From Saccharomycodes ludwigii (taxonomy: Eukaryota; Ascomycota; Saccharomycetes; Saccharomycodales; Saccharomycodaceae), in NCBI RefSeq assembly GCF_020623625.1, contig NC_060200.1, positions 2,123,501-2,187,500 of the forward strand: 64,000 nt of DNA. Reading direction: 5' to 3'. Positions 1 through 64,000 of this stretch are shown piece after piece. Positions within the stretch are counted from its first letter, which is position 1. Each line of letters starts with the position of its first letter. Position numbers and translations under genes: made by a program. Under the pieces are notes generated by a model. That model ran no database searches. It had not been told where the DNA came from and saw only the letters and a program-made list of their open reading frames with translations.

Positions 1-1
1 T

Positions 2-708
2 CGTTCTTCTGTCCCAGTGTTCTTAATTTTTGCCCTAAAATTTGCAGTTCTAACTATTTCTTTATTGAATATATTTGGACGTTCCATTATTAATTTATTT
101 GAAATTTACAAATTGAGCCAAATGAACGTAGCAGCAGCAACACCAGTAGCAGCAGAAGAAGGAGAAGCAGGATCAACAAGTACCAGCGATGATGATGCTT
201 TTGAGAATAAATTCAAGTATGAACTTTGCCTTGATATTTTCACTGATGTATTAAAACTAATTGTGAGGGGGTTGGTTTGTATTCCATTACAGTTACCGAT
301 TATGCTTATAAAAGATTTAATTTTTAATCTAATTTACATTATAAACAACTCAAAAAAGTTATATGGGATCATTAAAAATTCTAAACAATTGAATGAAAAA
401 TTACCTGATGCCACATTAGAGGATTTAACTAAGAATAGAGATAGTGGAGGTGATACTGGTATTACTGCGGAGCATGGGGGAGATGAACAAGAAGATAATG
501 AATTATGTACAATTTGTATGGATGATTTGGTCTTAAATTCACGTAATGCTCCCAAAAAATTACCTTGTGGCCATATTTTACATTTGAATTGCTTAAAACA
601 TTGGATGGAAAGATCACAAACATGTCCTGTTTGTAGAGTTTCTGTGTTTGATTCAAAAGGAAATTTGAAACCATCTATACAAAATGATACTCCTAACGCA
701 AGTACAAC

Positions 709-775
<67 letters not shown>

Positions 776-1267
776 AATAATAATACCAGAAATAATGCAC
801 AAGGAAATACAATGAGCAATAGAGCTCCAAATGATTCTACTGAAAGTACTATCCTCATGCCCACTCCAACTTCTAATAACACAAACGCTGCCAGCCATGT
901 TATCAAAGTTTCTAAATCAACTAATAATATTATTAAAAATAATGTTCCACAGGATTGGTATCCATTTGAAATGAATGAAGAAACGAAAAAAATTAGTATT
1001 TATGATCGTAGCAGTAATCTAGCTCCTGCTAATACTAGTAATAAAAATTTGACTTTGGTACTTGAAAAAACTGAGCGAATTGAGGATAACAGTAATGACG
1101 AGGATGTTCAAGATCCAAACAGCAGTATTAAGAAAAGAACAATTAAACGCGATCTCATTATACCTCCTTCTAACAACCAGGAAATCGAAAGCCTAAAAAG
1201 AAAGGTATCGGATTTACAACATAGATTAGATGAACTGACTAATATAAAAAAATCAAAAACTGAATGA
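2..1267 (+). CDS. HRD1: ER ubiquitin ligase Hrd1, C-terminal part (cut by window edge)
   Basis: The frame is open to the left edge, so the gene's 5' end with most of its membrane segments lies outside the window. What remains is about 421 codons: hydrophobic segments near visible residues 5-25 and 85-110, then a RING-H2 finger at visible residues 169-215 (CTICMDDL, PCGHILHLNCLKHWMERS, CPVC). This RING is almost identical to yeast Hrd1. Hrd1 is the ER membrane E3 ligase and retrotranslocation channel core of ER-associated degradation; it works with Hrd3 and Ubc7. After the RING comes a run of 25 asparagines, a Ser/Thr/Asn-rich cytosolic tail, and a short predicted coiled coil at the end (KRKVSDLQHRLDEL). 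In S. cerevisiae the gene is YOL013C. Identity is secure; only the N-terminus is unseen. Confidence 0.93.
710..784 (+). repeat. AAC/AAT microsatellite encoding 25 Asn in HRD1
   Basis: An almost pure AAC trinucleotide run ending in AAT codons encodes 25 consecutive asparagines just after the RING finger. It keeps frame and lies in a disordered tail, so length variation between strains should be tolerated. Confidence 0.97.
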
Positions 1268-1365
1268 TAGTATACACATGTTTATATATGTCAAAGCAAA
1301 GGGGGGAAAAAAAAAAAATGGAACAAATAAGTAGGAACAGACAGTACAAACTTAAAATATGACGA

Positions 1366-1396
<31 letters not shown>

Positions 1397-1548
1397 TTCT
1401 TTCTATTAATGCTTATTTTATCTTTATATATCTAGAAGTACATATAGTTTTATACGTAAAATAATATAAATAACAATGATGATAGGTTTATGCTGAATGT
1501 TTTACCATTATTAAAGGTTATTTTTTATTTTGTAAGTCTTTAGTTGGG

Positions 1549-3312
1549 TTAGTCTGAATTTTCATCACTGTCATTAAAATATATTGGTTCTCCCGATCCT
1601 ATCATATCCAAGTCTTTTAAAAATAAGTTATCTTCTGTTTGCTGAGTGTTAAGATCATCATCGTTATAGACATTGTCTCTGTTGTAACTATCATCTTCAA
1701 AATAGCCCTCATGACCCGGACTTTTGTTGTTTTCTGCACTGTTATTTCTCATATACGACCTTTTATTAACTCTAGTTGTTTCAAATTCATCTTCACTAGC
1801 GGAAGCGTAAAAGGATGAGGGATATTCGGGAGAGTTACCATTATTAGTAATGCTGTCTGATTCAGAGCTTATATGCTTCTTTTCTTCTTCTCCGTCAACA
1901 CCGATAATATTACCATTTGACTGTAATGTGGATGAGTACATTCTTTTTTCGCACTCCAGTAGTTGATTTTGTATTAATAATTTGTCATAAACAAATTCTT
2001 TATCTTTATCACAGACATCTGCCAATGCCTTTTTACACGAGTGCAAATGCTGAATTACTTGATTGTTTGAGACTTCTTGATTACGATTCTTGGTTCTAGA
2101 AATCAATATTTGTAAACTTAGGTGATCTGCTTTAACCAAATGAGCAGTAGCCAATATGTACCAAATCATTGAATCATCCATAAATGGGGGAACCAAACAC
2201 ATTTCGTTAATTTTATCGATAATCCATTGTATCTTATCCAAGTCAATGGCAGTACTATCATCGTCAGCAATTCCATAGCTTTTTCTAGTCAACGAGGAGG
2301 TACTACTAGCTGCTGTCTCAATTAATAAAGACCATAGCCATGAATATATATAAATGGGTGTATGCTTTGTTGAGCCACTTCTCCAGACAGGATCCAAAAA
2401 ATAATTGGTTGATTGCCTGAAAATGGTTTTTGATGAAAAAACGGTACTTAACCACTCTAAAAAATCAATGTATTTTTTGTTATTATTGTTGTTATTCTCA
2501 GCACTAAAGTCACTATCTATCCTTTGCTGGGCATTTTTCAATGTTACCACACCTAATGACCAGATCGACCTAATATCAATCTTAGGCAATCTGATCAATA
2601 TAGAGAAAATCTTATAACATCTGTTCCAATCCTGCCCATATATAGCCATATGCCACATGGTAATTAAATTGTAAACGTGTTTGTTCAAAAAATTTCTGTT
2701 CAGGATGGTGATGTTATCTGCACTGCTATTTTCCCTTTTTAAAATTTCATTTAATAATATCGTCAATTCTTTATTCTTAGTGTTATGCTTAGTATTTTCA
2801 CCACCGGCAAATTCTGCAGAATTTATAACTTTTTTGGTTAATTTTTTAACACGTTTGGAATTCACCACTTGCCTATCAATGGGTCTAACATGATTGTCTC
2901 CCCCCTTTTTTTTTTTTTTTTTTTGAAATTTAGCTTCATGATCATTTTTGCTATTGTTACCATTATCAAACCACCACTCGTATGTATTTTCTGGTTTAAT
3001 ATACCCTTTTAGTAATTTGGATTCATAATCAACATCAGATTCCAAAGAATTCTCGTCTTCTTCATTTGCCAAATCCCCCTCGCTATTTATCCTTATATTA
3101 TTGTTTATATATTCTTCATCCAGTTCGCTAGGCAAAGGTGTGATTACGCTTTGTTGGGTTTGATTTTCATTATCAAAAACACTACTATTCTTACTACCAC
3201 TTTCTCCATCACCATTACTATTATATTTTTTTAATAGAAATTTATATTTGCATCGAATCTTAGCTTTCCTTTTAATTTGTCCGTTATGAGAAACAATTGG
3301 AACTTCAAACAT
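1549..3312 (-). CDS. RRN11: RNA polymerase I core factor subunit Rrn11
   Basis: A 587-residue protein that starts MFEVPI, as S. cerevisiae Rrn11 does, and shares its TPR-like core: WNRCYKIFSILIRLP, IRSIWSLGV, a SSKTIFRQSTNY segment and VPPFMDDSMIWYILATAHLVKADHLS. Rrn11, with Rrn6 and Rrn7, forms the core factor that recruits RNA polymerase I to the rDNA promoter. The protein is longer than the S. cerevisiae one (507 residues) because of low-complexity acidic and Asn-rich stretches before and after the core, including a six-lysine run near residue 130 encoded by an A/T homopolymer. It is convergent with HRD1, with 281 bases between the stops. The S. cerevisiae gene is YML043C, not next to HSP60, so this adjacency is lineage-specific. 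The identification rests on remembered motifs. Confidence 0.85.
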   Translation of the reverse strand: MFEVPIVSHNGQIKRKAKIRCKYKFLLKKYNSNGDGESGSKNSSVFDNENQTQQSVITPLPSELDEEYINNNIRINSEGDLANEEDENSLESDVDYESKLLKGYIKPENTYEWWFDNGNNSKNDHEAKFQKKKKKKGGDNHVRPIDRQVVNSKRVKKLTKKVINSAEFAGGENTKHNTKNKELTILLNEILKRENSSADNITILNRNFLNKHVYNLITMWHMAIYGQDWNRCYKIFSILIRLPKIDIRSIWSLGVVTLKNAQQRIDSDFSAENNNNNNKKYIDFLEWLSTVFSSKTIFRQSTNYFLDPVWRSGSTKHTPIYIYSWLWSLLIETAASSTSSLTRKSYGIADDDSTAIDLDKIQWIIDKINEMCLVPPFMDDSMIWYILATAHLVKADHLSLQILISRTKNRNQEVSNNQVIQHLHSCKKALADVCDKDKEFVYDKLLIQNQLLECEKRMYSSTLQSNGNIIGVDGEEEKKHISSESDSITNNGNSPEYPSSFYASASEDEFETTRVNKRSYMRNNSAENNKSPGHEGYFEDDSYNRDNVYNDDDLNTQQTEDNLFLKDLDMIGSGEPIYFNDSDENSD

Positions 3313-3677
3313 TTCTATATGGCTATTTTTAGCTAATATTTATTGTACCTACTGGTTAATTGTTAAGATGTGTTTGATTGCTTATCTACATTTATTTTAT
3401 TTAAAGGTTTGATTGAAAAATCTAGCGTTTCCCTCTTTATCTGAATGAAACAATCAAGCAATTAAATCCTTGCAATGTAATATGGGTAATTAATTCAGTT
3501 CACACTGAAAGGGGATATTATTACTGCTACTACTATTATTGACATTGTGATTAACGGCAAAATAAAATTTATAAGTATATAACATTCATAAGAAAAGAAA
3601 AAAAAAAAAAAAAAAAAAAAAGAAAAAAAAAAGAAAAGTTCAAAATTCAAACAAACCGTAACGGCTTATATTTTTTT

Positions 3678-3708
<31 letters not shown>

Positions 3709-3957
3709 CACGTACAGAAATAGCCCTAATTTATATAAACATTTGGCGTATGGTTAAAGAAAAGTAATGTGTGATGTCGTCCGTTACACACAATTACCAA
3801 TAAGCAGAATCATGACCGAAAAAAAAAAAAAAAGAAAAAAAAAAAATTGATAATTACATAATAAATAATCACAATAATAGTAATACGACAATAACAAATA
3901 CCTTATTATCATCACTATATTGTATCAATAACTTCATTATCAATGATACTATAGCGC

Positions 3958-3997
<40 letters not shown>

Positions 3998-4182
3998 GTC
4001 TAGAAACTAATTATTTACATGGGACTGGACAGCAGAGACAGACAAGTTCATCAATAACATAATATATATATGTATAGGTAATACTTCAAAGAGGCAGCAA
4101 GCGAAAAATAAGCTTTTTTTTTTTTAAAAAAAAAAAAAAAAATAGATATGATAAAAGGAATAGATACACCTAAGATCACCTA
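3313..4182. other. Intergenic region, RRN11 promoter / HSP60 3' flank
   Basis: No gene seen. It holds several A tracts of 12-20 bases (around 3600-3625, 3685-3708, 3820-3846, 4130-4141) and a TA dinucleotide run near 3965-3996. The left end is the RRN11 promoter, the right end the HSP60 3' untranslated region. Confidence 0.8.
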
Positions 4183-5901
4183 TCACATCATACCGCCCAT
4201 ACCTGGCATACCACCCATGCCTGGCATACCGGCAGCAGGTTTAGCAGGTTCTGGTGCGTCGACAATAGCAACCTCAGTGGTAGCCAACAAAGAAGCAACA
4301 CCGGAAGCATCGACTAGACCAGTTCTAACAACCTTGAATGGATCAATAATACCAGCTTCCAACATATCAACATATTCACCCTTAGCAGCATTGTAACCCT
4401 TACTAAAATCATTACCAAACTCATCGACAAGCTTGCCAACAATAACAGAACCCTCTTCGCCAGCATTTTCAATAATCTTCTTTGCTGGTCTAGTAATGGC
4501 CTTTCTAATAATATCAACACCCAACTTCTGGTCAAAGTTTTCAGTTACAACATCGTCTAAAACTCTAGCAGCCTTTACCAAAGCGGTACCACCACCTGGC
4601 AAGATACCTTCCTCAACGGCAGCTCTAGTAGCGTTCAAGGCATCATCATAACGATCCTTCTTTTCACCGACTTCCACCTCACTAGAACCACCAACTCTAA
4701 CAACGGCTACACCACCACTTAACTTAGCCAAACGCTCTTGCAACTTTTCTTTTTCATACGAGTTGCTAGTGGTTAAGTCAATAGAACCTCTGATTTGTTC
4801 AATTCTGTTTTGAATGGCTTCTTTTGGACCAGCACCGTTTAAGATAACGGTATCTTCTTTAGTTACAGTGATAGCATTGCAAGAACCTAACAGTTCCAAA
4901 TTAACATTCTCCAACTTCAAATCTAGTTCTTCAGTAAAAACAGTACCGCCAGTCAAAACAGCAATGTCGCCTAAAGTGTTCTTTCTATTATCACCAAAGC
5001 CTGGAGCCTTAATGGCACAAACTTTAACTTGACCTCTTAGCTTGTTCAAAATACAAGCAGCCAAAGCTTCACCATCAATATCTTCAGCAATGATGACCAA
5101 TGGTCTTCTGGTTTGATTGGAGATCTCTAAGGAGGGGATTATATCTTGAATAGAGGAAATCTTCTTTTCGCTCAACAATATTAATGGCTTTTCAAACTCG
5201 ACTTTGGCATGCTTAGTATCGGTAATGAAATATGGAGAAATATAACCACGATCAAATCTCATACCCTCAGTAATTTCCAACTCATCTTCCATAGTCTTAC
5301 CCTCCTTAATGGTAATGACACCTTCCTTACCAACCTTTTCCATGGCGCTGGCCAATAGCTTACCAACATGAGCATCACCGTTAGCAGAAATAGTGGCAAC
5401 TTGCGCAATTTCGGCGGAGGTAGTGATTTCCTTCTTCTTGGAACTCAAAAATTCAATAACTTTTTCAACAGCAGCCTGGGTGCCCTTTCTCAAATCCATT
5501 GGATTGCAACCGGCAGCTACATTCTTAACGGATTCGGTGAAAATAGCCTTACCCAAAACGGTAGCAGAAGTAGTACCATCACCAGCGGCCTCATTAGTTT
5601 TCCCAGCAACCTCTTGTAATAATTTGGCGCCCATGTTTTCAAATTTGTCTTGCAAAGTAATAGACTTAGCTACAGTTACACCATCTTTGGTGATCTTTGG
5701 AGCACCAAATGGTTGTTCAATTAGTACGTTACGACCTTTTGGTCCCAATGTTGCAGAGACTGCATCCGCTAAAGTTTCGACACCCTTCAATAGAGCAGCT
5801 CTCCCTTCAATGCCGAATTTCAACTCCTTATGAGAGTAAAAACGACGAGCAAGGATTCTTGTTGTGGCTTGTTGATTACGGATGATTGTTCTTCTTAACA
5901 T
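4183..5901 (-). CDS. HSP60: Mitochondrial chaperonin Hsp60
   Basis: A 572-residue group I chaperonin, the same size as yeast Hsp60. The first 20 or so residues ([20 protein letters not shown]) are rich in Arg and free of acidic residues, a mitochondrial targeting peptide. ATP-site motifs follow ([26 protein letters not shown]), the GroEL signature [12 protein letters not shown] lies near residue 430, and the tail [16 protein letters not shown] is typical. It folds imported matrix proteins as a double heptameric ring with Hsp10 and is essential. Codon use is noticeably more biased than in the neighbours, as expected for an abundant protein. It is divergent from the sphingoid kinase gene, as HSP60 (YLR259C) is from LCB5 (YLR260W) in S. 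cerevisiae. Confidence 0.98.
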
Positions 5902-6408
5902 TTTTCTTCTTTGTGTGTATGTGTGAATATGTAGTATTCTTTTACTGATAATCTGTTTAAATTCTGAAAAAAAAATATGCGAGAATTATAATTGAATGTG
6001 AGTGAACGTATGTACTTGCATTAATTAAGAGACAAAAGTAGTGACATTGGGAAAACGCGTGGTAACAAGCAAAGGAAAAACAAGAAAAACATATATATAT
6101 ATATATATATAGTTATTGAGGTGGCTAGTAAGTATTGTATAACTATAAGGACCAATAGAAGAATTAATTAAGTAATTCATTAATACAAAAAAAAAAAAAA
6201 ATTTTTTTTTCCTTAAAATTCTTTGACATTCCATGATCGTCCATCTTCCTTGTCTTCTTTGTCCTTTCCCTCCACCGCCCCCCTTTTTTTTTTTTTTCTT
6301 TTTTCTTTCTTTCTCTTAATAAAAAATGTACGCAGAAAAAATTCGACAGAGGATGGATGGAAGGGGGGGGGGGAAATAAAAAAATAATATATATATATAT
6401 ATATCTAG

Positions 6409-6416
6409 CCGGGTAA
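6409..6416 (+). promoter_or_regulatory. Reb1-like site
   Basis: CCGGGTAA matches the Reb1 consensus (CGGGTAA, or TTACCCG on the other strand) in the HSP60/LCB divergent promoter. Reb1 excludes nucleosomes at promoters in Saccharomyces. Binding here is inferred. Confidence 0.5.
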
Positions 6417-6634
6417 AGATAATCACTTTGGGATCAGTACTGTCTATAATTATTGGTAATATTAATACGCTGCTTTTGTCCGGAAAGTTTCACATGCAAC
6501 CGGTATATTAATAATCAAAATATTGCTTTGTAATACAAAATAAATAATGCGTAGTATAAAAAAAGAAAATAAAAAGTTTATTCTGAGTGTACTATGCCCA
6601 TTTTTTTATGGATCTCAGAATTTATTAAACAAAT

Positions 6635-6642
6635 CCGGGTAA
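6635..6642 (+). promoter_or_regulatory. Reb1-like site
   Basis: A second CCGGGTAA in the same divergent promoter, 226 bases from the first and in the same orientation. Confidence 0.5.
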
Positions 6643-6951
6643 AACAAACAAGAGGACGTCTACCAAGAAAGAAAAAGGTTGCATGAACGAAAAATAAAAG
6701 TTTTACTAGTTGTATTTGGAAAAGACTGGGAGGCGTTATTTTTGATTTTTATAATCTACAATGAAGTTTACTACAATTTTTCTCTAAAAAAAAAAAAAAT
6801 ATCATCAACAACAAAAATTCCTCTGAGAACCTAGTTAACTTACAAGCTGAAAACTAATTTGTTATAAACAAATACAACAAATATCATTTACTCATTTATA
6901 TACTACTTACAGTAGTATATATATCTAATCCTTTGCATTTATTTTTTTTTT

Positions 6952-6987
<36 letters not shown>

Positions 6988-7090
6988 TATATCCCCTCTC
7001 CTTTAGTAATTGTCCAGTAATTAGTAGGTGTTAAGATTTATTTGATCCTCGCAACCATCGATTAAACAAGAAGTAAAGCAACCACGATAA

Positions 7091-8074
7091 AATCGAGAAA
7101 AAGAAGAAAAAAACAAAAAACAAAACAAAACAAAAAAACTCGGTAAAAGTTTTACTGTATACACATTGAGGTTCACAAAGAATTCTAAAATATTTCTAAA
7201 AAAGGTTTTATCTAGCACACCTGATTCTACAGAGGTTGAAAGTAATAATAATAGCACGGGAAACAACACCGCCACTAAATTAAATAACACTAGCTCCAAT
7301 AAACATACACTCGCTAACGAAGATAACGACGTTCCAACTAACACAAGTGACAATATCAGTAGTATCAGCGATAGCAACAATAGTAGTGGCAGTAAAAACA
7401 ACAACAAAAGCAAAAGCAAAAACAAAAACAAAAACAAAAACAAAGATAAAAACAGCGGCGTTAGTAATAATACTACCGAAAAGCATAGCAACAGCAACAA
7501 TATAAGTTCAGCCTGTGGTATCGATAACAAGGACAGTGCAAATTCGACATCTGTTACATCATCTATTTATACCAGGGTAAGGAGAAGATATAATAGTATC
7601 CATACCACCAACAAAAACAAAGAGCTACCAAGTTTGGATAGTTTACTTGAATTGGACCCAAACAATATTGATTCAGATAGCAAAAAGGCCAACCATATTA
7701 TTTCAAATAAGAAATCGTTTAAACATATTCATAGGCATAAAATCCATAGAAAAATAAGAAGAGCAATTAGCGACAATAATACTCTTCCTGGTCATCCAAC
7801 TATCGCTATTGCTAAAAATAAAAATAGAAAAAGTAGTGTTTCAGATTTGGTTCCGTCAGGTGCAATAACATCACCGAGTTCTAATAAAGTACCAAGTAAA
7901 TTCATTGAGCTATCAGCCAACACACATACCACCATAAGCCCTATAGCAACTAGAGGAAGTATATCAACAGCATCTTTATCCTCTTCAAGGTCATCCTTAG
8001 AATTATATCATAGTTACAGTAATAGCACTAGAAATAGCTTTTCGTCCACTAGATTAAACTCGGCTTCTAATCAT
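7091..8074 (+). other. Open, coding-like extension without ATG, in frame with LCB4/LCB5
   Basis: The frame of the sphingoid kinase stays open for 328 codons upstream of its first ATG (8075), back to a TAA at 7088-7090. A stop-free run this long is very unlikely by chance in such AT-rich DNA. The translation also looks like real disordered protein: Asn/Ser/Lys-rich, then basic and phosphosite-like stretches (RVRRRYNSI, HKIHRKIRRAISD, KNRKSSVSDL, SLSSSRSSLELYHS). Possible explanations are an upstream exon joined by an intron I cannot identify, a non-AUG start, or a sequence error that removed the ATG. No canonical TACTAAC branch point with a nearby acceptor was found. Confidence 0.6.
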
Positions 8075-10282
8075 ATGACTAGTGACAATAACATTAGTAT
8101 GAATAACAGAGGCTATTACGATCATGATGTCAGTCATGATGGCAACACGAATATTTCCAAATACCATAGAAAATATATCAATAATGCCATTATTACTGAG
8201 AATGGTATATTGATTAAAAATTTAAACGATCCGCACAATGGATACAGTGATTACTCTGAAGAAGATGATGGGGACAATTCTGATAGGAATTCAGTATTTG
8301 AGACAGCATCTTTAATTTCCTGTGTAACTTGTTTAAGTGAAAATACAATCTCTTCAAATCATCAACATTATTATTCATCTTCTTCGTATCCCGTCAAACA
8401 CGATGCTGATAATGATAGTGCCAATAATTTATTATTATCTGGTGAAGATGATGAAAATGGAGGAGAGGGTCCATCTAATTATAATATCAACGATGCAAAC
8501 TACAATGGTTCACATTTTGATCGGGAGAAATTATTATTTTTACCCAACAATTCTGTTATTCCTTATAGTAAGATTTTAGATGCTAGAATGGTTGATGATT
8601 TAAGCAAATTGCCCGTTGAATCAACTGATGGTAAGAATGTACAAACAGTGGTTGTTGATAATAAAGGTTCCAGCGACATTGAGAATAAGAAAGGTAATGA
8701 ACCCACTCATATAAACACTAATGCCACCAACAATATTAAAGGTAACATCAATAATAACAAGACTGTTATCAAGGATGACTTTCTGTATGTGGAAATTACC
8801 TTTGCCAAGAATAGGAGGACTGATTTAATACCTAAAAGAGCGATTTTAAAATTTAGCAATGCAGAGTATTCTAAATTATTTTTTGAGTTTAAGAATCTCA
8901 GCGTCAAAAAAAATACTTACACTGGGAATAAGGAAAAAAATAAAAGAAAGCAAGGAGAGGGAAAAATCTCTGATTTGATTTTATTAAAAAGTTATGGTAA
9001 GGCTAAAATATATAAACGAATATTAATTATTATCAATCCACATGGTGGGAAAGGTAGGGCAAATAAGTTGTTTTTGACCAAGGCACGTCCTATTTTGATG
9101 GCAAGTGGCTGTCATTTAGAGTTAAAGGAAACTACATATTATCAGGAGGCCATGAAATTTGCTTCAACTTTGGATATAGAAAAGTATGATGTGGTTGCAT
9201 GTGCTTCCGGTGATGGTATCCCCCACGAAGTTATTAATGGGCTATACCAAAGAAAGGACCATGTGAAGGCCTTTAACAATCTATGCATAACACAAATTCC
9301 TTGTGGTTCTGGGAATGCTATGAGTGCTAGCTGTCATGGTACCAGCAACCCATCACATGCTGCTTTAAGTTTAATTAAAGGGATACCAAGAAGAATGGAT
9401 TTGATGTGTGTGAGTCAAAACTCCTACAGAGATTCTGGTCATAAATTATCATTTTTAAGTCAGACTTATGGGATTATTGCTGAATCTGATATCAATACTG
9501 AGTTTATTAGATGGATAGGTCCATCTAGATTTGAATTGGGAGTTACTTTATCCGTTTTACAGAGAAAGAAATACCCCTGTGATATATTTGTTAAGTATGC
9601 TGCCAAGAATAAGAAGGAGCTGCGTCAACACTATGATAGATGTAAAAAAGAAGTCAGAAAAAGTAACGAATTTATTAATGAAAATATATCAATATTGGAC
9701 AATAACAATGATAATCATGACAACAACGAAGAAGCATTGTTGGATAATGATGATGAAGACGAGGAAGAGAGCCAGGATGATGATGTTGATGAAAATGTCA
9801 ACGACAGGCGATTGATTACAGAGGAAAATTTCAAGTTGAAATATGAATTACCAACTAGGGATATTGATATGAATGAAATACCGGAGGGGTGGGAGCAAAT
9901 AGATCCGGATTTGACAAGGAACACAGGTATATTTTATGTAGGCAAAATGCCGTATATAGCCGCAGATACTAAATTTTTCCCGGCTTCCTTGCCCAATGAT
10001 GGAGCGATGGATTTGGTTTTAACTGATGCTAGGACACCGGTTTCTAGAATAGCACCAATTCTATTATCATTGGATAAAGGGACCCACGTTTTGCAGCCGG
10101 AGGTTGTTCATTCAAAAGTTGTTGCCTATAGATTGGTGCCTCATGTTAAGAAGTCTGTAATTTCCGTTGATGGAGAGAATTTCCCGTACGAACCCATACA
10201 AGTGGAAATCTTACCTAAAGTTTGTAAAGTGATGATGATGAATAATGGTAATTTTATTGAAACTGATTTTGATAAGATGTAG
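8075..10282 (+). CDS. LCB5: Sphingoid long-chain base kinase (Lcb4/Lcb5 family)
   Basis: From the first in-frame ATG the protein is 735 residues, close to Lcb5 (687) and Lcb4 (624). The conserved family N-terminus (AIITENGILIKN) begins about 40 residues in. The diacylglycerol-kinase-type catalytic domain starts near residue 317 with IIINPHGGKGRA and carries the nucleotide motif ASGDGIPHEVINGL near 378, then PCGSGNAMS and SQTYGIIAESDINTEFIRW. An acidic insert (DNDDEDEEESQDDDVDEN) splits the domain before FYVGKMPYIA and SVDGENFPYEP. The enzyme phosphorylates phytosphingosine and dihydrosphingosine to their 1-phosphates. Only one copy would be expected before the genome duplication, so it stands for both LCB4 (YOR171C) and LCB5 (YLR260W). 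The true start may lie upstream, because the frame remains open and coding-like for another 328 codons. Confidence 0.93.
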   Translation: MTSDNNISMNNRGYYDHDVSHDGNTNISKYHRKYINNAIITENGILIKNLNDPHNGYSDYSEEDDGDNSDRNSVFETASLISCVTCLSENTISSNHQHYYSSSSYPVKHDADNDSANNLLLSGEDDENGGEGPSNYNINDANYNGSHFDREKLLFLPNNSVIPYSKILDARMVDDLSKLPVESTDGKNVQTVVVDNKGSSDIENKKGNEPTHINTNATNNIKGNINNNKTVIKDDFLYVEITFAKNRRTDLIPKRAILKFSNAEYSKLFFEFKNLSVKKNTYTGNKEKNKRKQGEGKISDLILLKSYGKAKIYKRILIIINPHGGKGRANKLFLTKARPILMASGCHLELKETTYYQEAMKFASTLDIEKYDVVACASGDGIPHEVINGLYQRKDHVKAFNNLCITQIPCGSGNAMSASCHGTSNPSHAALSLIKGIPRRMDLMCVSQNSYRDSGHKLSFLSQTYGIIAESDINTEFIRWIGPSRFELGVTLSVLQRKKYPCDIFVKYAAKNKKELRQHYDRCKKEVRKSNEFINENISILDNNNDNHDNNEEALLDNDDEDEEESQDDDVDENVNDRRLITEENFKLKYELPTRDIDMNEIPEGWEQIDPDLTRNTGIFYVGKMPYIAADTKFFPASLPNDGAMDLVLTDARTPVSRIAPILLSLDKGTHVLQPEVVHSKVVAYRLVPHVKKSVISVDGENFPYEPIQVEILPKVCKVMMMNNGNFIETDFDKM

Positions 10283-10333
10283 CGTTAAAGTCTTATTCTG
10301 TTTTTAGTTTGGTCTTTCATTTTTCACTTTTAT

Positions 10334-10366
<33 letters not shown>

Positions 10367-10411
10367 ATTTTTTATTTTTTATTTTTTATTTTTTATTTTT
10401 ATTTTATTTTC

Positions 10412-10444
<33 letters not shown>

Positions 10445-10866
10445 CAATCGAGATTTGATGTTGTATGTGAGGAATTTTATTTCCTACTTTTGTCTTCCAA
10501 ACTGGCTGATGATATGATTGCCGTTAGTATATAACAATATTATACATATTTGTATATATATAATACATTTTATACACAAAATATCCCTTAAAAAAAAAGG
10601 AAAGATTTTATAAAATCCATTATTATTATTATAATTGTTATCAATTTGATTTTAGAAAAAAAATATGCTATAGATACATTTAAAAAAAAGAAATTATTAT
10701 TATAGTGTTATTAGTATCCATATATAACAAAATTAATTGAAGATATTCACTCAACATAATATCTAATTCATTCAACAAAAATACTGAATTTTCTTTTTTT
10801 TTTGTTTTTTTCCTTTTTTTCTTCCTTTTTTTTTAAATAAAACAAGTTGGACAATTGAAACGAAAA
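10283..10866. other. Convergent intergenic region LCB4-LCB5 / YPT6
   Basis: Both flanking genes end here. No gene seen. It starts with a T-rich heptamer array and A tract (listed separately) and continues as AT-rich sequence with short TA and T runs. Confidence 0.75.
10319..10443. repeat. T-rich heptamer array followed by A tract
   Basis: About 95 bases of TTTTTTA-type units, roughly a dozen of 6-8 bases, run directly into about 27 A residues. It lies 40 bases past the kinase stop codon and probably forms part of its 3' untranslated region or terminator. Confidence 0.85.
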
Positions 10867-12244
<1,378 letters not shown>

Positions 12245-12442
12245 TCATTTTTTACCGGATTTTTTGATACCACCACCTACTAGTGGTTTTCCAGCCTTAA
12301 TATTTTGCATCATAGCTTTCTTGGCAGCAGCATCAGCTTTTTGTTTTTGTTTGAAAGCTTCGTCTTCATCATCGAGATATTCATTTTGTTGCTTTTTCTT
12401 TTGTTTTAATGGTTTTAACTTACCACCTTGACGACTAGACAT
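12245..12442 (-). CDS. TMA7: Translation-machinery-associated protein Tma7
   Basis: A 65-residue, lysine-rich protein matching Tma7 (64 residues in S. cerevisiae) along its whole length: it starts MSSRQGGKLKPLKQKKK, has the acidic EYLDDEDEAFKQKQKADAA middle, and ends in a glycine-rich basic tail (KPLVGGGIKKSGKK). Tma7 co-purifies with ribosomes, and its loss mildly alters protein synthesis; its molecular role is not settled. It lies next to YPT6 on the same strand, as YLR262C-A does in S. cerevisiae. Confidence 0.95.
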   Translation of the reverse strand: MSSRQGGKLKPLKQKKKQQNEYLDDEDEAFKQKQKADAAAKKAMMQNIKAGKPLVGGGIKKSGKK

Positions 12443-13011
12443 GTTTCAGTTTATTTAGTTAATTTCTTACTTTTTTTAATGGTTCTGGCAAGCTGGGCTT
12501 ATAAGCAATAAGTAATGGAAAAAAAAAAAAAAAAAAAAAAAGATAAAATGACAAGCTAGACAAACAATTTAAAAAGATTTTCTTTTTATGGGAAAATTTT
12601 TTGATTATCTCCGTTTAATCTTGTAACGAATAGAAAAAGGAAAAAAAAAAAAAACAAAAAAAAAAAACAAAAAAAAACAAAAAAAAAAAAAAGAAACCCC
12701 TTCATTCTTAACAATATTTCTCTCGAATAAGCTATCCACTACCAAAATTTTTATTTATCAACAAAATTCATTTCAACAACAAGTAGACCAATATTAAACT
12801 TTTATAAGAAGATATAGACAACAACAAAGTAACCAAAAACAGAAAAAAAAAAACAATTAGCTAATAAAACATAGGCAAAAACACCTTTTTACAAAAAAAT
12901 TCATACATTAGTAAAACGATTCCTTCTTAAACTTACACAACAGGTATATATGCATATACAATGTAAAATAACAAAGGGTACAGTTTAATAAACTTCTAAA
13001 AAGTGTATACT
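12443..13011. other. Intergenic region, TMA7 promoter / GLN4 3' flank
   Basis: No gene seen. Strongly A-rich on the plus strand, with A tracts interrupted by C at 12642-12691 and an A run at 12519-12541. Confidence 0.75.
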
Positions 13012-15441
13012 TCATTTCGAAACACTATCCTTTAAGCTAACAATTCTGTTCAAAATAACTTTTTCATCAGTACTCTCGATATCTAAAGTAAAATAACCAA
13101 CTCTCATAGCCTGGAATCTACAAATTTCCTTACAACCCTTCTTTTCCGCAACATAAAATTCACTCTTTTTAGCATCGTCAACAACCCATGGGGAATTTTC
13201 AACTACATGTTTGAAGTTTGGCTCAATAACACTGTTCTTATAGACAATTTCACTTTCCGGATTGATATCATTCAAATAACCTTCTGGATGAGCAGCTGGA
13301 TTCTCTGATTTAAATAGTTGATCATAGACTCTGGTTTCAGAAACTTTTAATGCATATTTTTCTGGAACCCATTGAATAAAAGTCTTTGGTTTAATCTTGA
13401 CATCATTATTATAATGAGCGATTATTCTTATAATCTTGCCTGTGGCGGGGTCTTTTTGTACAGATTTAACAGATATGGTGTGGGGGACCCTAATTAAACC
13501 AACTGGTTGATCTGGTGTTAGTCTGAAAAATTCTTTATCACCAACTTTTTCACTAAAGTCACTTCTTTCAATGTATATTTTTTTCCCAAAAACAACAGTT
13601 CTGTCACCAAACTCTTTGGAACCTGGTCTATATGGAATGACACAAGACTCAGAATAATCCTCCGTTAAATTATCAATCACAACTTCGATTGGGTCTAAAA
13701 CGAACATTAATCTTGGCGTAGTATCTTCTAAATATTTTCTAATAGCACTCTCAAACCTAACCAGTTGAATATTACTATCATTAGTAGTAACACCCAAAGT
13801 ATTAATAAAAGATAAAATGGCGCCTGGTGGTATACCACGCCTACGAATGGCCTCCAAGGTAAACAAACGAGGATCATTCCAACCCCTCACATAGCCACCA
13901 TTAACCAATTTGGCAATTTTTCTCTTCGACAAAATAGTACCGGTAATATTCAACCTACCATATTCTCTTTGGGCTGGTCTGTAAACATGGACCTGGTCAC
14001 ACAACCATTCATAACTTTCTCTACTTAAATAAAATTCAGTAGTGCACAATGAATGGGTAATATTTTCAAAACTATCCACCAAACAGTGAGTGAAATCATA
14101 AGTTGGATAAATCTTCCATTTGTCACCGGTCCTTGGATGTGGTGCATTCAAGACTCTATAGGCAATCAAATCCCACATTTGGGGAGATGGCGATTCCAAA
14201 TTTTGTTTCATTCTTAAAATGGCGGCACCCGGTTTATAGTGTCCATCCCTCATCTTTCTGAACTCTAATAAATTTTCTTTTATTGGTCTTGCACGATGAA
14301 CACATGCCCTTCTTTCTCCACCTGGTGTACCGTCTTCTCTAATGCCACGACCGCGCTTGATTTCTTCGGCGGTACAATGACAAATATAACCTTTGTCGTT
14401 TTCGATTAGAACCTCTGCTAATTCATACAACCTATCAAAATAATCAGAAGAATAGGTGACTTTCCATGGTTTAAAACCCAACCAATCAACCATTCTTTTT
14501 ATGGATTCAAAATATTCTGGGGCCTCAGCTTCCGGATTAGTATCATCAAATCTTAAATAGCAAACTCCATCCCAATGCTTTGCAAAACCAAAATTAACCA
14601 TAATAGCTTTAGAATGACCGATATGCAAGTAACCATTCGGTTCGGGAGGAAACCTGGTGCGAACTTTACCGCCAGTAACTTTTAAGTGCTCCTTCATCAA
14701 TTCCGGATAAGCTTGTGGGTTTTCGCCAACTCTGTGTAAATCGCCTAAAAACCCCTCGGTAAACATGGATCTTTCTTTTGCAGTAGTGGTGGCTGTGCTG
14801 GCAGTTTTTGTGCCGGTGGCCTTTGAAGACTTTTTTTTTTCTTTCTTAATAACATCTCTTTCATCTTTAGGACCTAACACTTTTAGCAACTCTTGGTCAA
14901 TAATGGGTTTAAAGTATTTAGGTTCGGCCCATTTTAATTCTGGCAAGTTTTTAATGATGGCAAATAATCCTGGAACACTTTTATAACGTTCAGTTTGAAT
15001 TGTTTCCAGGTTTTCCTGGATATATTTAGCAACACGGTCCCTAACCTGATCTTCAGTGATTACGATGCCAACACCTGTTTGTTTTTCAAAATCTTTAACA
15101 TCAATAGCAGCTCCAGTAGTTGCTGTAGCATATTTATAAGCCGATTCTACCTGTAAATTAGTTTTCAAATTTCCATTGACAATGTATTCAACAATTAATT
15201 TAGAGTATTGTTCATTTAAGGATTTGTTAGGACTAGCTTTGTTAATTAAACCGGCTAAATTATGAAGTAAACTTCTTTCTTGTTTAGTCCAGGTGGTGCT
15301 CGACGATGGAGGAGCCAATTTAACTAAGTGGTCCAAGATTGAAGAAACTTTTTGGTTCTTCAAAATCTCTTTAATTTTTGGTTCTTCAAAGCCAATACTA
15401 CTAAAGGATTTAGTTAGTTCCTCAACAGATGCAGATACCAT
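13012..15441 (-). CDS. GLN4: Glutaminyl-tRNA synthetase
   Basis: An 809-residue eukaryotic-type GlnRS, the same size as yeast Gln4. The N-terminal 220 residues are the yeast-type appended domain, followed by a Lys/Thr-rich linker. The class I catalytic core follows, with the HIGH motif in PPEPNGYLHIGHSK near residue 265, LRFDDTNPE, YPTYDFTHCLVDS and the KMSKS-equivalent LSKRKI near residue 505. The C-terminal beta-barrel anticodon-binding part ends with the IESTDEKVILNRIVSLKDS region. It charges tRNA-Gln with glutamine in the cytosol. In S. cerevisiae it is YOR168W, next to RPS28A; here RED1, from the paralogous track, lies between them. It is divergent from RED1. Confidence 0.97.
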   Translation of the reverse strand: MVSASVEELTKSFSSIGFEEPKIKEILKNQKVSSILDHLVKLAPPSSSTTWTKQERSLLHNLAGLINKASPNKSLNEQYSKLIVEYIVNGNLKTNLQVESAYKYATATTGAAIDVKDFEKQTGVGIVITEDQVRDRVAKYIQENLETIQTERYKSVPGLFAIIKNLPELKWAEPKYFKPIIDQELLKVLGPKDERDVIKKEKKKSSKATGTKTASTATTTAKERSMFTEGFLGDLHRVGENPQAYPELMKEHLKVTGGKVRTRFPPEPNGYLHIGHSKAIMVNFGFAKHWDGVCYLRFDDTNPEAEAPEYFESIKRMVDWLGFKPWKVTYSSDYFDRLYELAEVLIENDKGYICHCTAEEIKRGRGIREDGTPGGERRACVHRARPIKENLLEFRKMRDGHYKPGAAILRMKQNLESPSPQMWDLIAYRVLNAPHPRTGDKWKIYPTYDFTHCLVDSFENITHSLCTTEFYLSRESYEWLCDQVHVYRPAQREYGRLNITGTILSKRKIAKLVNGGYVRGWNDPRLFTLEAIRRRGIPPGAILSFINTLGVTTNDSNIQLVRFESAIRKYLEDTTPRLMFVLDPIEVVIDNLTEDYSESCVIPYRPGSKEFGDRTVVFGKKIYIERSDFSEKVGDKEFFRLTPDQPVGLIRVPHTISVKSVQKDPATGKIIRIIAHYNNDVKIKPKTFIQWVPEKYALKVSETRVYDQLFKSENPAAHPEGYLNDINPESEIVYKNSVIEPNFKHVVENSPWVVDDAKKSEFYVAEKKGCKEICRFQAMRVGYFTLDIESTDEKVILNRIVSLKDSVSK

Positions 15442-16163
15442 GTTTTAAAGAAATGTTGGCGGAGATATATATTTTTTTTTTTTATTTATTTTTTTTTTTT
15501 TTTCAATCGACCAGTATTAAAACTTGGGAGAATATGAAGTATTACTCATTTATAAATGAAGCGGGAAAAAAAAAAAGAAACAAAAAAAACAAAAATATAT
15601 TATATATATATGATATATATTATTAAAAAAAAAGTTTTAAAAGTTATCACAATTCTTCTTTTGCTCATATTTTGTACTTTACCCTCCACGATCTTTTTCT
15701 GTAGATTAACAACGACAAAGAAAAGAAAAAAAAAAATGTTCCCAGTAAATCTAATCACATATCCGCTTATACGAAAAACTTTTTTTTTTTTTTTTTTTCT
15801 TAATAATTAAAATTACACTTTAATATTTGTACGTGTTTATAGCAAAAAATTGTATTACGGGATAATACAGAAAACAAATCTTATAAAAAAAAAAATTAGC
15901 CGCCCATCTTTTTTTCTTTTTTTTTTTTTTTTTTAATAATCATTTAAATAATCATTTATTATCTTGGTGTTAAAAATGAAAACTTTTATAAGGTAATAAC
16001 TTTTTTTATTATTATTCAACTTTTTTACACGATTAATTGATTTAACTTATACCAGAATTTCAAATAAATTGTTTTATTTCTAAGAGTTTTTCATGAATTT
16101 ATTCATCAGACCTATTTGTTTGGTAGAAAAAAAAAAAAGGAAAAAAAAAAAAAATAATTAAAG
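15442..16163. other. Divergent promoter region GLN4 / RED1
   Basis: No gene seen. It contains many T and A tracts, a TA run near 15596-15622 and a URS1-like site at 15898-15906, about 260 bases before the RED1 ATG. Confidence 0.75.
15898..15906 (+). promoter_or_regulatory. URS1-like (Ume6-type) site upstream of RED1
   Basis: TAGCCGCCCA (with the preceding T) matches 9 of 10 positions of the Ume6-bound URS1 consensus TAGCCGCCGA. URS1 represses early meiotic genes in vegetative cells and activates them with Ime1 in meiosis. GC-only runs of this kind are rare in this AT-rich intergenic DNA. Function is inferred from motif and position. Confidence 0.5.
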
Positions 16164-18920
16164 ATGAATGGAATAAATAGCCAAAGCGGCATGCCAGATA
16201 AAATTATCTATTTGCTAAACAAAGGTGCTCCATTAAATAACAATGCTTTGAGAGAATTCAAAATATATATTGCTACTGGTAAAAATCTTTTAGATTCAAC
16301 CTTTATTGACAATCTAATTGAGTGTTTCAAAACTTTGGATATTAAAAACAAATCTAAATTAACTGATTGTTGCGAATTTCTACATATTTTATTTGAACAT
16401 TTGCTTAATTTCTCCGATAGTGGAAGGTACAACGATTTTCCTTCTACTGTGACTGATACTACCAATAAAATTAACGAAACATATTTATCTAAAATTTTGG
16501 ACAATTTGTTACAATGCAATCATATTAATAAAATCAACTTTAACAAAAACTTTATTGATTTCATCTTAGACAATTTAGGGAGAAATTGGAGATTTTCTGC
16601 TCTTTTAGTAAAAATTTATAAAGAAGCTTCCAATTCAAAAATATTAATTTCTTCATCGATCAAATCGCCATCCAAATCTTTAAAACTAGGAAAGTTAATT
16701 AGCACTTTAGATAACTTTCAAACTGCTAATTTTATTGTTGAATTAATCTCAAACATTTTCCCCCGTAGATCACTATCAAAAACAGGTGTTTTAATGAAAC
16801 CAGTTTTCTGGGAACATGAATCTGTCAATGTAAACACAACAGACCCCAATGAAATGTTTTTTAACAGTGAACTATATCCACAAAGGACATTACATGGTTC
16901 ACGCCAGTGCATTACTTTTATTTTAAATGTATTTAACGTTGAGAATTTTACCCATTTATACGAATTTGAAAACATTTCGTATTTAACAAAAAATACGACC
17001 ACTTCGAAAAGGGCTAAAAAGTTTTGTAAAAAAAATGGCTATGTTCAAGTAATTAACCAATATATTTATATTTGGGACTGCGAATCCATCTTTATTAGAA
17101 TTAGCATTGATGGTACTAAAATATATAAAGATTTACAAAATAATTTGAAAATTGAATTGGCTAGAGATTTCAATGAAATTGTTTGGTCAACACATGTCTT
17201 GGCATTACAAAATTTAAAAAATGCAAGCTGTTTCATACTAACAGCTACTAATACTGGTTCTGTTACTGGAATTTTAAAAGCTATAAAGACAAAGAAAATT
17301 AGTGAATCTATTGCTGCCATTTTTTTAAATAATACTGAGTTTGACAATGATGAAAATGACCAAATAGGTATTGAACCCTCCGATGATATTGAACAAGAAA
17401 AAGAGAATGTCACTGCAGGGGAAATGGCACAAATACACAGTGTCATTTCTAATGGTAACATGAACAAAAACGTTGTTGAGCACAAAGCTAATGATGACAA
17501 TACCATCATTGAGAGTAAACAGCAGTTATCTACTCCAAAAACTTCATTAATAAAAGATAGTACTTTAAAATTCACAAATATGAAAAATCGTAAAAATACC
17601 ATTAAGAAAATGGATAGGGACCCAAGTTTTGTTGAAAATTTAAATTCAAGCTTAAAAGTTGGAAAAGAACCCGTCACTGATGATGAGAATAATAATAATA
17701 ACGATAACAATAACAACAAAGAAAATGATAATAAAAATCATAGGAATAACAATATCAGCGATCAAGATTCTCCACTAACGAAGAAAAACAAATTGCATTC
17801 AACTAAAGATAAATTTGAATTGGGCCTAGACTATTCTCTACCTCTGATCGACTCCAATCCACTTAAAGTTTCTAATAGAGATCCATCATTAATTATGACT
17901 GGCATTAATAAAGCACCAGTTTATACCAAAAAGAGACCATCACAACAAATGTCATTAAAACAATTAAATGGTATTAGAATTAAGACCAATGAAAAAAGAA
18001 AAAAGTCACACAATGCCCTATCGTCAAATTATCACAAGATTACAAAGAAAACTTTAAAAAAGGACTTGCTAAAGCATAAAGATTTATTCAAAAATAGCAT
18101 AGTTAGAAGCACCACCAGCAGCCCCATAATAAGTAAAGATAACAAAGGTACTGGCGTAAAAAGAGAACTCGCGTTGAGCAAACCACAAGGCTTAGCCCCT
18201 GCTGAACTGATGACAGAAACTTTTGAGAAAGCGATGGATAACAAGGGAAGTGATACCAAAAACAACTGTGATCATAAATCTATTTTAAGCGAGAACATTA
18301 TTGCTAATAACAAAGACAGTAAGAAACCAAACAATAGAAATGTGGTTATCGACGTGGGTAGTTCCAGTGAAAATATAAGCTTACACAATGATGACGATAC
18401 TACTGATAATAATGATGCAGACAAACTACACAAAAAGGCCATTGATCCTGATAATAAAATAACGAAAACAGAGAGCGATAAGTATAATAACATGAACGAA
18501 ACAACTTTATTACCAAGCAATACGTCAATGTCTCGATCTGTTATGCTGAATGATATAGAGAAAGACAATTTTTTTGTGGATAATACGAGTATTATTTCAC
18601 CCACTATAACTGAGCAATTACAATACCAAATATACAATTCCATTAAAGGATTCTCTATTGAGTTAACAAATAAAATGAATATTATCAACGAAGAACTAAA
18701 TAAGAGGATCACCAAAGAATTCTCTAATAAGTACATTAACTTATTCCACCAATTGCAAGAAAATTTTGCAAGCGATGTAAAAGGGATGATTGATTTTATC
18801 AATGAGATTCAAGGTATGTTGCATCTTCCCGAAAAACAGTTGCTAGAGTGCATTAATCAAAAACAATTTGTTACTAAGAATACTGTAGGCGACAGTACGA
18901 TTGATAAAAAGGATGGTTAA
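16164..18920 (+). CDS. RED1: Meiotic chromosome axis protein Red1
   Basis: A 918-residue protein. The N-terminal 380 or so residues are hydrophobic-patterned, consistent with the ARM-like and PH-like domains of Red1/SYCP2 (YIWDCESIFIRISIDG, RDFNEIVWSTHVLAL). A long disordered, Asn/Lys/Ser-rich middle follows. The last 110 residues are a predicted coiled coil (LQYQIYNSIKGFSIELTNKM, FSNKYINLFHQLQENF, IQGMLHLPEKQL), which in Red1 drives oligomerisation. Red1 builds the axial element with Hop1 and Rec8 and promotes interhomolog recombination and synapsis. Sequence alone supports this moderately. The position next to RPS28, with YPT6 and TMA7 close by, matches YLR262C to YLR264W and makes the call firm. 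A URS1-like site upstream fits meiotic control. S. cerevisiae Red1 is 827 residues. Confidence 0.85.
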   Translation: MNGINSQSGMPDKIIYLLNKGAPLNNNALREFKIYIATGKNLLDSTFIDNLIECFKTLDIKNKSKLTDCCEFLHILFEHLLNFSDSGRYNDFPSTVTDTTNKINETYLSKILDNLLQCNHINKINFNKNFIDFILDNLGRNWRFSALLVKIYKEASNSKILISSSIKSPSKSLKLGKLISTLDNFQTANFIVELISNIFPRRSLSKTGVLMKPVFWEHESVNVNTTDPNEMFFNSELYPQRTLHGSRQCITFILNVFNVENFTHLYEFENISYLTKNTTTSKRAKKFCKKNGYVQVINQYIYIWDCESIFIRISIDGTKIYKDLQNNLKIELARDFNEIVWSTHVLALQNLKNASCFILTATNTGSVTGILKAIKTKKISESIAAIFLNNTEFDNDENDQIGIEPSDDIEQEKENVTAGEMAQIHSVISNGNMNKNVVEHKANDDNTIIESKQQLSTPKTSLIKDSTLKFTNMKNRKNTIKKMDRDPSFVENLNSSLKVGKEPVTDDENNNNNDNNNNKENDNKNHRNNNISDQDSPLTKKNKLHSTKDKFELGLDYSLPLIDSNPLKVSNRDPSLIMTGINKAPVYTKKRPSQQMSLKQLNGIRIKTNEKRKKSHNALSSNYHKITKKTLKKDLLKHKDLFKNSIVRSTTSSPIISKDNKGTGVKRELALSKPQGLAPAELMTETFEKAMDNKGSDTKNNCDHKSILSENIIANNKDSKKPNNRNVVIDVGSSSENISLHNDDDTTDNNDADKLHKKAIDPDNKITKTESDKYNNMNETTLLPSNTSMSRSVMLNDIEKDNFFVDNTSIISPTITEQLQYQIYNSIKGFSIELTNKMNIINEELNKRITKEFSNKYINLFHQLQENFASDVKGMIDFINEIQGMLHLPEKQLLECINQKQFVTKNTVGDSTIDKKDG

Positions 18921-18997
18921 TTTGTTATAATTAGTACGCAGATATATATATATATATATATATATTTTTTTTATACGTTTATATGTTATTGATTCAA

Positions 18998-19011
18998 TGG
19001 GCGGCACGTGC
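18998..19011. promoter_or_regulatory. GGGCGGC plus CACGTG composite motif
   Basis: TGGGCGGCACGTGC overlaps a URS1-like core (TGGGCGGC, the same eight bases as in the RED1 upstream site read on its other strand) with a CACGTG E-box. It lies just after RED1 and 630 bases before RPS28. Its role is unknown. Confidence 0.3.
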
Positions 19012-19150
19012 TTTGATAGAGAAACAACCAAAATTATTAGAACAGTGGAAAGACACACAAAATTTTTTACCTCATTAAATAATTATATTATTTCTGTTTA
19101 TTTGGAAAGAAAGAAAGAGAGAAAAAATTTTTTTTTTCATCTTAACCAAG

Positions 19151-19162
19151 AACCCATACATC
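19151..19162 (+). promoter_or_regulatory. Rap1-like site of the RPS28 promoter
   Basis: AACCCATACATC fits the Rap1 consensus of ribosomal-protein genes (ACACCCATACAT) at nearly all positions. It lies 476 bases before the ATG and is followed by a T-rich stretch. Binding is inferred. Confidence 0.55.
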
Positions 19163-19637
19163 ACATAGTATTTAACTTTTTTTTATACAGAATAGTAAAA
19201 TTTTCAATCTTTTTTTTTTTTTCTTTCTTTCTTTTTCTTAGAAAAGCACACAAAAATTTTTTTGAAACAAATAATTACACAGAAAATCACGTAATACATG
19301 TATATATATATATATATTTTTTTTATTTTTATTTTATTTTTATTTTAATTTTTTTTTTTTTTTTTTTTTTTTGCTTTTCTTCACTTTCTTCACTTTCTTC
19401 ATTTTCTTTTCCCTGCTTTTTGTTTCTTCTTTTTTTTTCTTTAATCTTCACTTTTTTGTACAACTTTTTTTTTCTTCAAGACTTCTTTCTGTTCTAAATC
19501 TGTTTACCGTGTAGTTTTTAACTCTTAATTTCTGTTATTTCATGCTCTTACTTTTCCTTTATTTTTTTATTATACATTTCAATAAGATCCCTCACAGCAG
19601 CAGCAGCTTAACAGCAAGACACAAGAATTAATTAAAT

Positions 19638-19841
19638 ATGGACTCCAAAACTCCAGTTACTCTAGCTAAGGTTATTAAGGTTTTAGGCCGTACCGGTTCC
19701 CGTGGTGGTGTCACTCAAGTTCGTGTTGAATTTTTGGACGATTCTTCCAGAACTATTGTTAGAAATGTTAAAGGTCCAGTCAGAGAAAATGACATTTTGG
19801 TCTTGATGGAATCTGAACGTGAAGCTCGTCGTTTGCGTTAA
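19638..19841 (+). CDS. RPS28: Small-subunit ribosomal protein eS28 (Rps28)
   Basis: A 67-residue protein of exactly the length of yeast Rps28A/B and matching it throughout ([43 protein letters not shown]-type core, [10 protein letters not shown] end). It is an OB-fold protein of the 40S head near the mRNA exit site. Codon use is strongly biased and GC-richer than the neighbours, as in other highly expressed yeast genes. It stands for both RPS28A (YOR167C) and RPS28B (YLR264W): RED1 is the upstream neighbour as in the B copy, and SWT1 the downstream neighbour as in the A copy. No intron is visible. Confidence 0.98.
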
Positions 19842-20983
19842 ACAATAAGCCACAAATCTATAACTAATTTTATTTTTTGTGTGTTTATGTTTTTAATCTA
19901 ATTCCCTCACTTCGTAGTGCAGAAAAAAAAAAAGGAAAGAAGGTTGTTATTTTACTCAAATTAATTTAATATTTTATAAAAGGAATATAAGATAATGATG
20001 TTTTAGTTAAGAACTGGTTAGCTTAAGGAAATACTTTTTTTTAAAATAAATGCTTAGCTACTGTGAAGAATGTGCTATTGTGTAAGTTCCAAGAGTGTAT
20101 GACGATATTATTTATTAAGCAAATAGAAAAAAAAAAAAAAAAAAAGAAAAAGCGATGTGTGGGAACTGTTTTGTAAAAACATCAATTATTAATGGACTTG
20201 AGTAATTATGGTACTAAGTTTTAATTGATTTGTTGTGGATTTTCTTCTAAGCTTTTTTTTTTATTTTTATTTTGTTTTTGATAAGATGGTGTTGGTAGGT
20301 CTTGCTGCTTATTTTTTTGAATTATATGTGTTCTTTAAGCTTAATTATATATAACTAAGTTTCTTTATTTTTATTCTATACTTACAGTATTTTATTAGTT
20401 AGTAGATAAATAACAATTTTTTAATATACTTCCTTTTTTAAATTTTATGTGTATATTCCAATGTTGGCAACTATTACAATTATTTACTTCGTTCGTGTTG
20501 TACTCTATATTAATTTTAGCATTACTTATTTATGTGCATAAGAATTAAATTTGGTGTTATTACCATCGTTAAAGATAAAGAGGGAAAGAAATAATATAAT
20601 TTTGTGACATAAATGCATCCGTACCTTTTATTTATTTATTTTATTTTTTTTTATTTTTATTTTTATTTTTATAAAAGACAAAATTTCGAAAAAAAAAAAA
20701 ATTAAATATGCCAAAATAATTGAAATATACCGACGTTTTAAATACTTGTATTTCGGACACCTATTGGTTTACAAAATAAACCACTAACATTATCACTTAC
20801 TATTGAAAAAGAAAAACAAAAAAACGTGTGTATATATATATATATATAATATATATTCTGTTATGAACTTATTGACTAATTGAATGCTAACTGCAATATT
20901 ACAGACTACCTGAATATGCACCAATTTAACTTGATACAAATATTGAACATAGATATTCCATTCAAATAAAAAGTGGTTTGGAT

Positions 20984-21035
<52 letters not shown>

Positions 21036-21202
21036 GGTACATGCTCTAAATTACATTTTTACAAAGATACAACGAAGAAGAAGGGAAGGAAAAATAAAAG
21101 TAAAGACAAGCAAGTATTGTGTTCCATATTTTGGATTTTAAATCACGCAGAAAGCTAACAGTAGTTATAATAACATATAAAATAAATGGTTCAGTAGTAC
21201 AG
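19842..21202. other. Long gene-free region between RPS28 and SWT1
   Basis: 1361 bases with no credible ORF on either strand. It includes small AT-rich inverted repeats (TTAAG/CTTAA near 20007-20028; TGTTTT/AAAACA around 20169-20183), T-rich tracts near 20640-20670, and a TA run at 20999-21030 in the SWT1 promoter. The first part is presumably the RPS28 3' untranslated region. In S. cerevisiae the RPS28B mRNA has an unusually long 3' untranslated region used for autoregulation by decapping. Confidence 0.7.
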
Positions 21203-22674
21203 ATGTCAAAACCTAATATTTTTAACACATTTCAAAATAAAACTTCCTATACGACGAATTCTAATAAAACTCCAAGTAGCTTATATAAGCATGACTTGGA
21301 TAGTAACTATCAAACCTGTCAAATGCGCAATGTTGTTGATAAAATTAACCTGGCTTTAGATACATTTACCAGGGGGAAAAATGGGAAGAAGTATTCATTG
21401 GCAGAATTGAATAAATTTATGGAGCAGAATGTGGCTGATAAAGAAGGTGATTATTGTATGATCGATATTTCAGAAGATCAAAATATCGACTTGATATCGG
21501 AATATATTAACGTGCAACGTAATGAGGACACATTTAATCATGACACGATCGATGACAACAATAGAGGACAAGACAATGTAAGGAATGACGTCAACTCCTT
21601 TAGGCATAAAACGATTTTCATAATTGATACAAACATAATGCTAACTAAGTTGGCGACACTAGAAGGGTTAAGGCTATTGCATGAACAGTATGGGCATTTA
21701 ATTGTAATACCTATTGAAGTCGTACGAGAACTAGATGGTTTGAAAAATTCTAAAACAAAAACATCAAATGGAAGAGAAGCAATCGGTGTTTTAGCTAGGT
21801 GGGCCAGCGAGTGGATATACAGATATTTAGCCAACAAAGATAAATGTGTTATTTTACAGAAAATGGATGAGAGAGTAGATGATTTAACCATTAAGGATGA
21901 TGCTATCCTAGACTGTTGTATTTTTTTCAAAAACCAGTACCATTGCCTATCTATATTAATCTCAAATGATAAGTTACTCTGTGTTAAAGCGTTAGGTGAA
22001 GAAATATTAACTATTTCTTCTACTAAAGAACAACAAATCACCAGTAAACTTATCGCAGAAATGGCCTATATTGAAAACCAATCGAGATTTGGGCAAAAAA
22101 ACGAAAAACATACTGTTGCTAATAGTACAGATGGTACAGTTCAAAATCAAATCCAGACCACAAGCGGATTAGGAAACGAACACAAACTTTCTGATAACAA
22201 CCATAGTGGCATTAACAATAGTACTGGTGGTTGTGATGGCGCCAGTAATACTTTGATAATAGAAGCATCCAACTTAGAAGAACTATCATCAATAATTTAT
22301 GACGAAATAGAGAAAGTAGCATTAGCGGCAACAGAATTTTTTTTAACAAGTAGCATTGAAGTACAACAATTAGAAGCTAAGATGAATAAGCCGGTACGTT
22401 TATTTGGATTAACTGATGTAGTTCATTGTGTCAATGATTTTTGGATAAACGTATTTGCGTTACTTTTCAAGCACGATCCAGAATTGGATAGCCGGCAAGT
22501 TTGGAATATAGATACAATACCTGTCATAATACGTACCAATAGTGTGAATGAGTTGCGTGAATTTGTATATATATGGTCCAGAATACTAGTATGTTTATAT
22601 CTTCAAAGGGATACTAATCAACAACAATCTTTAGAGATTTTAATTAAAAGATGGCAATTATCTTGTGGGATGTG

Positions 22675-22675
<1 letters not shown>
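21203..22675 (+). CDS. SWT1: PIN-domain endoribonuclease Swt1
   Basis: 490 residues from the first usable ATG. The PIN domain begins near residue 137 with IFIIDTNIMLTKLATLEGL (Asp142 is the first metal-binding acid). It continues through VIPIEVVRELDGLK, the acidic DDAILDCCIFF and the final ISNDKLLCVKALGEEI. The C-terminal 150 residues are helical. Swt1 cleaves unspliced and leaky pre-mRNA at the nuclear pore and helps transcript surveillance. Length fits S. cerevisiae Swt1 (458). Its placement between RPS28 and SEY1 matches YOR165W-YOR166C-YOR167C exactly. A three-codon upstream ORF (21186-21197) ends five bases before the start codon. The gene is convergent with SEY1. Confidence 0.9.
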
Positions 22676-22706
<31 letters not shown>

Positions 22707-22721
22707 TTTATTTATTTATTT

Positions 22722-22758
<37 letters not shown>

Positions 22759-22962
22759 CCCCGCCTTTTTATGTATATACACAATTAACTATGACATGTA
22801 GAAAGTTTTATATGTAAATATTAACTGATCAGCCAGCAAAATCAAGTCAGTAAAAAAATAAAAGAAATAAAAAAAATAAAACAAAATTGTAGTATTAAAT
22901 ACAATAATATATAAAGAAGAAAATATGCAGATATCAACCTTAGTAAATCCATGTTTATTTAC

Positions 22963-25410
22963 TTATTCAACTACTTTTTTATCTTTACCATCTAATAGAA
23001 GATCCTTTAACTTTTCGGTGGCTGCATCTTGAATGCCTTTAGCAGTAACAACAGTAACTTGACGGAAGGCTTTATAAGAATTGGTTCTGTGAATGAAAAA
23101 CCAAAATGAGACACCTAAAATAAAAAGGGTCAATAGTAATGGATGTCGTAAAACCATCATGAACTCATTGAATCCTAAAATAATTAACAATACAAAAATC
23201 CATGGTGGTATCTTGGTAGAATTAGTTAGGACAGACCTTTTAGTCTGCAAGATGACAATCTGGATTTTCTTTTTTAACTCGATTCTGACACGCTCCTTTT
23301 CAGTCTCATTCAAAATATGAGCAAAGCTTTTTCTTTCAAATAGGCCATTATCTTTTTTGTATTCATCCTCCTCCTCCTCCTCCTCCTCATCATCATCAGC
23401 TAATTGAACGGGTGGAATAATTTCTGAATCATCATCAGTGGTTTTGGCTATCGAAAAAACGTCTAACATTTTATTTGCATAATCCTTCCCCTCTTCCGCC
23501 TCAGCATCAATTGTGGAAACATTGGTGAAAAACTTTGGAGAATCATTTTCGTCATACAAAAATTTTTTCTCAAAAACTCCTTCTAAAACACTTGGTAATT
23601 TACCAACTGTTAGATTTTTCTTGATAACGTCACTAAATATAGACCAACTTGCCTTCAAAAACATTTGATATTTTTGCTCGTTTTCAGTATTGGAAAACCC
23701 TAAGTTAAAATCGTATACAGGTGCACCAGCATCAGTAATACCCTCTCCGATGCTACTGCGGTTAACTTCAAAATTCATCATGAAATCCTTATTAATTTTT
23801 GTGAAATAGGTCAATAATTTATCCCAGAAATCAGGGGAGGCATCCGATAATAATATGTCAATGTTTTCTGTCATTTTTCTAGATATATTTTTTTCAAATT
23901 TCTTAAACAAATTTTGAAACTCTTTCAAACGTTCAGCTTCAATTTTTTCATCGAGTACTTTAGTAAAAGTGTCAATATATTTGTCCACAGACTCAACTAA
24001 TCCACTTTTTTGGAACGGTTGTAATTTAGCATCAAATTTGGTAAGAATTTGTGATTTTGCACTAGCCGATCTTTCTGTAAATGACTTCTTCTTGGAAGAC
24101 AAAGGCAACAGTGTGTCAAACTCATTTAATAATACAGAAGATATGGCATTTGTATAACCAGTTAAATATTCTTCATAAATCTGCTTGATATTGGTCAATA
24201 ATATGTCTCTTTCTTCTTGATAAACAGGTTTATGATATCTTGATGCTAATTTGTCATAATATTCTAAAGCCACGTTTTTTATGTTGGATAATGTTTCTGC
24301 AATAGATGTGGGGTCATGGTCATATCCCCATTCGCCATTGTTAAAAGTTACAGTAAACTCATTAAATGAAGCATCAGCAAACTCTTTGGTTTTGAATTTT
24401 GCTACCAATATCTGTTGTGTGGGTAGATCCAATTCTACGCTGTTTTCAATAGTATTCCAGCAGTTCTCGGAATACAGGGCCCAGCCTTCTAATGGTAGGT
24501 TATAGTGATATTCTGGCTTAAACAAGCTATTTGAAGCAGTGGGCTTATTGATAACTTGGTCCCCCAAATTTTTGACACCCTCAATAAATTTATCATTTTG
24601 CAAAATTTTATGGGCCAAACCTTTGAATTTCACATCAAAGAAGTCATGAAATGTGGTATCTTCGTAACCTTCCGGTTTGGACAAAGTGTTCCACATTTTA
24701 TCCAATTCATTTTCTATAGATTCTTGCAAACTTTCTAACGGAGTAACACCGATGTGATCTCTAATAATAAATAATAATAAAATTTTGTGCTTGTCCCCGG
24801 TTAAAGTGGTGCCCGATTTACCAAATAGTGATAAATTTACCTCAAAAACAGTTTTTAAAAGGCCCATATTATTACCCTGATACAAACCCACTTGCTGTTC
24901 CCACATATTAATGATCAAAACTTCACTAACAGCCAACGCAAACAAAGCAGCTTTACGTTCAAACTCTTGATCTTCACCACGCTCAGCCCCATCTGAACCT
25001 TCAACATCCAAGACGTAGATGTCAGCAGGATTTTCTAAATTATTTGCATCATTAGAATAATGGTAATAATCGTTTTCACTACAATTTATAGATTTGGAAT
25101 GACCTAGCCAAATACCTTTTGTGGTCTGTTGCCTTTTGACTTGCGCATCCATTGTATCAAAATTGGTGTGGAACAAAGTGTTTAACAATGTTGACTTACC
25201 ACTTGATTGTGAACCAAATACTGAAATTACATGATAATTGTTATTAGTTAGTGATTCCCTTTTGGATATCGTGTTAGTTAGGTACTGTGTGACTTCAGTA
25301 TTAAATTTTTTATCTTCAAAGATCAATTGAATAGGTAATTCTTCTTGAAGATCTAAAGCTGGTTCTATTTTTGTTTTCGTTATGACAGTTTCTTCAGGCA
25401 AAGATGACAT
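22963..25410 (-). CDS. SEY1: ER membrane-fusion GTPase Sey1 (atlastin-like)
   Basis: 815 residues from the ATG that gives MSSLPEETV; the frame continues upstream only through a low-complexity Lys/Arg stretch with no ATG. The RHD3-type GTPase domain shows P-loop FGSQSSGKSTLLNTLF near residue 65, the switch threonine region (QQTTKGIWLG), DVEGSDGAERGEDQEFERK, and FIIRDHIG for the guanine motif. A long helical stalk follows, then an acidic stretch (DDDEEEEEEEDEY) and two closely spaced membrane segments near residues 731-775 (PPWIFVLLIILGFNEFMM, LLLTLFILGVSFWFFI). Sey1 fuses ER tubules homotypically. S. cerevisiae Sey1 has 776 residues. Neighbours SWT1 and GET4 match YOR164C to YOR166C. Confidence 0.97.
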   Translation of the reverse strand: MSSLPEETVITKTKIEPALDLQEELPIQLIFEDKKFNTEVTQYLTNTISKRESLTNNNYHVISVFGSQSSGKSTLLNTLFHTNFDTMDAQVKRQQTTKGIWLGHSKSINCSENDYYHYSNDANNLENPADIYVLDVEGSDGAERGEDQEFERKAALFALAVSEVLIINMWEQQVGLYQGNNMGLLKTVFEVNLSLFGKSGTTLTGDKHKILLLFIIRDHIGVTPLESLQESIENELDKMWNTLSKPEGYEDTTFHDFFDVKFKGLAHKILQNDKFIEGVKNLGDQVINKPTASNSLFKPEYHYNLPLEGWALYSENCWNTIENSVELDLPTQQILVAKFKTKEFADASFNEFTVTFNNGEWGYDHDPTSIAETLSNIKNVALEYYDKLASRYHKPVYQEERDILLTNIKQIYEEYLTGYTNAISSVLLNEFDTLLPLSSKKKSFTERSASAKSQILTKFDAKLQPFQKSGLVESVDKYIDTFTKVLDEKIEAERLKEFQNLFKKFEKNISRKMTENIDILLSDASPDFWDKLLTYFTKINKDFMMNFEVNRSSIGEGITDAGAPVYDFNLGFSNTENEQKYQMFLKASWSIFSDVIKKNLTVGKLPSVLEGVFEKKFLYDENDSPKFFTNVSTIDAEAEEGKDYANKMLDVFSIAKTTDDDSEIIPPVQLADDDEEEEEEEDEYKKDNGLFERKSFAHILNETEKERVRIELKKKIQIVILQTKRSVLTNSTKIPPWIFVLLIILGFNEFMMVLRHPLLLTLFILGVSFWFFIHRTNSYKAFRQVTVVTAKGIQDAATEKLKDLLLDGKDKKVVE

Positions 25411-26035
25411 TATTAGCACAGTATATATTATAATTAATTTTAATATTCTTTTTTTTTTTTTTTTTTTTTCTTTTCTTTTCTTTTCTTTTCTCCTTCTAAG
25501 TGAAATATATTGTAATAGCAATTAAATAAAATAAGTTATAGCTATTGGAAATAGTGTGATAGGTGTTTTTACCATTTTATTTAAATGGTTGGGTTAAAAT
25601 AAAAGAAAAATAAGATATTAAAAGAGAAACTTTTTTATATTTATTTATTTATCGTATGGAAATAATACGAATAAAAACTAAAAGCAAAAAAAAAATCAAG
25701 CTTTCTGTGCTGTATCACTCAAAAATAAATCAAAGTTCTACGTTACTTTCTTAAACGCAAATACGAAGTGCTTATAAGATTTCTTTGTTTCTTTAAAACA
25801 AACAAACAAACAAAAAATTTTTTTCTTTTTTTTCTTATGTTAAATTGATATCAGTTTTAATTTCTTTCCTTCTTTCCCCCCATTTTATTACTACTATCAT
25901 TAATACTGTTGCTACTATTACAACCTGCATGGTATTTTTCTTTAATTGAATTTAAAAGGCTATTTTGTCAGAAATAATATATATATATATATATATACAT
26001 AGATATCGTTAGTCACTCATAGTAAATAGAAAAAA
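25411..26035. other. Divergent promoter region SEY1 / GET4
   Basis: No gene seen. It contains polypyrimidine tracts next to SEY1 (25449-25494), a CAAA repeat near 25797-25815, and a TA run just before GET4 (25977-25997). Confidence 0.75.
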
Positions 26036-26971
26036 ATGTCAAATGTTAAATTGGCTAAAACGTTAGAGAGATTTGAAACAAAAATTAAGGATGGACATTA
26101 CTATGAAGCACATCAAACATTAAGGACAATTACTAATAGATACGTTAGGGCTAAGAAGTACGATGATGCAATTGAATTGTTAGCAAAGGGTGCGCAACTA
26201 TTAATCAAAGCAAAACAAGGAGGTTCAGCTACGGATTTAATATTTTATTTATTAGAAGTTTATGACTTGGCAAAAATTCAAGTTGATGATCTAAGTAGTT
26301 CTAGATTGGTGCAATTGTTAAGTATTTTGGATCCACAAGAACCTAATTTAAAAGATGTTATAACAGGTGTTAATAATTGGAGTATTAAATTTGGAAAATA
26401 TAAATTTGGGGATCCATACTTGCACCATATTATGAGTAAAAAATTATTACAAGGTGGTTACTGTTATGAAGCCGAAAGATATATGGTTTTGGCTACTAAG
26501 GATTCTATTGAAGACTATGTTAATTTCTTGTGGGATTGGTATTTGCAAGCTCAAGAAGAAAGTAAAGAAGAAGGTGATTGTAATATTGCTGATTTTTATT
26601 CCAGAATTATTCTCAATTATTTGTTTATTTTTAATATAAAATTTGCATATTCAGCAGGCGAAATGTTTTTAACTAAGTTTATCAATAATAACAAGAAAAA
26701 AGTTACCAGCTGGAAAATTAAGAAAAATGAATTTGAACTGAGCTTTTTCCCAGACTACGAAGAATTGAATTTTTTGGAGCTATTATTATTAACATGTCAA
26801 AGTGGGAATAAAGCTTTGTTTATAGGATTGAAACAATCATTCCCCAATATAGAATCAAAATACAGCAACGAATTACAATATTTAGGCCAAGAATATTTTG
26901 GAATTAAGACCCAAAAGCCAGTAAATTTTTTGCAAGATATGATGTCTGGGTTATTGGGAGGTGGGTTATAA
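26036..26971 (+). CDS. GET4: Get4, tail-anchored protein pathway factor
   Basis: 311 residues, against 312 in S. cerevisiae. The all-helical Get4 fold is indicated by the N-terminal repeats (LERFETKIKDGHYYEAHQTL, AKKYDDAIELLAKGAQLLI), YDLAKIQVDDLS, GDPYLHHIMSK and EAERYMVLATKDS, with the family C-terminus (FLQDMMSGLLGGG). Get4 forms a complex with Get5 that takes newly made tail-anchored proteins from Sgt2 and hands them to the Get3 ATPase for insertion into the ER. It lies between SEY1 and DDP1 as in YOR163W-YOR165W and converges with DDP1, with 170 bases between stops. Confidence 0.96.
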   Translation: MSNVKLAKTLERFETKIKDGHYYEAHQTLRTITNRYVRAKKYDDAIELLAKGAQLLIKAKQGGSATDLIFYLLEVYDLAKIQVDDLSSSRLVQLLSILDPQEPNLKDVITGVNNWSIKFGKYKFGDPYLHHIMSKKLLQGGYCYEAERYMVLATKDSIEDYVNFLWDWYLQAQEESKEEGDCNIADFYSRIILNYLFIFNIKFAYSAGEMFLTKFINNNKKKVTSWKIKKNEFELSFFPDYEELNFLELLLLTCQSGNKALFIGLKQSFPNIESKYSNELQYLGQEYFGIKTQKPVNFLQDMMSGLLGGGL

Positions 26972-27141
26972 AAATAAGAAAGAAGAAAAAGGAAAAACTG
27001 TGCATATATGCCCTTTCATACTAACAGTATGTAGTTTTAAAAAAAATTTTTTTTTTTTTGTTGTATATCCATATATATTTAGAATAAGTCCATTATTCAT
27101 TTATAGTGTGTTTATTACATTAAATATTATTATTTTCATGG

Positions 27142-27747
27142 TTAGAAATGATTAGAAACGTTTAAACTTGATCTTTTTAAAATTTCTACCAATTCAGGTC
27201 TCTTGGCTCTTTCTAGTTCCTTCAAAGCATCTTCATAATTAAACCACTTCCTATTTCTTTCACCACGCTCAGGATAATTCTCTACCAATTCATCGACAAT
27301 CATTTCAAAAAAGTGAAATTCAGACCTGGGTGGTGCAGTAATGGTTTTAGCAGTGGCATTATTATCATTACCTTGTTGTTCAAAAGCTTTGGGATTGCCC
27401 CAGTGTTTGGGTGGCCTGAGGTCTTGTACAATCCCCAAATCCACAATTGTAGAAATTGTGCCCAAAACGCCGGCTTCTTCCCAGGTTTCTCTACATGCAG
27501 TTTTAGCAAATTCAGGGTATTCATCTTTTTCAACGCCACCTTTGGGCAAGACCCATTTAGATTTGTGGGCTGTTGATTGAACTAACAAAACACGTGTTTT
27601 TTCCTTGTTTAGACATACACAACCAGCTACTAACCTTGCACCGGTATGTTCTGAATAAACTTGATTTGAACGGCCTACACGAGACACTGCATTTTTGTCA
27701 AACTTTATGTGTTTAGTTGTATTAGAATCAGCAACAGAGTTTGTCAT
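27142..27747 (-). CDS. DDP1: Diphosphoinositol polyphosphate / diadenosine polyphosphate hydrolase Ddp1
   Basis: 201 residues (188 in S. cerevisiae). The N-terminal half has the family segment RVGRSNQVYSEHTGARLVAG and KSKWVLPKGGVEKDE. The Nudix box begins near residue 70 and ends in CRETWEEAGV; its spacing between the first Glu and the REXXEE core is two residues longer than the textbook pattern, within the variation of this subfamily. A C-terminal EFHFFEMIVDELVENYPE and RNRKWFNYEDALKEL complete the domain. Ddp1 hydrolyses diadenosine polyphosphates, inositol pyrophosphates and polyphosphate. It lies beside GET4, as YOR163W does. Confidence 0.94.
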   Translation of the reverse strand: MTNSVADSNTTKHIKFDKNAVSRVGRSNQVYSEHTGARLVAGCVCLNKEKTRVLLVQSTAHKSKWVLPKGGVEKDEYPEFAKTACRETWEEAGVLGTISTIVDLGIVQDLRPPKHWGNPKAFEQQGNDNNATAKTITAPPRSEFHFFEMIVDELVENYPERGERNRKWFNYEDALKELERAKRPELVEILKRSSLNVSNHF

Positions 27748-28057
27748 TTATATATATATATATTGTTTTATCTTTATTTTTTTTTAAAATGCTTTACTAT
27801 CAATATTAATGATATTGGTGGTAATGCTAATAGTAATAATGTTCTTTTTCTATCTATTAATAACTAATATTTGAATTCATGCGTGTTTTGATGGCCTATG
27901 TAGATTTATAATATAAAGTTAATTCAAAGCATTTTGTGTTATTCTTTCGATTTATTTGTATTGTTTTTTACCGCCACTCCTTTAAGTTTGTTCGCATTAT
28001 AACAGAGCTGAAAATGGAGCTAAAAATAGAGTTGAAAAACACCCAGTACATACCGCT

Positions 28058-28063
28058 CACGTG
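28058..28063. promoter_or_regulatory. CACGTG E-box (Pho4/Cbf1-type)
   Basis: CTCACGTGTA in the DDP1/PLB divergent promoter, 311 bases before the DDP1 ATG and 815 before the phospholipase ATG. Both products act on phosphate-containing metabolites, so Pho4 control is conceivable but unproven. Confidence 0.35.
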
Positions 28064-28090
28064 TAAAGAGTATTTTTTTTTTAATAGTTT

Positions 28091-28098
28091 TTACCCGG
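28091..28098 (-). promoter_or_regulatory. Reb1-like site
   Basis: TTACCCGG, the reverse of CCGGGTAA, 28 bases from the E-box in the same promoter. Confidence 0.5.
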
Positions 28099-28792
28099 TC
28101 TTATTACCCTTCTCGTTTGCAATTTACAGTATAAAGCAGACCATGTGACCAAATGTAGAACAAGTTCCTAAAAGGGAAAATAAATTAAATATATACATCA
28201 TACATTTCTCATCCGAGTGTATAACGCGGTATAATTCTTTCTTTACTCCCCGCTCGCGTAAAAATAGTTTGGTGGCTGATATAAAGAAATAGACGATTTT
28301 CATAATAATATTTAAGAATAGGGGCAAGAAAGAAAAGTAAAACTATATAAGTAATATTACGTAGAAGGTGCCTGGGACAGCATAGGTCACGAGGTAAAGG
28401 TTTTTATAACACTGGGCGATTATTAATATATGTATATTTCGAACGTTTTTAATTGTTAAGCCTATCACCGACAACAATGGCACTTATTCATTTATTCATT
28501 TATTTATTTATTTATTGCTTCATTTGTAAACTCTACATTAAAAAAGATGAAAAAAAAAAAAAAAAAAAAAGGAGGCTTAAATAATGCTGTAAATGCAGTA
28601 TTAACAGCATAAATATATATATATAAATTCTATTTAGTTCCGGATTTCTTTTAAATTCGTCAGTTTTTTTTTTTTCTTTTTTTCCTCTTTTTCTTCTTGG
28701 CCTGTTTCTAACTTCTCGTAGCCAGATAATATCATCATATTTAACAGTATATAAACAAAGAACAATTAGAAAAATATCTAAAGGTTACATCA

Positions 28793-28830
<38 letters not shown>

Positions 28831-28877
28831 GACATCTCAAAGTCTATTAAAATATATATATAAAATAAGGATACAAC

Positions 28878-30890
28878 ATGGTGCAATACTCATTCACTTG
28901 TGTTGCATTGCTACTATTATTAACACACAAAATTACTGCTTGGTCACCAAATAATAGTTATGTTCCTGCAAATGTCACATGTGCAGATGACATTGTGCTA
29001 GTTAGAGAGGCCAATAAATTATCAGAAAATGAAACCGAATGGGTCTCTAAGAGGGACCAAGTTACTAAACCAATTTTGAAAAGTTTTTTGAACACCCAAC
29101 TAAGTAATATCACTACCAATTCCTCTTCAATAATTGATACTATTTTTTCCAATTCTTCTAATATTCCACGTATTGCAATTGGTTGTTCTGGTGGTGGATA
29201 CCGTGCCATGTTGAGTGGTGCTGGGATGTTGAGTGGGCTAGATAATAGAACTGATGGCGCTAACGAACATGGTTTGGGTGGTATCTTACAATCTGCCACA
29301 TATTTGGCAGGTTTAAGTGGTGGTAATTGGTTGGTTGGTTCTTTATCCTGGAACAATTGGACATCTGTACAAAATATTGTTGACACTATGGGTCAAGATG
29401 ATTCGATGTGGGATATTACTGATTCTATTATTAACCCATACGGCATCAATATATTTGCTTCCATTTCTAGATGGGATCATATTGCCGATGCTGTTGAAGC
29501 CAAGCAAGATGCAGGTTTTAATGTTTCATTAACTGATGTCTGGGGTCGTGCCTTATCATATGACTTTTTTCCAACATTATACAGGGGAGGTGTTGGGTAC
29601 ACTTGGTCTACTATTAGAGAGGTCGATGTATTCACTAATGCTGAGATGCCATTCCCTATTTCTGTTTCCGATGGTAGATACCCAGGTACTACGATTGTTA
29701 ATTTAAATTCCACAGTTTTTGAATTTAACCCATTTGAATTAGGTTCTTGGGACCCCACCTTAAGAGCTTTCACCGATATTAAATATCTAGGTACTAATGT
29801 CGTCAATGGTACCCCAGTTACCGAAGGTCAATGTATTGCTGGTTATGATAACGTTGGGTTTTTGTTAGGTACTTCTTCAACCTTATTTAATCAATTTTTA
29901 TTGCAAATGAACACTACTTCTATTCCAGATTTTTTGAAGGACATTCTAACTGACTACTTAACAGGTCTGGCTGAAGATAACGATGATATTTCTATTTTTT
30001 CACCCAACCCATTTTATAAAACCGAATATTTCAACAAGAATGAGACTAGCGGTTCCTTGTCTAATTCTTCTTATTTGTACCTAGTTGATGGTGGTGAGGA
30101 TGACCAGAATATCCCATTGGTTCCATTGTTGCAACAAGAGCGTGGTGTTGATATTATTTTTGCTTTAGATAGCAGTGCGGATACTGAAGAGAGTTGGCCA
30201 GATGGTGAGAGTATTGTTTACACTTATGAACGTCAATTCAATGACGTTGGGTCTTATTTGGCATTTCCATATGTTCCAGACCAAACAACAATTATAAATG
30301 AAGGATTGACCGAAAGACCAGTGTTTTTCGGTTGTGATTCTTCTAATTTGACTGACTTGACTTATATTCCGCCACTAGTGGTTTATATCGCTAACAATGA
30401 ACAGTCCTACCTATCCAATAAGAGTACTTTCAAAATGTCTTATGATGAAAAGGAACGTTTATCCATGATTAAAAATGGGTTTGAGGTCGTCACCAGGAAT
30501 AATTTCACTGAAGATAATGAATATGGGGCTTGTATTGCCTGTGCTATCATTAGAAGATCTCAGGAAAGAATGAATTTGACTTTCCCTGATGGTTGTCAAA
30601 AATGTTTCGATAAGTATTGTTGGAATGGTAAAAGAAACGAAACTGCTTTGCCTACTTATGACTTGCAAAGCAAAGTTTCTTCCACATCTTTTATGTATGA
30701 TGACGATGTCTCTGGCAGTGCTAGTGCTAGTGCTAGTGTTAGTGTTAGCGGTAGTTCTACTGTTACTGCTACTTCTAGTTCAAGTTCTTCTACTAAACAA
30801 AAAAACGGTGCTAATGCCAATGCCAATGGAGTTGCCCAAGGTATATATTTGGTTTTGGCTACTGTATTTAATTTGATCGCATTTGTTTAA
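28878..30890 (+). CDS. PLB1: Secreted/GPI-anchored phospholipase B (lysophospholipase)
   Basis: 670 residues, against 664 for S. cerevisiae Plb1. A signal peptide covers residues 1-21 ([14 protein letters not shown]). The mature start [16 protein letters not shown] is typical. The lipase signature [18 protein letters not shown] near residue 100 carries the nucleophile serine, and [11 protein letters not shown] and the acidic [16 protein letters not shown] complete the cPLA2-like core. Many N-glycosylation sequons are present. The C-terminus is Ser-rich and ends in a hydrophobic GPI signal ([14 protein letters not shown]). It deacylates phospholipids at the cell surface and periplasm. It lies next to TAF4 as PLB2 (YMR006C) does, and near RCL1 as PLB3 (YOL011W) does, so it is the single counterpart of PLB1, PLB2 and PLB3; the symbol is therefore approximate. 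Confidence 0.94.
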
Positions 30891-31141
30891 GGAAAAAAGA
30901 AGACAAGGAATAATGGATTTTTCTTTTATTGGTAAGTTTTTTTTTTTTTTTTTTTTTTTTTTGAATTACTCAGGAAAAAAAAACCCCCATAAGTGATAAT
31001 GTCATTATTTAATCTATTTAATTTCCATTCTATATGCTATATTTTATAACTTGATTCATTATGACGAAAATCCACAATTAAATAAAATGGCAATCATAAG
31101 TTTTTTTTTTTTTATTTTTTATTTTTTTTTTTTTTTTCAAT

Positions 31142-32212
31142 TCAATCTCTAATTCTAGCATAGCCTTTCGATATTATACTATTTATATCAGTACCAACCC
31201 TTCTATTCTCTAATGCACGTAAAAAATCTCTCATAACGATTCCAGATTCTTCCCTAGCTTCTTTGTATTTAATGCCCATTTCCCCTCTGACATTTATAGC
31301 ATTTGCAACTGGGCCAGCAGGTTCTCTACCACCAACTATTGTATGCATACCTGAGCTTGATTTAGATAAGGACGACGATGATGAGGATGATGAAGTTAAC
31401 CAGCTATATTTCTTCTTGGTACCCATCATTAAATTTGCAGTAGCATTAGAGGCTTTTGCCATTGATTCTTCTTCATTTAGTGCTCTAATTTTAGTAGATT
31501 CCTTCTTTTCTAGCCCATGATCTTGCCTTTTTTTCAATCTTTTTTCTTCTAGTCTTTTTTCTTCCAAAGCAATTTTCCTCAAAGCTTTAGATACTTCACT
31601 TCTCTCCGTTATTATCCCACTGTTACTACTATTGCTCAAACTGTGCACATTTTTAAAACTGCTTTTACGACGATGTCTTGATAAAACTAACGCATTTACT
31701 ATCAAATCTTTCATATACAGTTCACAGGCAGTACTCATTTGTAATAAGATTTCAGGCTTCTCCTTTTCCAAATCCATAGGTTCCCTTTTGATTTTAGATA
31801 GTCCAAACTTATTCTCCTTCATAACTTTCCTCATTGCTCTGTTCACGTGGAATGGGTGTAGAAAGGGCTGTACAGGTGGTAAATGGGTAACTTTCCTACT
31901 TGTACTCTTTTTTCCACCAGGTGTATCGACATTGCTTCCATTATTACCTTTGTTATTACTTGTACCTTGCTTGGAATATTGTGCATTTAATAAAGCCTCT
32001 TCTTCATGAAGATTAACACCTGCTGATAATAATGCATCACCTAATTTATCTGGATCAGTGGACGGCTCAGTTGTTTTATTATTGGTAGTAGGCACAATTA
32101 TAGGTGTTGTTGTAGTTTTTTTTTTAGCGGATAGCTCCGATCCCTTTGGAAAAACATTGTCCTTCTTGATACTATCATTGTCATTTGGGTTGTTGTTATT
32201 ATTAGTTGACAT
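31142..32212 (-). CDS. TAF4: TFIID subunit Taf4
   Basis: 356 residues (388 in S. cerevisiae). The Taf4 histone-fold half is recognisable: DPDKLGDALLSAGVNLHEEE near residue 55, then LQMSTACELYMKDLIVNALV and the charged ALRKIALEEKRLEEKRLKKR helix, ending with the conserved VNARGEMG-like segment (NVRGEMGIKYKEAREE) and MRDFLRALENRR. Taf4 pairs with Taf12 in TFIID and helps activators reach the polymerase II machinery. Low-complexity Asn, Thr and Ser runs lie at the N-terminus and around residue 280. It converges with the phospholipase gene, with 251 bases between stops, as in YMR005W-YMR006C. Confidence 0.92.
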   Translation of the reverse strand: MSTNNNNNPNDNDSIKKDNVFPKGSELSAKKKTTTTPIIVPTTNNKTTEPSTDPDKLGDALLSAGVNLHEEEALLNAQYSKQGTSNNKGNNGSNVDTPGGKKSTSRKVTHLPPVQPFLHPFHVNRAMRKVMKENKFGLSKIKREPMDLEKEKPEILLQMSTACELYMKDLIVNALVLSRHRRKSSFKNVHSLSNSSNSGIITERSEVSKALRKIALEEKRLEEKRLKKRQDHGLEKKESTKIRALNEEESMAKASNATANLMMGTKKKYSWLTSSSSSSSSLSKSSSGMHTIVGGREPAGPVANAINVRGEMGIKYKEAREESGIVMRDFLRALENRRVGTDINSIISKGYARIRD

Positions 32213-32788
32213 TTAATACCACTAGCACAATTATTTTTATTCTTTTCTTTTTTTTTTTTTTTTTTTTTTTCCCTCTTCTTCTTCTTCTTCTTCAGATTTT
32301 GAATATTAATTAATAAGTTTTCTTGCAAGTTCTAAACAGGACAAAATAGAATGCATAGATGTGTAAATGAAAGAGGTGGATAGAAATGTTTTTGAGATTG
32401 TATTATTGATTGCATATTACTTTATTTATTTATCACAAATAAATAAAAAGGTTTTTATAATTATGGAAAAAATTAATAAACCGTGTGCAGTTGCTTTGCC
32501 GTTCAAAATGATAACAGCTCTAAGAAAAAAAAAAAAAAATTTAACGTTTCTTTTTTAAAAGCTTTTTTTTTTTTTTTTACTATTTTTTAATAGTTTTTGT
32601 TTTATGGTTTGGAATTGCTTTTTCAAATAGATGAAATAGTTATTTAATCTTTTCAAAGTTTCCATGCTACAAAACACTAACCAAAAAATTGATCTAATTT
32701 TTATTTTGTAACCAGTGAAAATAAGAATAACCGAAAAAAAGAAAAAAAAAAAAAAAAAAAAAAAAAGGAAAGCACAAGACGGTAAGAA
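32213..32788. other. Divergent promoter region TAF4 / RCL1
   Basis: No gene seen. It holds a CTT repeat at 32274-32294, T tracts near 32249-32270 and 32561-32579, and a purine tract of A with G (32733-32770) directly before the RCL1 ATG. Confidence 0.75.
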
Positions 32789-33892
32789 ATGTCTTTAAAA
32801 TCATCCTCTTTAAAATACGTTGTATTTCAAGGATCTAAAAATTTTCGTTTAAGAATAGTGATGGCTACTTTGGCAGGTAAACCAATCAAAATTGAGAAAA
32901 TACGTTCAGAAGATTTTAATCCAGGTTTAAAAGACTATGAAGTGTCTTTTCTAAGACTAATCGAAGCGGTCACTAACGGTTCACTAATTGAAATCTCCTA
33001 CACTGGTACAACGATCATTTATAAACCAGGTATTATCACCGGTGGGACATACACACATAATTGTCCAAATTCTAAAGCAGTTGGTTATTTCGTTGAGCCG
33101 ATGTTATATCTAGCGCCATTCTCCAAGAAAAAATTTTCTATTTTATTTAAAGGAATTACCTCTTCTCATGTAGATCCTGGTTTGGATGCTCTTAAATGGG
33201 GGTTGTTGCCCATTCTAGAAAAATTTGGCGTTAGAGAATGCGCCTTGCACACTTTGAAAAGAGGCTCTCCTCCGTTGGGTGGTGGTGAGGTCCATTTAGT
33301 AGTGGATTCGTTGATTGCCCAACCAGTAACAATGCATGCTATTGATAAACCAATGATTAATACCATTAGGGGCGTTGCATATTCAACAAGGGTTAGTCCT
33401 TCGATGGTAAATAGAATGATTGAAGCAAGTAGGAAGGTTTTAAAAAATGTTGGTTGTGAGGTTAATATTACTGCTGATGTATGGAGAGGTGAAAACTCAG
33501 GGAAATCGCCTGGCTGGGGTATAACATTGGTTGCAGAGAATAAAAGCGGCTGGAGGTATTTTTCTGAATGTGTAAGTGGTCCCGGTGATGTTCCTGAAGA
33601 CATTGGCATGAAAGCTGCTTATCATTTATTAGAAGAAATATCATGTAGTAGTGTTGTTGGTCGGAATCAATTGGCCCTGGCTATTGTATATATGGTTATT
33701 GGTAAAGAAGATTTAGGTAGATTACGAATTTCTAAGAAAGAAATAGATGCGAAGTTTATAACGTTGTTAAGGGACATCAAAAATTTGTTCGGTACCCAAG
33801 TTTTTCTTCAAGACTGTGATGATGACGAAGATGATATGTTATTAACTATAAAAGGTATAGGTTTTACCAATACTAATAAGAAAATAGCATAA
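32789..33892 (+). CDS. RCL1: U3 snoRNP / 18S rRNA maturation factor Rcl1
   Basis: 367 residues, exactly the S. cerevisiae length. It is a member of the RNA 3'-phosphate cyclase fold family: GSKNFRLRIVMATLAGKPI at the N-terminus, ISYTGTTIIYKPGIITGG, LKRGSPPLGGGEVHLVVD near residue 160, VNITADVWRGENSGKSPGWG and SEDIG-like PEDIGMKAAYHLLEEI. Rcl1 binds the GTPase Bms1 and acts in the small-subunit processome for early pre-18S cleavage; the family branch is not an active cyclase. An acidic DCDDDEDDM stretch lies near the C-terminus. It matches YOL010W. Confidence 0.97.
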   Translation: MSLKSSSLKYVVFQGSKNFRLRIVMATLAGKPIKIEKIRSEDFNPGLKDYEVSFLRLIEAVTNGSLIEISYTGTTIIYKPGIITGGTYTHNCPNSKAVGYFVEPMLYLAPFSKKKFSILFKGITSSHVDPGLDALKWGLLPILEKFGVRECALHTLKRGSPPLGGGEVHLVVDSLIAQPVTMHAIDKPMINTIRGVAYSTRVSPSMVNRMIEASRKVLKNVGCEVNITADVWRGENSGKSPGWGITLVAENKSGWRYFSECVSGPGDVPEDIGMKAAYHLLEEISCSSVVGRNQLALAIVYMVIGKEDLGRLRISKKEIDAKFITLLRDIKNLFGTQVFLQDCDDDEDDMLLTIKGIGFTNTNKKIA

Positions 33893-33987
33893 GCGTATGA
33901 ATAGTAGTTTTCTTTGCTCTTTCCCCCCTCTTCTTACTCATATATATCTTTATATAGTACGTGCATATATGCATATATTTTGTTTTA

Positions 33988-33988
<1 letters not shown>

Positions 33989-34033
<45 letters not shown>
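33989..34033. repeat. ATT microsatellite
   Basis: About 15 pure ATT units between the convergent RCL1 and MVP1 genes, followed by a CA/TA run at 34056-34090. Confidence 0.95.
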
Positions 34034-34034
<1 letters not shown>

Positions 34035-34055
34035 CTTTCTTTTTAGTAATATAAA

Positions 34056-34088
<33 letters not shown>

Positions 34089-34114
34089 CAATAAATAAAG
34101 AAAGAATATATACA

Positions 34115-35770
34115 TCACCTACTTAGCGGCATGTTTTCTAAATTATTTTGTAATTTATCCCATGCATTAGAATTTAAATCCATATATTTACCCTGCAAAG
34201 CAGCCCATTCACGGAACATATTGGTCACTAAAAACTGAGTTTCATGGAATATAGCAAATTCCTGTAAAATACATTCCTTAATTAACCACGACCTGTTAAG
34301 TTGTTCTTGTATACTTTTTCTGTCCTGTTTAATACTAGCCTCTAATTTGTCGTAAACAGCACCCCTCAAATCTGGCTTCCCTCTCATAGACTCTAGTTTT
34401 TCTGCATTTAATTCAATTCTTCTTTGTAATTGCGGAACAGTACTGCCTGCCATCATTTCATATCTTTCGAATAACCCCTTTAATGCAAATAGAATTTCGA
34501 TATAAGTTTTAAATTTTTCACTTAAAGTTTTCTTCACTTCTTTATTTTCTTTTAAAGTCAAGTCCACACATGTATCCAAATGAGCTTCTATCATTTCAAA
34601 GTGTGTGTTAATATCTGCCACCGTAGTATCTTTGTCTAATGGATACAATTTGGAAGTGCATTCTTTAGTGAATTTATCTAAATAATGTTTCAATTGATAC
34701 CTTTCCATTGCAGCAGCCTTCATTCTCTTCTCGTATCTTTCTATTAGTATGGTTATTTTGGTCCAATATTCCAACGATGTATCTAAATTATCTCTTAATG
34801 AATTCCAAATTTCAGAATATTCATTTTTCCACATCTTGACAAATTTTTTGTCTATTTTTTTGTCAGAAAACTCTTCAGTGGTATCATAAATAGCTTGTTT
34901 CCTCCAGGTGGATAAGTCAGTAGGGACTGTTAAAAAGGTCAAAACTAGATCGTCATTTTTTAGCACCGGATGTTTCATGATTAAATTGGTAAATCTCGAC
35001 AAACCTAACCTCCTTCTTTCCAAGAAAATTGGATCCTTATTTTGCGAACCAATCATTTTGGGGGGCAATTCGGGTATTAGTCTGAATGGATATTTTTTTA
35101 ATAAAACTTCTTGTAGCCAAACAAAATCTGAATAGCGACGAACAACTTTTTTGCTTGAATCGTTGGGGAGAGTTACCACTGGGTTAGGTAATACAATCAA
35201 AGGGCGTATTAGGTAATTAGTATGTTTGAATAATAATCCCTCTCGCTCCGGCAATTCTTCGATTTCCACTAAATCACGCTCTAAACTATTAAAAGTTTTT
35301 CTTGCGTTCTGGAACCAAAGCTCATCATCTGTATCCAATTCTTCCTCTTCATAGTCATTTTGGACAAGTGGACCTCCCAAAATACCATTTCTGTTTTTAG
35401 CATGCATAATTTGTGGTGAAGATAGTGGATTATCTAAAGCATTAGTAAAAGTAAGTGCTGTGATTTTGGTGTTATTTGATAAGTTATCCTCAAAGGCATC
35501 AGTTAGCGGGCTAATATTATTATTGTTATTATTTGTGATGGTGGCAATAGTATTATTCCCCCACACGGACCCAATGTGTGTGTCTGAGTTGGTGGAAACT
35601 AATTCATCCACGTTGTTATTGTTCCAAGTGCTAAATGACATGCGAGAATCAGTGGTGTCATTAGTGTTAGGTAACTCGGTGTATGTTGTTTTATTATTTT
35701 CCTTATTTTCTTCAGTTCTTTTATTGAACTCGTCAGCCCAAGGGTCAGGTTCATTATTCAGTAAATTCAT
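34115..35770 (-). CDS. MVP1: Sorting nexin Mvp1
   Basis: 551 residues (511 in S. cerevisiae). The N-terminal 150 residues are disordered, Asn/Thr-rich and start with MNLLNNEPDPWADEFN. A PX domain follows with the phosphoinositide-binding RRYSDFVWLQEVLLKKYPF near residue 210, LIPELPPKMIG and RRRLGLSRFTNLIMKHPVL. The C-terminal half is a helical BAR domain (MKAAAMERYQLKHYLDKFTK, LFERYEMMAGSTVPQLQRRI). Mvp1 coats endosomal tubules for retromer-independent recycling and vacuolar sorting. Position and strand match YMR004W, beside TAF4 in the chromosome XIII track. Confidence 0.94.
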   Translation of the reverse strand: MNLLNNEPDPWADEFNKRTEENKENNKTTYTELPNTNDTTDSRMSFSTWNNNNVDELVSTNSDTHIGSVWGNNTIATITNNNNNNISPLTDAFEDNLSNNTKITALTFTNALDNPLSSPQIMHAKNRNGILGGPLVQNDYEEEELDTDDELWFQNARKTFNSLERDLVEIEELPEREGLLFKHTNYLIRPLIVLPNPVVTLPNDSSKKVVRRYSDFVWLQEVLLKKYPFRLIPELPPKMIGSQNKDPIFLERRRLGLSRFTNLIMKHPVLKNDDLVLTFLTVPTDLSTWRKQAIYDTTEEFSDKKIDKKFVKMWKNEYSEIWNSLRDNLDTSLEYWTKITILIERYEKRMKAAAMERYQLKHYLDKFTKECTSKLYPLDKDTTVADINTHFEMIEAHLDTCVDLTLKENKEVKKTLSEKFKTYIEILFALKGLFERYEMMAGSTVPQLQRRIELNAEKLESMRGKPDLRGAVYDKLEASIKQDRKSIQEQLNRSWLIKECILQEFAIFHETQFLVTNMFREWAALQGKYMDLNSNAWDKLQNNLENMPLSR

Positions 35771-36173
35771 TTTTAGTAGTTGTTTATTATTGTTGTTGAT
35801 GTTATTGATATTATTCCTTTTTTTTTTTTAAAAAAAAAAAATAGTTCTTAAATTATATATGGGTTAAATAGTTAAACTTTTCTTGGTAAAGGTGAATGTA
35901 TCCCAAAGAATTTACATAAACAAAAAAAAAAGTGTTTTATAATTTAATGCGTTTGGCTGTTGTGTTAAACTTTTTTTTTTTATCATCCTTTAGTAAAATT
36001 AAAAAAAAAAATTAAAAAAAATAAAAAAAAAAATAAAAAAAGGGCAGCTCGCAATACTTGACGGCATACACAATGTAGAAGCATCACCAACGTTAAAACT
36101 TAGTAGAAATAAAAAAGTGTATAAAATAAAGTATATACTTGGCATTTACATATCTAATAGGCAATATCTCAAT
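35771..36173. other. Intergenic region, MVP1 promoter / MDM12 3' flank
   Basis: No gene seen. Mostly A/T homopolymer stretches, including A-rich DNA at 36001-36041. Confidence 0.75.
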
Positions 36174-37187
36174 TTATTCAAACTCAAAATCTATCCAACC
36201 GGGCCAGCATATTTCTTTGCGTATTATATTCCTTAAGCTTTCTAAAATGAAATTTTCTACCTCATTTACGTTACGGATCCCAGTGTTATAAGTATTCTGC
36301 AAATCATTGCCACTGTTACCACTATTTCTGTTCTTGTTGGTATTATTTGTATCAGCACTAGATGTTTTATTAGAAATATTTATATTATTGCGATTACTAC
36401 TCGGTGGAATTGAAGAATTTAGTAACGATGCATATGGCACCGATTTGGAATTTCTATCCATAACGTTAGTAGTCCCATTGTTACTATCATCATCCCCACC
36501 TCCTATCACACTAGATATATCCATTCTACGTATAAATTGTATTCTCTCCATAGAAGGCTGATAATTATATGTAAGCTCATCTGAGTTCTTAATAGCATTG
36601 TTATCCAGTTCATCATCGCTCACATCACATAAACATGAAAAAAAAAGTTGTCCCTTTGATTTTAAATATGCAACTAAACATAATGAATGAATGCCTATAT
36701 TTGAAACGCTCAATTTTAATGGCAACGATAAAAAGTCTTGAGTTGGATAATTCAATACCACTTCCGCGCTTATTTCTATTAATAAATCGCCTTTATATTC
36801 TACATCTAATAAAAATTGTATATCCATTTCATTCTTTTCAAAAAAACCTTGTTGGTTATCGTTTTCATGGCGGTAAGCAGAAGAATTGATATCGTCCTTA
36901 TTTGACTGGGGATCTTTTCCATTAAGATCTGTTTTTTCTTTTGCAGTATCTCCTTGTTCTTCTTTATGATTTGGATCCTCTGGATAATAAAAATGAGGTA
37001 AAGGATCACTTATTTGTTTCAAAACCAAAGAAGGTGGTATTGATCCGATCTCAAAATTAGTGATTCGTAAATTCTTAATGTAGCTGGGTAATTCTATATT
37101 AGATAAATGGGTATTAAAAAATGACTTTATTGTTTCATTTATATTTTTTTGATTTTGTATTTTGGACCAATCTATTTCAAAAGACAT
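36174..37187 (-). CDS. MDM12: ERMES subunit Mdm12
   Basis: 337 residues (271 in S. cerevisiae). The SMP lipid-transfer domain of Mdm12 is clear at the start (MSFEIDWSKIQ, LPSYIKNLRITNFEIGSIPP) and continues after a hydrophilic insert with MDIQFLLDVEYKGDLLIEIS, TQDFLSLPLKLSVSNIGIHS and LKSKGQLFFSCLCDV. It ends with VENFILESLRNIIRKEICWP, the usual C-terminal helix. Two insertions account for the extra length: one rich in Lys/Asp/Asn near residues 75-115, and one rich in Ser/Asn/Thr near 225-310. Mdm12 bridges the ER and mitochondrial outer membrane with Mmm1, Mdm34 and Mdm10. It lies next to COQ10 in opposite orientation, as YOL009C does. Confidence 0.95.
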   Translation of the reverse strand: MSFEIDWSKIQNQKNINETIKSFFNTHLSNIELPSYIKNLRITNFEIGSIPPSLVLKQISDPLPHFYYPEDPNHKEEQGDTAKEKTDLNGKDPQSNKDDINSSAYRHENDNQQGFFEKNEMDIQFLLDVEYKGDLLIEISAEVVLNYPTQDFLSLPLKLSVSNIGIHSLCLVAYLKSKGQLFFSCLCDVSDDELDNNAIKNSDELTYNYQPSMERIQFIRRMDISSVIGGGDDDSNNGTTNVMDRNSKSVPYASLLNSSIPPSSNRNNINISNKTSSADTNNTNKNRNSGNSGNDLQNTYNTGIRNVNEVENFILESLRNIIRKEICWPGWIDFEFE

Positions 37188-37641
37188 TTGTAAATTTATT
37201 ATTTGTTTCGCAGAGGATAGATCTTCTTTATATATATATTATTAATTATTTATATCCTATTTAGTTTCTGTTCTTTTTTCCTTAGAGGGGGATGAACATC
37301 TGAGTGATTACTAGACCAGACAATATCTCTTTAAACATGTAAAGGTACGTATTGCAATGGTAAAAAAAACTTTGACCCCTCAGAGAAGTCTGCAGTATAA
37401 ACTATATATATATATATTTTTGGTCAACTTTACAAATAGTTTATTCGGGTAAAGAAATTTATATTCATATTTCCACAACTACAACAAATAAAAACATTAA
37501 AAAGTCTTTTATTTTTGTTTGTGCTCCGAAAAATCGTTAATAAAAAGAGTTATAATTTGTAACAAGTACGCACACTCAATTGCTTAAACATAGTTTACAA
37601 AATATATTCAGTCAAGGGTCCCATTCATTTTGTACTTTAGC
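37188..37641. other. Divergent promoter region MDM12 / COQ10
   Basis: No gene seen. It contains a Reb1-like CGGGTAA (37446-37452) and a TA run at 37403-37418. Confidence 0.75.
37446..37452 (+). promoter_or_regulatory. Reb1-like site
   Basis: CGGGTAA in the MDM12/COQ10 divergent promoter, 190 bases before the COQ10 ATG. Confidence 0.45.
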
Positions 37642-38352
37642 ATGCCTATTATCTTATCAAGGAATGTCACAATAAGGTGTAATTCAACACTTTATAATTT
37701 AGTTAAATCAAAGACAACTTCATCACTGCTTTATAACAATTCACAAATATGTTTTTCCGGCTATCAAGTTAAAAGACATATTTTTGGTTTAGGCAATATC
37801 ACCGCTACAGCTTCAATACCTGAACAAAAATATATTTTGAATAAAACGGTTATCGCACCAGTAAATATAATGTATGACGTCGTATCAGAAGTTTCTAAAT
37901 ATCAAGAATTTATTCCATATTGTGTCGAATCATTTGTTAACAAACGAGATCCTAAAACCAACAAACCAATTGAAGCAGGTTTGCGTGTTGGTTTTAGGCA
38001 ATATGATGAAAAATTTGTTTGCAAGGTAATTTGCAATTGCAATATTAATAGTAATGATAAAACTGTGATCGACAATAACATAAAAAATGATGAGGTGAAA
38101 ACCGTTGTTGCTGAATCTTTAACACATGGCTTATTTGATGTTTTATATACAAAATGGACAATTAAGCCACATCCTACCCGTACTAATGCCTCCGAAGTTG
38201 AATTATTACTGAAATTTAAGTTTCATTCAAGATTGTATAATAGTGTTTCTTCTATATTTGCAAAAAGTGTTACGGAATTGGTTATGAATTCCTTTAGTAA
38301 ACGTGCTGGATTTGTACAAAAACAACAACATTTAAGATCAAAAAAGTTGTAA
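37642..38352 (+). CDS. COQ10: Mitochondrial coenzyme Q binding protein Coq10
   Basis: 236 residues from the first ATG (207 in S. cerevisiae). The N-terminal 50 residues are basic and hydroxylated, a mitochondrial presequence. The START-like polyketide cyclase domain follows: LNKTVIAPVNIMYDVVSEVS, KYQEFIPYCVESFVNKRD, GLRVGFRQYDEKFVCKV, SLTHGLFDVLYTKWTIKPHP and VELLLKFKFHSRLYNSVSS. Coq10 binds coenzyme Q in the inner membrane and is needed for its efficient biosynthesis and use in respiration. A short Asn/Asp-rich insert near residue 140 adds length. It matches YOL008W, next to MDM12. The frame extends 12 bases upstream of the ATG without another start. Confidence 0.94.
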   Translation: MPIILSRNVTIRCNSTLYNLVKSKTTSSLLYNNSQICFSGYQVKRHIFGLGNITATASIPEQKYILNKTVIAPVNIMYDVVSEVSKYQEFIPYCVESFVNKRDPKTNKPIEAGLRVGFRQYDEKFVCKVICNCNINSNDKTVIDNNIKNDEVKTVVAESLTHGLFDVLYTKWTIKPHPTRTNASEVELLLKFKFHSRLYNSVSSIFAKSVTELVMNSFSKRAGFVQKQQHLRSKKL

Positions 38353-38547
38353 AATAAAATAGGTTTGTTGAATAACTCGTATTTGGAAATGTTTAACTAT
38401 ATAGTGTCAGATAAATAAATGAAATTCATGAATATAAAATATAGTAGCAGCATAAAACCTTAAATAGTGGTATCAAAGATAAAAATAATAAAGGGCATTG
38501 AATAAATATTGATCATAAACTAAAAATAAAGACAAAGGCGGGGTCGG

Positions 38548-38582
<35 letters not shown>

Positions 38583-38612
38583 ATACACACATTTTTGTAA
38601 GTGTTAAAAGTT

Positions 38613-39749
38613 TTAGTTTTTTGTTTTATTTTCATCTTCAAACCATTTGAGACCCCACCAAGCAACAACTGAAGTTAAAACTCCCAAAAAAAATCTTTTA
38701 TCTCTTGGCTCTAATTCCTTACATGATGCACTGAAGTTATCATTCTTATAGTCATTGTCAGCATCCTCCCTTTTTTCATTAATAAATTTACCCTTATAAG
38801 AAATAGTCGAAAGTTCCTGTTTAACTTTTGGAAGAGAAGTAGTTTCTTCTTGTTCTGCCGTAAAAACTTTAACCCCTTCGATATCTGGAGTTATAAGTGT
38901 CTGTGTAACATTTTTACTAGCAGTAACTGAATTGTTAGCTCTTTTTTCAAATGGTGTAACTTTCTTCATTGAAGCCTCCTTAGTCAAAGGTATCATATAC
39001 AAAATATGTTTATCTTCGTTTTTGTGCAAATTTGCTTCCAAAGACAGAATATTAGGAAACTCTACAGAGTCAACACCCTTACCAGTTAACTTAATGTGCT
39101 TTGAGGAAATGTTCTTGTTTGTGTTATTAATAATGTCGGTAATAGTATTGGTGTTTTTATTATTGATATCCTTCTTGTTATGAAGCTTACTAGCATTAAT
39201 TTTTTTATTCGTAGACTTTAGGTTATTGCGAACAGTAACCCGGTTGTAGTCTTTTAAAGTTGGATGTCGATTTCCGTTAATATGGTTGCTATTAACAGTT
39301 TCATTGTCGCAATTAATGGATTTTATGTTCTGTTGAGTAGGATGCACTTTAGTACTGCTATTAGGCCTCTTAGAAATAAAAGAGTTGTTATTTATCTTAT
39401 TATTAGTAAAAACAGTAGTAGCCGCAGTAGTGGTATGATGTGATAAAGAATACGATCTTTGATTATTAGTTATAGAAGAGCTCTCAAAAGCAGAAATGCG
39501 AGAAATTAAATCAGATTTCTTACCAGAAACTTTTAACCCTCTATTTTTACATTCGATTTTCAAATGTTTTAAACTCATCTTGGAATATTTATCATTAGAA
39601 GTATTAAATAAGGTAGTATGATCTTGTTTGTTAGTGTTATGAACAAATCTTACACCAATACTGCCACTAAGTTGGCTTGCACTCCTTCTTTTTTTCAAAC
39701 ATGACGACGTCAATGTAGAACCAGCAGTTTTTCTTAGAGATAATGACAT
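38613..39749 (-). CDS. AIM34: Mitochondrial SAP-domain protein Aim34
   Basis: 378 residues, longer than Aim34 of S. cerevisiae (198). Visible elements are a basic N-terminus compatible with mitochondrial import, a SAP motif near residues 57-90 (MSLKHLKIECKNRGLKVSGK and KSDLISRISAF), a long Asn/Lys/Thr-rich disordered middle, and one C-terminal hydrophobic segment followed by an acidic end (FFLGVLTSVVAWWGLKWFED). Aim34 is a poorly characterised mitochondrial protein whose loss affects mitochondrial inheritance or respiratory growth; no biochemical activity is known. The call rests on the SAP motif, the C-terminal segment and its place between MVP1 and MIX17 in the YMR001-YMR006 track. It converges with COQ10. 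Confidence 0.82.
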   Translation of the reverse strand: MSLSLRKTAGSTLTSSCLKKRRSASQLSGSIGVRFVHNTNKQDHTTLFNTSNDKYSKMSLKHLKIECKNRGLKVSGKKSDLISRISAFESSSITNNQRSYSLSHHTTTAATTVFTNNKINNNSFISKRPNSSTKVHPTQQNIKSINCDNETVNSNHINGNRHPTLKDYNRVTVRNNLKSTNKKINASKLHNKKDINNKNTNTITDIINNTNKNISSKHIKLTGKGVDSVEFPNILSLEANLHKNEDKHILYMIPLTKEASMKKVTPFEKRANNSVTASKNVTQTLITPDIEGVKVFTAEQEETTSLPKVKQELSTISYKGKFINEKREDADNDYKNDNFSASCKELEPRDKRFFLGVLTSVVAWWGLKWFEDENKTKN

Positions 39750-40543
39750 CTTTTTGTACGGCTAGGCGTTTAAAGCTCAATTTATTAATCTTACTTTATG
39801 TTTTATAACATTACAGTGTATACGTATAGTATTGGTACTTTAATAGAACGAGGAACCAACCAGTTCTCCATTTGTTAGATTCCAAGGGAAAAAAAAGATA
39901 AAAAAAAGATAAAAAAAAGATAAAAAAAGAAAAAAAAAAAGAAAAAAAGAAAAACAGAAAAAAAGAAAAAAAGGAAAAAAGAAACTTTATACATATTTAT
40001 GCGTTCGGGAGAGTTTAATTGGCTATAAGAAAATAATCATGTGACAGTATAAAAAAATAAATTAAAAAAAAAAAATTATACTATTTTATCCGAACAAGGA
40101 AAAAAAAAACAAGAAAAAAAAAAGACATCAACAGTAATTGAACTACATGTCTCTTAGGTATCCCAGCCCTTAAAATTTTTACAACTCATTTTAAAGAAAA
40201 TAAGTACTCAACTTCAAGCACTAACAACAACAATGGGTAAAGTCTAAGTAACGGAATAAAAAGCCACTTATGCCATCTTTTTCAACCAAGAGAAATGGTA
40301 CTATCATTTATAACATACTGCACGCTTGATGCGTCAAAGATAATTTAATAAAACTAGATTAAATATAATTTATTTACAGATAAAAGCAAAAAGAACAAAA
40401 TAATTAGATAAAAGTTAGTCACAATATAATATACTCAAATTAAACATGTGAATCCATTTTATCCTTCTTTACTTTTTTTTCTTTCGATTATTAATGTAAC
40501 GTGTGCCATAGGAATAATAATATAGAATGTATAATAAATATAT

Positions 40544-40581
<38 letters not shown>

Positions 40582-40671
40582 TGCATTTTGTCTTATTTTA
40601 TTTTATTTTACTTCAGTTTTAACAGCCAATCCAAAATTAAAATCCTCAAAAATCAACAATATGCTATGTGT
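39750..40671. other. Intergenic region, AIM34 promoter / MIX17 3' flank
   Basis: No gene seen. It begins with purine-rich A/G sequence at 39887-39985, including three AAAAAAAAGAT-like units, and ends with a T tract at 40547-40576. Confidence 0.75.
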
Positions 40672-41148
40672 TCAGTATTGGCGAGCAGCTTCTTGACAGG
40701 CTTTCAACTGCTGTAAATAATAATCACAAATCTGCATGTTACCTTGGTTGTCTTCTAAACAACGAGTAAAGTTTCTTGCATCGACATCACAGCTTCTAGC
40801 AACTTGTTGGTCTAATTGTTGTTGCTGAGCAGGAGCAGCTGCAACTTGCTCCTGTTGAGCAGCAGCAGCAGCATCAGAAGACCCAGATCCTGAAAACAGA
40901 CCAGTTAAACCAGCACCAATGGTATGTCCAACGGCACTCCCAACAGCAACACCTGCAGCAGTGCTGGCCATTTGGGCAAACATGCCTGGTTGTTTTGGTT
41001 GTGAAACAGCAGCTGGTTGAGAGTACTGGGTACTAGTTGGAGCTGGAGTTGAAACTGGGGTAGAAGCTGAATGAGTTGGAGCAGCCATAGTATGAGCAGA
41101 ACGGGATTGAACTACTGGTCTGGAAGAACGACCTCTTGAACGAGCCAT
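40672..41148 (-). CDS. MIX17: Twin CX9C mitochondrial protein Mix17 (CHCHD2/CHCHD10 family)
   Basis: 158 residues (156 in S. cerevisiae). The N-terminus is Arg/Ser/Pro-rich (MARSRGRSSRPVVQSRSAHT), followed by a Pro/Thr/Gln-rich stretch and a glycine-alanine hydrophobic segment (MASTAAGVAVGSAVGHTIGA). The C-terminal CHCH domain has Cys120/Cys130 and Cys141/Cys151, each pair spaced by nine residues. It is an intermembrane-space protein oxidised by Mia40 and related to human CHCHD2/CHCHD10. Its position beside AIM34 matches YMR002W. In S. cerevisiae the next gene is CDC5, whereas here the adhesin and TOP1 lie between, as expected for interleaved tracks plus an added gene. Confidence 0.95.
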   Translation of the reverse strand: MARSRGRSSRPVVQSRSAHTMAAPTHSASTPVSTPAPTSTQYSQPAAVSQPKQPGMFAQMASTAAGVAVGSAVGHTIGAGLTGLFSGSGSSDAAAAAQQEQVAAAPAQQQQLDQQVARSCDVDARNFTRCLEDNQGNMQICDYYLQQLKACQEAARQY

Positions 41149-42071
41149 TTTTATATATATATTTTTATGTGTGTTTTCTTGACTTTCTTTTCTTTTTCTT
41201 TTTTGAATAATTATATGTCTATATTCAAAAATCTATCGTCTGAGTGATAAAAAAATTCAATGCAATTATATAAGATACCTTTACTTTTAAAGAGTAGGAG
41301 AAAAGGTAAAAAGAAAGATTGCTCAAAGCTGAGCCGACTTGTTACATTCTGTTTTGCCTTCGTCTTTTTATATGTTTGAAAATCAATCTGGGTAAAAAAA
41401 TAGTTTTATACACAGAAAAAAAAAAAAAAAAAAAAATACCGGGTAAAAAGTAAAAGAGTGATTCGTTAATAACAGTAAATTGAACTGCACGTTTTTGCGC
41501 AATAGAAAATAAATAAATAAATAAATAAATAAAAAACAGCTTTGGTATCGCCTACGGTATTTATTCTTTCTATCGTTTTACTGTAAGTCTTACCCTGCCC
41601 AGATGGCAATATTTATTATACATTGCCGAGTTCGGAAAAGTTTAACCATGCCTAAAAAACTTGTCTCTGTACAACTTTTTTATATAATGAATACGTGGAT
41701 CAACAAAAATAAAAAATAAAAAGCACAAGTAATGATAATAAAAGTTCTAGAAACTTCTCTAATGTTATTATTATTATTATATCGCTATACGTACTTAACA
41801 TATAAGTTCTGTAAACGTTGATAATGCTAAAAGACCGAAAGTCCGCTATTGGACTTGTATTCTACTTCCCAAAACCTGCGTAAGCATCATACTACTAAAT
41901 GTCAAATAACTTATTTGTTACAATATAAATATATTAATACTAAAAACAGAAAAGTATAACTGTTCCTACTTGCCTATTTATAGCATATAATTAAAAAATA
42001 ACAAGATAAAAGGAAAGTATATCGTAAAAATTGTTTTAAAAAATTTAGCATATAAAATAAAACATTTACCT
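41149..42071. other. Intergenic region, MIX17 promoter / adhesin 3' flank
   Basis: No gene seen. It contains a Reb1-like site (41439-41446) directly after an A tract, and an AAAT repeat near 41508-41532. CSI2, expected near here from S. cerevisiae order, is absent. Confidence 0.75.
41439..41446 (+). promoter_or_regulatory. Reb1-like site
   Basis: CCGGGTAA, about 290 bases before the MIX17 ATG, adjoining a poly(A) tract. Confidence 0.5.
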
Positions 42072-45000
42072 CTAAAACAAAAAAACAAAAACGATAATAA
42101 TACCGTAAAAGTATAGGCTTGCATTGTTCTTGTTAGCATCAGCTTGAAAGCTGGAAAGTGAGAAGGTACTATACTGGTTTAAAACAGAAGCCGTGGCTGA
42201 GGAATGTTGTGCGTCAACACTTGATATTCCTATCTTAAAAGCACTCGTATTAGTAGCAGCATCTTGGGTAGTTGACCTGACATTACTAATTGTAATAATA
42301 GTAGTATCAGATGAAATACCAGTAACAAAACCTCCTTCTGTACCCGTGTATTCCGTAACCCTGGTGCTAAGACTAGCGCTTCTAACACTAATAAAAAATG
42401 TATTAGTTACGGTTGAAATTTCAGGAACAAAAACCATTGAAGTGTTTTGTATTTTAGTACAGTCACCACCACAAAAAGTAGAATATTTATTTGCTTCGGT
42501 AGAAACCGTAAGATCATCAGAACCAACAGAAGGATAAATATTCATAGTAGAGCAGGTACTTTTACTGATAACATTATCGATAGTAGTAGTGTTATTATCT
42601 GTGTCCAACGTGTTTAATGTTGAAAAATTAACAGGATATGTATTTGAGATAACAGTAGAATCTGTTGTATCAATGAAAACATTTGATAATGTAGATGGCA
42701 AAAAAGTAACTGTATTGGCATTTGATATACTAGAAGATGTGCGAGTACCGAATGTAGCGGTCATAGTGGGAATTATTGAAATGGAACTAGTATATAAAGT
42801 AGTATCAGAGGATGTAGCAAATTCAGGAGATGACAAGGAAACAAGTGAAGTGATAGTAGAAGAAGAAAAATACATAATAGATGAAACAACATCGGATAAT
42901 TTAAAAGATAATGTGCTTGATAAAATATTAGTGGTACTGTTAAAATAACCAAAAACCGGTGTTTCCACATAGATTATGGTTGACGTGGTAGGAACCCCGT
43001 CTGTGCCAGTTGTTGTATATGCACTTGTAGAGTACGTACTAGTGTATGTACCAGTCCATGGCCCAGTAGTTGTTGTAGTTCCACTAGCTTCTGGCGTTTC
43101 CACATAGATTATGGTTGAAGTGGTAGGAACCCCGTCTGTGCCAGTTGTTGTATACACACTTGTAGAGTACGTACTAGTGTATGTACCAGTCCATGGCCCA
43201 GTAGTTGTTGTAGTTCCACTAGCTTCTGGCGTTTCCACATAGATTATGGTTGACGTGGTAGGAACCCCATCTGTGCCAGTTGTTGTATATGCACTTGTAG
43301 AGTACGTACTGGTGTATGTACCAGTCCATGGCCCAGTAGTTGTTGTAGTTCTACTAGCTTCTGGTGTTTCCACATAGATTATGGTTGACGTGGTAGGAAC
43401 CCCGTCTGTGCCGGTATTTGTGAATATACTTGTAGAATACGTACTAGTGTATGTACCAGTCCATGGTCCAGTAGTTGTTTTAGTTCCACTAGCTTCTGGC
43501 GTTTCCACATAGATTATGGTTGACGTGGTAGGAACCCCGTCTGTGCCAGTTGTTGTATACACACTTGTAGAGTACGTACTAGTGTATGTACCAGTCCATG
43601 GTCCAGTAGTTGTTGTAGTTCCACTAGCTTCTGGCGTTTCCACATAGATTATGGTTGACGTGGTAGGAACCCCATCTGTGCCAGTTGTTGTATATACACT
43701 TGTAGAGTACGTACTAGTGTATGTACCAGTCCATGGTCCAGTAGTTGTTGTAGTTCCATTAGCTTCTGGCGTTTCCACATAGATTATGGTTGACGTGGTA
43801 GGAACCCCGTCTGTACCGGTATTAGTGAATATACTTGTAGAATACGTACTAGTGTATGTACCAGTCCATGGCCCAGTAGTTGTTGTAGTTCCACTAGCTT
43901 CTGGCGTTTCCACATAGATTATGGTTGAAGTGGTAGGAACCCCGTCTGTGCCAGTTGTTGTATATACACTTGTAGAGTACGTACTAGTGTATGTACCAGT
44001 CCATGGCCCAGTAGTTGTTGTAGTTCTACTAGCTTCTGGTGTTTCCACATAGATTATGGTTGACGTGGTAGGAACCCCGTCTGTGCCGGTATTTGTGAAT
44101 ATACTTGTAGAATACGTACTAGTGTATGTACCAGTCCATGATCCAGTAGTTGTTGTAGTTCCACTAGCTTCTGGCGTTTCCACATAGATTATGGTTGACG
44201 TGGTAGGAACCCCATCTGTGCCAGTTGTTGTATATGCACTTGTAGAGTACGTACTGGTGTATGTACCAGTCCATGGCCCAGTAGTTGTTGTAGTTCCACT
44301 AGCTTCTGGCGTTTCCACATAGATTATGGTTGAAGTGGTAGGAACCCCGTCTGTGCCAGTTGTTGTATACACACTTGTAGAGTACGTACTAGTGTATGTA
44401 CCAGTCCATGGCCCAGTAGTTGTTGTAGTTCTACTAGCTTCTGGCGTTTCCACATAGATTATGGTTGACGTGGTAGGAACCCCGTCTGTGCCGGTATTAG
44501 TGAATATACTTGTAGAATACGTACTAGTGTATGTACCAGTCCATGGTCCAGTAGTTGTTGTAGTTCCACTAGCTTCTGGCGTTTCCACATAGATTATGGT
44601 TGACGTGGTAGGAACCCCATCTGTGCCAGTTGTTGTATATACACTTGTAGAGTACGTACTAGTGTATGTACCAGTCCATGGCCCAGTAGTTGTTGTAGTT
44701 CCACTAGCTTCTGGCGTTTCCACATAGATTATGGTTGACGTGGTAGGAACCCCGTCTGTGCCGGTATTAGTGAATATACTTGTAGAATACGTACTAGTGT
44801 ATGTACCAGTCCATGGCCCAGTAGTTGTTGTAGTTCCACTAGCTTCTGGCGTTTCCACATAGATTATGGTTGACGTGGTAGGAACCCCATCTGTGCCAGT
44901 TGTTGTATATACACTTGTAGAGTACGTACTAGTGTATGTACCAGTCCATGGCCCAGTAGTTGTTGTAGTTCCACTAGCTTCTGGCGTTTCCACATAGATT

Positions 45001-48000
45001 ATGGTTGACGTGGTAGGAACCCCGTCTGTGCCGGTATTAGTGAATATACTTGTAGAATACGTACTAGTGTATGTACCAGTCCATGGCCCAGTAGTTGTTG
45101 TAGTTCTACTAGCTTCTGGCGTTTCCACATAGATTATGGTTGAAGTGGTAGGAACCCCATCTGTGCCAGTTGTTGTATATACACTTGTAGAGTACGTACT
45201 AGTGTATGTACCAGTCCATGGTCCAGTAGTTGTTGTAGTTCCATTAGCTTCTGGCGTTTCCACATAGATTATGGTTGAAGTGGTAGGAACCCCATCTGTG
45301 CCAGTTGTTGTATATGCACTTGTAGAGTACGTACTGGTGTATGTACCAGTCCATGGCCCAGTAGTTGTTGTAGTTCTACTAGCTTCTGGCGTTTCCACAT
45401 AGATTATGGTTGAAGTGGTAGGAACCCCATCTGTGCCAGTTGTTGTATATGCACTTGTAGAGTACGTACTGGTGTATGTACCAGTCCATGGCCCAGTAGT
45501 TGTTGTAGTTCTACTAGCTTCTGGCGTTTCCACATAGATTATGGTTGACGTGGTAGGAACCCCATCTGTGCCAGTTGTTGTATATGCACTTGTAGAGTAC
45601 GTACTGGTGTATGTACCAGTCCATGGCCCAGTAGTTGTTGTAGTTCTACTAGCTTCTGGCGTTTCCACATAGATTATGGTTGAAGTGGTAGGAACCCCAT
45701 CTGTGCCAGTTGTTGTATACACACTTGTAGAGTACGTACTAGTGTATGTACCAGTCCATGGCCCAGTAGTTGTTGTAGTTCTACTAGCTTCTGGCGTTTC
45801 CACATAGATTATGGTTGACGTGGTAGGAACCCCGTCTGTGCCGGTATTAGTGAATATACTTGTAGAATACGTACTAGTGTATGTACCAGTCCATGGTCCA
45901 GTAGTTGTTGTAGTTCCACTAGCTTCTGGCGTTTCCACATAGATTATGGTTGACGTGGTAGGAACCCCATCTGTGCCAGTTGTTGTATATACACTTGTAG
46001 AGTACGTACTAGTGTATGTACCAGTCCATGGCCCAGTAGTTGTTGTAGTTCCACTAGCTTCTGGCGTTTCCACATAGATTATGGTTGAAGTGGTAGGAAC
46101 CCCGTCTGTGCCAGTTGTTGTATACACACTTGTAGAGTACGTACTAGTGTATGTACCAGTCCATGGCCCAGTAGTTGTTGTAGTTCCACTAGCTTCTGGC
46201 GTTTCCACATAGATTATGGTTGACGTGGTAGGAACCCCATCTGTGCCAGTTGTTGTATATACACTTGTAGAGTACGTACTAGTGTATGTACCAGTCCATG
46301 ATCCAGTAGTTGTTGTAGTTTCACTAGCTTCTGGCGTTTCCACATAGATTATGGTTGAAGTGGTAGGAACCCCATCTGTGCCAGTTGTTGTATATGCACT
46401 TGTAGAGTACGTACTAGTGTATGTACCAGTCCATGGCCCAGTAGTTGTTGTAGTTCTACTAGCTTCTGGTGTTTCCACATAGATTATGGTTGACGTGGTA
46501 GGAACCCCGTCTGTGCCGGTATTAGTGAATATACTTGTAGAATACGTACTAGTGTATGTACCAGTCCATGGCCCAGTAGTTGTTGTAGTTCCACTAGCTT
46601 CTGGCGTTTCCACATAGATTATGGTTGACGTGGTAGGAACCCCGTCTGTGCCAGTTGTTGTATACACACTTGTAGAGTACGTACTAGTGTATGTACCAGT
46701 CCATGGTCCAGTAGTTGTTGTAGTTCCACTAGCTTCTGGCGTTTCCACATAGATTATGGTTGAAGTGGTAGGAACCCCGTCTGTGCCAGTTGTTGTATAC
46801 ACACTTGTAGAGTACGTACTAGTGTATGTACCAGTCCATGGCCCAGTAGTTGTTGTAGTTCCACTAGCTTCTGGCGTTTCCACATAGATTATGGTTGACG
46901 TGGTAGGAACCCCATCTGTACCGGTACTAGTCCAAACATTGGTAGCATAAGTAGTGGTATAGGAAAGGGAACCAGGTGTGGTTATAGTTGTAGTTAATTC
47001 CGCAGTCTTTGTAATAATCGAGGCAGACCCAGTATTTAAATCCTGGGTGATAAGAATAATCTGATCAGTAGCTGTGTTGATGATGTATTGAGTGCTAGCA
47101 ATGGTATCTGTGCAAGTGTACAAAATAGAATATCTATTATGAATGGTGTTATTTTCGTTTGGCAATTTTTGTAAATTGTTGGCCCAAATACGAACACCAT
47201 TATCCAATGGTCCAACAGTAATCTCTATAATATTATTGCCACAATCATAATCAACCTCAAGGTAGTCAATGGGAAATAACCAATCATTAAAATTACTAGT
47301 CAAGCCAACCTGGGAATTATCACAATCGATACCATTATTTTCGTTGTTGATATCATACGTTAAAATTTCAGTGCCACCCAAAATGTAACCGTTTCGACAT
47401 GCATGGCCCAAAGTATACGATTCTAAAGTGCCATAGGTGGTAGTACGAGCAAAATAATACATTTCGTTATTTTCACCTAAAGAATCAAAGGTAATATTGG
47501 CGGATAATTCATCACCAAATAGAACATTCTGAGGAGTATCTGCTTGAAAAAAATTGGCGTTTTGCAGTTCATATTTGTAATAGGAATCTCCATTGCTAAA
47601 AATTAAAGAAACAGAAATACTACCAGTAACCATATTGGCGGAGGTAAATGAGTTGTACGATTCGCAAGCTAAAATAGTGTCTTCATATAGATAAGCTGCT
47701 TGCTGATAGGCATAACAGCGGAAGGCATTAGTTCCGTCAGACAATCTAACGTCAAATGAACCTTCATCATCACCAATCTTTAACCTGTAAATGTGCGGCA
47801 TTGACACTGTGAAGTAGTCGCCAATATCAATGGGGATACCAGCATCAATAGCAAAATTAAAGGTTGCAGTCCAGCTTTCTTCTGGATATTTGGCTCCTTG
47901 GGGGGAAAAACTTAAATCTGAAAAGGTAATTGCCAGAATTTCAGATGTTGCATTAGTGCAGGTTATTAATAAAACAAATAGTAAGTGTAAAAACATATTA

Positions 48001-48029
48001 AAAAAAAGTCCCTTTTTTTTTCGATACAT
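42072..48029 (-). CDS. SAG1: Giant GPI-type cell-wall adhesin: alpha-agglutinin (Sag1)-like head on a flocculin-type repeat stalk
   Basis: 1985 residues. A signal peptide ends near residue 28 (FLHLLFVLLITCTNA; Met12 is an alternative start). Residues 30-350 resemble S. cerevisiae alpha-agglutinin: ITFSDLSFSPQ, WTATFNFAID, FTVSMPHIYRLKI, CYAYQQAAYLYED, NGYILGGTE, FNDWLFP and YTCTDTIASTQY all have counterparts, and six cysteines fall at matching places. Residues about 363-1691 are roughly 30 copies of a 45-residue Thr/Ser-rich unit (GPWTGTYTSTYSTS, GTDGVPTTSTIIYVETP), the size and pattern of the Flo1 flocculin repeat. The C-terminal 290 residues are Ser/Thr-rich with CGGDC and end in a hydrophobic GPI signal (LYFYGIIIVFVFLF). 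Alpha-agglutinin binds a-agglutinin during mating; S. cerevisiae Sag1 has only 650 residues and no such array. The role of this protein is inferred. Confidence 0.85.
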   Translation of the reverse strand: MYRKKKGLFFNMFLHLLFVLLITCTNATSEILAITFSDLSFSPQGAKYPEESWTATFNFAIDAGIPIDIGDYFTVSMPHIYRLKIGDDEGSFDVRLSDGTNAFRCYAYQQAAYLYEDTILACESYNSFTSANMVTGSISVSLIFSNGDSYYKYELQNANFFQADTPQNVLFGDELSANITFDSLGENNEMYYFARTTTYGTLESYTLGHACRNGYILGGTEILTYDINNENNGIDCDNSQVGLTSNFNDWLFPIDYLEVDYDCGNNIIEITVGPLDNGVRIWANNLQKLPNENNTIHNRYSILYTCTDTIASTQYIINTATDQIILITQDLNTGSASIITKTAELTTTITTPGSLSYTTTYATNVWTSTGTDGVPTTSTIIYVETPEASGTTTTTGPWTGTYTSTYSTSVYTTTGTDGVPTTSTIIYVETPEASGTTTTTGPWTGTYTSTYSTSVYTTTGTDGVPTTSTIIYVETPEASGTTTTTGPWTGTYTSTYSTSIFTNTGTDGVPTTSTIIYVETPEASRTTTTTGPWTGTYTSTYSTSAYTTTGTDGVPTTSTIIYVETPEASETTTTTGSWTGTYTSTYSTSVYTTTGTDGVPTTSTIIYVETPEASGTTTTTGPWTGTYTSTYSTSVYTTTGTDGVPTTSTIIYVETPEASGTTTTTGPWTGTYTSTYSTSVYTTTGTDGVPTTSTIIYVETPEASGTTTTTGPWTGTYTSTYSTSIFTNTGTDGVPTTSTIIYVETPEASRTTTTTGPWTGTYTSTYSTSVYTTTGTDGVPTTSTIIYVETPEASRTTTTTGPWTGTYTSTYSTSAYTTTGTDGVPTTSTIIYVETPEASRTTTTTGPWTGTYTSTYSTSAYTTTGTDGVPTTSTIIYVETPEASRTTTTTGPWTGTYTSTYSTSAYTTTGTDGVPTTSTIIYVETPEANGTTTTTGPWTGTYTSTYSTSVYTTTGTDGVPTTSTIIYVETPEASRTTTTTGPWTGTYTSTYSTSIFTNTGTDGVPTTSTIIYVETPEASGTTTTTGPWTGTYTSTYSTSVYTTTGTDGVPTTSTIIYVETPEASGTTTTTGPWTGTYTSTYSTSIFTNTGTDGVPTTSTIIYVETPEASGTTTTTGPWTGTYTSTYSTSVYTTTGTDGVPTTSTIIYVETPEASGTTTTTGPWTGTYTSTYSTSIFTNTGTDGVPTTSTIIYVETPEASRTTTTTGPWTGTYTSTYSTSVYTTTGTDGVPTTSTIIYVETPEASGTTTTTGPWTGTYTSTYSTSAYTTTGTDGVPTTSTIIYVETPEASGTTTTTGSWTGTYTSTYSTSIFTNTGTDGVPTTSTIIYVETPEASRTTTTTGPWTGTYTSTYSTSVYTTTGTDGVPTTSTIIYVETPEASGTTTTTGPWTGTYTSTYSTSIFTNTGTDGVPTTSTIIYVETPEANGTTTTTGPWTGTYTSTYSTSVYTTTGTDGVPTTSTIIYVETPEASGTTTTTGPWTGTYTSTYSTSVYTTTGTDGVPTTSTIIYVETPEASGTKTTTGPWTGTYTSTYSTSIFTNTGTDGVPTTSTIIYVETPEASRTTTTTGPWTGTYTSTYSTSAYTTTGTDGVPTTSTIIYVETPEASGTTTTTGPWTGTYTSTYSTSVYTTTGTDGVPTTSTIIYVETPEASGTTTTTGPWTGTYTSTYSTSAYTTTGTDGVPTTSTIIYVETPVFGYFNSTTNILSSTLSFKLSDVVSSIMYFSSSTITSLVSLSSPEFATSSDTTLYTSSISIIPTMTATFGTRTSSSISNANTVTFLPSTLSNVFIDTTDSTVISNTYPVNFSTLNTLDTDNNTTTIDNVISKSTCSTMNIYPSVGSDDLTVSTEANKYSTFCGGDCTKIQNTSMVFVPEISTVTNTFFISVRSASLSTRVTEYTGTEGGFVTGISSDTTIITISNVRSTTQDAATNTSAFKIGISSVDAQHSSATASVLNQYSTFSLSSFQADANKNNASLYFYGIIIVFVFLF
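42955..46940 (-). repeat. 135-bp tandem repeat array in the adhesin (about 30 units)
   Basis: The motif GTTTCCACATAGATTATGG recurs 30 times, from 42961 to 46876, at exact 135-base spacing (29 x 135 = 3915) with no indels. Units differ by a few substitutions, many synonymous (ACG/ACT Thr; GAC/GAT Asp). Eight units carry the SIFTNT variant instead of SVYTTT or SAYTTT; their starts are 405, 270, 405, 270, 270, 810 and 675 bases apart, all multiples of the unit. The unit nearest the head is divergent (SLSYTTTYATNVWTSTG). Confidence 0.97.
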
Positions 48030-48720
48030 TTGTAATCCCTTTGTTAGTTATATTTTTAGTTAAGCGGAATAAAAATGAGTATGTTTTTGATGTTAGGATT
48101 TATGATACTACTGATAACAATGAAAATGGAATAATGGAACAGTAAGACAGAAATAAAAATTGTAAAGTCAAAAATATAAATATATAAAAACAACTATATG
48201 TTTATATATATATATATATTTTTTTTTTCCTACCCTCTCTATCTCTTAATTGTCTTTGGCTTTCCGATTATCATCCAGTAGTTTTGGGTAAAACAGGCTG
48301 CATTCCAAAATGTTTTAATGTAAATAGTAACATGATTAATTTTAAACTGTTCTTTTACGAATACAAACATTCCATTATTAACTTCTTCGTAAACCAACTC
48401 TTTCAATTCAATTTAAATTTAGGGAAATGATTCACGTACAATGTTAATAACAACAGTACACAAAATATAATCACAAACTATCCGCAATAAAAGTTACATT
48501 GTTTATACTTGTTGTTTGGTATTACCAGGTGCCATATTTTCCCCAAAAATATTGTAAACAAATCGAATATAATTTTATCATTGTTAGGGAACACCTAAAA
48601 CTATTGTAGATTTTTTGTTATTTTTATTTTCCATTGGTGTCTCGATTTGGAAACTGGAGGATGGGAGCGGGAAGAGTGGTCAAGGATTATGTAGGTAGAC
48701 ATAATCATTTCTTGACCTCA

Positions 48721-48776
<56 letters not shown>

Positions 48777-49797
48777 ATTGGCAAGTATCTCAAACAATGC
48801 ATAGGCGAGAGCAGACATTAATGATAGCTGGATTGAAGAATGCAAACCTACCAAATCTAGGGTTACTACTTTACTGAAAAAATACTTAATTCACAAGATA
48901 AAATAATCAACCCCAAAAAAAAAAAAAAAAAAAAAAAAAAATTAAAAAATAAAATAAAATACCATAAAGGGGATATTTTAAACTTAATAAACATGTAAAG
49001 TTGAATTTAATAGAACTGTGTTCAAAAATATAATAAAAACAATCAGATAAGTACCAAAAAAGGTTCTGCAAATATCAAAAGTGTTTATTCACTAAAATCT
49101 CATGATTTTAATTCAGAGTTGGTTAAATAATAGCATCTTCTATAACAATAGATCAACACATAAAAAGGCAAATAGCACATAGATTTAAATTTAAATTTCC
49201 ACCTAAATATATATGTATCGACCACAAAATGTAAAAACACTTTGTTACGAAATACTAGCTTCTTAAAATCAAAGTTTAAAAAAATGAATGATACATATAT
49301 TAGCCATCAGCCTGTTCCCATATTGACTCTTCTGTTTATCCTCATCATGCTTCCTATGTGCTATTTAGTATTTTTTTTTTTTTTTTTTTTTTTCCTTTTC
49401 TTTCTCCCTTGTTTTATTCATTTTGGTACAGTATTAAAGTCTTTTAGATCTCTACTATTAGACTCATTATTTATTTTGTTGTCGTTATTATTATTTGTAT
49501 TTAGTTAAGCTTTAAAAGTAAAAGTAAAAGTAAAAGTGAAAATAAAAGTGAAAATAAAATCCTGAAAAATCATAGTTGAACATATATATTAACATAGCTT
49601 TGCGTTACTTTTGATTAATTTGTGTGCGCTCCCTCAAAAAAATACAAAACTTCGCCAGATTGCTGTCAATTAATTAATTAATTTTTTTTTTTTTCTTTTT
49701 TTCCCCCCCTTACATAAAAATACAAATATACAACTGATTATACAATTATATGGGCACGCCAATGTCGAACTAAAAAAAAAGGAAAAAAAAAAAAAAA
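48030..49797. other. Long intergenic region: adhesin promoter / TOP1 3' flank
   Basis: 1.77 kb without a convincing gene. It contains a TA run near 48200-48218, an uninterrupted 52-base A tract (48723-48774), a second A tract near 48916-48940 and T tracts at 49371-49393. A hydrophobic 74-codon ORF from the ATG at 49284 is probably chance. No clear Mcm1/alpha1 composite site or TGAAACA pheromone element was recognised. Confidence 0.7.
48723..48774 (+). repeat. Poly(A) tract of 52 bases
   Basis: The longest uninterrupted homopolymer in the window, 0.7 kb upstream of the adhesin ATG. Exact length is vulnerable to sequencing error. Confidence 0.9.
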
Positions 49798-52380
49798 CTA
49801 AAATCTCCATTCTTCATCTACGGATTCAATAGCCCATTTAAATTTTTCTCGTAAAGTCTTTGTAAAGATTTTTTCAATTGGAACATCATACTTTTTACAA
49901 AACACTACCGATAATCTTGGATCAATATAGTTAATCTTAGAGGTACCTAAAGCAACTTGCGAATTATCTTCCTTATCCTTCAATTGAATGGTACTTATTT
50001 TAATTCTATTTTCCAGTTTTTCTATTTGAGCCTTTAATTTATCTACATCTAGTAAAGTGGCTCTAACTTCAATTTCATCAGTTTCTAATTCGTGAGCAAG
50101 CTGTTTTTCTAATTCATCAGTACGATTTAACCATTCTTTTAGTTGCTCTTCTGGTAATGGATCTTGGCCCTCAAATTTCAATTTTTCATTTTCCCTAATA
50201 AATTTTTTATTCCACTTTTCACGTTCACGTTCAATAACTCGTTTGTGTATTGCTGCCTGTTGCTCTTTTGTTAAATCACTAATTTCTTCAAAGTATTTAG
50301 GATTCTTACTTAATTCTTCTTTATCCAACTGTAATATGGCCTTTTTATATCTAATTTTTTGCCATTCTAACTCTGCAATTTTGTCAGTTGCCTTTTGCAC
50401 TGAAGCCTCGTGGCCCTTGGAAACAGAACGTTGATGATTACATAAAATGGCAACTGCCCTATTAGCAGCATTATATTTCAATACTTTTTCAGCCACAGTG
50501 CCCTCATTTGGGATTAGATCCAATTGATCTTGCATAGTTTTTGAAGCATTGTAAGTACGAAAAACTTTGGCCGTTAACCCAGGCATATAATTTTGCAAGT
50601 GTTTATTCAAAATCGATGGATCCAATCTATCAAACAATTGATCACCAGGTTTCTTTGGTGCACGCTTAAAAATTGCTAGGCTTTTAAAAACCTGTTTATC
50701 AACTTCAACTTCCTGGTAGTATCTAATACTATCCTTACCCAAAAAGTCAAATATGACGGTTTGTGGTGGCTTCAACGTAACGTGTTCGTATCTCAACGAA
50801 CAGCAACCAACAGTATCCGCTTCATCTTCTGATTTTTCACCACCAGCTCTTAAGGCAAATACATCGATTAAATAGGTGGCAACTGCCATCTGTCTTTCCA
50901 GCATAACTTTGCTTTTTAAATTTTTTTTATAATCCTTTCTAATTACGTCAATATGTTTTTTTAATTCACGGGCCTTCTCAAATTTCTTGTAATCGCTCAT
51001 GCCTTTCAAAGAGGAGTTTGCAGCAAATCTAACATACTTGAAAGAATTAGAAATATTTTCCCGCCACATAGCTAACCATTGAACGGTATTATCGTGTCTA
51101 ACCTCCCCCCATTTGTGTCCAGCTGGCGGTTCAGGAATGGGGGCATCCTTATCCAAGTTTAATACAACTTCTTCTGGGTAAACCCTTCTTTTCAATTTAC
51201 CGGTTTTAGGATGGGCACCGCGACCTCTGAATAACCCAGGTGGTTCAATACGGAAATTGCCAACCTGTTCTTTTCTTTCATCCAAATAGCAATATTTGTA
51301 AGGTTCTTCAAATTTTTCTTTTTCTAATCTCTGTTGTTTCTTTTCTTGAGAAGTCAAGCTTTTTCTTTCTTGTTTTTTTAATTCAAAATAATCATACATT
51401 TTACTAAAATCACATTTTTCAAATTTTTCAATGTTAACGCCATTCTTGGTCCCACCGTTCTCCTCTAGCACTTCTTTAAAATCATGGAAAAAATTCTTCT
51501 GGAAGGTAGGATTCTTGCCATGATCAGTTTCTAATAAAGCAGCATAAAATCCTGCCACTTCTTCAGCTTGTGGGGGCAGGTCAACAGGTTTTCCGTTATA
51601 ATAAAGTTTAACGTGTGATGGCAAGGGTTCATATTCGGGAGGAAAAATAACACCGTTGTGTTTTAAAGTTTTCCACTTAATTGTGTCATCATTGTTATCA
51701 GTCTCCCACCATTTATAAAGTACAGCATCAGTTTCTTCTTCTTCTTCTTCTTCTTCTTCTTCTTCTTCTTCTTCTTCTTCTTTTTCTTCTTCTTTCCCTT
51801 CTACGCCATCTTCCGCTTCATCCTCTTTTTTCGTTCTGTCCTTCTTTTGTTTTTGTTGTTTCCCTTTCTCTTCTTCTTTTTTAACAAGTCTATCTTTAGG
51901 CTCATTCTTTTTTTTATTTCTAGTTATAGTATTAGTATTTTTAGCAGTCTCTGCTTTTACCTTTTTCTTTTTGCTAGACTCTTTTTTTGGTTTACTTCTT
52001 TTTTTGTTTGTGGCTATTTCTTCGTCAATTGTATTATTTTCTACTTTGGTTTCATTTTTTGTTTTGGATCTCGTTCTGACGCTAGTTATTTTAGGGGTAG
52101 AATTGACATTCTCTTCTTTTATACTTTTTTTAGTCCTTAATCTTTTCTTAGCGGCGGTTATTTCAGAAATAGAGGCATTATCAGGAAATTCATCCTCCTC
52201 TTTTTCAAATTTTAGTCCTTTACGTATTTTTCTTTTTTTCAAAGGAATATCCTCTTCATCTTTTATTTTATTATCAGTAACATTTGTTCTTTTTTTTCCA
52301 ATAACGTCATTACCACTAAATCTTTGGGATAATGGAATATCATCTTCGTCGTCCGAATAACCCTTTATTTTCACAGTCAT
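49798..52380 (-). CDS. TOP1: DNA topoisomerase I (type IB)
   Basis: 860 residues (769 in S. cerevisiae). The N-terminal 240 residues are a highly charged Lys/Glu-rich nuclear domain containing 15 or more consecutive Glu. The core starts with [25 protein letters not shown] and [20 protein letters not shown], followed by [32 protein letters not shown] and [11 protein letters not shown] linker leads to the catalytic SKINYIDPR motif with the active-site tyrosine at residue 818. Top1 nicks one strand through a 3'-phosphotyrosyl link to relax supercoils ahead of polymerases. Position and strand match YOL006C, although CSI2 (YOL007C) is missing and the adhesin lies on that side. Confidence 0.97.
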
Positions 52381-52522
52381 ATATATTAAGTTTGGATTTT
52401 TTTTGTTTGTTTGTTTTTAGATGCTTTACTTAAGGACATTACGACACTAAAAAAAAGGAAGAAAAAAAAAAAAAGAAGAAAAAGAAAAAAGAAAAAAGAA
52501 AAGAAAGAAAAAAAAAGGAAAG

Positions 52523-52553
<31 letters not shown>

Positions 52554-53373
52554 AAAAAAAAATTATAAATTTGGTGCTCTTGTATATTTTAACGTAGTAG
52601 TAAATCGTTACGCGTTCAGCATTCATTTTTTTTTTTTTTCAATTACGCGTCTTAATTCATATATATATAGATAGATCTTTTTTTTTTTCCTGAAAAATAT
52701 TAAAAAGTTAAGAAAACGCTATATAGCTATAATCTCGAACATTTCTGCCACTTATTTATATAAACTATTACCTCCTATAGTCCCTCCCCTTTAGGTACCA
52801 AAAAAGGAAGAAGACTTAAGTAACGGTTAACACAAGTCTGAAAAATATAAAAAATTCTAAGGGCCATGTCATACTATTATATCCTAGTATTATGGATAGG
52901 TATTTGCACTCCTCAGTAGTAATATTCAATAAAAGAGGAGGATTAGTATAACCTGTTTATAATTACCGAGTTTTTTGAGCTATTTCTAATATCTGTAGGA
53001 TTAAAATGAAAATAATGGAATAAATACACTATGCAACTTGAAAAGAAACTTTATTGTTATTGTCGTTATCATTAGACTTTTTTAATGTTTCGGTAAGTCA
53101 CACAAATACCAACTTTGTATATATATTCTTCTAAGACTGTTTTTCGTCCTGATATGAGTCGAAATCCAAGATTTGATACTATCAGTTTTTGCATTATTCT
53201 CATATTGTTTATAGCAGTAGGACAATATTAAAAAGTATATTGGATAGTATTACTAGATTATTTTTTGTGATTTGTGTTTACAAAGTCACCAAACATGGAA
53301 AAACAAAAAAGAAAAATAAATGATATCAACAAGCACGTTAAAAAAAAAAGTTTGTTTGCCATTTCCTTTTACG

Positions 53374-53406
<33 letters not shown>

Positions 53407-53408
<2 letters not shown>

Positions 53409-53452
53409 GTTTTGCGTTTTGCGTTTTGCGCATAAAATCCATTTCCGGATTT
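53407..53452. repeat. GCGTTTT tandem array and adjoining inverted repeat
   Basis: GCG recurs at 53407, 53414, 53421 and 53428, separated by TTTT each time. Directly after comes AAATCC-ATTTCC-GGATTT, a perfect six-base inverted repeat with a six-base spacer. Such CG-containing units stand out in the surrounding A/T-rich sequence. Confidence 0.8.
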
Positions 53453-54361
53453 GGCAAAAATGAAAACAAAAATAAAGAAAAATTACTTTATTTACTCGAA
53501 TAACAAACTTTATTTATTTATTTATTTATTTACTTTTTTTATTTCCATCACAGAAACTTTGCAGAATATGCACAATACTAAGTTCTAAAAGAGTAATTTA
53601 CAATTTTTTTTTTTTTTCTTCTTCTTCTGAGATCCCAAGTAAGAAAAAATATAAACAAAAAAAACAAAAACATTGAAAAAAAAATTATAGTGAATTAGTT
53701 TTTAAAAAGGATATAAATTAAGTTATTATTGTACCATATAAAAGAAAAAACATTATATATTTTGTTTTTGTTTTATTGCTAATTTAATTTAATTTTTTTT
53801 TATTTTTTTTTTTTTTTTTATTCTGTTTTATCGATACTTTTAATCGAATTGGGTTGAATGATAAAAATACGTTTATTTTATTTAGTCACCTATTAAAAGA
53901 AATTAAAGAATATACAAAAACCCCACCAGTCAACTACATTGCAAAGGGAAGTTTGAAATTTTAAAAAAGTCATTTTCATAAATTGTCTTAAAGACAGGAA
54001 TTTTTTTATTTTATTTTATTTTATTTTATTTTAAAATAAAAAAAGAAAAAATTGGTATCCGAGAATTATAGGTGAATATTAACTTACCTCATTTTTTTTA
54101 TTAAAAAGTCAGAAAAAATATATTTTGATAGATTTACATACAATATATTTTCCTCTGAAAGTCTTTATTGATTTACTTTTGTTTTTCTGTTTAATTTGTT
54201 TAATTCCTTTACCACAAAAAGCAAACAGATTGCTTTACTTTTGTCATTTTTTTTTTTTTTTTTAGTATTATTATTATTATTATATTTTCGCCTTGCCTTT
54301 TTAAAAGACTAAAAAAGTGACACAAAATTTTCAAAATACTTATAAAAACACAATTCATTTG

Positions 54362-54368
54362 GTAAACA
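54362..54368 (+). promoter_or_regulatory. Forkhead-like (Fkh) site upstream of CDC5
   Basis: GTAAACA, the forkhead core, 197 bases before the CDC5 ATG and preceded by TTTG, an imperfect Mcm1 half-site. In S. cerevisiae CDC5 belongs to the Mcm1-Fkh2-Ndd1 controlled G2/M cluster. Binding here is inferred. Confidence 0.35.
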
Positions 54369-54558
54369 CATTGTCATTACAACAGAAGTCATAGGTATAA
54401 TTATTCTTTTATTTTATTATTTTGCTTTTAGACTTACTCCTTTTGATACTATTCAGTGATTAGCATCCTATCTTCATAATTACGTGCTAAAAGAAATAAT
54501 TTTTCAAAAAAAGAAAGATACCACGGCTATTCAAAGGTGCCACAAAGAAAAAGAAAAA

Positions 54559-56688
54559 ATGTCTCAACAACAACCACCATTGCAAATAGTCAATGATAAG
54601 CAGCTAAATACCCGCTCTAATAATGTCAGAACTCCAATCAAAAATAACATTGGCAAAGAAAATTATCATACTCAACAACATAGTAATAAAAGGTCAGATC
54701 ATCATTTAGAGCAACATCGCCAGCCCGCTCAAAAGAAAAAGAAAGAAAAATTATCCTCGTTATGTAAAACACCGCCATCGCTAATTAAAATGAAAGGCAG
54801 AGATTACCACAGAGGTCCATTCTTAGGAGAGGGTGGTTTTGCACGTTGTTTCCAAATGAAGGATGATAATGGTAAAATATTTGCAGCTAAGACCGTGGCC
54901 AAGTTGTCTATTAAGTCAGATAAAACCAAAAGAAAATTGTTATCTGAAATACAGATCCATAAAAGTATGAGGCATCCAAACATAGTCCAATTTATTGATT
55001 GCTTTGAAGATGACGTTAACGTTTATATACTATTAGAAATATGTCCTAATGGGTCCTTGATGGATTTATTAAAGAAAAGGAAGGTCATTACCGAACCAGA
55101 AGCCCGTTATTTTACGACACAAATAGTCGGTGGTGTTAAATATATGCATAGTAGAAGAGTTATCCACAGAGATTTAAAATTAGGTAATATCTTTTTTGAT
55201 AGCGAGTATAATTTGAAAATTGGAGATTTTGGTCTAGCAGCTGTTCTATCGAGTGAGAGAGAACGTAAATATACAGTTTGCGGTACTCCAAATTATATAG
55301 CACCAGAAGTTCTGACAGGGAAGCATACCGGGCATTCTTTTGAGGTTGATATATGGTCAATTGGTATAATGATTTATGCCATGTTGATAGGGAAACCTCC
55401 ATTTCAATCCAAAGATGTTAACAAAATATATCAGAGAATTAAGACTGGAGACTACTATTTCCCTGATGATAGACCTATTACCTCCGAAGCTGAACTTTTG
55501 ATCAAAGATATATTGGCGATTAACCCATTGGAGAGGCCATCTTTGAATGAAATAATGGACTCGGTATGGTTTAGAGGTTTTTTCCCAGCAGCAATTGAAA
55601 AAGATGTCATGGATAAGGTTCCGTTATATGATAAGCATTTAGATCCAACCGAGTCGTTGAATAATTTTAAAAATTGCATGGCTAAAGCCGGAATTCTAAC
55701 ACACAATAGAGCTAGAGAGTCGCCAGTACATTTATCCGCATCCGCTAGCGAAACTGGCGACAATATCAATAAATATGACAATAATCTTTATATTCTACCA
55801 CACTGCTTATCACCAGGTGATACTAAGACGAAATATAAGGAGGTTGTTGATATTGAAACACAACGGAGGTTGAATTCGTTGGCAAGAGATGCCAGAATAA
55901 ATAAGGCTAGACAGATTATGATCAGAAGTAATTTGGTTTCAGCCTCTACTAATCATATTAACTCTGATTTATCGCTAAGAATATTGGCCAGCGAGTGTCA
56001 TATGACGTTGAACGGGTTACTAAAATGCGAAGCTGAAAAAAATCTGGTGCATCTAACTTCTAGTGATGATTTACACGACGAAAGGTTAAAACACCCTATT
56101 ATTGTTACCAAATGGGTTGATTATTCTAATAAACATGGGTTTTCATACCAACTATCTACAGACGATATCGGTGTTCTTTTTAACAATGGCTGTACGGTAT
56201 TGAGATTGGCTGATGCAGAAGAATTTTGGTATATTAATTCAGATGAGAAGGACGGTTGGGTAGCTACGCATTATTCGTTGGCTGATAGACATGTGGAATT
56301 CCATAAACATTTGGAAGTGGTTAATTTTTTCTCTAAATATATGAAAACCAATTTAAGCCGGGTGTCCACCTTTATTAGAGAACTTTACCACACCGAAGAT
56401 GTTTTTTTGAGAAGATATACAAGATATAATCAGTATGTCATGTTTGAATTGAGTGATGGTACATTTCAATTTAATTTTAAGGATCACCATAAGTTTGTTG
56501 TATCAGAAAGTGGTAACCTAATAACGTATATATCGCCAGAACGAGAAAATACAACATATGAAACTGTAAAATTGTTGAAATACGGGTCAGTTCCAAAACA
56601 CCCAGATATTAATATAAAAGAAAAGGTGGAACTAATGAAAGAAGGTTTAAAACAAAAGGCTATGGTAGTTTCTAGGAGTCAACAGTAA
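54559..56688 (+). CDS. CDC5: Polo kinase Cdc5
   Basis: 709 residues from the ATG giving MSQQQPP (705 in S. cerevisiae); the frame runs 25 codons further up without an ATG. The N-terminal tail shares INDKQLNTRS-like VNDKQLNTRSNN and the QPAQKKKKEKLSSLCKTPPS block. The kinase domain has GEGGFARCF near residue 90, HRDLKLGNIFF at 203, DFGLAA near 223 and the activation loop YTVCGTPNYIAPEVL. Two polo boxes begin near residues 516 (VTKWVDYSNKHGFSYQLS) and 615 (FLRRYTRYNQYVMFELSDG). Cdc5 drives mitotic entry and exit, cohesin cleavage and meiotic crossover resolution. Order matches YMR001C in the chromosome XIII track, interleaved here between TOP1 and RPB11. Confidence 0.98.
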   Translation: MSQQQPPLQIVNDKQLNTRSNNVRTPIKNNIGKENYHTQQHSNKRSDHHLEQHRQPAQKKKKEKLSSLCKTPPSLIKMKGRDYHRGPFLGEGGFARCFQMKDDNGKIFAAKTVAKLSIKSDKTKRKLLSEIQIHKSMRHPNIVQFIDCFEDDVNVYILLEICPNGSLMDLLKKRKVITEPEARYFTTQIVGGVKYMHSRRVIHRDLKLGNIFFDSEYNLKIGDFGLAAVLSSERERKYTVCGTPNYIAPEVLTGKHTGHSFEVDIWSIGIMIYAMLIGKPPFQSKDVNKIYQRIKTGDYYFPDDRPITSEAELLIKDILAINPLERPSLNEIMDSVWFRGFFPAAIEKDVMDKVPLYDKHLDPTESLNNFKNCMAKAGILTHNRARESPVHLSASASETGDNINKYDNNLYILPHCLSPGDTKTKYKEVVDIETQRRLNSLARDARINKARQIMIRSNLVSASTNHINSDLSLRILASECHMTLNGLLKCEAEKNLVHLTSSDDLHDERLKHPIIVTKWVDYSNKHGFSYQLSTDDIGVLFNNGCTVLRLADAEEFWYINSDEKDGWVATHYSLADRHVEFHKHLEVVNFFSKYMKTNLSRVSTFIRELYHTEDVFLRRYTRYNQYVMFELSDGTFQFNFKDHHKFVVSESGNLITYISPERENTTYETVKLLKYGSVPKHPDINIKEKVELMKEGLKQKAMVVSRSQQ

Positions 56689-56726
56689 ATGAATAAATTA
56701 AGAAAAAAAATACACACATGCAAGCA

Positions 56727-56757
<31 letters not shown>

Positions 56758-56828
56758 GGTATAGTATAATATTAGTAGAATGATATAAATACACACAAAA
56801 AAAAGTGTAATATAAAGTTTTAATCCTT

Positions 56829-56895
56829 ATTATTTCTTTTTTCTTTTTTCTCTTTTCTTTTTTCCTTTTTCTTTTTTCTTTTTTCTTTTTTCTTT
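56829..56895. repeat. CTTTTTT-type polypyrimidine heptamer array
   Basis: About nine T5-6C units of six to eight bases between the convergent CDC5 and RPB11 genes, followed at 56896-56922 by three AACACATAA-like nonamers. Confidence 0.85.
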
Positions 56896-56973
56896 TAACA
56901 CATAAAACACATAAAACACATATTTAGACGTTCAACAGTATGCTAATTTAGGATGTTTTAAAAGACTTTGAAC

Positions 56974-57357
56974 TCATACGTTAATGTTGGTAGCCAGAGT
57001 GCCTTCATCAGAAGCTAAGGTTTGTAAATTCCACTCTGTTTCGAAACTAGATTGTAAATGAGATAATTGGCCAATAATACTATTACAGGCATTTTGTAAA
57101 GCATCTTTAGGATCATACCCTTCAACGGTTTGTATTCTCATTTTAAACCTAGCGAATAGCGGATGCTCTACTTTGTAAGCAGCAAATAAAACACCTTTGT
57201 CCTCTAGTAACTGAGCTCTTATTAAATTACCTAAGGTATGATCTTCCTTTTCAAACGTTATCACAATGGCGTTTGGTGCTTTTGTATCCGGTTCTATTTG
57301 TAATTTAGGCACACCATCTGGTAACAAAAATAATTCAAATCTATCTGGAGCATTCAT
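56974..57357 (-). CDS. RPB11: RNA polymerase II subunit Rpb11
   Basis: 127 residues (120 in S. cerevisiae). It shows the Rpb11 / alpha-like fold: [19 protein letters not shown], then [19 protein letters not shown], the alpha motif, followed by [20 protein letters not shown] and the C-terminal helix [13 protein letters not shown]. Rpb11 pairs with Rpb3 in the polymerase II assembly platform. It is divergent from SIN3 and beside TOP1 (with CDC5 interleaved), as YOL005C is. Confidence 0.98.
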
Positions 57358-57580
57358 ATTTTGTAATTGTGGATGAGTTTATGGCTGGTTATTTAGAAAT
57401 GATGATAAAGTTAAAGCTAGTGTGGAGGGTTTTTGTTATTTTTCATTTTCTTTGATCCAAAGTTTAGAAATAATAAGGCTAACGATATTCAGAAAATAGA
57501 TTAAAAAAAAAAAAAAAAAAAAAAAAAAGCCTGTTTGTTTGACATGAGGGCAGGTTTAGTAATATGCCAATATATTATAC

Positions 57581-57588
57581 CCGGGTAA
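57581..57588 (+). promoter_or_regulatory. Reb1-like site
   Basis: CCGGGTAA in the RPB11/SIN3 divergent promoter, about 220 bases before the RPB11 ATG. Confidence 0.5.
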
Positions 57589-57619
57589 AATAAATGCAAT
57601 AGTTAAGACTATTGATAGA

Positions 57620-57626
57620 TTACCCG
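57620..57626 (-). promoter_or_regulatory. Reb1-like site
   Basis: TTACCCG, opposite orientation, 39 bases after the previous site. Confidence 0.5.
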
Positions 57627-58197
57627 CACTCTTTTAATATTTAGACACCCGGACATTGCATGTAAGACCGGGTTACCGGTAGATAAATGACCCGTGTGCT
57701 CATGCATTGTTTTCTATGCTTTCAATTGTGCTTTAAATCATAATAATAAATAGCAGGTATTCCTTTTTTTTTTTTTTTCTTCAACAATTTTATCTTTGTA
57801 ATTCACTTTTGGAATAATTGACCAAATAAAAAAGGGCTATTTCGAGATTATAATTTTGGTTGGTTTACTTTTACTCAACTTTACCTTTTGTTTATTTGTT
57901 TACTCTATTTTTCCTTTTTCTTTTTTTTTTCTTTCTTTTTTCTTTTTTTTTTACGATTGATTAAGTGTTTTTGTTTAGAGAAAAAAAAAGAAAAGAAAAA
58001 AGGTCAAAGTTGTATTTAATTAAAAACAAATCAAAAAAAGTGGAAACTAGAATTATTAATTCAAAAACACTTACAGCTCTAATATTCAAATCCAATAATA
58101 ACAAAATAAATCACCAAGTAATTGTTATATTCATTGTTTTTCTCTTTTTTTAAGGATATACGTTTGCTGAACGATATTAAGCTCAATTAAAAAAAAA

Positions 58198-58200
<3 letters not shown>

Positions 58201-58249
<49 letters not shown>

Positions 58250-58272
58250 AATAATAATAATAATAATAATAA
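58201..58272 (+). repeat. CAA then TAA microsatellite in the SIN3 5' leader
   Basis: About 16 CAA units pass into about 8 TAA units, ending 28 bases before the SIN3 ATG. If transcribed it would form an unstructured leader. Confidence 0.95.
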
Positions 58273-58300
58273 GGACTATATAAATAATTTTTCTCTGAAT

Positions 58301-59653
58301 ATGAATAATAATAACAATAACAACAGCAATACTAATAGCATTAATGGTGGTGGTTCCATTAACAATACTAAAAAACAATTTATGCCTCATATATTATTAC
58401 CGCCAACTTCATCTTTAGATATTGGTCATAATTCTATCAATGGTACTAGTTTTCAACATACATTTCATCCGGTTTCTACCAACGCCAACACTAGTACTAA
58501 TAATAAAACAGGTAATTTGCCGCCTGCCCAAAAACCTTTTTATTCTTTACCTTCTATCACTGCACCAGAAGATAATAATACTAATTCCTCTACTGATACT
58601 AATTTGACTGCCACTAGCAACGTCAATCGTGTCGAGTCGACAGCCCATAGCGCCTCTCTTAATATTACCCCATCTAATACTAATAATACCACTACTAATA
58701 ATAGTAGTGGTAGTGGTAGTGGTAGTATTAGTAGCAATAATAATAATAATAACAATAATGATAATAATAATAGCAGCAACAACAACAATAATAACAACAA
58801 TAATAATAGTAGTAATAGTAATAGTAACATAATTTTGCCCTCAGTTCAAAATAGCTTGCCAAGGCCCTCTATTTTGAACACCTATATGGATCATACGTTG
58901 CCCTCGACATCCACAACGAGCACGGCGAATACAATCAGAGGAGGAATATCTGAACCTCATAAACAACAACACAATATAAATTTAAACGGTGCCACCATCG
59001 CGCCCAAGCCTAATATTAACAATTCCGACCCTGCTGCTACTTCCATTTCGTCTAACATTAATGCTGATTCTAATGATAATGGTGTCCCCAATAACGCTAA
59101 TAGATCTTTAAATGTTAAAGATGCTTTATCATACTTAGAACAGGTCAAAACACAATTTAGTGATAGAACTGATGTTTATACTTCCTTTTTGGATATTATG
59201 AAGGAGTTCAAAGCCCAAACTATTGATACACCGGGTGTCATTGAAAGGGTCTCTACTTTGTTTAATGGATATCCTAATTTGGTTCAAGGCTTCAACACTT
59301 TTTTGCCACGCGGTTATAAAATAGAATGTTCCTCTGATATCAATGAACCAATAAGAGTTATTACTCCATTCAATCCTGAGGGGGCGGTTCATCATTATAA
59401 TAATAATGATAACTATCCCGCTGTTAGTGGTGCTAATACCAATGTCGCTGCCATTGTTAATGATAAGAGTAGTGGTAATACTAGTGAAGTTACCTCCAAT
59501 CAACCAATTCAAGCTTTGGATATCAATAAACAAACACAACAGCAACAACAGCAACAGCAACAGCAACAACAGCAACAGCAACAGCAACAACAGCAACAGC
59601 AACAGCAGCAACAACAACAACAGCAACAACAGCAACAGCAACAGCAGCAACAA

Positions 59654-59684
<31 letters not shown>

Positions 59685-60152
59685 AAGTGGTAGGTATCAA
59701 TCCTGTGAATAGTGCTTCCGTTGGTACTGTTTCGCCTGTTGTCACTACTGATGCTGACGTAACTACTGCAACTACAACTGGTACTGGAGGTGGTGATGTA
59801 GAATTCAGTCATGCGATTAACTATGTTAATAAAATCAAAACTAGATTTGCTAATCAGCCCGAAATCTATAAGAGTTTTTTGGAAATTTTGCAAACCTATC
59901 AAAGGGAGCAAAAACCCATTAACGAAGTTTATGGACAAGTTACTTTGTTATTTCAGTCTGCGCCAGATTTGTTGGAGGATTTTAAAAAATTTTTACCTGA
60001 ATCGCCAATACAACAAGAACAGCAAATACATACTGTTGAACAGAACGCTTATCAAAGTCAACCTGGTACTGCTGTTATTGATTCTCACCAGAACGGCAGC
60101 AATGGATATTATTATCAAAATAATATTCAATATGATACACAACAGCAGCAGC

Positions 60153-60240
<88 letters not shown>

Positions 60241-63200
60241 GCAGCAGCAGCAGCAGCAGCAGCAAAAACAACCACAGCAACATTTACCACCAATTGGTAA
60301 TTTTTCTCCGCCTGGCAAAGTCCACGAAAGCGCTTTAATAACACAACAACAGGGCAGCTATCCGATGGATAATATGAAAGTACAATCTGATTTAGTAGAA
60401 AAACAACAACAACCGTTTTTATCATCCCATATTGCCACACAAGGTATATCTAATGATGAAATTCCTGTTTCTGATCTAAGAAGTGACATATTGATAGATA
60501 ATCAACAACAGAAACAACAACTACAACTACAACAGAAACAACAGCCAATGTATGAAGAAGTTATAGCACCTCGACCAGAAATCGATCTAGATCCAAGCTT
60601 AGTGCCTGTTATACCCGAGCCTATTGAGCCTATAGAAAGTGAGATAAATTTGGGTGAAGAGGCAACATTTTTTGAAAAAGTCAAGAAATTCATTGGTAAT
60701 AAGCAGATTTATACTGAATTTTTGAAGATTTTGAATTTATATACCCAAGATTTAATTAGCAAGCACGATTTAGTAATTAAAGTCCAATATTATATAGGTG
60801 AGAATTCTGAATTGTTCAACTGGTTTAAAATCTTTGTTGGGTATGAAGAATATCCAAAACATATAGAAAATATTGTCCATGAAAAACATAAATTAGACTT
60901 AGATTTGTGCGAGGCGTGTGGCCCTAGTTATAAGAAATTACCTAAAACAGATACATTTGTGCCCTGTTCCGGTAGAGATTCCATGTGTTGGGAAATTTTA
61001 AACGATGAGTGGGTTGGGCATCCAGTTTGGGCTTCTGAAGATTCTGGATTTATAGCACATCGTAAAAATCAGTATGAGGAAACACTTTTCAGAATAGAAG
61101 AAGAAAGACATGAATATGATTTTTACATTGAAGCAAATTTAAGATCAATTCAAACTTTGGAAACTATTGCTAATAGAATTGCTGCTATGACTCCTGAAGA
61201 GAAAAAAGCCTTTAGATTACCGCCAGGTTTGGGCCATACCTCGCTAACTATATATAAAAAAGTTATTAGAAAAGTTTATGACAAAGATAGAGGCTGGGAG
61301 ATTATTGATGCCTTACACAACAATCCAGCTCTTTCTGTTCCAATTATTTTGAAAAGGTTGAAACAAAAAGATGAGGAGTGGAGAAGAGCACAAAGAGAGT
61401 GGAATAAAGTTTGGAGGGAGATGGAACAAAAAGTTTTCTTCAAGTCATTAGATCATTTAGGGTTAACTTTTAAACAAACTGATAAGAAACTTTTAACAGT
61501 TAAGCAGCTAGTTTCTGAAATCAGTTCTATCAAAGTTGACCAAAATAGCGGACCAGGCCACCACCACCATCATCATCATTATCATCATGGAGGTATTGGC
61601 GGTAATAAAGACAAGGATAAAAGGATACATCCCTTAACACCGACTCCCAAGAGCCAACTAGATTATGATATCAAGGATTTTGATGTTTTATTGGATATTT
61701 TATATTTAGTGTATGTTTTCATTTCTCACACATCCACTTATTCTAATCCTGATAAAGAAAAGTTGCAAAAATTCTTCAAATGGTTTTTCCATGTTTTCTT
61801 TGACTGTCCTTACCATGAAATGAATAAGATACTCATAAACAAGGGGTTTGAAATCGAAGATGAAGATGGCACTGCTGATGAAATTCAAAATGAAAACGGC
61901 AAGCGACCAAAAATATCAGCAACAGCTCATGATAGCTCTAATTTAACCTTTAGGGAAGTTCTTCAAAAGAATAAGAATAAAAGGGTAAATACTAACGATG
62001 ATGATTCCGTATCTGCAAATGCTGTATCATCCCCTTTTGTGAATACAACCGCAGCACAAGAAAGTGAAGGTCATATTGAAGAGGAGCTTTTGAAACGAGA
62101 AGCTGGCAAGCCGTGGATTTTAGGACCCTTAGTGGAAGAAGCAAATACTAGTGGGTTTGTTAAAAATAGAAAGAATTTTAACATGTTTGGTAACACAAAT
62201 AATTACGTATTTATCCGTTTCTTAACAACCATATATCAAAGACTATATGAAGTTAAAAAGTTGGATAAACAAGTCACCAAAGAAATAAAAAGTAGGAAAG
62301 TGGTAGAATATGCTAAAGATTTGAATTTAATATCTACTCAATTAAAAGAAATGGGTTTAGATTTCAATTCTGATAGTGCGTACCAAAAACTGTTGGAGTT
62401 TTCTCGAAAATTAATTGAAGGTACGATTGAAAACCAATGGTTTGAGGAGAGTTTGCGTCAATCGTATAGGAATAAGGCCTTTAAATTGTATACGATTGAT
62501 AAAGTTATTCAAGGGTTAGTAAAACATGCCCAAGTTTTAACCAGCGATTCCAAAACAATTAAAATCATGGAATTGTTTGAGAAAGACAGGTTGAATTTAG
62601 ATACAACTTGTAAAGATCAAATTTTGTATCGTTTGCAGGTTAGATCGCATATGACACCAACAGAAAATATGTTTCGCATTGGATATAATCGAGACAACAA
62701 GCATATTTGTATTCAATTTGTTGCTATCGACGATTTGACGATATCTAGCAACTCTTCGTCAGAAGAGCAATGGAGGTACTATATTACAAGCTATTCTTTA
62801 TCGCACCCCACTGAAGGTGTTTCCCAAGAAAAAATATCGCCACCGTTATTCGATAGGATGCTTGAAGATCCAGCAGAAGACACATCAGAAGGTAGCGAAT
62901 CGCCACTTCAAGATCAATCTGGTGATTTCAATAAGGAAAGTGTTGATATACACTCAGTACAGGGTGTTTCTTATTCAAATGTGAGCATTAACATTAGCAA
63001 ATCAGACTACAAATTGGATATTGAACCAGGTTCACAAGATGTATTTTCCAGAAAGGCCATAAACAAATACCCAGTGATCAAGGGAGAACAGAAATCTAAG
63101 AAACAAGAGACTACTAAGAGATTAGAGGCCGTGTTAAATAGCTCCGCTGGTTGGAAAAGAAATATTAACAAAGAAAAAAGTGACTCAGTTGAAAATGAGA

Positions 63201-63247
63201 TTCAGAATGTGAAGTCAATTGGCAATACCGGTGCTGGTGGCGATTGA
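58301..63247 (+). CDS. SIN3: Histone deacetylase co-repressor scaffold Sin3
   Basis: 1648 residues (1536 in S. cerevisiae). Three paired amphipathic helix domains are visible: PAH1 near residue 272 (VKDALSYLEQVKTQF), PAH2 near 499 (VEFSHAINYVNKIKTRF), PAH3 near 788 (TFFEKVKKFIGNKQIYTEFL). PAH1/PAH2 and PAH2/PAH3 are each separated by a long polyglutamine tract. The HDAC interaction domain follows (CGPSYKKLPKT, CWEILNDEWVGHPVWASEDS, FRIEEERHEYDFYIEANLRS), then a histidine-rich loop near residue 1087 and the conserved C-terminal region. Sin3 scaffolds the Rpd3 deacetylase complexes that repress or tune polymerase II transcription. The first 270 residues are Asn/Ser/Thr-rich. Order and strand match YOL004W between RPB11 and PFA4. 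Confidence 0.97.
59537..59686 (+). repeat. CAA/CAG tract encoding 50 Gln between PAH1 and PAH2 of SIN3
   Basis: An uninterrupted run of 50 glutamine codons with irregularly mixed CAA and CAG. The mixed codons suggest it is older or more stable than a pure repeat. Confidence 0.97.
60140..60265 (+). repeat. CAA/CAG tract encoding 42 Gln between PAH2 and PAH3 of SIN3
   Basis: 42 glutamine codons: a short CAG start, a long pure CAA block, then eight CAG codons and one CAA. The pure blocks imply recent slippage expansion. Confidence 0.97.
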
Positions 63248-63482
63248 TTCCTTTTCCTTTTCCTTTTCCTTTTTTTATTGTTATTATTATTGTTATTATT
63301 AATTCAATTCTAAATTTTTTATTTTATTATTATCATTCCTTTATTTATCATTATTTATGTATGTAATTATATTACCTAAGTAAGTTATTTTAATGTATTA
63401 CTTCGATTATCTTAGTTATTTTAGTAGTTCCGTCTCTTGGAATAGTAAGCCCCCAGACGCTTTACAATATATGTAATACATA

Positions 63483-63516
<34 letters not shown>

Positions 63517-63640
63517 TATTTATTCTCCCACTCCGTGCATCATTACCAAGTATACAACCTAAATCCAATCTTATTAAATGGCCTACAACTTTATTATGCT
63601 ATTATGTTTACCCGTTTGTACATCTATCGTATCAAATTAT
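63248..63640. other. Convergent intergenic region SIN3 / PFA4
   Basis: No gene seen. It begins with CCTTTT repeats (63250-63274), contains a TA run at 63478-63499 with a T tract, and a Reb1-like TTACCCG at 63608-63614 close to the PFA4 stop. Confidence 0.75.
63608..63614 (-). promoter_or_regulatory. Reb1-like site in a 3' region
   Basis: TTACCCG between two convergent genes, 27 bases past the PFA4 stop. Reb1 can also act as a roadblock terminator in S. cerevisiae, so this one may relate to 3' end formation. Confidence 0.35.
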
Positions 63641-64000
63641 TCATTCTTCTTCGGTGTCCACACCAAACCCGGCCAAATTTTCCCCCCATGAATTTTCCCA
63701 GTTTTTTCTAGCATTACTATTATTATTATTTCCTCTTTTATTCACAGGCTCGTCGTCCTCCTCTTGATTATGAGCGGATTCAAAGAGCTCAAAGCCATCC
63801 ACAGCGGCCGTTTCAGCGATAGTGGCATTGCCGTCAGGTGGCCACGGTAAGGAAAGTAGTTTATCACATATAGAAGATGTAGCCTCATACGCAGATAAAT
63901 CATTTTTCTTAAAGTGCATACCATCACCATTAGGCACGCCTACGGGTGATAACCAAATATATATCGGCCCCAAAAACTCTATTGCATTAGACCAAGGGTT
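63641..64000 (-). CDS. PFA4: Palmitoyltransferase Pfa4, C-terminal part (cut by window edge)
   Basis: The frame is open to the right edge, giving 119 codons of the C-terminal cytosolic tail; the DHHC domain and membrane segments are outside. The fragment begins NPWSNAIEFLGPIYIWLSPV, which fits the conserved Asn-Pro-Trp motif and following segment of Pfa4-type DHHC enzymes. It ends in an acidic Trp/Asn-rich tail (NWENSWGENLAGFGVDTEEE). Pfa4 S-palmitoylates ER substrates such as chitin synthase Chs3. The position next to SIN3 in opposite orientation matches YOL003C, which carries most of the weight of this call. Confidence 0.75.
   Translation of the reverse strand, partial: NPWSNAIEFLGPIYIWLSPVGVPNGDGMHFKKNDLSAYEATSSICDKLLSLPWPPDGNATIAETAAVDGFELFESAHNQEEDDEPVNKRGNNNNSNARKNWENSWGENLAGFGVDTEEE

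Follow-up and report, generated by a model that had tools for sequence, protein, structure and literature searches.

A flocculin-stalked protein with an Als/Sag1-type head as a candidate alpha-agglutinin of Saccharomycodes ludwigii

The window, a 64,000-nucleotide stretch of Saccharomycodes ludwigii DNA, contained a gene that joined an adhesive head of the ALS/Sag1 type to a stalk of flocculin repeats, and this gene probably encodes the alpha-agglutinin of this yeast, that is, a Flo-stalked functional counterpart of Sag1 that binds Aga2. The novelty lies in the presence of an ALS/FLO fusion in Saccharomycodaceae, fusions of this kind having already been predicted in two other yeasts. The earlier note had assigned head and stalk to one gene, and the uninterrupted reading frame of 1985 aa agreed with this and ruled out two separate genes for head and repeats. 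The features of the gene, in window coordinates, were as follows:

42072..48029, minus strand: whole gene, ALS/Sag1-type head and flocculin-repeat stalk (single open frame from ATG to stop, 1985 aa)
47949..48029, minus strand: hydrophobic N-terminus, residues 1-27, putative secretion signal (translation judged by eye)
46980..47948, minus strand: NT-Als adhesive head, residues 28-350 (phmmer matches to PDB Als3 4le8 and four Als9/Als sequences)
47112..47855, minus strand: PF11766 match, residues 59-306 (E 2.5e-57)
47784..47786, minus strand: Arg82, in the column of the Als invariant Lys59 (alignment with PDB Als chains)
42957..46943, minus strand: stalk, residues 363-1691, 30 flocculin cores at exact 45-residue spacing (PF00624, core spacing, Tandem Repeats Finder)
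42075..42956, minus strand: Ser/Thr-rich tail, residues 1692-1985 (composition; the array closes in YVETPVFGYFN)
42075..42128, minus strand: hydrophobic end, last 18 residues, GPI-anchor-signal-like (translation judged by eye)
48030..49797, minus strand: upstream region as far as the topoisomerase I gene (site patterns scanned within 1000 bases)

By sequence, the head is a member of the NT-Als family. The Pfam search matched Candida_ALS_N (PF11766) with 194 bits (cut-off, 25), and phmmer matched the head to Candida albicans Als3 in the PDB (4le8; E 1.1e-12) and to four Als9/Als sequences (2y7l among them), the likeness spanning approximately 260 residues. The profile check thus upheld the earlier claim of an agglutinin-family head, and an NT-Als domain recognized by sequence is also what places a gene in the ALS family in the published survey (PMC8712946). 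The PF11766 match and the head match were each the only one found in the genome, and both were this gene. The mature head contained six cysteines (residues 105, 122, 211, 236, 263, and 306), all of which aligned with six of the eight cysteines in the aligned part of Als3; the missing two were those of PCVFK and SKCF, which make up one Als disulfide pair. Arg82 occupied the column of the Als invariant lysine, where 4le8 has K and the mutant chain 4lee has M. Als3 thus has eight cysteines and the lysine, whereas the S. ludwigii head has six cysteines and an arginine. Published descriptions give Sag1 six cysteines, three of the four Als disulfides, and an arginine at the Lys59 position (PMC8712946, PMC4791367), and measured against this set the Sag1-type details of the head held. 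Residue 143 was Ile, its equivalent in Als3 being Ala116; because A116V belongs to a triple change that is described as abolishing peptide binding by Als3, the binding groove of the head may differ from that of Als3. An AlphaFold2 model of the head alone, built without an alignment, had a mean pLDDT of 35.1.

The stalk carried 30 GTDGVPTTSTIIYVETP cores, the first at residue 370 and the last at residue 1675, with every spacing exactly 45 residues, and PF00624 (Flocculin) matched 30 stretches of the protein (E 2.1e-298). These are the 45-residue PF00624 repeats of the Flo1 type, and both the core count and the profile check bore out the earlier estimate of approximately 30 flocculin-type units. 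Tandem Repeats Finder reported a 135 bp unit in 29.3 copies at 42961-46919 (94% matches), and the stalk consisted of 39% Thr and 11% Ser, without Cys. The boundary after the array, YVETP-x-FGYFN, was common to this gene and all six sampled flocculin genes of the same genome (L005, L014, L015/L024, L025, L041, and L044), and the PF00624 stalk was shared with Flo1-type flocculins in general, including the PA14/GLEYA ones of this genome. Flo1-type flocculins have a lectin-type PA14/GLEYA head, whereas this gene has an NT-Als head; neither PA14 nor GLEYA was found in the protein at E up to 1, and none of the 23 PA14 matches in the genome fell in this gene. The Pfam search gave no match in the Ser/Thr-rich tail.

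The architecture is not without precedent: it was reported in 2021 for putative ALS/FLO recombinants of two Saccharomycetaceae, Lachancea thermotolerans (KLTH0C00440p) and Torulaspora delbrueckii (TDEL_0G04810), which likewise combine an NT-Als head with the 45-residue Flo1 repeat, in more than 30 and in 5 copies, respectively (PMC8712946). Both chimeras, compared here by description, are termed putative and in need of verification in that source. Unlike them, the S. ludwigii gene was the only NT-Als gene found in its genome, was located in the chromosome interior, and belongs to Saccharomycodaceae. S. cerevisiae Sag1 is described as being without a tandem-repeat domain (PMC8712946), as the earlier note had also stated, whereas the S. 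ludwigii protein has 30 repeats; the latter is therefore not a typical Sag1 by published description, although it may work like one.

In the genome, AGA2 had one match (C2:560979-561146; PF17366, E 6.9e-14), MATalpha1, STE3, and STE2 had one match each, and a candidate alpha-factor frame contained three alpha-factor-like repeats that scored below the Pfam cut-off. Because Aga2 is encoded in the genome and no other NT-Als head was found there, this gene is, by indirect support, the best Sag1 candidate. The Sag1-type cysteine set and arginine, the Als3/Als9 matches, and the presence of PF11766 and PF00624 in one frame point the same way, as does the absence of PA14 here: of the 19 other flocculin-repeat loci found, 18 had a PA14 match nearby (compared by eye). 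The protein is predicted to be a secreted, GPI-anchored protein of alpha cells that is cross-linked to the glucan of the wall, and the head, on its long stalk, would bind Aga2. The stalk, Thr-rich and presumably O-glycosylated, would place the head at the outer wall or farther out, and the repeated STIIYVE stretches may cluster neighboring molecules and so add avidity. Clustering by such repeated stretches has been proposed for Flo1 and Als proteins. S. cerevisiae Sag1 has approximately one third of the length of this protein.

Several observations counted against the agglutinin reading. In S. cerevisiae, SAG1 adjoins MPP10, a neighborhood that differs from that of this gene; MPP10 was located on another contig, beside NOC2-like and AVT1-like genes, and no NT-Als gene was found next to it in the 9 kb inspected there, which cover the MPP10 side of the SAG1 neighborhood. 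The Aga2 of this genome ended in TSTIIVG, unlike the C-terminal residues of S. cerevisiae Aga2, and Ile143 differs from Als3 Ala116. Repeat-less Sag1-like proteins have been published, and a long stalk is thus not required. Furthermore, none of the eight site patterns scanned occurred within 1000 bases upstream of this gene. The MFalpha promoter contained TGAAACA twice and CAATGAC once; this gene thus lacks sites present at an alpha gene of its own genome. The STE3 promoter contained neither TGAAACA nor CAATGAC and had only one loose CCNAATNNGG match, the STE2 promoter contained CC(A/T)6GG sites, and the AGA2 and MATalpha1 promoters had none of the eight patterns. The best de novo block common to this promoter, STE3, and MFalpha scored 52.9; of 60 control triplets, 5 reached or exceeded this value, and replacing STE3 and MFalpha by STE2 and AGA2 yielded 52.2. 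The best match of this promoter to MFalpha was equaled by approximately 11% of 190 control pairs, and a-specific STE2 was matched better than MFalpha. Mating-type regulation of this gene therefore received no support from the site scan, the de novo blocks, or the pairwise promoter matches.

A possible but less probable alternative is that the gene encodes a general adhesin of vegetative cells, in which a broad peptide-binding NT-Als head on a flocculin stalk would serve cell-cell or surface adhesion and would not be specific to mating. The Flo type of the stalk and the promoter scans, which showed no mating-type regulatory site, are in line with this alternative. The comparable KLTH0C00440g is listed among the flocculation genes that are reduced on contact with S. 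cerevisiae (PMC11302351), which suggests a vegetative role for the L. thermotolerans chimera, and T. delbrueckii is described as having a separate Sag1-like gene in addition to its chimera (PMC8712946), which therefore need not be the agglutinin of that species. However, the head marks of the S. ludwigii protein were Sag1-like (six Cys, Arg) rather than Als3-like (eight Cys, Lys), the genome retains AGA2 and yielded no other member of the family, and the nearer contig end was 0.9 Mb away from the gene, in contrast to 18 of the 19 other flocculin-repeat loci, which were within approximately 70 kb of an end. The agglutinin reading is thus preferred.

The earlier note had also proposed that the flocculin-type stalk was acquired. 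The type of the stalk was borne out, but, measured against the flocculins sampled from this genome, the fusion is not recent. Recent capture from such a gene, with units still being exchanged, would fit the shared unit length, motifs, and YVETP-x-FGYFN boundary, but it is very unlikely and was rejected on the basis of the unit tree and the silent sites. The sample comprised 6 of the 19 other flocculin-repeat loci, four of these in part. The 20 distinct units of this gene formed one clade (support 0.984) against 65 other units, whereas none of the six sampled flocculin arrays was monophyletic, either with the tree rooted on a C8 unit, which makes the C8 array non-monophyletic by construction, or with the root on a unit of this gene, which gave the same outcome for all six. 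Codon agreement at identical residues between this array and the six sampled arrays was 0.35-0.42, no better than the chance expectation of 0.44 from pooled codon usage. A whole-genome DNA search with two units returned at least 74 matches, at least 13 at this locus and at least 61 elsewhere; among the matches listed, identity was 89-100% at this locus and at most 74% elsewhere. Compared with the flocculin arrays that were sampled, this stalk is old, and its units have been homogenized within the gene.

The exact repeat copy number could still be off, but a misjoin of an ALS/SAG1 gene to a flocculin array during assembly is scarcely credible, even in a genome rich in such arrays and given the caution of Oh et al. 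that database ALS/FLO recombinants need checking (PMC8712946), since among the matches listed the array unit occurred only at this locus, no stop interrupted the frame and the array was bordered on either side by non-repeat sequence, and the reads, provided that the assembly is that of NBRC 1722 (approximately 200x PacBio), had a mean length of 13 kb, which exceeds the 4 kb array.

In a published census of 21 species, no ALS gene was found for Saccharomycodaceae (PMC8712946), and this gene fills that gap. A fusion type that was earlier noted as putative is now supported in an apparent long-read chromosome assembly, and S. ludwigii gains a candidate alpha-agglutinin. This species is described as mating preferentially within its own tetrad (PMC8567612), and a long-reach mating adhesin there would thus be a useful test of the purpose of agglutinin length. 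A more speculative and rather unlikely extension is that the alpha-agglutinin of this lineage has been Flo-stalked for a long time, that the fusions of Saccharomycodaceae, Lachancea, and Torulaspora stem from one old fusion, that the repeat-less Sag1 of S. cerevisiae is a reduced, derived form, and that beta-prone stalk segments cluster the agglutinin; if this were true, mating adhesion and flocculation would use common stalk machinery. The stalk also differs from that of C. albicans Als proteins, the repeats of which are described as 36 residues long (PMC8712946), in contrast to the 45-residue flocculin repeats of S. ludwigii.

The uninterrupted frame that the earlier note described as a Sag1-like head on Flo1-type 45-residue repeats was recovered with the same coordinates and counts (42072-48029, 30 cores, 45-residue spacing), and profile searches of this one gene bore out both the agglutinin-type head and the relation to flocculins. 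Two Pfam families were found in its product:

42072-48029, minus strand: fusion gene, uninterrupted frame of 1985 residues
Residues 59-306: Candida_ALS_N (PF11766), Pfam, E 2.5e-57
30 stretches: Flocculin (PF00624), Pfam, E 2.1e-298

The GTDGVPTTSTIIYVETP cores of the stalk (n = 30) extend from residue 370 to residue 1675, each exactly 45 residues from the next, and the array comprises 29.3 copies of 135 bp at the DNA level. The stalk is composed of 39% Thr and 11% Ser and contains no Cys. The 294-residue tail (19% Ser, 17% Thr) gave no Pfam match at E up to 1, and its C-terminal end is a hydrophobic stretch. Upstream of the gene, at a distance of about 0.7 kb, an unbroken run of 52 A (T on the gene strand) was observed at 48723-48774.

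The whole fusion protein had no phmmer matches in PDB at E up to 1. The head (residues 28-350) matched Als3 (4le8, E 1.1e-12; mutant chain 4lee, E 1.2e-12) and four Als9/Als sequences (E 5.8e-9 to 8e-9), and the other three of the nine sequences listed were unrelated molecules (E 0.06 or worse). Six Cys of the head pair with six of the eight Als3 Cys in the aligned part, leaving the Cys of PCVFK and that of SKCF without partners. Arg82 aligns with the invariant Lys column of Als proteins, which was identified from its residues in the two Als3 chains (K in 4le8, M in 4lee). According to Oh et al. (2021, PMC8712946), Sag1 has six Cys and an Arg at the Lys position, and one of the Als disulfides is missing from it. 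Judged from the alignment, the head is therefore Sag1-like in all of these published marks. K59M, A116V, and Y301F are cavity mutations of Als3 (PMC4791367); Ile143 of the head aligns with Ala116, which counts against a simple Als3-like groove.

The same architecture, an NT-Als head on Flo1 repeats, has been reported for KLTH0C00440p of L. thermotolerans (>30 repeats) and TDEL_0G04810 of T. delbrueckii (5 copies) in a paper that asked for verification of such fusions and listed 0 ALS loci in 21 Saccharomycodaceae (PMC8712946). The architecture is therefore of an already known, putative kind, of which the fusion gene is a new, well-supported example. KLTH0C00440g is among the L. thermotolerans flocculation genes lowered on contact with S. 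cerevisiae (PMC11302351). Flocculins have been reported in S. ludwigii UTAD17, in a paper whose main text contains neither "agglutinin" nor "mating" (PMC7903802); "agglutin" is likewise absent from the main text of PMC8567612. No paper combining Saccharomycodes with "agglutinin-like" or "sexual agglutination" was found in a search of main texts, chiefly of open-access papers.

PF00624 matches in the genome (150 scored of 662 candidates, so that counts are lower bounds) were grouped by us into at least 20 loci, among which only the fusion gene carries an NT-Als head. When the PA14 and PF00624 match lists were compared by eye, 15 of the 19 other loci had a PA14 match in the same-length frame and three in a neighbouring frame, the sole exception being a broken locus at the C7 end. 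PA14 matches alone do not settle the lectin type at these 18 loci; the single one scanned individually (C4:744k) gave GLEYA in hmmscan, with PA14 not listed. In contrast to the fusion gene, which is interior to C1 (2.17 of 3.08 Mb), 18 of the 19 other loci lie within ~70 kb of a contig end. One flocculin-repeat frame near a contig end (C6:18400-35709, minus strand, PA14 match at C6:35902) has 6577 residues (~19.7 kb). By eye, near-identical flocculin heads occur at the right end of C7 (L040, C7:787000-792461), in several broken frames, and in the 26-kb C8 (L041, C8:15000-24999), where the frame is open; the broken copy could reflect contig-end sequence quality or a real pseudogene. An interior flocculin-like locus (C5:1059074-1062824), outside the 150 scored matches, has a PA14 match followed by 68% DNA matches to the repeat.

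Units of the fusion array share a mean DNA identity of 95% (28 aligned units). Two units searched against the genome as DNA gave at least 74 matches, at least 13 at the fusion locus (89-100% identity) and at least 61 elsewhere (74% or less), and the protein identity to flocculin units reached 76%. Codon identity at identical residues was 0.92 within the array and 0.35-0.42 against six of the 19 other loci (four sampled as 3-kb pieces), compared with 0.44 expected from pooled codon usage. In a FastTree phylogeny of 85 distinct units, the 20 fusion-gene units formed one clade (support 0.984), whereas none of the six sampled flocculin arrays did so. The stalk has thus been apart from the sampled flocculins for a time sufficient for silent-site saturation, during which the protein motif was retained and the units were homogenised within this one array. 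A YVETP-x-FGYFN boundary after the array is common to the fusion gene and all six sampled flocculin genes, which indicates that the fusion included the end of a flocculin array as well.

The window's own genome (12.5 Mb, 8 contigs, seven of them chromosome-sized) contained one match each for PF11766, the head's own sequence, AGA2 (hmmscan E 6.9e-14), MATalpha1 (part of the profile covered, on the fifth-longest contig), STE3, and STE2. A 155-residue open frame that holds the three repeats given below, with KR and acidic-Ala spacers, and which we read as a putative alpha-factor precursor, was below the cut-off for Pfam MF_alpha; eight residues of its repeat were not found in the literature searched.

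C1:2444010-2444186 (L036): three alpha-factor-like repeats, W-Q-W-L-[TS]-F-Q-W-G-E-P-M-Y

TGAAACA, CAATGAC, ATGACAG, and five Mcm1-like words, which we take to be mating-type regulatory sites, were absent from the 1000 bases upstream of the fusion gene. The same scan gave TGAAACA twice and CAATGAC once for MFalpha, and a single loose CCNAATNNGG match for STE3. Of these two alpha genes, MFalpha thus carries sites missing from the fusion gene, and STE3 does not. De novo promoter comparisons did no better than controls, nor was the alpha-specific set preferred to the a-specific one; mating-type regulation of the fusion gene is thus unsupported.

Given the family, head marks, and stalk shown for this gene and the partner gene present in the genome, we propose that the fusion protein is most likely a wall-anchored alpha-agglutinin, in which a Sag1-like peptide-binding head, borne on a long, presumably O-glycosylated stalk, would be presented to Aga2 of a cells. 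The protein would be localised at the wall, expressed by mating type, and able to bind Aga2, and its repeats might drive clustering. The alpha-agglutinin of S. cerevisiae is wall-linked, Als-homologous, and found on MATalpha cells, and binds the C-terminal part of the a-agglutinin small subunit (PMC8835621).

The GC content of the window is 29-39% in 8-kb blocks. The PacBio assembly of S. ludwigii NBRC 1722 has 12.5 Mb, 7 chromosomes, 30.9% GC, a single MATalpha on chrE, and rDNA as its only gap (PMC8567612). An MPP10-like protein (L050, C6:585500-594500, at 3378-5213) has an unusually long unbroken Glu run. The window also holds an open Red1 gene (16164-18920, plus strand; PF07964, E 6e-59), which is of interest because meiotic crossing over is almost absent in S. 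ludwigii (PMC8567612).
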